Shown here in pieces: positions 1 to 21,771 of a DNA stretch of 21,771 bases. The stretch is taken from positions 1 to 21,771 of the IMG/VR virus record IMGVR_UViG_3300028581_003380, one strand, 5' to 3'. Below the pieces are notes generated by a model that did not search any database, was not told where the DNA came from, and was given only the letters and a program-made list of their open reading frames with translations. The position numbers and the translations under genes are program-made. The first letter of the stretch is position 1, and every line of letters begins with the position of its first letter. The DNA comes from a virus.

Positions 1-128
1 TAAGGCTATATCGGGGCACGGCTCGGGGCACGGCTCAACCATCTGCCCCACTTTTACCAATTTTGTAAAAAATTTCTATAAGGTATGATGAAAAATGAGC
101 AATCACTCAACGAAAAATAAGGCTTAAA

Positions 129-151
129 CGGGGCAGATGTTTCCTGCCCCG
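129..151. other. Hairpin built from opposing motif copies
   Basis: CGGGGCAG at 129-136 and CTGCCCCG at 144-151 are perfect complements around a 7-base loop. There is no run of T after it, so it does not look like a terminator. It is the strongest of several palindromes here. Confidence 0.7.
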
Positions 152-176
152 AAAAGTCTCTTTTTTGTCAATTTCT

Positions 177-195
177 AGCCTTATGCCATAAGGCT
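177..195. other. Hairpin AGCCTTAT / ATAAGGCT
   Basis: AGCCTTAT at 177-184 and ATAAGGCT at 188-195 are perfect 8-base complements around a 3-base loop (GCC). It uses the same TAAGGCT block as the long inverted repeat. Confidence 0.65.
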
Positions 196-247
196 TAAAA
201 TCAATCGGGGCACGAGTTTCCCGCCCCGTTTCCTGCCCCGGCACTTT

Positions 248-268
248 TACCCTTATTTTATAAGGGTA
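248..268. other. Hairpin TACCCTTAT / ATAAGGGTA
   Basis: A perfect 9-base stem with a TTT loop, between motif copies at 234 and 280. Third palindrome within about 140 bases; role unknown. Confidence 0.65.
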
Positions 269-434
269 TTTGATACAAACGGGGCACGGCTATTTTTTTT
301 TACCACCTTAATATATACACTTTTTTAAATATATAAATACTTTATCAAAACTCCTGCCCCTGTGCCCCGTTTCCTTTTTGCTCTTTCTACTTCCGTCAGC
401 TCTTTGTTTTGTATGGGTTAAAATTAAAATGGTA

Positions 435-463
435 TTGACGGGGCAAGGGGCAGATAGTGTAAT
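435..463 (+). promoter_or_regulatory. Candidate sigma70-like promoter inside the repeat cluster
   Basis: TTGACG at 435-440 (five of six consensus bases) is followed by 17 bases and TGTAAT at 458-463 (five of six). The spacer contains CGGGGCA and AGGGGCA copies, so a protein bound to the motif would block the polymerase. The nearest gene downstream starts at 840, leaving a leader of about 370 bases, or the transcript may be a non-coding RNA. Prediction from sequence only. Confidence 0.4.
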
Positions 464-497
464 TTTAAAAGTCTCTGCCCCGTTTAAGCCTTATTTT

Positions 498-839
498 ATA
501 TAGAGGGCAAATTTGAGGTATATAATATAAGGATATAATAAGATAATTTTTTAATTATTTATTGGAATGAAATTATTTTTGGGGTAGAAATCGGGCACGG
601 GGGTCCACCCCTTCCCGTCACCCCCGGGGGTAAAATTTAAAAAATGATTCCAGTACCCTCTGATTAAAAACACCCACCATTCCATAAAAAAACACCCCCC
701 TATTTAAATTTAAAAAGTGACTCACATTAAAAAAATTTTCTAGTATAAAAAGTGACTCCCATTAAAAAATTTTCTATATACTTTTTTTTAAAATAGGATT
801 ACAATTAAAGAAAGAACATTCACTTAAAAACTAAATATC
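498..839. other. Non-coding AT-rich stretch before the first gene
   Basis: No credible gene is seen on either strand. The left part is very AT-rich. A GC-rich island at 591-630 includes the perfect palindrome CCCCCGGGGG (621-630) and a GGGG/CCCC foldback at 600-611. It then returns to A/T runs and the tandem repeat listed separately. A TACAAT hexamer at 810-815 could serve as a -10 element for the gene at 840, but no good -35 is visible. Confidence 0.5.
711..776. repeat. Tandem repeat of 32 and 31 bases upstream of first gene
   Basis: Copy one (711-742) and copy two (746-776) are separated by three bases. They differ by one A in a run and one A/C substitution. Each unit begins TAAAAAGTGACTC and ends AAAATTTTCTA. 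The position 64-129 bases before the start at 840 suits a pair of operator sites for a regulator; this role is inferred. Confidence 0.75.
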
Positions 840-1043
840 ATGACAGTCATTTATCAGAACCAATTGTATGGCCTGGATATGTGTGACTTCTTGTTCCAGA
901 ACTTGAAGAAAACCTCTCCAGATGTTGAAGTTGATCTAACTCTATTGAGTGATTCTACTTACACTTATGAAACAAGGGTAAGAATTGGAGACCTTGAAGA
1001 TTGGTCTATCGTTAGAAACCTTAACGCTTTAAACCAAAATTAG
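840..1043 (+). CDS. Small hypothetical protein (67 aa)
   Basis: I do not recognise this protein. It is short and acidic, with a tyrosine-rich N-terminus (YQNQLYGLD, residues 5-13) and a predicted mix of helix and strand; there is no membrane segment or clear motif. The start has no Shine-Dalgarno sequence. It is the first gene after the repeat-rich region and lies two bases before the HNH-like gene, so the two are probably co-transcribed and ended by the terminator at 1296. The tandem repeat upstream may control it. It could be an early regulatory or anti-host protein, but nothing in the sequence shows that. Confidence 0.6.
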   Translation: MTVIYQNQLYGLDMCDFLFQNLKKTSPDVEVDLTLLSDSTYTYETRVRIGDLEDWSIVRNLNALNQN

Positions 1044-1045
1044 GT

Positions 1046-1291
1046 ATGGGGAAGAACACAGAGCCCTTTGGTAGGTGCCATCATCACATTAAAAATCGTG
1101 AAAATGGTGGTAACTCAAAACCAAATAACTTGCTTTTTATTAAGCAAGGTAGAGAAAAACTTATTCATTACATCTTTGGAGATAGGGACTTCTACGATAT
1201 TATTATTTTTATATTGAGAATTTCCAGGGCCAAGCATTTTGAACAAGTGAACCCTAAAATTGAGAAGTTATATAAACTTCTTGAGGAGTAA
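1046..1291 (+). CDS. Small HNH-like protein (81 aa), degenerate
   Basis: Residues about 11-35 carry CHHHIKNRENGG followed by SKPNNLLFI, which resembles the HH-x-R-GG-x-NL core of HNH-fold proteins. A normal HNH nuclease would continue with a C-x-x-C-H or H-x-x-x-H element; here only one later histidine (KLIHYIFGD) is obvious. Similar short proteins with an HxxxHxxFG ending are known in phages and small-genome bacteria as non-canonical HNH-like proteins. It may be a reduced nuclease, a nicking or packaging accessory, or a zinc-less DNA-binding remnant. HNH proteins beside terminase genes can assist packaging in some phages, which is one possibility. It overlaps nothing and is followed directly by a terminator. 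Confidence 0.65.
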   Translation: MGKNTEPFGRCHHHIKNRENGGNSKPNNLLFIKQGREKLIHYIFGDRDFYDIIIFILRISRAKHFEQVNPKIEKLYKLLEE

Positions 1292-1295
1292 TAAA

Positions 1296-1321
1296 AAAGA
1301 CCCGCGACTAAGTGGGTCTTT
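1296..1321 (+). terminator. Intrinsic terminator after the two small genes
   Basis: AAAGACCC at 1296-1303 pairs with GGGTCTTT at 1314-1321; the stem extends by a G-T and a C-G pair around a GACTAA loop. An A-run precedes it and a T-rich tail follows, so it could work in both directions. It separates the small genes from the terminase operon. Confidence 0.8.
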
Positions 1322-1365
1322 CTTATCCAAAACAAATTAATTATAGCACATAATGGTAAAAAAAT

Positions 1366-1394
1366 TTGCATCATACCTTATGGGGTGTTATCAT
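1366..1394 (+). promoter_or_regulatory. Sigma70-like extended -10 promoter for terminase genes
   Basis: TTGCAT (1366-1371), a 17-base spacer and TATCAT (1389-1394), with the extended -10 dinucleotide TG at 1386-1387. The hexamer ends six bases before the ATG at 1401, so transcription is predicted to start on the A of the start codon and give a leaderless mRNA. It sits just after the terminator at 1296-1321, as expected for a new operon. Confidence 0.6.
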
Positions 1395-1400
1395 TTAAAT

Positions 1401-1892
1401 ATGAAAAGACCTAAGAATGGATCAACACCTCAACAGTACGCTTATGCAACTCGATTGTTAGGAGGACAAGGTACTACAAAAAAAGAAATAGCTCTGCTTG
1501 TTGGATATCCTCCATCGATAGCGAATAATGCTTCAAATAAAATTGAGAAGACGGAAGGATTTCAGAATGCAGTTTTAAAACTTGCAACTGAAAGTAATAA
1601 CATGGTACTTGCTATTATGGCTGAGTATAAGGCCAGGGGTTTTAAAAAGTTTTCGAACAAAGATTTAAATGCTGCTTTGAATGCTACTTCTCAGGCATGG
1701 GATAGATTTAACAAACAAAGGGCTCCGGACCAAAATAGGACCCCAGAGGGGAACCCGCTCCGAAAGGTTATAATGCAAAAAATTGAAAATCAAACTATTA
1801 ATAATATCTCTACTCCAAAAGAAGCTGAGGTTGTTGAACCTGAGATAGAGGAGGAGGAAAGTGAGGAGGAGGATATTGATTTAGATTTTTAA
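1401..1892 (+). CDS. Terminase small subunit (TerS)
   Basis: Predicted DNA-recognition subunit of the packaging motor, 163 aa. Residues about 8-60 (TPQQYAYATRLLGG..TKKEIALLVGY) form a helix-turn-helix typical of TerS proteins, followed by a helical region suited to ring assembly and a strongly acidic tail (EEEESEEEDIDLDF). The gene directly precedes the large terminase, four bases away. An upstream ATG at 1353 would add 16 residues, but those codons overlap the promoter; the ATG at 1401 has the AATATG context seen at other starts and fits a leaderless transcript, so I chose it. It would bind the packaging site, perhaps in the repeat cluster at the left. The identification rests on the HTH, size and position. 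Confidence 0.8.
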   Translation: MKRPKNGSTPQQYAYATRLLGGQGTTKKEIALLVGYPPSIANNASNKIEKTEGFQNAVLKLATESNNMVLAIMAEYKARGFKKFSNKDLNAALNATSQAWDRFNKQRAPDQNRTPEGNPLRKVIMQKIENQTINNISTPKEAEVVEPEIEEEESEEEDIDLDF

Positions 1893-1895
1893 TAT

Positions 1896-3629
1896 ATGTC
1901 AAATTTCCAATATCAAAAAGAGCACAATGATCGGATAGTCAAAGAGCTCACGGAGAATCCGGATCTTATTGATGATAAGTTGTGGAGAATGACTAATTTA
2001 TATTGGCTCATTACGAAGGATGGAACCAAGGAGGTTTTTAGTATGAACCGGGCGCAGAAGCATTTTTTTGATAATTATTTAAATCCCAATGATCCACTAA
2101 AAAAATATCATAGGCATATTATACTTAAGAGTCGTCAGTTGGGATTCACTACTTTTATTGACTTGTATATTCTGGATGAGATTCTTTTTAATACGAACAG
2201 AGAGGGTTTGATTGTGGCCCATAAGGTTGAAGATGCGAAAGAGATCTTCGATCGTAAGATTGATTTTGCTATTAGAAATATGGCGAATGAAGTTAAGGGG
2301 GCGTTTTTTAAATTACAGAGAAATTCTGCGAAGAAGATTCAGGTTGTTGTTGATTACGGCCCGGAGGCTGGATCTACAAGTTCTATTCAGGTTTCAACAT
2401 CAGGACGATCTGGAACATTTTTCTATGTGCATATTTCTGAGTTTGCAAAAATGTGTGTGATGTACCCAAAGAATGCAGCGGAAGTTGAGACTGGAACATT
2501 TCCAGCTGTTCCTTTTGATGGATTTATTTTTATTGAGAGTACTGCGGAAGGTATGGCCGGGAGATTCTTTGAGATCTTCCAGGATAATTGGCCTGTTAGA
2601 GATACGATATCTCCGATGAAGTCGAGAGTTATTTTCTTACCTCATTTTTATAACTGGCAGTATGACGATATGGAAATGAAAAAGATTACGGAGAATATTC
2701 CAGTGTCTCAGATGGAGATTGGAGAAATCGATTTTGCTGAGTATCAGAAGGAGCACAATCTTACAGACAAAGAAATTACTTATTATTATATGAAGTATTT
2801 ACAGTGTGGAGGTAAAGGTGGTACTGACACTGTAAATAAATTACATCAAGAATATCCAACTACACCAGAGGAGGCCTTTCTTTCTACCGGGCAAACTTAC
2901 TTCCCAACCTCGAAGGTATTTTCAATGATCCAAACTGCAAAGCATGGGACAAGAGGAGAATTGATTACAAATGAAAAGGGAGAAGTTACTTTTCAACCAC
3001 TATCAACTGGGAGGTTGGAAGTTTTTAATTTACCAGAAATAGGAACTAGGTATATTATTGGAGGAGATACTGCGGAGGGATTAGCTCATGGGGATAAACA
3101 GGTCCTATATGTTATCAATCACAAGACTGAGAATTGTGATGCAGTTTATACTTCGAATGTTCCACCTGATGAATTTATTAATGATGCTTATAGTGTGGGA
3201 AAATTTTTTAACTGGGGATTACTTGGAATTGAATCGAACAAGGATGGTCTATGGGTAAATGATGGATTGGATAAATTGGGATATTTAAATCTTTATTATC
3301 GAAAAATATTTGATGATATTACAAAAAATATTACTAAGTTTTTTGGATGGAAAACCACAAGTGCCACGAGACCATTTTGTCTTGCTGCGCTCAAAGCTGT
3401 ATTTTTGAGAAAAACTGATGGGTTCCCATTGTCTATGTTGAGTGAGATGGTTACTTTTATTAGGAATACAAAAGGGAGGCCAGAAGCCCTAGCCGGAAAG
3501 AATGACGATGTGGTCATGGCGGGAGCTATTGGATATGCTATTTTACAGGAACAAGGGAAGTGGGTCGACACAACCTCGAATGCGGAAGGCTTTTCTATGG
3601 GGAAGGCATTATTTGGAGAGGAACAATAA
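1896..3629 (+). CDS. Terminase large subunit (TerL), ATPase and nuclease
   Basis: The DNA-packaging motor protein, 577 aa, full length for the family. The N-terminal ATPase has a Walker A-like LKSRQLGFTT at about 77-86, a Walker B-like YVHISEFA with glutamate near 182, and a coupling motif IESTAEG near 213-219. The C-terminal RNase H-like nuclease shows GGDTAEG with aspartate near 391, GIESN with glutamate near 446, and NDDVVMA with aspartates near 537-538. All essential residues of both activities appear present. It would translocate DNA into the procapsid through the portal and cut it. It follows TerS by three bases in an AATATATG context, without a Shine-Dalgarno sequence. Confidence 0.96.
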   Translation: MSNFQYQKEHNDRIVKELTENPDLIDDKLWRMTNLYWLITKDGTKEVFSMNRAQKHFFDNYLNPNDPLKKYHRHIILKSRQLGFTTFIDLYILDEILFNTNREGLIVAHKVEDAKEIFDRKIDFAIRNMANEVKGAFFKLQRNSAKKIQVVVDYGPEAGSTSSIQVSTSGRSGTFFYVHISEFAKMCVMYPKNAAEVETGTFPAVPFDGFIFIESTAEGMAGRFFEIFQDNWPVRDTISPMKSRVIFLPHFYNWQYDDMEMKKITENIPVSQMEIGEIDFAEYQKEHNLTDKEITYYYMKYLQCGGKGGTDTVNKLHQEYPTTPEEAFLSTGQTYFPTSKVFSMIQTAKHGTRGELITNEKGEVTFQPLSTGRLEVFNLPEIGTRYIIGGDTAEGLAHGDKQVLYVINHKTENCDAVYTSNVPPDEFINDAYSVGKFFNWGLLGIESNKDGLWVNDGLDKLGYLNLYYRKIFDDITKNITKFFGWKTTSATRPFCLAALKAVFLRKTDGFPLSMLSEMVTFIRNTKGRPEALAGKNDDVVMAGAIGYAILQEQGKWVDTTSNAEGFSMGKALFGEEQ

Positions 3630-3636
3630 TTTTTAT

Positions 3637-3822
3637 ATGGCTCGTAGGTACAAGAGTCTTCATTTTAACTTAAGAGAGGGTGATAATGTTGTCTTTCATA
3701 GAGAACATCGGAGTAAAGATGGCCGTCATCAAAGAAAAGAGACAAGTTTACCATTTTTAAGATACAAATTTGTAAAAAAATACGGAAAAGATGCAAAATA
3801 TTTTAAAATTCCGAAATTTTAA
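3637..3822 (+). CDS. Small basic hypothetical protein (61 aa)
   Basis: I do not recognise it. The protein is rich in lysine, arginine and histidine (MARRYKSLHF, HREHRSKDGRHQRKE) and has no acidic tail or membrane segment, so it may bind nucleic acid. The reading frame stays open upstream to 3502 inside the terminase gene, but the ATG at 3637 has the TATATG context used by neighbours and lies seven bases after the terminase stop, so it is the likely start. The gene sits between TerL and portal, where many phages keep small head or packaging accessories. Confidence 0.65.
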   Translation: MARRYKSLHFNLREGDNVVFHREHRSKDGRHQRKETSLPFLRYKFVKKYGKDAKYFKIPKF

Positions 3823-3832
3823 ACAAAAATAC

Positions 3833-3861
3833 TTGCATTCTTAATTAATAGGTACTACAAT
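3833..3861 (+). promoter_or_regulatory. Sigma70-like promoter for the portal gene
   Basis: TTGCAT (3833-3838), 17 bases, TACAAT (3856-3861). The ATG at 3870 lies eight bases beyond, giving a predicted leader of at most a few bases. The -35 area AATACTTGCATT (3828-3839) matches the promoter at 7406-7417 in 11 of 12 bases. Confidence 0.65.
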
Positions 3862-3869
3862 TATATTAT

Positions 3870-6074
3870 ATGGAAACAACTAAGGACACAAAAGTTTCAA
3901 AAACAGTTGATAAGGACAAGGAGACGATTAAATTTATCACTGACAAGAAGCAAAAGATAAAAGAATCACAGTATCGTGTTCGTTTTGATGCCCTCGCAGA
4001 TGAAATAGACCAAAATATTATAAATACTAGTGTTTCTTATGGAGAGAAGCTCTATGAGAAGTCGGGTTGGGGTTCAATGGTCTTTTACAATAAGATGGCA
4101 AATGGCGCTTATGATATTAATGTTTACCCTACTAAAATTACAGATCGAGATAAGAATAAATCCGGAGTTCCTGCATCTCAAGAGCCTATTGCTCTATCAA
4201 AAATTTTAATTGCTACCAGTGTTTTAGCTGGAAAATTACCAGATTCTCAAGTTATAGCTGACGACAAAATATATGCTAAGGCTATTTATGAATTATGGAA
4301 AAGAAGTTGGTATTTGAAGGGAGCAAATGGAGAGAATACACTCTCTTTGACATACCAGAATTTATTTACATACGGATGGGCCGCTTGGAGAGTTTATCCT
4401 AAGCGTGTTTCAGTAAAAAGGAGAGGAGTCGATAAGATTCTTTTTGATGATGTTTATCGAGAACCAATGGATCCGAAAAGAACATGGCTTGGAATTGGTT
4501 TTACAAATGGAGACTACTGGTCTCAATTTGAAGTTTATTACGAGAAGGATATGTTGAAGGAAGAATTTTTTGAAAAATATCCAGAAGCTAAAAATAATAA
4601 AAGAAAATTAGATTACTTATCTACGACAACTGAAGCTAAAGACGAAGATCAGGGTAAGGCACAACAAAGTGTTACTCTTGGATATTATGAAAATGTATTA
4701 TTGAATAGATATATTGTTGTTTGTGGAAAAATGGTTATTTATGATGGAGAGATGCCTAACGATGAAAGTTTTGGTTCTGTTGTTGTTGCAAGATGTTTTG
4801 CTAAAAATTTAAATGATCCTTATGGAGTTGGTTTGTATGAAATGATGAGAGGAAATACTGCATTGTTTACATATATTAATTCTTTGAATGCTCAACAAGT
4901 GGAAGCAGAAATCTTTCCACTTCTTTTTGGGCCACAGGTTCAAAATGGAACTGCTACATATAAGAGATCTCCAAATGTTATAAATCCAAAAAGTCCTGGG
5001 TCTACTATTGATGTTGTAAAAACAAACGGAAATGTTCAACAGGGAATTCAATTTGCTGATAAACAAAAAGTGGCAATTGAAGAAAATACTGGAGTTAACA
5101 ATATTGTAGCCGGACAAAATGCTGAGAGTACTCTTGGTTCTACCGTCATTTTGAAAGAAGCTGCATATAATAGATTGACTCCTCCAAAAAATTCGATGAT
5201 GAATGGACTTCAAACAGATGCGCATATTGCGTGTAGTTGGATGAGGCAAACATATCCAGTTGATAAAGTATTTATGATTGATTCAGATGAGGCCTTAGCT
5301 GAATTTACAAAACAAAATCCAGACTACTTTATTGAATCACAAGAAATCATTGGAGACGATGGTGTTCCCAAAGGACATGCTGTTGTTGCTTCAAGAAACC
5401 TTAGATTAAATTTTGATTTTACTGCTGAAGGTGAAATGATGGAAGATGTCCCAACTAGAACTGTTTCTGCTAAAAAATTATTTGATGAGCTGGAAACCCA
5501 TGGACATATTTCTGATTATTATGAATTTATAATTGATCCAGATTCAATGTTATTGCCATCTCTTGAGATTCAAAAACAAACATTCATGGCAATGTTTCCT
5601 ACAATTACCAATCAAATTAATTTAATATTCCAATTAAGGAGATCTGATCCAGAGGCCGCAGCGGCTCAATTAAAATCATTTGAACAATTCTTAACGATTC
5701 AAAAACAAAATATTTTTGATTACATTCCTAAGAAGCAATATGATCAAATTATGGCAATGAAACCATCTGAAATTGTAATTCCACAAGGACCAGAAAAAAC
5801 TCCAGAAGAAACATTAAACTATAAAGATGCTCCAGCTGATGTTCAAAGACAAATCGAAGAAAGAGCTGGATTAACTCCTTCCGGTGGAAATAATATTTCA
5901 CCTCAAATTCCAGGAACTGTTCCAGCACCAAAAAATACTCCAGGAGTTTCAAGTGATAATACTGGAGCTGCGAAAGGAGCTAATCAAGTCCCAAGGCCTC
6001 AGTCACCTATGGGATCAGCCGTTGATGCAAGTGTTGGGAGAGCGGCTAATTTACCATTTTTCCCAGGAGCATAA
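3870..6074 (+). CDS. Portal protein
   Basis: Forms the dodecameric ring at one capsid vertex through which DNA is packaged and ejected. At 734 aa it has the size of podovirus portals. The stretch around residues 314-340 (LNDPYGVGLYEMMRG, then INSLNAQQVEA) matches the pattern of portal stem and clip regions, and the alternating helical and strand layout before it fits the wing. The last roughly 90 residues are low-complexity, rich in Pro, Gly, Ala and Gln (PGTVPAPKNTPG, PRPQSPMGS), typical of disordered portal tails that contact DNA or scaffold. It follows the terminase genes and precedes the scaffold and capsid genes. It has its own promoter. The exact portal subfamily is not assigned. Confidence 0.9.
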   Translation: METTKDTKVSKTVDKDKETIKFITDKKQKIKESQYRVRFDALADEIDQNIINTSVSYGEKLYEKSGWGSMVFYNKMANGAYDINVYPTKITDRDKNKSGVPASQEPIALSKILIATSVLAGKLPDSQVIADDKIYAKAIYELWKRSWYLKGANGENTLSLTYQNLFTYGWAAWRVYPKRVSVKRRGVDKILFDDVYREPMDPKRTWLGIGFTNGDYWSQFEVYYEKDMLKEEFFEKYPEAKNNKRKLDYLSTTTEAKDEDQGKAQQSVTLGYYENVLLNRYIVVCGKMVIYDGEMPNDESFGSVVVARCFAKNLNDPYGVGLYEMMRGNTALFTYINSLNAQQVEAEIFPLLFGPQVQNGTATYKRSPNVINPKSPGSTIDVVKTNGNVQQGIQFADKQKVAIEENTGVNNIVAGQNAESTLGSTVILKEAAYNRLTPPKNSMMNGLQTDAHIACSWMRQTYPVDKVFMIDSDEALAEFTKQNPDYFIESQEIIGDDGVPKGHAVVASRNLRLNFDFTAEGEMMEDVPTRTVSAKKLFDELETHGHISDYYEFIIDPDSMLLPSLEIQKQTFMAMFPTITNQINLIFQLRRSDPEAAAAQLKSFEQFLTIQKQNIFDYIPKKQYDQIMAMKPSEIVIPQGPEKTPEETLNYKDAPADVQRQIEERAGLTPSGGNNISPQIPGTVPAPKNTPGVSSDNTGAAKGANQVPRPQSPMGSAVDASVGRAANLPFFPGA

Positions 6075-6077
6075 TTT

Positions 6078-6314
6078 ATGGACGAAAACGAACAAAGTAC
6101 AAAACAAAAAAAGATAGCATTAGCCCAAAGTGAACATGCTCCAACAATAATTTTATTGCTTAAAGATATTATGGATCAATCTCCATTGATTGCTGATACT
6201 GAATTTAAGACGATAGTTAACGCAATAACCCTCGATGTCCAAAGTACGATTTTAAGAAAGATGGTCGATTATTTGGAAGAAATAAGACAAGGGTCGTTGC
6301 ACGAACCTAAGTAA
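6078..6314 (+). CDS. Small helical hypothetical protein (78 aa)
   Basis: Not recognised. It begins with a polar, lysine- and glutamine-rich segment and continues with two predicted amphipathic helices (HAPTIILLLKDIMD and STILRKMVDYLEEIRQ). There is no membrane segment or catalytic motif. It starts three bases after the portal stop and ends two bases before the next ATG, so it belongs to the portal transcript. Small helical proteins here may be portal-associated or scaffold-like factors; this is inference from position. Confidence 0.65.
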   Translation: MDENEQSTKQKKIALAQSEHAPTIILLLKDIMDQSPLIADTEFKTIVNAITLDVQSTILRKMVDYLEEIRQGSLHEPK

Positions 6315-6316
6315 CA

Positions 6317-6796
6317 ATGAAAAATCCAGTACAATTAAAGAAGGAAGATTATACAATTCAAGTTAATTATTCACCAGAAGCAATAGAAAAAAAATTAATG
6401 AAATTTATTTCTAAGTCTGGTGATGAGTTTGTAATTAGTGCGGACGAGATGTCTAGCGTATTAATTGGCCAAGTAAATTCTGAATTGCTTTCAGCAACAT
6501 TTGTTGAATCTGATAGAGTAAATGTTGTTGAAGTTTTAAGGCAATTTAAATTTAAGGCGAATAGAGATATTAAGAAAGGTGAGGAAATTAGATTGGACTA
6601 TAAACATCCTTATCCTATTGAATTTGCTTTGATAGAGGAGGCAATGAAGATAGCGAAAATTAATATGGATGTTCCAGTATTTACTTTAACAAAAGAATAC
6701 TTGGATAAAGTTCGAAAAAAAATAACACCTGAGCAAGAAAAATTTATTAACCGATTTTATAAATTTTTTAAGAATTTATTTAAATCAAAAAAGTAA
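6317..6796 (+). CDS. Hypothetical protein between portal and scaffold (159 aa)
   Basis: Function not recognised. The N-terminal half is strand-rich with a possible small-barrel character (FISKSGDEFVISADEM, then QVNSELLSATFVESDRVNVV). The middle includes RDIKKGEEIRLDY, and the C-terminal part is helical and strongly basic, ending in KFFKNLFKSKK. No signal peptide or catalytic set is seen. It is tightly packed after the 78-aa gene and is followed by a short gap with a small hairpin at 6801-6814. A structural or head-assembly role fits the location. A basic tail suggests contact with DNA or with acidic scaffold. Confidence 0.65.
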   Translation: MKNPVQLKKEDYTIQVNYSPEAIEKKLMKFISKSGDEFVISADEMSSVLIGQVNSELLSATFVESDRVNVVEVLRQFKFKANRDIKKGEEIRLDYKHPYPIEFALIEEAMKIAKINMDVPVFTLTKEYLDKVRKKITPEQEKFINRFYKFFKNLFKSKK

Positions 6797-6800
6797 GAAC

Positions 6801-6814
6801 CCTGTGGTGGCAGG
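6801..6814 (+). other. Short intergenic hairpin
   Basis: CCTG (6801-6804) and CAGG (6811-6814) flank the loop TGGTGG in a 35-base gap. It lacks a T-run. It is one of several hairpins placed shortly before a start codon here, but is weak alone. Confidence 0.3.
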
Positions 6815-6831
6815 ATAGTCACTAAAAATAT

Positions 6832-7407
6832 ATGGCAGAGACCAAGTTTGATAAATTAAAAGCAGAAGCAACGAAGTTGGGTATTCCTTTCAAGGAAGAT
6901 GTTTTGGAAGATGATTTAATTAAAACTATTAAAGATAAAAAAGATGCGATCGCTGAGGAGAATCGTATAAAAAAAGAAGAAGAAAAAAAGGCTGAAGATG
7001 AAAAAAAGAAAAATAAAATTATCCTCAAAGATGTCTTTGGTGAAGATGTTAGTGAAGACAATTATTTTTACAAAAAGACAGACACGAATGGAAAAATAAT
7101 TGGAGGAGCACCTTCATATTTTAATAAAGTATGTGGATTACCTGTAGATCGTGAAGAATTGATTACTGTTTTTAATAGAATATTTGATCCTAAGCATGGA
7201 TTTTTATTTTACAAAACAAGAGACACAGAAATTTATATTATTATTGTTCCGTTGAAACATTCTGACTCTGTTGGAACATCAAATGATTCACAGCCAGGTG
7301 ATTTTCAGAAACATGCAATTTCGTTTATTAATGAAGGATCTGTAAATTTGGATTCTTTGAAATTAAAATTAACAAAAGTTGCCAGCACGATAAAAATAAA
7401 AGATTAA
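6832..7407 (+). CDS. Hypothetical protein with SAP-like N-terminus and charged helix (191 aa)
   Basis: Residues about 1-33 (KFDKLKAEATKLGIPFKE..LEDDLIKTIKDK) resemble the helix-loop-helix of SAP or HeH domains, which bind nucleic acid or act as small adaptors. A lysine/glutamate helix follows (residues about 34-62), probably a coiled coil. The C-terminal half is a mixed strand/helix domain with IYIIIVPLKHSD as a core strand. The gene starts in an AATATATG context and ends shortly before the scaffold promoter. It might be a minor head or packaging component; the family is not recognised. Confidence 0.7.
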   Translation: MAETKFDKLKAEATKLGIPFKEDVLEDDLIKTIKDKKDAIAEENRIKKEEEKKAEDEKKKNKIILKDVFGEDVSEDNYFYKKTDTNGKIIGGAPSYFNKVCGLPVDREELITVFNRIFDPKHGFLFYKTRDTEIYIIIVPLKHSDSVGTSNDSQPGDFQKHAISFINEGSVNLDSLKLKLTKVASTIKIKD

Positions 7408-7410
7408 TAC

Positions 7411-7439
7411 TTGCGTTATGAAAAGTATAGTATTATAAT
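7411..7439 (+). promoter_or_regulatory. Sigma70-like promoter for the scaffold/capsid genes
   Basis: TTGCGT (7411-7416), a 17-base spacer and a perfect TATAAT (7434-7439). It is the strongest -10 element in the window, as fits highly expressed capsid genes. Transcription would begin near 7446, leaving a leader of about 44 bases before the ATG at 7490. Confidence 0.75.
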
Positions 7440-7457
7440 TAATAGTAATAGCCATCG

Positions 7458-7482
7458 TCCCTTACGAACGATATCGTACGGA
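7458..7482 (+). promoter_or_regulatory. Structured leader of the scaffold mRNA
   Basis: TACGA (7463-7467) pairs with TCGTA (7474-7478) around ACGATA, and TCC (7458-7460) pairs with GGA (7480-7482). The core is also a 10-base palindrome, ACGATATCGT (7468-7477). The fold ends seven bases before the ATG and could affect mRNA stability or translation. Folding is by eye. Confidence 0.45.
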
Positions 7483-7489
7483 TAACTAT

Positions 7490-8398
7490 ATGGACCAAGA
7501 TAAAAAAGTAGTAGTGCCCGCAGTTGATGATGAATCAGCTCTCGATGCAGAGCTTGAAGCATCCATCAATGAAGTTAAAGCTGGAAAAGAGTTACCACCT
7601 GTGGTAACCAACCCTGAAAAAAAAGAAGATGGACCAACCGGACAATCCGGAGACTCAGATTCTAAAAAAAAGGTGGAGGATCCCAGCAAGCCTCCAGTTG
7701 CTGAAAAGAAGGAAGAAGATTACGAATTTCGTATACCAAACAAAGGTAAATTTGAATCTGACGAATCTTATGAGCTAAGAATTAGTTTATTAGATTTAGT
7801 TAAGAGACGAAAAGCGGCAACTACTCCAGAAGCGAAAGCAGCGTTATCGGAAGAAATTTCAAAGGCTAAAGGTCAACTTAAGAATTTGAATGGATCCGAT
7901 AAAATTAATAACCTTAATTCTGTAGTAGAAAAGAAGGTTGATGAAGATCCAGCTTTAAAAGCGGACCGAGATCGATTAAAAGAACTTGGAGGCGCAACTA
8001 AGGAGGATATTCAGGAGGTAATCCGTCAAGAGCGATTGGTTCAAGAAACAAAAAGTACCTTAGAAAGTTTTGTGGCAAGGCATCCTGAATTAAAGGATGA
8101 AGATGTGCGAGAAGTTTTCTTTGATTTCGTAGATTCAAATTATAATTGGACTGGGAAATCTGGAAAAGAACTCATGACAGTCCTCGAGCTCGCTCGAGAG
8201 AATATGTTCAAGCCATCCGAAACAATTCAAGAGAGAGTACTTAAAGGAGCCAATGTTCAGGAAAAAATCAATGCTGTTCAGTTCCCTGGTGGAACTGGAG
8301 CAAAAACGGATTTTTCTCCAGAAATGCGTAAGTCAATTGATGAACTTAAAGCAACTGGAATGTCTGAGGAAAAGGCAATAGAGCTATTATCTGATTAA
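7490..8398 (+). CDS. Capsid scaffolding protein
   Basis: Predicted internal scaffold that guides procapsid assembly and leaves before or during packaging. At 302 aa it is highly charged and mostly helical. The N-terminal 80 residues are acidic and disordered (AVDDESALDAELEAS, then Pro/Lys-rich), a coiled coil spans the middle (ISLLDLVKRRKAA to LKNLNG), and the tail contains short helices ending in ATGMSEEKAIELLSD, similar in kind to capsid-binding tails of other scaffolds. No protease motif is seen. Its place directly before the decoration and capsid genes is the usual one for scaffold. It has a strong promoter. The call rests on composition and synteny. Confidence 0.78.
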   Translation: MDQDKKVVVPAVDDESALDAELEASINEVKAGKELPPVVTNPEKKEDGPTGQSGDSDSKKKVEDPSKPPVAEKKEEDYEFRIPNKGKFESDESYELRISLLDLVKRRKAATTPEAKAALSEEISKAKGQLKNLNGSDKINNLNSVVEKKVDEDPALKADRDRLKELGGATKEDIQEVIRQERLVQETKSTLESFVARHPELKDEDVREVFFDFVDSNYNWTGKSGKELMTVLELARENMFKPSETIQERVLKGANVQEKINAVQFPGGTGAKTDFSPEMRKSIDELKATGMSEEKAIELLSD

Positions 8399-8427
8399 CT
8401 TTATTTCTCCTATAATTTAATAATTTT

Positions 8428-8847
8428 ATGAGTTTTATACAAGCGGTAATAAAAAATGCCACTCGTTCACTCAAAGAAGTACCAAAAGCAGACTCCGTTG
8501 TTATGACAAAGGGGTATGTTTTGGCATGGGCTTCAGGCCTAGCCATACTTGCAACTTCAAGTACAGCTGTAGCTGATGTTATTGGTGTCTGTAATGAAAG
8601 CATTACAGCAGCACAAGCATTAACTACAGTTCCTGTAATTGATGTTTTTGAGAATGATGTGTGGATTGCGGATTCGACAAACAATTCGAATGCTGCTCAT
8701 AACGGGCAGAAAATGGTTCTAGGAGCTAATGGTGGAATCGTAAACAATACAGGAAGTACTAGTGCAACTGGTATCGTCCAACAGGTCGGAGTTTACGGAG
8801 CAACAGGCGACAAGAAAATTCTTGTTCGATTTGTTAACACTGCTTAA
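8428..8847 (+). CDS. Head decoration-like protein
   Basis: A 139-aa protein rich in Ala, Val, Thr and Gly with many short strands (VVMTKGYVLAWASGLAILATSS, split here by turns; GATGDKKILVRFVNTA). It fits small beta-barrel proteins that stabilise capsids and are usually encoded just before the capsid gene. The hydrophobic stretch near residues 30-50 is strand-like, not a convincing membrane helix or signal peptide. A TATAAT at 8411-8416 lies 11 bases upstream of the ATG and could give an extra promoter. The C-terminal domain of the 677-aa collagen-like protein has a comparable composition, so the two may share a fold. Confidence 0.7.
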   Translation: MSFIQAVIKNATRSLKEVPKADSVVMTKGYVLAWASGLAILATSSTAVADVIGVCNESITAAQALTTVPVIDVFENDVWIADSTNNSNAAHNGQKMVLGANGGIVNNTGSTSATGIVQQVGVYGATGDKKILVRFVNTA

Positions 8848-8881
8848 TCTTATTAATAGTTAATCGAAGTAAATAAAATAT

Positions 8882-9919
8882 ATGACAGGTACAATTAATG
8901 ATTATGCGGTTATCGTAAACAATGTGTTAAAACATGTTGCACCAAAAGTGGCCGCTAATGTTAAACCAGAATACCTAGATTTCATGCACAAAGTTGAAAG
9001 CAGTGAAAGAATTTATTCTGATGTTGGTGTTACTGGGCTAGGAATGGGTGAAATCATTCCAGATGGAGGAGTTGGTAGTTCTGATGCTCCTATCCAAGGT
9101 TACTCAAAGAACTATACGCAAATGCACTTTACCAAAAAGGTTCGTTTGACATTCCAGTCAAACTTCTTCCTCTTTGAGGGGGCAGCTGCAAAGATCAAGG
9201 GAACAGTTAAGTCAAAAGTTCTTGAAGGTAAAAATGCTATCGAGCATGCCAAGAACTATCTTGCTCAATGTCTCTTGAGTCAAGGTTTCGGTACTTCATT
9301 CACATGGGTACCTATTAATAATGTTGGAACACCAACTGTCATCTCCACATTAGGTGCTGATGCAGCTGCGTACTGGGATGCAACACACCCTCGTGAAGAT
9401 GGTGGTGCAGCTTGGTCCAATGTTATCGTGGATGTCGTTCCTTCACCTCAATTTACTTATTCTTCTCTCTTGGCTGCTCGCAGACAACAGAGTTTGAAAA
9501 AGGATGGGCGTGGAAATCCTTTAATGTCGATGCTTGATACTCTTGTTTGTCGTGCTGGTTCTTCAACCGCACAGTTTGCAAAGACAATCAAAGGTACAAT
9601 CGACAAGGGATTGGCACCTCAACAGACAAACCTCTTTAATAACGCTCCAGCTACAGATACTTTCAGTATCGTTGAGCTTTCAGCTTATGAAAATCTTGGT
9701 TTGGATGGATTAATGTGGGGAATGTTTGATTCCAAGCTAAAGAATGCTGATTACGGATTCCTTTATATCGAAGCATTGCCAACTCGTGCAGAGCCAGCAG
9801 TCATCGATCTATTGGGTAACCAAGATCTTGTTCTTAACTTCAATTCTCTTTGTCAACTAGGCGCTTCTGACTTGAGAGGATGGATGTGGAGCGATGGCGA
9901 TGGAAGTACCGCAGGTTAG
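8882..9919 (+). CDS. Major capsid protein
   Basis: A 345-aa protein in the standard position after scaffold and decoration genes. The N-terminus is short and helical (YAVIVNNVLKHVAPKVAA), followed by an extended loop and strand region, a long helix (KVLEGKNAIEHAKNYLAQCLL), a central part (FTYSSLLAARRQQSLKKDGRG, then LMSMLDTLVCR) and a C-terminal strand region (FLYIEALPTRAEPAVIDLLG). This layout fits HK97-fold capsid proteins such as those of podoviruses. No cleavable delta domain is evident. Codons are more C/G-ending (CTC, ATC, GTC, TTC) than in neighbours, as expected for the most expressed gene. The gene ends with TAG. Confidence 0.88.
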   Translation: MTGTINDYAVIVNNVLKHVAPKVAANVKPEYLDFMHKVESSERIYSDVGVTGLGMGEIIPDGGVGSSDAPIQGYSKNYTQMHFTKKVRLTFQSNFFLFEGAAAKIKGTVKSKVLEGKNAIEHAKNYLAQCLLSQGFGTSFTWVPINNVGTPTVISTLGADAAAYWDATHPREDGGAAWSNVIVDVVPSPQFTYSSLLAARRQQSLKKDGRGNPLMSMLDTLVCRAGSSTAQFAKTIKGTIDKGLAPQQTNLFNNAPATDTFSIVELSAYENLGLDGLMWGMFDSKLKNADYGFLYIEALPTRAEPAVIDLLGNQDLVLNFNSLCQLGASDLRGWMWSDGDGSTAG

Positions 9920-9943
9920 AGCTTTTGTCAAGTTTATCTATCT

Positions 9944-9966
9944 CCATTAGTATGATATACTAATGG
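9944..9966. other. Perfect hairpin just before the HNH gene
   Basis: CCATTAGTAT (9944-9953) and ATACTAATGG (9957-9966) are perfect 10-base complements around GAT, one base before the ATG at 9968. It is A/T-rich with no T-run, so it is not a clear terminator. It overlaps the predicted promoter and would be at the left junction if the HNH gene was inserted. Confidence 0.75.
9953..9961 (+). promoter_or_regulatory. Candidate extended -10 for the HNH gene
   Basis: TGA-TATACT (TG at 9953-9954, hexamer 9956-9961) ends six bases before the ATG, the same spacing as at 1401 and 16531, and predicts a leaderless transcript. TTGTCA at 9925-9930 is 25 bases away, too far for a normal -35. It lies within the 3' half of the hairpin. 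Confidence 0.35.
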
Positions 9967-9967
9967 A

Positions 9968-10555
9968 ATGGATAAACAGAAACAAAAAGTTTGCTTAGAG
10001 TGTAAAAAGATCTTTGAAAGAAAAATAGATTGTAGTAATCCAAATTGGGTTTTAAAAAAATATTGTTCTCGTTTGTGTCAATATGATGCAATGAGACACA
10101 ATAATAAAGGGATTTGTTCAAATACTGGACGGACCCATTTTAAGAAAGGAATTTCTGGTTCGCCAAGTACTCAATTCAAAAAGGGTAATAAACCTTGGCA
10201 TGCTGGTAAATCAAATCCTTACTTTGTTGGGCCCCATAATCCTAAATGGAAAGGAGGAATATATCCTGAACATCTTAAAATAAGACATTCTGTAGAAATG
10301 AAACGATGGAGATTAAAGATCTTTAATCATGATAATTATGCTTGTGTTTTATGTTCTCGAAAGAGAATAAAAGGTGATCGAGTTATTCTTCATGCTGACC
10401 ATTATCCAAAAACATTTGCAGTTCTTCTAAAAAAATTGAAATTAGACACTTTTGAAAAAGCAAAGAAATCTAAAAAGTTTTGGGATATAAAATTAGGAAG
10501 AACTTTGTGTCGTGAGTGTCATTTAAAAACTGATACTCATGGTAAAAATCTTTAG
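9968..10555 (+). CDS. Free-standing HNH homing endonuclease
   Basis: A 195-aa protein with an N-terminal zinc-binding motif (CLECKKIF...YCSRLCQYD, residues about 9-43), a middle part with repeated HFKKG/QFKKGNKPW segments like the NUMOD3 DNA-binding repeats, and a C-terminal HNH domain. The HNH core has CVLC near 119-122, HADHYPKT near 136-143 and LCRECHLKTDTHG near the end, so the metal-binding cysteines and catalytic histidines appear present. It is not part of the virion and interrupts the capsid module between the capsid gene and the next structural gene, typical of mobile homing endonucleases. It could also act as a stand-alone nicking enzyme. The base composition is more AT-rich than the capsid gene. 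Confidence 0.9.
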   Translation: MDKQKQKVCLECKKIFERKIDCSNPNWVLKKYCSRLCQYDAMRHNNKGICSNTGRTHFKKGISGSPSTQFKKGNKPWHAGKSNPYFVGPHNPKWKGGIYPEHLKIRHSVEMKRWRLKIFNHDNYACVLCSRKRIKGDRVILHADHYPKTFAVLLKKLKLDTFEKAKKSKKFWDIKLGRTLCRECHLKTDTHGKNL

Positions 10556-10582
10556 CTACAATTTATTTCTAATCTATCTATC

Positions 10583-10609
10583 GGGTCCTCGTGCTAATAC
10601 GAGGATCCC
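10583..10609 (+). other. Intergenic hairpin with 10-base stem
   Basis: CCTCGT (10587-10592) pairs with ACGAGG (10599-10604) around GCTAAT; T10586 pairs with A10605, and GGG (10583-10585) with CCC (10607-10609), leaving T10606 bulged. No T-run follows, and the next start is 48 bases away. It may be an attenuator, an mRNA processing site or the ancestral spacer split by the HNH insertion. Confidence 0.6.
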
Positions 10610-10656
10610 ATTAGGTGGATTAAAGTCGATTTATTAGTTTTAATTTAAAAAAATAT

Positions 10657-10986
10657 ATGTTACAAGATGTACACAGTAGAAAAGTTTCAATAGAAGTAGA
10701 TGCACCAATCGGTGCTGGGAATGTTGTAGTCGCTTCAGTACCAGGAACATGGCTTTATATCCATGAACTTATTGGAGATCTAGCCTCAGCTGGAACTCTT
10801 ACCATCAAAGCCGGCTCAAGAGTCCTTGGAGAATTTGCTCTCGCAGATGGCCAAGGAATTACACTTCAAGATGAACCAGGAGAAGATAATCGTCCTAGAT
10901 TTGAGTGCCTTCCAGGTGAAAGTTTCATTCTTGATGTTGTTGGTGGAGCATTTAAAGGGTCATGTCATTATAGTTTAAGATATTAA
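10657..10986 (+). CDS. Beta-rich structural protein (109 aa)
   Basis: Strand-rich from end to end, with short turns (VSIEVDAPIGAGNVVVASV, TWLYIHELIGDLASAG, FILDVVGGAFKGS). This suggests a compact beta-sandwich of the sort used as capsid decoration or head-tail adaptors. No membrane segment or catalytic motif is visible. It would follow the capsid gene directly if the HNH gene were absent, so a capsid-associated role is likely. I recognise the general type but not a named family. The start lies in an AATATATG context. Confidence 0.7.
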   Translation: MLQDVHSRKVSIEVDAPIGAGNVVVASVPGTWLYIHELIGDLASAGTLTIKAGSRVLGEFALADGQGITLQDEPGEDNRPRFECLPGESFILDVVGGAFKGSCHYSLRY

Positions 10987-10992
10987 AAATAT

Positions 10993-11628
10993 ATGGAATT
11001 AACATTACAGCAAAAAAAAGAATTAGATTCATGGAGTACAAAAAGGGATTCAATTCTTAAAGAAATTGGTGTTATTTCTACTCAGCTTGAAGAAAAAAAT
11101 AAAAAGAGTGTTGAACTATCAGAATCTAATACTGAAATAGAAACTAGAATTAATCAGGGGAAAGGAAGATTGATTGAAATTGAAGAAAAAGAAAAAGAAA
11201 GATCTAAATTAATTTCTAAGGAAGTCTCTGATCTACAGATAGAAAAATCTACACTTCAAGTTGAAGTTTCTTCGCTTAAAAAAGAAGTTGGGGGATTGAA
11301 ATCTGAAAAAGGAGTACTAATCGAAGTAATTGATAGTTTAAAGAAGGTGCACTCTGATATTTTTACTAAGGCTAATGGACTAGATAAAATTGTTGAGCAA
11401 GTGAATAGAATGACAGCCACAAATATTTCTGATTTTAAATTATTCTTTGAAGAATTAAAAAATACAGTTCAGAGTGTTATCGATGGAAATAAAAAAGTTA
11501 TTTCTGAAACAAATATAATGGTTCAAAAGGTTCCAAAAATTTTAAGAGAAGTAACTACTCCAATTAGGATTATTCGTCCTATTTTAAATAAAAAAAGATT
11601 AGCAGCTAAAGGGGATATTCCCAAATAA
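10993..11628 (+). CDS. Coiled-coil protein (211 aa)
   Basis: Residues about 5-125 form a nearly continuous heptad-type coiled coil rich in Lys, Glu, Leu, Ile and Ser ([19 protein letters not shown]). A second helical part follows (residues about 125-185), and the tail is basic ([17 protein letters not shown]). There is no signal peptide or membrane helix. It sits six bases after the beta-rich protein and five before the collagen-like fibre gene. It may be a fibre assembly helper or an internal virion protein; the function is not recognised. Confidence 0.65.
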
Positions 11629-11633
11629 TTTTT

Positions 11634-13667
11634 ATGTCATATTTATCTTCAATGATGGGTGATCCAAACTTCTTAGGGTACTTTGCAACACCTGAAGATC
11701 TTGCGGCTGCTTACCCTACTGGTTTCCCGGGGGCATTTGCTGTTGTTGGATCAACTGATACTATTTGGGTTTGGGATGAAGGAACTATGTCTTGGGTTGA
11801 TACTGGAAACACTGCTGGAGAAACTGGTCCAACTGGAACTACTGGTCCTGAAGGACCAACTGGCCCCGAAGGCCCAACTGGTCCTCAAGGTCCAGCTGGT
11901 GGAGCAACTGGTCCTACTGGTCCTGAAGGTCCTACTGGTCCTCAAGGTTTTATTGGTCCCGAAGGTCCCACTGGTCCTCAAGGTCCAATCGGATTAACTG
12001 GTCCAGATGGAGGAACTGGAGCAACTGGTCCTACTGGTCCACAAGGAGATACTGGAGGGGCAACTGGAAGTACTGGACCTGAAGGCCCAACTGGTCCTCA
12101 GGGAATTGAAGGACCCACTGGTCCACAAGGAATTGAAGGTCCAACTGGTCCACAAGGACCTGAAGGTCCGACTGGTCCTACTGGTGCAGATTCAAATGTA
12201 ACTGGTCCAACAGGTCCAACAGGTCCAACAGGTCCACAGGGTAATATTTCAGGACTTACTTTATTTTATGATAATGTTATTTCTGATATAACAGGTCCAT
12301 CAATAACAAACAATACAACAATATCCTTTGTTACTGCTTCTGCTCCAGATACTATAGTAAGAGCTGATGCTGGAAGTTTTATTACAGATGGATTTCTCGC
12401 AGGGATGAAAATAAAAGTTACAGGAGCTACGAACGCAGGTAATAACGCTACTTGGGTAATTAGATCTGTAGCAGCTTTAACTCTCACACTTGCTGGTGCA
12501 TCTGCACTTACCAATGAAATTGCTGGTGCTTCAGTATCCATAACTACAGATTATGAAAAATTAACTCGAGTACCAGTTGGGGGAGTTCAAGTAGATGAAT
12601 CAGTTGTAGCTCAGAGTGGAGATACAGGTGGGGTTGCTATTGATTCGTATGCAACTGTTTCAATGGTTCCGGGGCAGACTTCTATACCCGGTGGTGTCTG
12701 GAAATTTCATTCGTGGTTTTATGTAAACAATAATACAGGAAGTAATACTTTCAAATATCAAGTTTCTAAAATTACAGATGCTGGTGTTGCTACTATATTA
12801 TTTACAACTCAAGCAACTGCTGATATTAGTTCAACAAATCCAGTCGCACCACAAGAAGATGAACTTGTCTATGCAGTTCCTGATGCAACTTATAGTCTTC
12901 TTACAACTGATAGAATAGTTGTAACAGTACTTGGATTTACAGATCAAGCAAATAGAACGATGACATTTGTATACCAAGGAACTCAATTTGCATCTCATGT
13001 CGATACAACTTTTGCAGTATCAGCACCTGCAGGTCCAACTGGAGCAGAAGGACCAACAGGTCCAACTGGAGCAGAAGGACCAACAGGTCCAACTGGAGCA
13101 GAAGGACCAACTGGTCCTCAAGGAATTGAAGGGCCAACTGGTCCTCAGGGAATTGAAGGCCCAACAGGTCCTCAAGGAATTGAAGGCCCAACAGGTCCTC
13201 AAGGAATTGAGGGTCCAACTGGTCCAGCCGGTCCTCAAACACTAGCTGGAAACTTTGCTTATGATGGAACACCAAATTCGGATCATAGTGCTGTTGGTCC
13301 AACTACAAATACATTTCAAGCGGGAGCATCGATAACTGTAATGGATTTAGTTATGATGGGGTCTGCTGGAAAGTGGATACTCGTAGACTCTGATGCTGTT
13401 GCCACTTGTGCTGGAATGATAGCAATCTCTCTTGAATCAAAAACAGATACTCAAGCTATGAATGTAGCAATGCCTGGATGTTATGTTCGTGATGATACTT
13501 GGAACTGGACTCCAGGAGCTACTTTATATGCTGGAGAAACTCCTGGACAAATACAAGCAACTATTCCGACAGGGGCCGATGCAATTATTAAAGTAGTAGG
13601 GTTTGCTGTCTCAGCTGATGTGATTTACTTCAATCCATCTCCTGACCAACAGTCAACAGTAGCGTAA
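11634..13667 (+). CDS. Collagen-like fibre protein with two Gly-X-Y regions
   Basis: A 677-aa virion fibre. Residues 1-61 form an N-terminal domain ([15 protein letters not shown], then DTIWVWDEG) like anchoring domains of phage tail fibres. Collagen-type Gly-X-Y repeats, mostly GPT, GPQ, GPE and GIE, span about 62-203, with short breaks near GGAT and ADSNV. A beta-rich domain covers about 204-466, a second collagen region about 467-536, and a C-terminal domain of about 140 residues follows ([16 protein letters not shown], ending [13 protein letters not shown]), a pattern seen at the end of phage fibre proteins. It would trimerise through the collagen parts and display the terminal domain outward for adhesion. 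It lies one base before the beta-solenoid gene. Confidence 0.85.
13032..13220 (+). repeat. Seven 27-base in-frame repeats
   Basis: Three copies encode GPTGAEGPT (13032-13112) and four encode GPQGIEGPT (13113-13220), in direct tandem with few base changes. Such a tract can gain or lose units by slippage or recombination and change fibre length in steps of nine residues. Confidence 0.9.
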
Positions 13668-13668
13668 T

Positions 13669-14802
13669 ATGGCAAATAGATATTGGGTAGGAGGAGCAAA
13701 CACTTGGAATACAACCGCTGGAACAAAGTGGGCTCTTACCTCTGGAGGAGCTGGTGGTCAAACAGTACCAACAACTTCTGATGATGTATTTTTTGATGGG
13801 AATAGTGGAGCTGTTATTGTTGCTATGACTAATGATGCAAGAGCTAAGAATCTTAGTCTAAACGGTTTTACTGGTACTATAAATTGGAGTACTGTGCAAG
13901 GAGCACAAATTCACGGCAATTTAATTGGTGGTGCTAATGCGACCATATCATATAGTCTTGGAACTGGTTATATTTCACTACAAGGTACTTCTATAACACA
14001 TAATATAACTACAAATGGAATGTCTTGGATAAGTATTTACGATGAAGGCACAAATAGTACTATTAGTCTCCAAGATACTTTTTATTCTATTGGTCGCATA
14101 CAAACAACATCTAATACTATATTTACTACAAATAATTATAATTTAACATTTACTGGAATTATTGGTACTATTACTGTGGTTTCTACAGGTGCAGTATTTA
14201 ATTTTGGAAGTAGTACACTTTCAACAGAAATAGGATGGTCTTTTTTAACAGGATGTACTGTTAATGCTGGCACATCTACCTTAAAAATGGTTGGTACTGC
14301 AAATGTGTCAACGTTTAATGGTAATGGATATACTTTTTATAATGTTTGGTTTGATAAAGGTGCAAGTACTCAAATAAATAGAGTTGATGGTAATAATACA
14401 TTTAATCAATTAAGAGATACTGGTACTGCTGCACACGAATTTCGTATTTTGAATAGCTCTACTCAAACTATGGCTGATTGGGCTATAAGTGGAAATCCTG
14501 GTGCACTTATAACAATTAGAAGTACCAGTTCAACTACCACACACAATCTTGTAAAAACAGGAAGTGGTGTAGTTTCAGCAGATTATTTAGCTATTCAATA
14601 CTCACAAGCATCCCCTGCTTCTACTTGGTATGCTGGTACAAATAGTGTAGATAATACAAATAATACTGGTTGGATATTTACAGCTCCACCAGCAATAGGC
14701 CCAGCAAATTTAAAAACTTATAACACAAACTTAAAAGCAAATATTAAGACAATTAATACTAACCCAATTGCTAATGTAAAAAGTTTAGATACAAATGTAT
14801 AA
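13669..14802 (+). CDS. Beta-solenoid virion protein with terminal NIKT repeats
   Basis: A 377-aa protein starting RYWVGGANTWNTTAGTKW and SDDVFFDGNSG, a signature of a widespread phage protein type that folds as a right-handed beta-helix. The body is rich in Thr, Ser, Asn and Gly with regular strand spacing (GTINWSTVQGAQIHGNLIGG, ISLQGTSITHNITTNG). It ends with three short repeats, LKTYNTNLKA, NIKTINTNPIA and NVKSLDTNV. It likely forms a fibre or surface decoration; a receptor-binding or glycan-binding role is possible. The start overlaps no gene but lies one base after the fibre stop (TAATATG), so translation is probably coupled. Confidence 0.75.
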   Translation: MANRYWVGGANTWNTTAGTKWALTSGGAGGQTVPTTSDDVFFDGNSGAVIVAMTNDARAKNLSLNGFTGTINWSTVQGAQIHGNLIGGANATISYSLGTGYISLQGTSITHNITTNGMSWISIYDEGTNSTISLQDTFYSIGRIQTTSNTIFTTNNYNLTFTGIIGTITVVSTGAVFNFGSSTLSTEIGWSFLTGCTVNAGTSTLKMVGTANVSTFNGNGYTFYNVWFDKGASTQINRVDGNNTFNQLRDTGTAAHEFRILNSSTQTMADWAISGNPGALITIRSTSSTTTHNLVKTGSGVVSADYLAIQYSQASPASTWYAGTNSVDNTNNTGWIFTAPPAIGPANLKTYNTNLKANIKTINTNPIANVKSLDTNV

Positions 14803-14823
14803 TTATTAATTAATAAAAACAAT

Positions 14824-15225
14824 ATGGAAATATCACATGAAACTTTAGCAATAATTATCTCGATTCTAGGAATAGGAAGTATTGTTTTTACGATTTTTAA
14901 TTACTTCAAAAATCCACAAGTAAATACGGAAAAGGAACAGATTAGAATTGAGGAAAATATCAAAGATAAGGCTTCTGTGCTTTCTCAAAAAGAAGTTGAA
15001 AACAAAGCTGGTGTGTTAGCAGAACAATTTAAGTGGTTCATGGAAGCAAATCAACAGAAATTTATCGACATGGGTAAAAGGTTAGATGATGCATTCTTGT
15101 TAGCTGCGAACCATACAAATACAGTAGATGTGAAAGTCACAGAATTAGTTAAAAGTGTAAACATAATGGGTAATGAGATTACAAAATTATCAACAATAAT
15201 AGAGGAAAGAATTCCTAAAAAATAA
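14824..15225 (+). CDS. Membrane-anchored coiled-coil protein, probable lysis accessory
   Basis: 133 aa with one N-terminal membrane helix at about residues 8-27 (LAIIISILGIGSIVFTIF), then a charged coiled coil to the C-terminus (EQIRIEENIKDKASVLSQKE, and LVKSVNIMGNEITKLSTIIEE). The layout is like haemolysin XhlA-type or other single-helix proteins that sit beside endolysin and holin genes. It could be a holin partner, a regulator or a spanin-like factor, but no lipobox or outer-membrane signal is seen. A TATAAT at 14798-14803 lies 20 bases upstream. It is followed one base later by the endolysin gene. Confidence 0.68.
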   Translation: MEISHETLAIIISILGIGSIVFTIFNYFKNPQVNTEKEQIRIEENIKDKASVLSQKEVENKAGVLAEQFKWFMEANQQKFIDMGKRLDDAFLLAANHTNTVDVKVTELVKSVNIMGNEITKLSTIIEERIPKK

Positions 15226-15226
15226 T

Positions 15227-16228
15227 ATGGAAAACGAAAAAGACGATTTTATAGCAAATTTAGATAGTGTCATAGAAGACCCTAGATCTGTAGAGGAAAA
15301 GGAACGAGACTATAAAACATCGGATATAACTCCTGGAGCTATTGAAGATGAGTTAGTCTGGTTAGATGAATCAGAAGTTGAACAAATATCTTACACTCCA
15401 CGAGACCAGGCTTTTTCACTTTCTTGTATGGCTCAAGCGGCTGCAAAGGGATATGAAATTATTAATAAAATAAAAAATGCTATTGTAGAAATATTCTCAG
15501 CTCACCCTCCATATAGATCTCGCTCTAATTATCCTGAAGGAGGAATGTGGTTACAAGATCTATTTAACCAAATGAAAAATGTTGGTACAAACTACGAAAG
15601 TGTAGATGTATCGCAAAATATTGGTGAGACGGAAATGAATCGTGATGTTACATGTGAAACACCATTTAAAATAGGAGGTTACGGATTCCCTGATGTTAGA
15701 AATGATATCGATGATATTGCCAAAGCAATAAAAAAGTATGGCCATTGTCAGATTGTAATTCATGCAAACAAAAAAGAATATACCAAACCAATTCCAGAAT
15801 ACTTAGGATTAATGGTAGATTTTGGTCATGGAATAGAGGGTATTCAATTTTTTAAAAAAGATGGAGTTAAGGTAATTAAAATTGAGGATTCTACCGGTCA
15901 TTCTTCTACTGCCGATAAAAAAGGTACCCGTTACCTTACAGAAGATTTTTTAAGAAAGCGATGTTCTGATAGTGGTTACATGTTGATAGATCCACCTCAA
16001 TATATTTTTAAGACTTTAATGAGACAAGGATTTATTAGTGCTGAAATAAAAGAATTACAGAAAAGATTAAATAAAGAAGGAATGGCCATAGAGAAACTTA
16101 TTATCGATGGAAATTTTGGAAAAAGAACAAAGAGTGCTGTTATAAATTATCAGAAGAATCATTCGCTTGTAGCTGATGGAATTGTCGGTCCAAAGACTCG
16201 AGCTGTATTAAATTTATCAGTTAATTAA
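15227..16228 (+). CDS. Endolysin: papain-like cysteine peptidase with peptidoglycan-binding domain
   Basis: A 333-aa two-domain lysis enzyme. Residues 1-50 are acidic and disordered. A peptidase domain spans about 55-265: FSLSCMAQAAAKGYE holds a candidate nucleophile Cys67, GHGIEGIQFF the candidate His201, and KIEDSTGH the candidate Asp221, an order that fits papain-like (C1-type) folds. Residues about 277-331 are a PG_binding_1 domain (IKELQKRLNKEG, DGNFGKRTKSAV, VADGIVGPKTRAVL). It would cut peptide cross-links in the cell wall. No signal peptide is present, so it needs the holin encoded next. Most endolysins are amidases or lysozymes; a cysteine-peptidase type is less common. An alternative is a virion-associated protease. 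Confidence 0.8.
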   Translation: MENEKDDFIANLDSVIEDPRSVEEKERDYKTSDITPGAIEDELVWLDESEVEQISYTPRDQAFSLSCMAQAAAKGYEIINKIKNAIVEIFSAHPPYRSRSNYPEGGMWLQDLFNQMKNVGTNYESVDVSQNIGETEMNRDVTCETPFKIGGYGFPDVRNDIDDIAKAIKKYGHCQIVIHANKKEYTKPIPEYLGLMVDFGHGIEGIQFFKKDGVKVIKIEDSTGHSSTADKKGTRYLTEDFLRKRCSDSGYMLIDPPQYIFKTLMRQGFISAEIKELQKRLNKEGMAIEKLIIDGNFGKRTKSAVINYQKNHSLVADGIVGPKTRAVLNLSVN

Positions 16229-16236
16229 TAATTATT

Positions 16237-16512
16237 ATGAAGAACGGACTATTTAAACTAGAGTGGGCTAATATTAAAAGTGCAATCGTTTATGGTTTAC
16301 TTACTGCTTTATTGGTTTTTATCCTTTCTGTTTTGGAGGGAATAAAAGATCATGGAAGTATTCTTGGTGTTGATTGGAAGAATGTTATCGACACTGGAAT
16401 CATTGCTACAATAGGATTGGTAATTTCAATTGTTTCAATTGTTAAAAATTTACTAACCACTAACCAAGGGAAGTTCCTTGGAATTACCACAGTTATTCCA
16501 AATAAAGAATAA
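16237..16512 (+). CDS. Holin
   Basis: 91 aa with two membrane helices, at about residues 14-36 (AIVYGLLTALLVFILSVL) and 52-71 (GIIATIGLVISIVSIVKN), a lysine-rich start and a polar tail. This is the topology of small class II-type holins, and the gene lies eight bases after the endolysin gene. It would form lesions in the inner membrane at lysis time and release the endolysin. Its start has no Shine-Dalgarno sequence. Confidence 0.8.
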   Translation: MKNGLFKLEWANIKSAIVYGLLTALLVFILSVLEGIKDHGSILGVDWKNVIDTGIIATIGLVISIVSIVKNLLTTNQGKFLGITTVIPNKE

Positions 16513-16515
16513 TGG

Positions 16516-16524
16516 TGGTACAAT
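16516..16524 (+). promoter_or_regulatory. Extended -10 promoter for the tail genes
   Basis: TGG-TACAAT (TG at 16516-16517, hexamer 16519-16524) ends six bases before the ATG at 16531, predicting a leaderless mRNA. The matching -35 position (16496-16501, TTCCAA) is weak, as allowed for extended -10 promoters. Confidence 0.5.
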
Positions 16525-16530
16525 AAATAT

Positions 16531-17916
16531 ATGTTTCCACAAATCTTAATCAAGCATAATATAGGAAATACTATTGAGATACCAAATCAATTGGATGTCA
16601 AGACTTTTTCTTACATTTCAACTAATTTAGCAATTGGGGTTACAGCAATTCCTGTTGATAATGCAATAGATTTTACTGCTGGATCAATATTACTTTTACT
16701 CTCATCTTTGGGTGCAGAAAATTCGGAATTTGTGGCTATATCTTCTCACACAAATCAATCATTTGTTTCTGCGGCTACAAAAATGCCACACAATAGAGGT
16801 GACCTTGTTCAGGAAGTTAGATTTGATCAGATTGTAATTACAAAATCTGCAACGATAGATGGAGTTTACTCAACATTTGCAACAATAACTTTGCAGACAA
16901 CTCAACAAAAAACTATCGCATTCGATCCAACTGGATTGAGTACTGATTACTATAAAGTTCAATGGAAGAATTCTCAGACATCAGATCTTTCTAGTTTTTC
17001 TACACCGATAAGTGTCTTGTCTTATCCAACGAATTCAGCGGCAAAATTAATTCTTCCAGTATTAACTTCTATGGGTATTTCAGAAAATGACACAAGAATA
17101 ACTATGCCATTTTGTTTAAGCGCAATTGATGATGCTAGAAAATATACTGATTCGAAACTCTATGGAATAAGACATGCTTGGAGACAAAATTTTGAGTATC
17201 CAATCAAAGTTTTAGCTGGAAGTAATTACATCGATCTACCAGATGACATTGATTTCAACGAAACAGATAGATCTTTATTGGCAGCTAGATTTATGTCTCC
17301 AGGAATACTTTCACCTTTTAATTTACACTATGTAGATAAAAGAGATTGGAATAGAATTTCTTACTCAATGATGGGTGGTGACAATCAAACATTAGCTGGA
17401 ATAGGAGCAACAGAATTAACCCTCGATAGTGTTGGAGATTTTCCAGATGTTTCAACTGGAGTTGCCTATGTGGCCACAACAGATTACGACCAAACAATAA
17501 TGCAGATTGAATATACAGGAGTAAATCTTTTGACAAATAAATTAACCGGAGTTACTGGAATTACCAGAGCGATACCAGCGGGAACACGGGTATGGTCGAA
17601 CCCCACAATCTCTCAGCCAATTGCATACACTGTGTTTGAAAATAGGCTGTATTTTGATCGGATAATTCCAGATTCAATGCAAGGAAATAATCTTTACATT
17701 GATTATTATAAAAAATTAGAAGAAGTTACAAATTTGTACCAAGAAATCACTGAAAACTATAGAGAAATCTATAAATGGTATTTAAAATATGCGATTAAAT
17801 ATCGTAAGGATATAAATATCGGGAGTGATGATCCTGATTTAAAGAAATTTGAAGGATTAGTTACTGATCTTTTCAATAATCTTTATACAGGACAGGATAC
17901 AATTATTATAACTTAA
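16531..17916 (+). CDS. Head-tail adaptor-like tail protein (461 aa)
   Basis: Likely the ring protein joining portal and tail nozzle. Residues about 185-225 form helices ([19 protein letters not shown]) followed by a strand and loop ([15 protein letters not shown]); the C-terminus is helical ([19 protein letters not shown], then [13 protein letters not shown]). These features resemble adaptors of podoviruses, where helices contact the portal. The N-terminal 180 residues are extra: a beta-rich domain ([33 protein letters not shown]), then a fibronectin-III-like stretch ([20 protein letters not shown]). The family is usually much smaller, so this looks like a fusion with surface domains. It could instead be a minor tail protein. 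The next gene is collagen-like. Confidence 0.65.
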
Positions 17917-17926
17917 AATTAAATTT

Positions 17927-18295
17927 ATGGGATATACACAACCAAGAATTTCAAGAATGAATATTCTGCAAGCTGATCCAGTTTCACAATTGGTTCTTCA
18001 GGCATCAATAGACACAGCCGCAGCAGTTCCAGATGGAGCTACTTATGCTGGAATCTTTGAGCCGTTTGCAAGTCTAATCATCGTAGCCGGCACAGCAGCT
18101 GGAAATTATGTGAACAGTGGGACAACCGCAGTTCCAGAATGGACAGCATCTGTTGTTGGAGTCACTGGAGCAGTCGGTCCAACTGGAGCAGAAGGTCCTA
18201 CAGGTCCTACAGGTCCAGAAGAAACTGGCCCTACTGGAGCTACAGGAGCAACTGGTCCTACAGGTCCAACTGGTCCTACCGGAGCTACAGCTTAG
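17927..18295 (+). CDS. Short collagen-like protein (122 aa)
   Basis: Residues 1-80 are a small Ala/Val-rich domain ([39 protein letters not shown]), and residues about 80-121 are Gly-X-Y repeats of GPT, GAE and GAT type. The repeat is broken once by GPEETGPTG, which inserts two residues and shifts the triplet register. The gene sits between adaptor and nozzle genes, so the protein may decorate the tail or serve as a fibre stub. It ends with TAG and is followed by a strong hairpin. A short domain plus collagen tail could trimerise and be replaced or extended easily. Confidence 0.75.
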
Positions 18296-18299
18296 TCTT

Positions 18300-18332
18300 C
18301 TTACTCACCCCATTTATGTGGGGTGAGATAAG
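18300..18332 (+). terminator. Strong hairpin after the short collagen-like gene
   Basis: CTCACCCCA (18304-18312) pairs perfectly with TGGGGTGAG (18319-18327) around TTTATG; CTTA (18300-18303) pairs with TAAG (18329-18332) with A18328 bulged, for a 13-pair stem. No T-run follows, so it may be an attenuator, an mRNA-stabilising structure or a Rho-assisted terminator instead of a simple intrinsic terminator. Confidence 0.6.
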
Positions 18333-18346
18333 CAGATTAAAAAATT

Positions 18347-20944
18347 ATGCCAAATAGCGAAACATTTGAAAATATTAAAATACCATACCCATCTGAAGGA
18401 GTTATAAGAACTGCGGCTATTGACGATACCCTTACCCCAGAAAATTCAGTTCAGATTGGAGTAAATGTTAATTTTGATCGTATTGGGGCAATTCAAACAA
18501 GAAAGGGTTTAACTGAGTATGCAGATAATCTTACTGGAGAAATAAAAAACTTTGGTACATTAAATAATACAATAATTCCTAGAGGTTTTAGTAGTATTGT
18601 AAAACTAGGAGAAACAGACACTTTTGATTCTGGAACAACTATAGATAATATAACTTCTGCTAGTATTGATGACACCCATATTATTCTTTTTTGGCAAGCA
18701 GTGGATGGTCACGGCTTCACTCAAGTTGTTCAAATCGATGACGAATTAGGAGGTTTTATAATGAAAGGTTCTCCCCTTGAATTTGATACTACAAATGGAG
18801 GAGAAAATGCTTGTATTAAAATAGATGCAACTCATTTTTTGAATGTATGGCAAGGCGCAAGTGGGGATGGATTTGCTCAAATTTTTTCAGTAAATACAAC
18901 GACATGGGCTGTGACGGCTGTCGGTTCTGCTTTTGAATTTGATACTGCTGATGCTTCATTTATATCTGTTGCTATGATTGATGCAAATCATGTTCTTGTA
19001 TGCTATACAAGTGCCGCAAATATAGGAGTTGCAGTGGTTTTAGCAATTAATCTCTCAACATGGGCGGTCACAAAACCGGGTTCACCCACTACTTATGATG
19101 GGACTAGAGCATATTATAATTCATGTGCTTCTTTAGGAGATGGAAGTCATTTTACTGTAGCTTGGAGTGACAATGATAATGATGGAAAAGTACAAGCCAT
19201 GTCTATCAATCTTTCAACATGGGCTATCACTATGCTTTCTTCTCCTTTAGAATTTGATGCTGTAGATGCGGCATACATAAATTTATTACCAGTCGATAAC
19301 ACTCAAAGATTTATTCTTTTTTGGTCTGGACCAAGTCAAGTAGGCTTGGCTCAGGTCGTCAGCACTAATCTTTCAACTTTTGCAATTACAACCGTAGGGA
19401 TTCCTCTTACTTTCGAATCTACTAATGTGGTTTATATTGGAGTAACATCAGCTGGAGACGGAGAACATTTTATTGCTTTTTGGTTAAAAGAAGGTGTTGA
19501 TGATATTGGTCAGGGACAAATTTTTGATGTGAACCAATCTACTTTTGCCGTAGCTGCAGTGAGACAACCAATTAGTCTAGGAGCTGCATATATTGCAATG
19601 AGAAATAATCCAGTCTACATGTCCACTGGAATTGTAGTAAATTTTTGGAAAAATCCAGCACAGAACGGAGTTGGTAGTGTTTTTAGATTAGATGATGATC
19701 CTGTATATGGAAATTGGTTATATGCTCAACAAGGAGATGCGGATGTTCTTAATTGGGACAATCCTGGGTGGGTAGTAAGAAGAAGTAGTGTTAATCCTCA
19801 ACAGAAAGCTAGATTTACTCAATATCTAAATTATATTTGGATGGTAAATGGGAATGCTTCTTTTGGAGATCCAGTTCAAACTTCAAGTGGAGGAGCTTTT
19901 GGAAATGATTTAGTCCCGGACAATTTTCCTCCTGGAGATTTTATTCAAGCTGGATTCGAAGGTAGAGTTTGGGTTGGAGATGCTCTTTTAGATATTCTTT
20001 ATTACACGGATATTGTTCAATTCACTCCACCAGATATTTATTCTTTAACTTATAATCCTGAGACTAATTTTATAAAGAATTTCTCTCCTCAGAATGGACA
20101 GAAAATGACAGCATTAATGATAACACCTAGAGCGTTGCTCTTATTTAAACAAGATAGTATTTTCAGAATTTACGGGGCCACTTCTATTGATGCTTATCCA
20201 GCATACAATGTTGGAACATATTCTCAAGAATCAATAATACAAACAAAGGATGGTTTATATTTCCATCATTCTTCTGGTTTTTATAAGTTTGCTTACGATA
20301 GTCAACCAGTAGAAATTTCAAGGCGTGTAATTGATTTCGTTCAAGCTATCCCTAGAAGTTACTACGAAGATGTTGTTGGTATTTATGATGGATTTGATGC
20401 AGTAGAATGGTCTGTTGGGCCTGTTACAGTAGAAGGAGTTACCTATTCAAATTGTGTGATGAGATACACAATCTCAACACAAGTATGGACAATCTATGAT
20501 TATCCTCAGAATGACATAACTGCTTTTATTTATTTTGATGATGGAACAAATCTAAATATGATAATGGGAACAGATGTTGGTAAAGTTTCAAAAATGGATG
20601 ATGGATTTACAGACTTAGGTAATAGTATCTACTTTGAAATAATTAACAGATGGAGATCTTTTACAGAAATGTATGCAAAAATAAAAAGTATAAGTGGATT
20701 TAATGTTTACACTGAAAATGCTGGAGGAGTTAAATTCCAATACCAAATTCAAGATGCAAGTCCAAATCAATGGGAAGATATTGGGACAATTACTGAAGTT
20801 AAAAATACACTATTTCCAAATGAAGAAACAGAAGATTTCAATGTTGTTAGATTAAGATTTACTGGAAATACAAAAGGAGAACAAATAGTATTTCATGGTA
20901 TTGAATTATTAAAAGTAGACGATAAGGGATTCTCTAAAAACTAA
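18347..20944 (+). CDS. Tail nozzle-like protein with beta-propeller insertion
   Basis: At 865 aa this resembles the nozzle protein of short-tailed phages (T7 gp12 or P22 gp10 type). The N-terminus has the typical opening IPYPSEGVIRTAAIDDTL, then VNFDRIGAIQTRKGLTEYA. The C-terminal half shows GFEGRVWVGDALLDILYYTD, ALLLFKQDSIFRIYGATS and GLYFHHSSGFYKFAYD, a pattern common in this family. Between about residues 89 and 420 there are six or seven repeats of 52-55 residues, with signatures like SPLEFD, THFLNVWQ and STWAVT, which suggest propeller blades. It would form the tail tip channel. The ATG of the next gene overlaps its stop (TAATG). Confidence 0.78.
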   Translation: MPNSETFENIKIPYPSEGVIRTAAIDDTLTPENSVQIGVNVNFDRIGAIQTRKGLTEYADNLTGEIKNFGTLNNTIIPRGFSSIVKLGETDTFDSGTTIDNITSASIDDTHIILFWQAVDGHGFTQVVQIDDELGGFIMKGSPLEFDTTNGGENACIKIDATHFLNVWQGASGDGFAQIFSVNTTTWAVTAVGSAFEFDTADASFISVAMIDANHVLVCYTSAANIGVAVVLAINLSTWAVTKPGSPTTYDGTRAYYNSCASLGDGSHFTVAWSDNDNDGKVQAMSINLSTWAITMLSSPLEFDAVDAAYINLLPVDNTQRFILFWSGPSQVGLAQVVSTNLSTFAITTVGIPLTFESTNVVYIGVTSAGDGEHFIAFWLKEGVDDIGQGQIFDVNQSTFAVAAVRQPISLGAAYIAMRNNPVYMSTGIVVNFWKNPAQNGVGSVFRLDDDPVYGNWLYAQQGDADVLNWDNPGWVVRRSSVNPQQKARFTQYLNYIWMVNGNASFGDPVQTSSGGAFGNDLVPDNFPPGDFIQAGFEGRVWVGDALLDILYYTDIVQFTPPDIYSLTYNPETNFIKNFSPQNGQKMTALMITPRALLLFKQDSIFRIYGATSIDAYPAYNVGTYSQESIIQTKDGLYFHHSSGFYKFAYDSQPVEISRRVIDFVQAIPRSYYEDVVGIYDGFDAVEWSVGPVTVEGVTYSNCVMRYTISTQVWTIYDYPQNDITAFIYFDDGTNLNMIMGTDVGKVSKMDDGFTDLGNSIYFEIINRWRSFTEMYAKIKSISGFNVYTENAGGVKFQYQIQDASPNQWEDIGTITEVKNTLFPNEETEDFNVVRLRFTGNTKGEQIVFHGIELLKVDDKGFSKN

Positions 20945-21771
20945 TGGAACTACGAGGAATAAATGTTAATAGATTTATTTACAAAGCAGAGCCATCTGCG
21001 GTTTCGGAGAACCCTGTCTATATGTCAACTCAAATTGGTAGTAGTAGGGACAGAGAAGATGCAAACAACAAATCTACTAATTCAGAAAAACAAGCGAGAG
21101 AAATAATAACTGGAACTGTTATTATTAACTGTATTATTATTACTTCAGCTCTACCAAACAGAGTTGAAATTGCAAACAATGATATAATTTTCTACGATGA
21201 TACAGTTGGAAGTAACGGGGCATATACTGGAGATACATCTCGTTTAGTTTTTTCTCGAGCAGATCGAAGTGAAGGAACTTTCATAATGGAAAAAAGAGTT
21301 TCTGTTAATGATACTCTTGATAGTGTTTTATCTTGGTATGTAACTGCTCCAGTAACCGGACACCACAATTGGATGTTCATTGGTAGAGATGGAGTAGATT
21401 CAGCTGAAAATAAAAATCTATCCGTGCTAAGAATTGCAGTCAACGGAGAATCAACCGATGTTGTTGAAGTGGGGAAACCATACGGATCATTTAGCATAGA
21501 ATATTGCGAAGGATCTGTAACACAAAATCTAGTAATTTTTGGAGGATCATCTAGGAATGTTATTGGAAGTGGACTTACTGGAAATAGTTCTTTTATATCT
21601 TCATCAGACGGTGGAATAGTTGGGCTTGCTTACTATACCGCTATATCTGGAAACCAAAATTTTATACTTTATCTTCTAAATGAAACAGCTGTAATGCTTG
21701 GAGCCGACTTCCTACCGGATACTGATAATGCTTATGACATTGGATCACTATCTGCTCGAATAAAAGATTTG
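20944..21771 (+). CDS. Tail fibre protein, partial (no stop within window)
   Basis: An open frame of 276 codons starts at the ATG overlapping the nozzle stop and runs through the window edge. The N-terminus (MELRGINVNRFIYKAEPSA) may be the tail-binding part. The middle is beta-rich (NWMFIGRDGVDSAENKNL, YCEGSVTQNLVIFGGSS). The visible end reads FLPDTDNAYDIGSLSARIKDL in split form, DTDNAYDIGS followed by ARIKDL, a motif common just before C-terminal intramolecular chaperone domains of phage fibres and spikes. It would likely recognise the host surface; the C-terminus and receptor-binding part are outside. Coupled translation with the nozzle is expected. Confidence 0.8.
   Translation, partial: MELRGINVNRFIYKAEPSAVSENPVYMSTQIGSSRDREDANNKSTNSEKQAREIITGTVIINCIIITSALPNRVEIANNDIIFYDDTVGSNGAYTGDTSRLVFSRADRSEGTFIMEKRVSVNDTLDSVLSWYVTAPVTGHHNWMFIGRDGVDSAENKNLSVLRIAVNGESTDVVEVGKPYGSFSIEYCEGSVTQNLVIFGGSSRNVIGSGLTGNSSFISSSDGGIVGLAYYTAISGNQNFILYLLNETAVMLGADFLPDTDNAYDIGSLSARIKDL

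Follow-up and report, generated by a model that had tools for sequence, protein, structure and literature searches.

Predicted leaderless or nearly leaderless transcription of the small terminase gene in an uncultured phage family with few Shine-Dalgarno sequences

Genes and promoter sites in the window

The stretch of DNA analyzed here (the window) comprises the 21,771 bases of an IMG/VR virus record that is classed as linear and may be a fragment; its GC content is 30-44%. The features considered below, all on the plus strand, were as follows.

1293..1324, +: terminator-like hairpin, AAAGACCC...GGGTCTTT followed by TCTT, read from the sequence
1366..1394, +: sigma70-type promoter of terS, TTGCAT (1366-1371)-N17-TATCAT (1389-1394)-N6-ATG 1401, with a TG extension at 1386-1387, read from the sequence; score 9.6, gap 6
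1401..1892, +: terS, small terminase subunit, named by its position before terL; the start codon is the predicted +1
1896..3629, +: terL, large terminase subunit (phrog_2, E=2.7e-25), 3 nt after terS and without a leaderless promoter
3833..3861, +: portal promoter, TTGCAT (3833-3838)-N17-TACAAT (3856-3861)-N8-ATG 3870; predicted leader of about 2 nt
3870..6074, +: portal protein (phrog_156, E=3.9e-6)
6832..7407, +: 191 aa protein, whose orthologue in relatives is preceded by a copy of the leader element
7411..7439, +: promoter of gene 7490, TTGCGT-N17-TATAAT
7452..7483, +: leader RNA element, CCAUCG and then a covarying hairpin with the loop ACGAUA(C); match to covariance model R1 at 7434-7492, 40.2 bits
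7490..8398, +: scaffold-like protein (inferred), charged and all-helical, with a disordered N-terminus and a C-terminal helix pair
8882..9919, +: probable major capsid protein
9933..9976, +: inverted repeat containing the promoter of gene 9968 and also spanning the ATG, TGATATACT-N6-ATG; the extended -10 is TG-A-TATACT (9956-9961)-N6-ATG 9968
9968..10555, +: free-standing HNH endonuclease gene (phrog_589, E=2.7e-8)
16496..16524, +: promoter of gene 16531, TTCCAA-N17-TACAAT (16519-16524) with a TG extension (TG-G-TACAAT), six bases before ATG 16531
16531..17916, +: 461 aa protein, without a family match

The name of the probable major capsid protein is based solely on where its gene lies and on how well it is conserved, with 62-90% identity to relatives; it had no PHROG or PDB match and no match among cultured phages, and its AlphaFold model was poor. 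We also noted a strong GC-rich hairpin, CTCACCCC...GGGGTGAG, at about 18300-18326 between the genes at 17927 and 18347, with about 20 bases between its end and the ATG of the latter.

The initial annotation had described a -10 separated from the ATG by exactly six bases at 1401, 9968, and 16531 and by eight at 3870, and all four arrangements are present in the sequence. Searching the whole record for TGNTANNNT-N6-ATG returned exactly four matches on the plus strand (1386, 9953, 16516, and 15813) and none on the minus strand. The match at 15813 lies within a gene, while the other three lie at the gene starts 1401, 9968, and 16531. Accounting for spacing, TGN-TANNNT ended six bases before the ATG at 3 of the 24 gene starts of the window, and it occurred at none of these starts at any other spacing from 0 to 39. 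The promoters of 9968 and 16531 have a weak -35. At terS, the site has the layout of a sigma70-type extended -10 promoter (TTGNNN, a 16-18 bp spacer, and TGN-TANNNT), with the TG absent in some orthologues. Two marks of TA-led leaderless genes in bacteria were found as well: TANNNT was placed non-randomly about 10-12 bp 5′ of the start codon, and the gene was not preceded by a Shine-Dalgarno (SD) sequence.

The terS promoter and translation starts across the family

To gather relatives, we scanned with the large terminase protein and the portal protein and obtained about 140 IMG/VR loci, including one in a MAG. The group has no close cultured member; the terminase matched cultured phages only at <60% identity, with a best match of about 32%. 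Since 104 relatives align from the terS N-terminus, the position of the start codon is fixed across the family. The terS upstream set comprised 63 non-redundant upstream regions, and promoters were compared over 62 orthologues using a sigma70-type consensus, with the promoter and translation rules of the host assumed. The best promoter within 150 nt was located at a gap of 5 to 10 nt from the ATG in 52 of the 62 orthologues, compared to 3.2 in shuffles; since only upstream identity was used to remove redundant orthologues, these are not fully independent. The median promoter score was 10.5, compared to 5.7, and most orthologues had a TTGAC-type -35 box and a spacer of 16-18 bp. About a sixth had no clear promoter here (e.g., L021, L027, L035, L067, and L133). 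No excess of promoters at a gap of 5 to 10 was observed for the orthologues of the downstream operon genes terL, 6317, 8428, 10657, and 10993, which thus serve as a negative control for terS within the same genomes. In the window, the terminator-like hairpin at 1293-1324 lies directly 5′ of the terS promoter. This is consistent with a new transcription unit and with the late operon being separated from the genes before it.

Other sequence words were also seen upstream of terS. The word TAGCACCYAARCTTTGACA is conserved in about 20 relatives (e.g., L044, L063, and L129), either overlapping or just 5′ of the -35, and within the spacer in L121, L039, and L102; it is a candidate operator or terminase-binding site. 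A cluster of GGGGCA / TGCCCC words, with 13 copies, occupies 13-480 of the window and is possibly an operator, origin, or packaging site. Relatives carry different short repeats upstream of terS, such as TGTCCC in L121 and L039 and GTGCCTG in L024.

SD sequences were absent, as first proposed. At positions -17 to -5, an SD 4-mer was found in 0 of the 19 window genes of at least 100 aa and in 7.8% of the family starts, compared to 10% in the control (not enriched), whereas the same measure gave 38-46% in other viral loci and 34% in the MAG. Moreover, U directly preceded the AUG at 72% of the family starts, compared to 30% in other viral loci, possibly because initiator tRNA pairs over a longer stretch or because the host follows a rule of its own. 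Operon-internal starts lack an SD; the sequence 5′ of them is A/U-rich, with a U immediately before the AUG.

We consider it very likely that the sites are real sigma70 promoters, and that terS and a few other genes are carried on leaderless or nearly leaderless mRNA in an SD-poor host. On sequence evidence, the proposed leaderless or near-leaderless transcription of the terminase is backed for terS in particular. The alternative that fares best, although we regard it as unlikely, is that the promoters are real but give short leaders of a few nucleotides, or that the start codon is elsewhere, so that the transcripts would not be strictly leaderless. The gap was 6 in 30 terS orthologues, 7 in 9, 8 in 10, and 9 in 3; gaps of 7 to 9 in 22 of the 62, together with the gap of 8 at the portal, predict leaders of 1 to 3 nt, but 6 was the commonest value and the N-termini align at the chosen ATG. 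RNA polymerase may also start 1 to 3 nt either way, so that a leaderless transcript is indistinguishable from one with a leader of this length. A leader of at most 3 nt is too short for an SD site, and translation would therefore work in the same way.

A second alternative is chance: AT-rich upstream regions hold TATAAT-like words at many spacings, from which fitting ones would have been picked. The low GC content of the window gives this some room, and loose TANNNT words 6 to 8 bases before the ATG were only marginally in excess there (6 observed, 2.8 expected, P=0.05), so that the claim depends on the TG extension of the -10, on the spacing of exactly six, and on conservation across the family. 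For the extended motif, shuffled upstream regions contained a mean of 0.035 cases at spacing 6, against the 3 observed, and 0 of 4000 shuffles reached 3; the spacing is thus not as frequent in shuffled AT-rich sequence. Family-wide, the spacing-6 motif was found at 33 of 1446 non-identical called starts, compared to about 2 per other position. This count is conservative, since greedy start calling loses some true sites (the start at 1401 of the window was first called as 1353). A scan without start calling gave 35 non-redundant cases at spacing 6 and 1-20 at other spacings (mostly <12, but 17 and 20 at spacings 4 and 7, respectively), while a reversed-motif control was flat across spacings. 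With a peak at a single position, and with 52 of the 62 terS promoters conserved together with -35 boxes, chance is refuted for terS and very improbable as an account of the sites as a whole. Equally implausible is the view that the TATAAT-like sequence is not a promoter and instead serves translation, as an A/U-rich, S1-binding, or unstructured signal: operon-internal genes do share A/U-rich upstream regions and U at -1, but in the terS upstream regions the -10 has an extended TG and is preceded at 16-18 bp by a TTGACA-type box, neither of which the internal genes have.

Portal, HNH, and scaffold-like genes

Beyond terS, the leaderless reading seems reasonable for 9968, 16531, and the portals of close relatives, while for terS itself it is well supported by the upstream comparison. 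At the portal gene, the near-leaderless arrangement noted initially holds in the window, but not family-wide: the best promoter lay at a gap of 5 to 10 in 10 of 40 orthologues, mainly in close relatives. For 16531, the arrangement was found in only one close relative (L006/L085), and family searches with its protein gave no match. The initial statement that terminase and tail genes are included accordingly stands for terS, while a tail gene is unproven.

Gene 9968, initially listed among the leaderless starts, keeps its spacing-6 promoter, which was also found in 4 of 7 orthologues, and is corrected to an HNH endonuclease gene. Its predicted folds differ markedly, with -25.9 kcal/mol for read-through RNA, in which the AUG is inside a long hairpin, compared to -1.7 for RNA with the leaderless 5′ end. 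The -10 is inside an inverted repeat also in L049, L143, and L068. In the predicted folds of the window, L143, and L068, the AUG is sequestered, the promoter is in the hairpin, and the promoter-made RNA is unstructured, as in the T4 I-TevI type of control; in L049, by exception, the predicted hairpin abuts the AUG and does not cover it. Read-through RNA would hide the 9968 AUG in the hairpin, and promoter-initiated RNA would lack the 5′ arm. These folds thus predict that a leaderless start frees the AUG from a trapping hairpin in a T4 I-TevI-like manner.

The exception to the leaderless pattern is gene 7490, a late gene with a predicted leader of about 45 nt, whose promoter is present at 52 of 52 family copies. 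The leader contains an element with the consensus CCAUCG...CCNNNC-ACGAUAC-GNNNGG, its hairpin ending about 8-12 nt before the AUG. A covariance model detected 104 element copies in 66 loci and none in 34 unrelated sources. The hairpin had 103 two-sided changes in an alignment (A3) fitted to its structure; shuffles gave 35, none of the 500 reached the observed count, and covariation fell in a sliding control. An unfitted MAFFT alignment (A2) agreed, with 53 changes compared to 18 over both helices, nearly all of the 53 in the hairpin. The helix of a putative H-type pseudoknot in the 7490 leader, AUCG/CGAU, was nearly invariant and without compensatory change. Rfam gave no match at gathering score in the window, and only chance-level matches near the 7490 leader. 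The covarying hairpin is therefore, as judged from alignments, a concrete candidate for a new RNA, absent from Rfam.

In many relatives, a second copy of the element precedes the 6832 orthologue (e.g., L139 4637-4690 and L024 15217-15270), while the window has no second copy before 6832. A promoter accompanied the element in 2 of 36 cases before 6832, compared to 52 of 52 before 7490. Since the element before 6832 is mostly without a promoter, it probably acts as RNA, and its reading as a DNA operator is disfavoured. The composition, position, and helical model of the 7490 protein suggest that it is scaffold-like; no significant sequence or fold match to a known scaffold was found. Our preferred guess is that the scaffold-like protein autoregulates through the leader element. 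Autoregulation of the P22 scaffold is a parallel for a structured leader of a scaffold-like gene. Alternatively, the element may recruit ribosomes independently of SD.

Host, proposed mechanism, and known systems

One candidate host was suggested by a Dehalococcoidia MAG, whose contig L144 carries a relative. However, ten contigs of this MAG showed 34% SD and 36% U at -1, compared to 8% and 72%, respectively, in the phages, and the motif was found 56 times compared to 41 in the control, no clear excess. Given that SD usage in the MAG is normal, unlike in the phages, Dehalococcoidia are probably not the host, and L144 was probably mis-binned. A literature search found nothing linking Patescibacteria to these phages. 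As a further host clue, tRNA genes were sought in the related IMG/VR records, and none were found except that of L142. The 23 window genes ended in TAA (19), TAG (4), and TGA (0). Reassignment of TGA was ruled out, since TGA is used in the family, though rarely, as the stop of 51 of 758 genes, and conserved genes are open in the standard code.

From the promoter elements, their exact spacing, their conservation, and the absence of SD sequences, all directly observed, we infer the start of transcription, the route of initiation, and an SD-poor host. Transcription from a host-type (sigma70) promoter would begin at the AUG or within about three nucleotides of it, so that terS and a few other genes would be on leaderless or nearly leaderless mRNA, initiated by a 70S or an SD-independent 30S route. 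The host would not use SD pairing, which would fit the operon-internal genes described above. Taken further, and tentatively, as a possibility to which we give somewhat less than even chances, this may be a widespread phage family without SD initiation and with three modes of start: leaderless at the head of the packaging operon, U-before-AUG inside operons, and a new conserved hairpin element acting on the scaffold-like gene and the gene next to it, either as a control or by recruiting ribosomes.

The leaderless late-promoter pattern in this uncultured group looks real and conserved in the sequences compared. Leaderless phage mRNAs have mostly been discussed through single cases, e.g., lambda cI, while here the pattern concerns the main late promoter of a family. 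The combined signature of a leaderless late promoter and rare SD sequences could point to hosts with SD-independent translation, and the defined promoters are offered for the study of leaderless late-gene translation. Gene finders that expect SD sites or leaders may misplace such starts.

That the pattern is unusual for a phage, as first suggested, is doubtful. Among the IMG/VR matches listed, a consensus promoter followed by an ATG at 6, 10, 14, or 28 bases opened an ORF of at least 60 aa in 58%, 29%, 15%, and 66% of cases, respectively. This two-peaked pattern (6 and 28 bases) suggests that leaderless genes may be a normal minority class in phages, SD-using ones included. In L149-L268, which are unrelated SD-using phages, an ATG located exactly six bases 3′ of a consensus promoter is often the start of a gene. 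Among 67 proteins of this kind from the matches listed, the HNH and endonuclease VII families appear repeatedly.

The 7490 element resembles the P22 scaffold system and the T4 gene 32 and gene 43 operators in having a structured leader near a start, here that of a scaffold-like gene. The T4 operators are structured leaders near phage start codons (PMC3014915); compared to them, the 7490 element has another sequence and structure and stands before two adjacent genes in relatives. In T4 gene e and I-TevI, a hairpin in read-through RNA controls the start (PMC3014915). As far as folding predicts, 9968 is alike, with read-through RNA hiding the start and a promoter in the 5′ arm giving RNA without the hairpin, but it differs in that its promoter has a host-type extended -10, where T4 has a late promoter, and in its predicted leaderless mRNA. 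It is also a free-standing HNH gene, and the likeness to I-TevI is not extended to intron location. Lambda cI is a leaderless phage mRNA transcribed from its AUG (PMC3160421, PMC9031893), and the genes described here are likewise predicted to be transcribed from their own AUG. However, cI encodes a lysogeny repressor in an SD-using host, whereas the genes concerned here, in SD-less genomes, are the first of the late packaging operon and one for an endonuclease. Finally, leaderless bacterial genes can be recognized by a TANNNT located about 10-12 bp 5′ of their start (Actinobacteria and Deinococcus-Thermus; Zheng et al. 2011, PMC3160421). The phages share with these TA-led genes a TANNNT-type -10 at about -12, the lack of an SD, and a predicted 5′ end at the AUG, and differ from them in being a tailed-phage family with full TTGACA -35 boxes, AT-rich sequence, and almost no SD in any gene.
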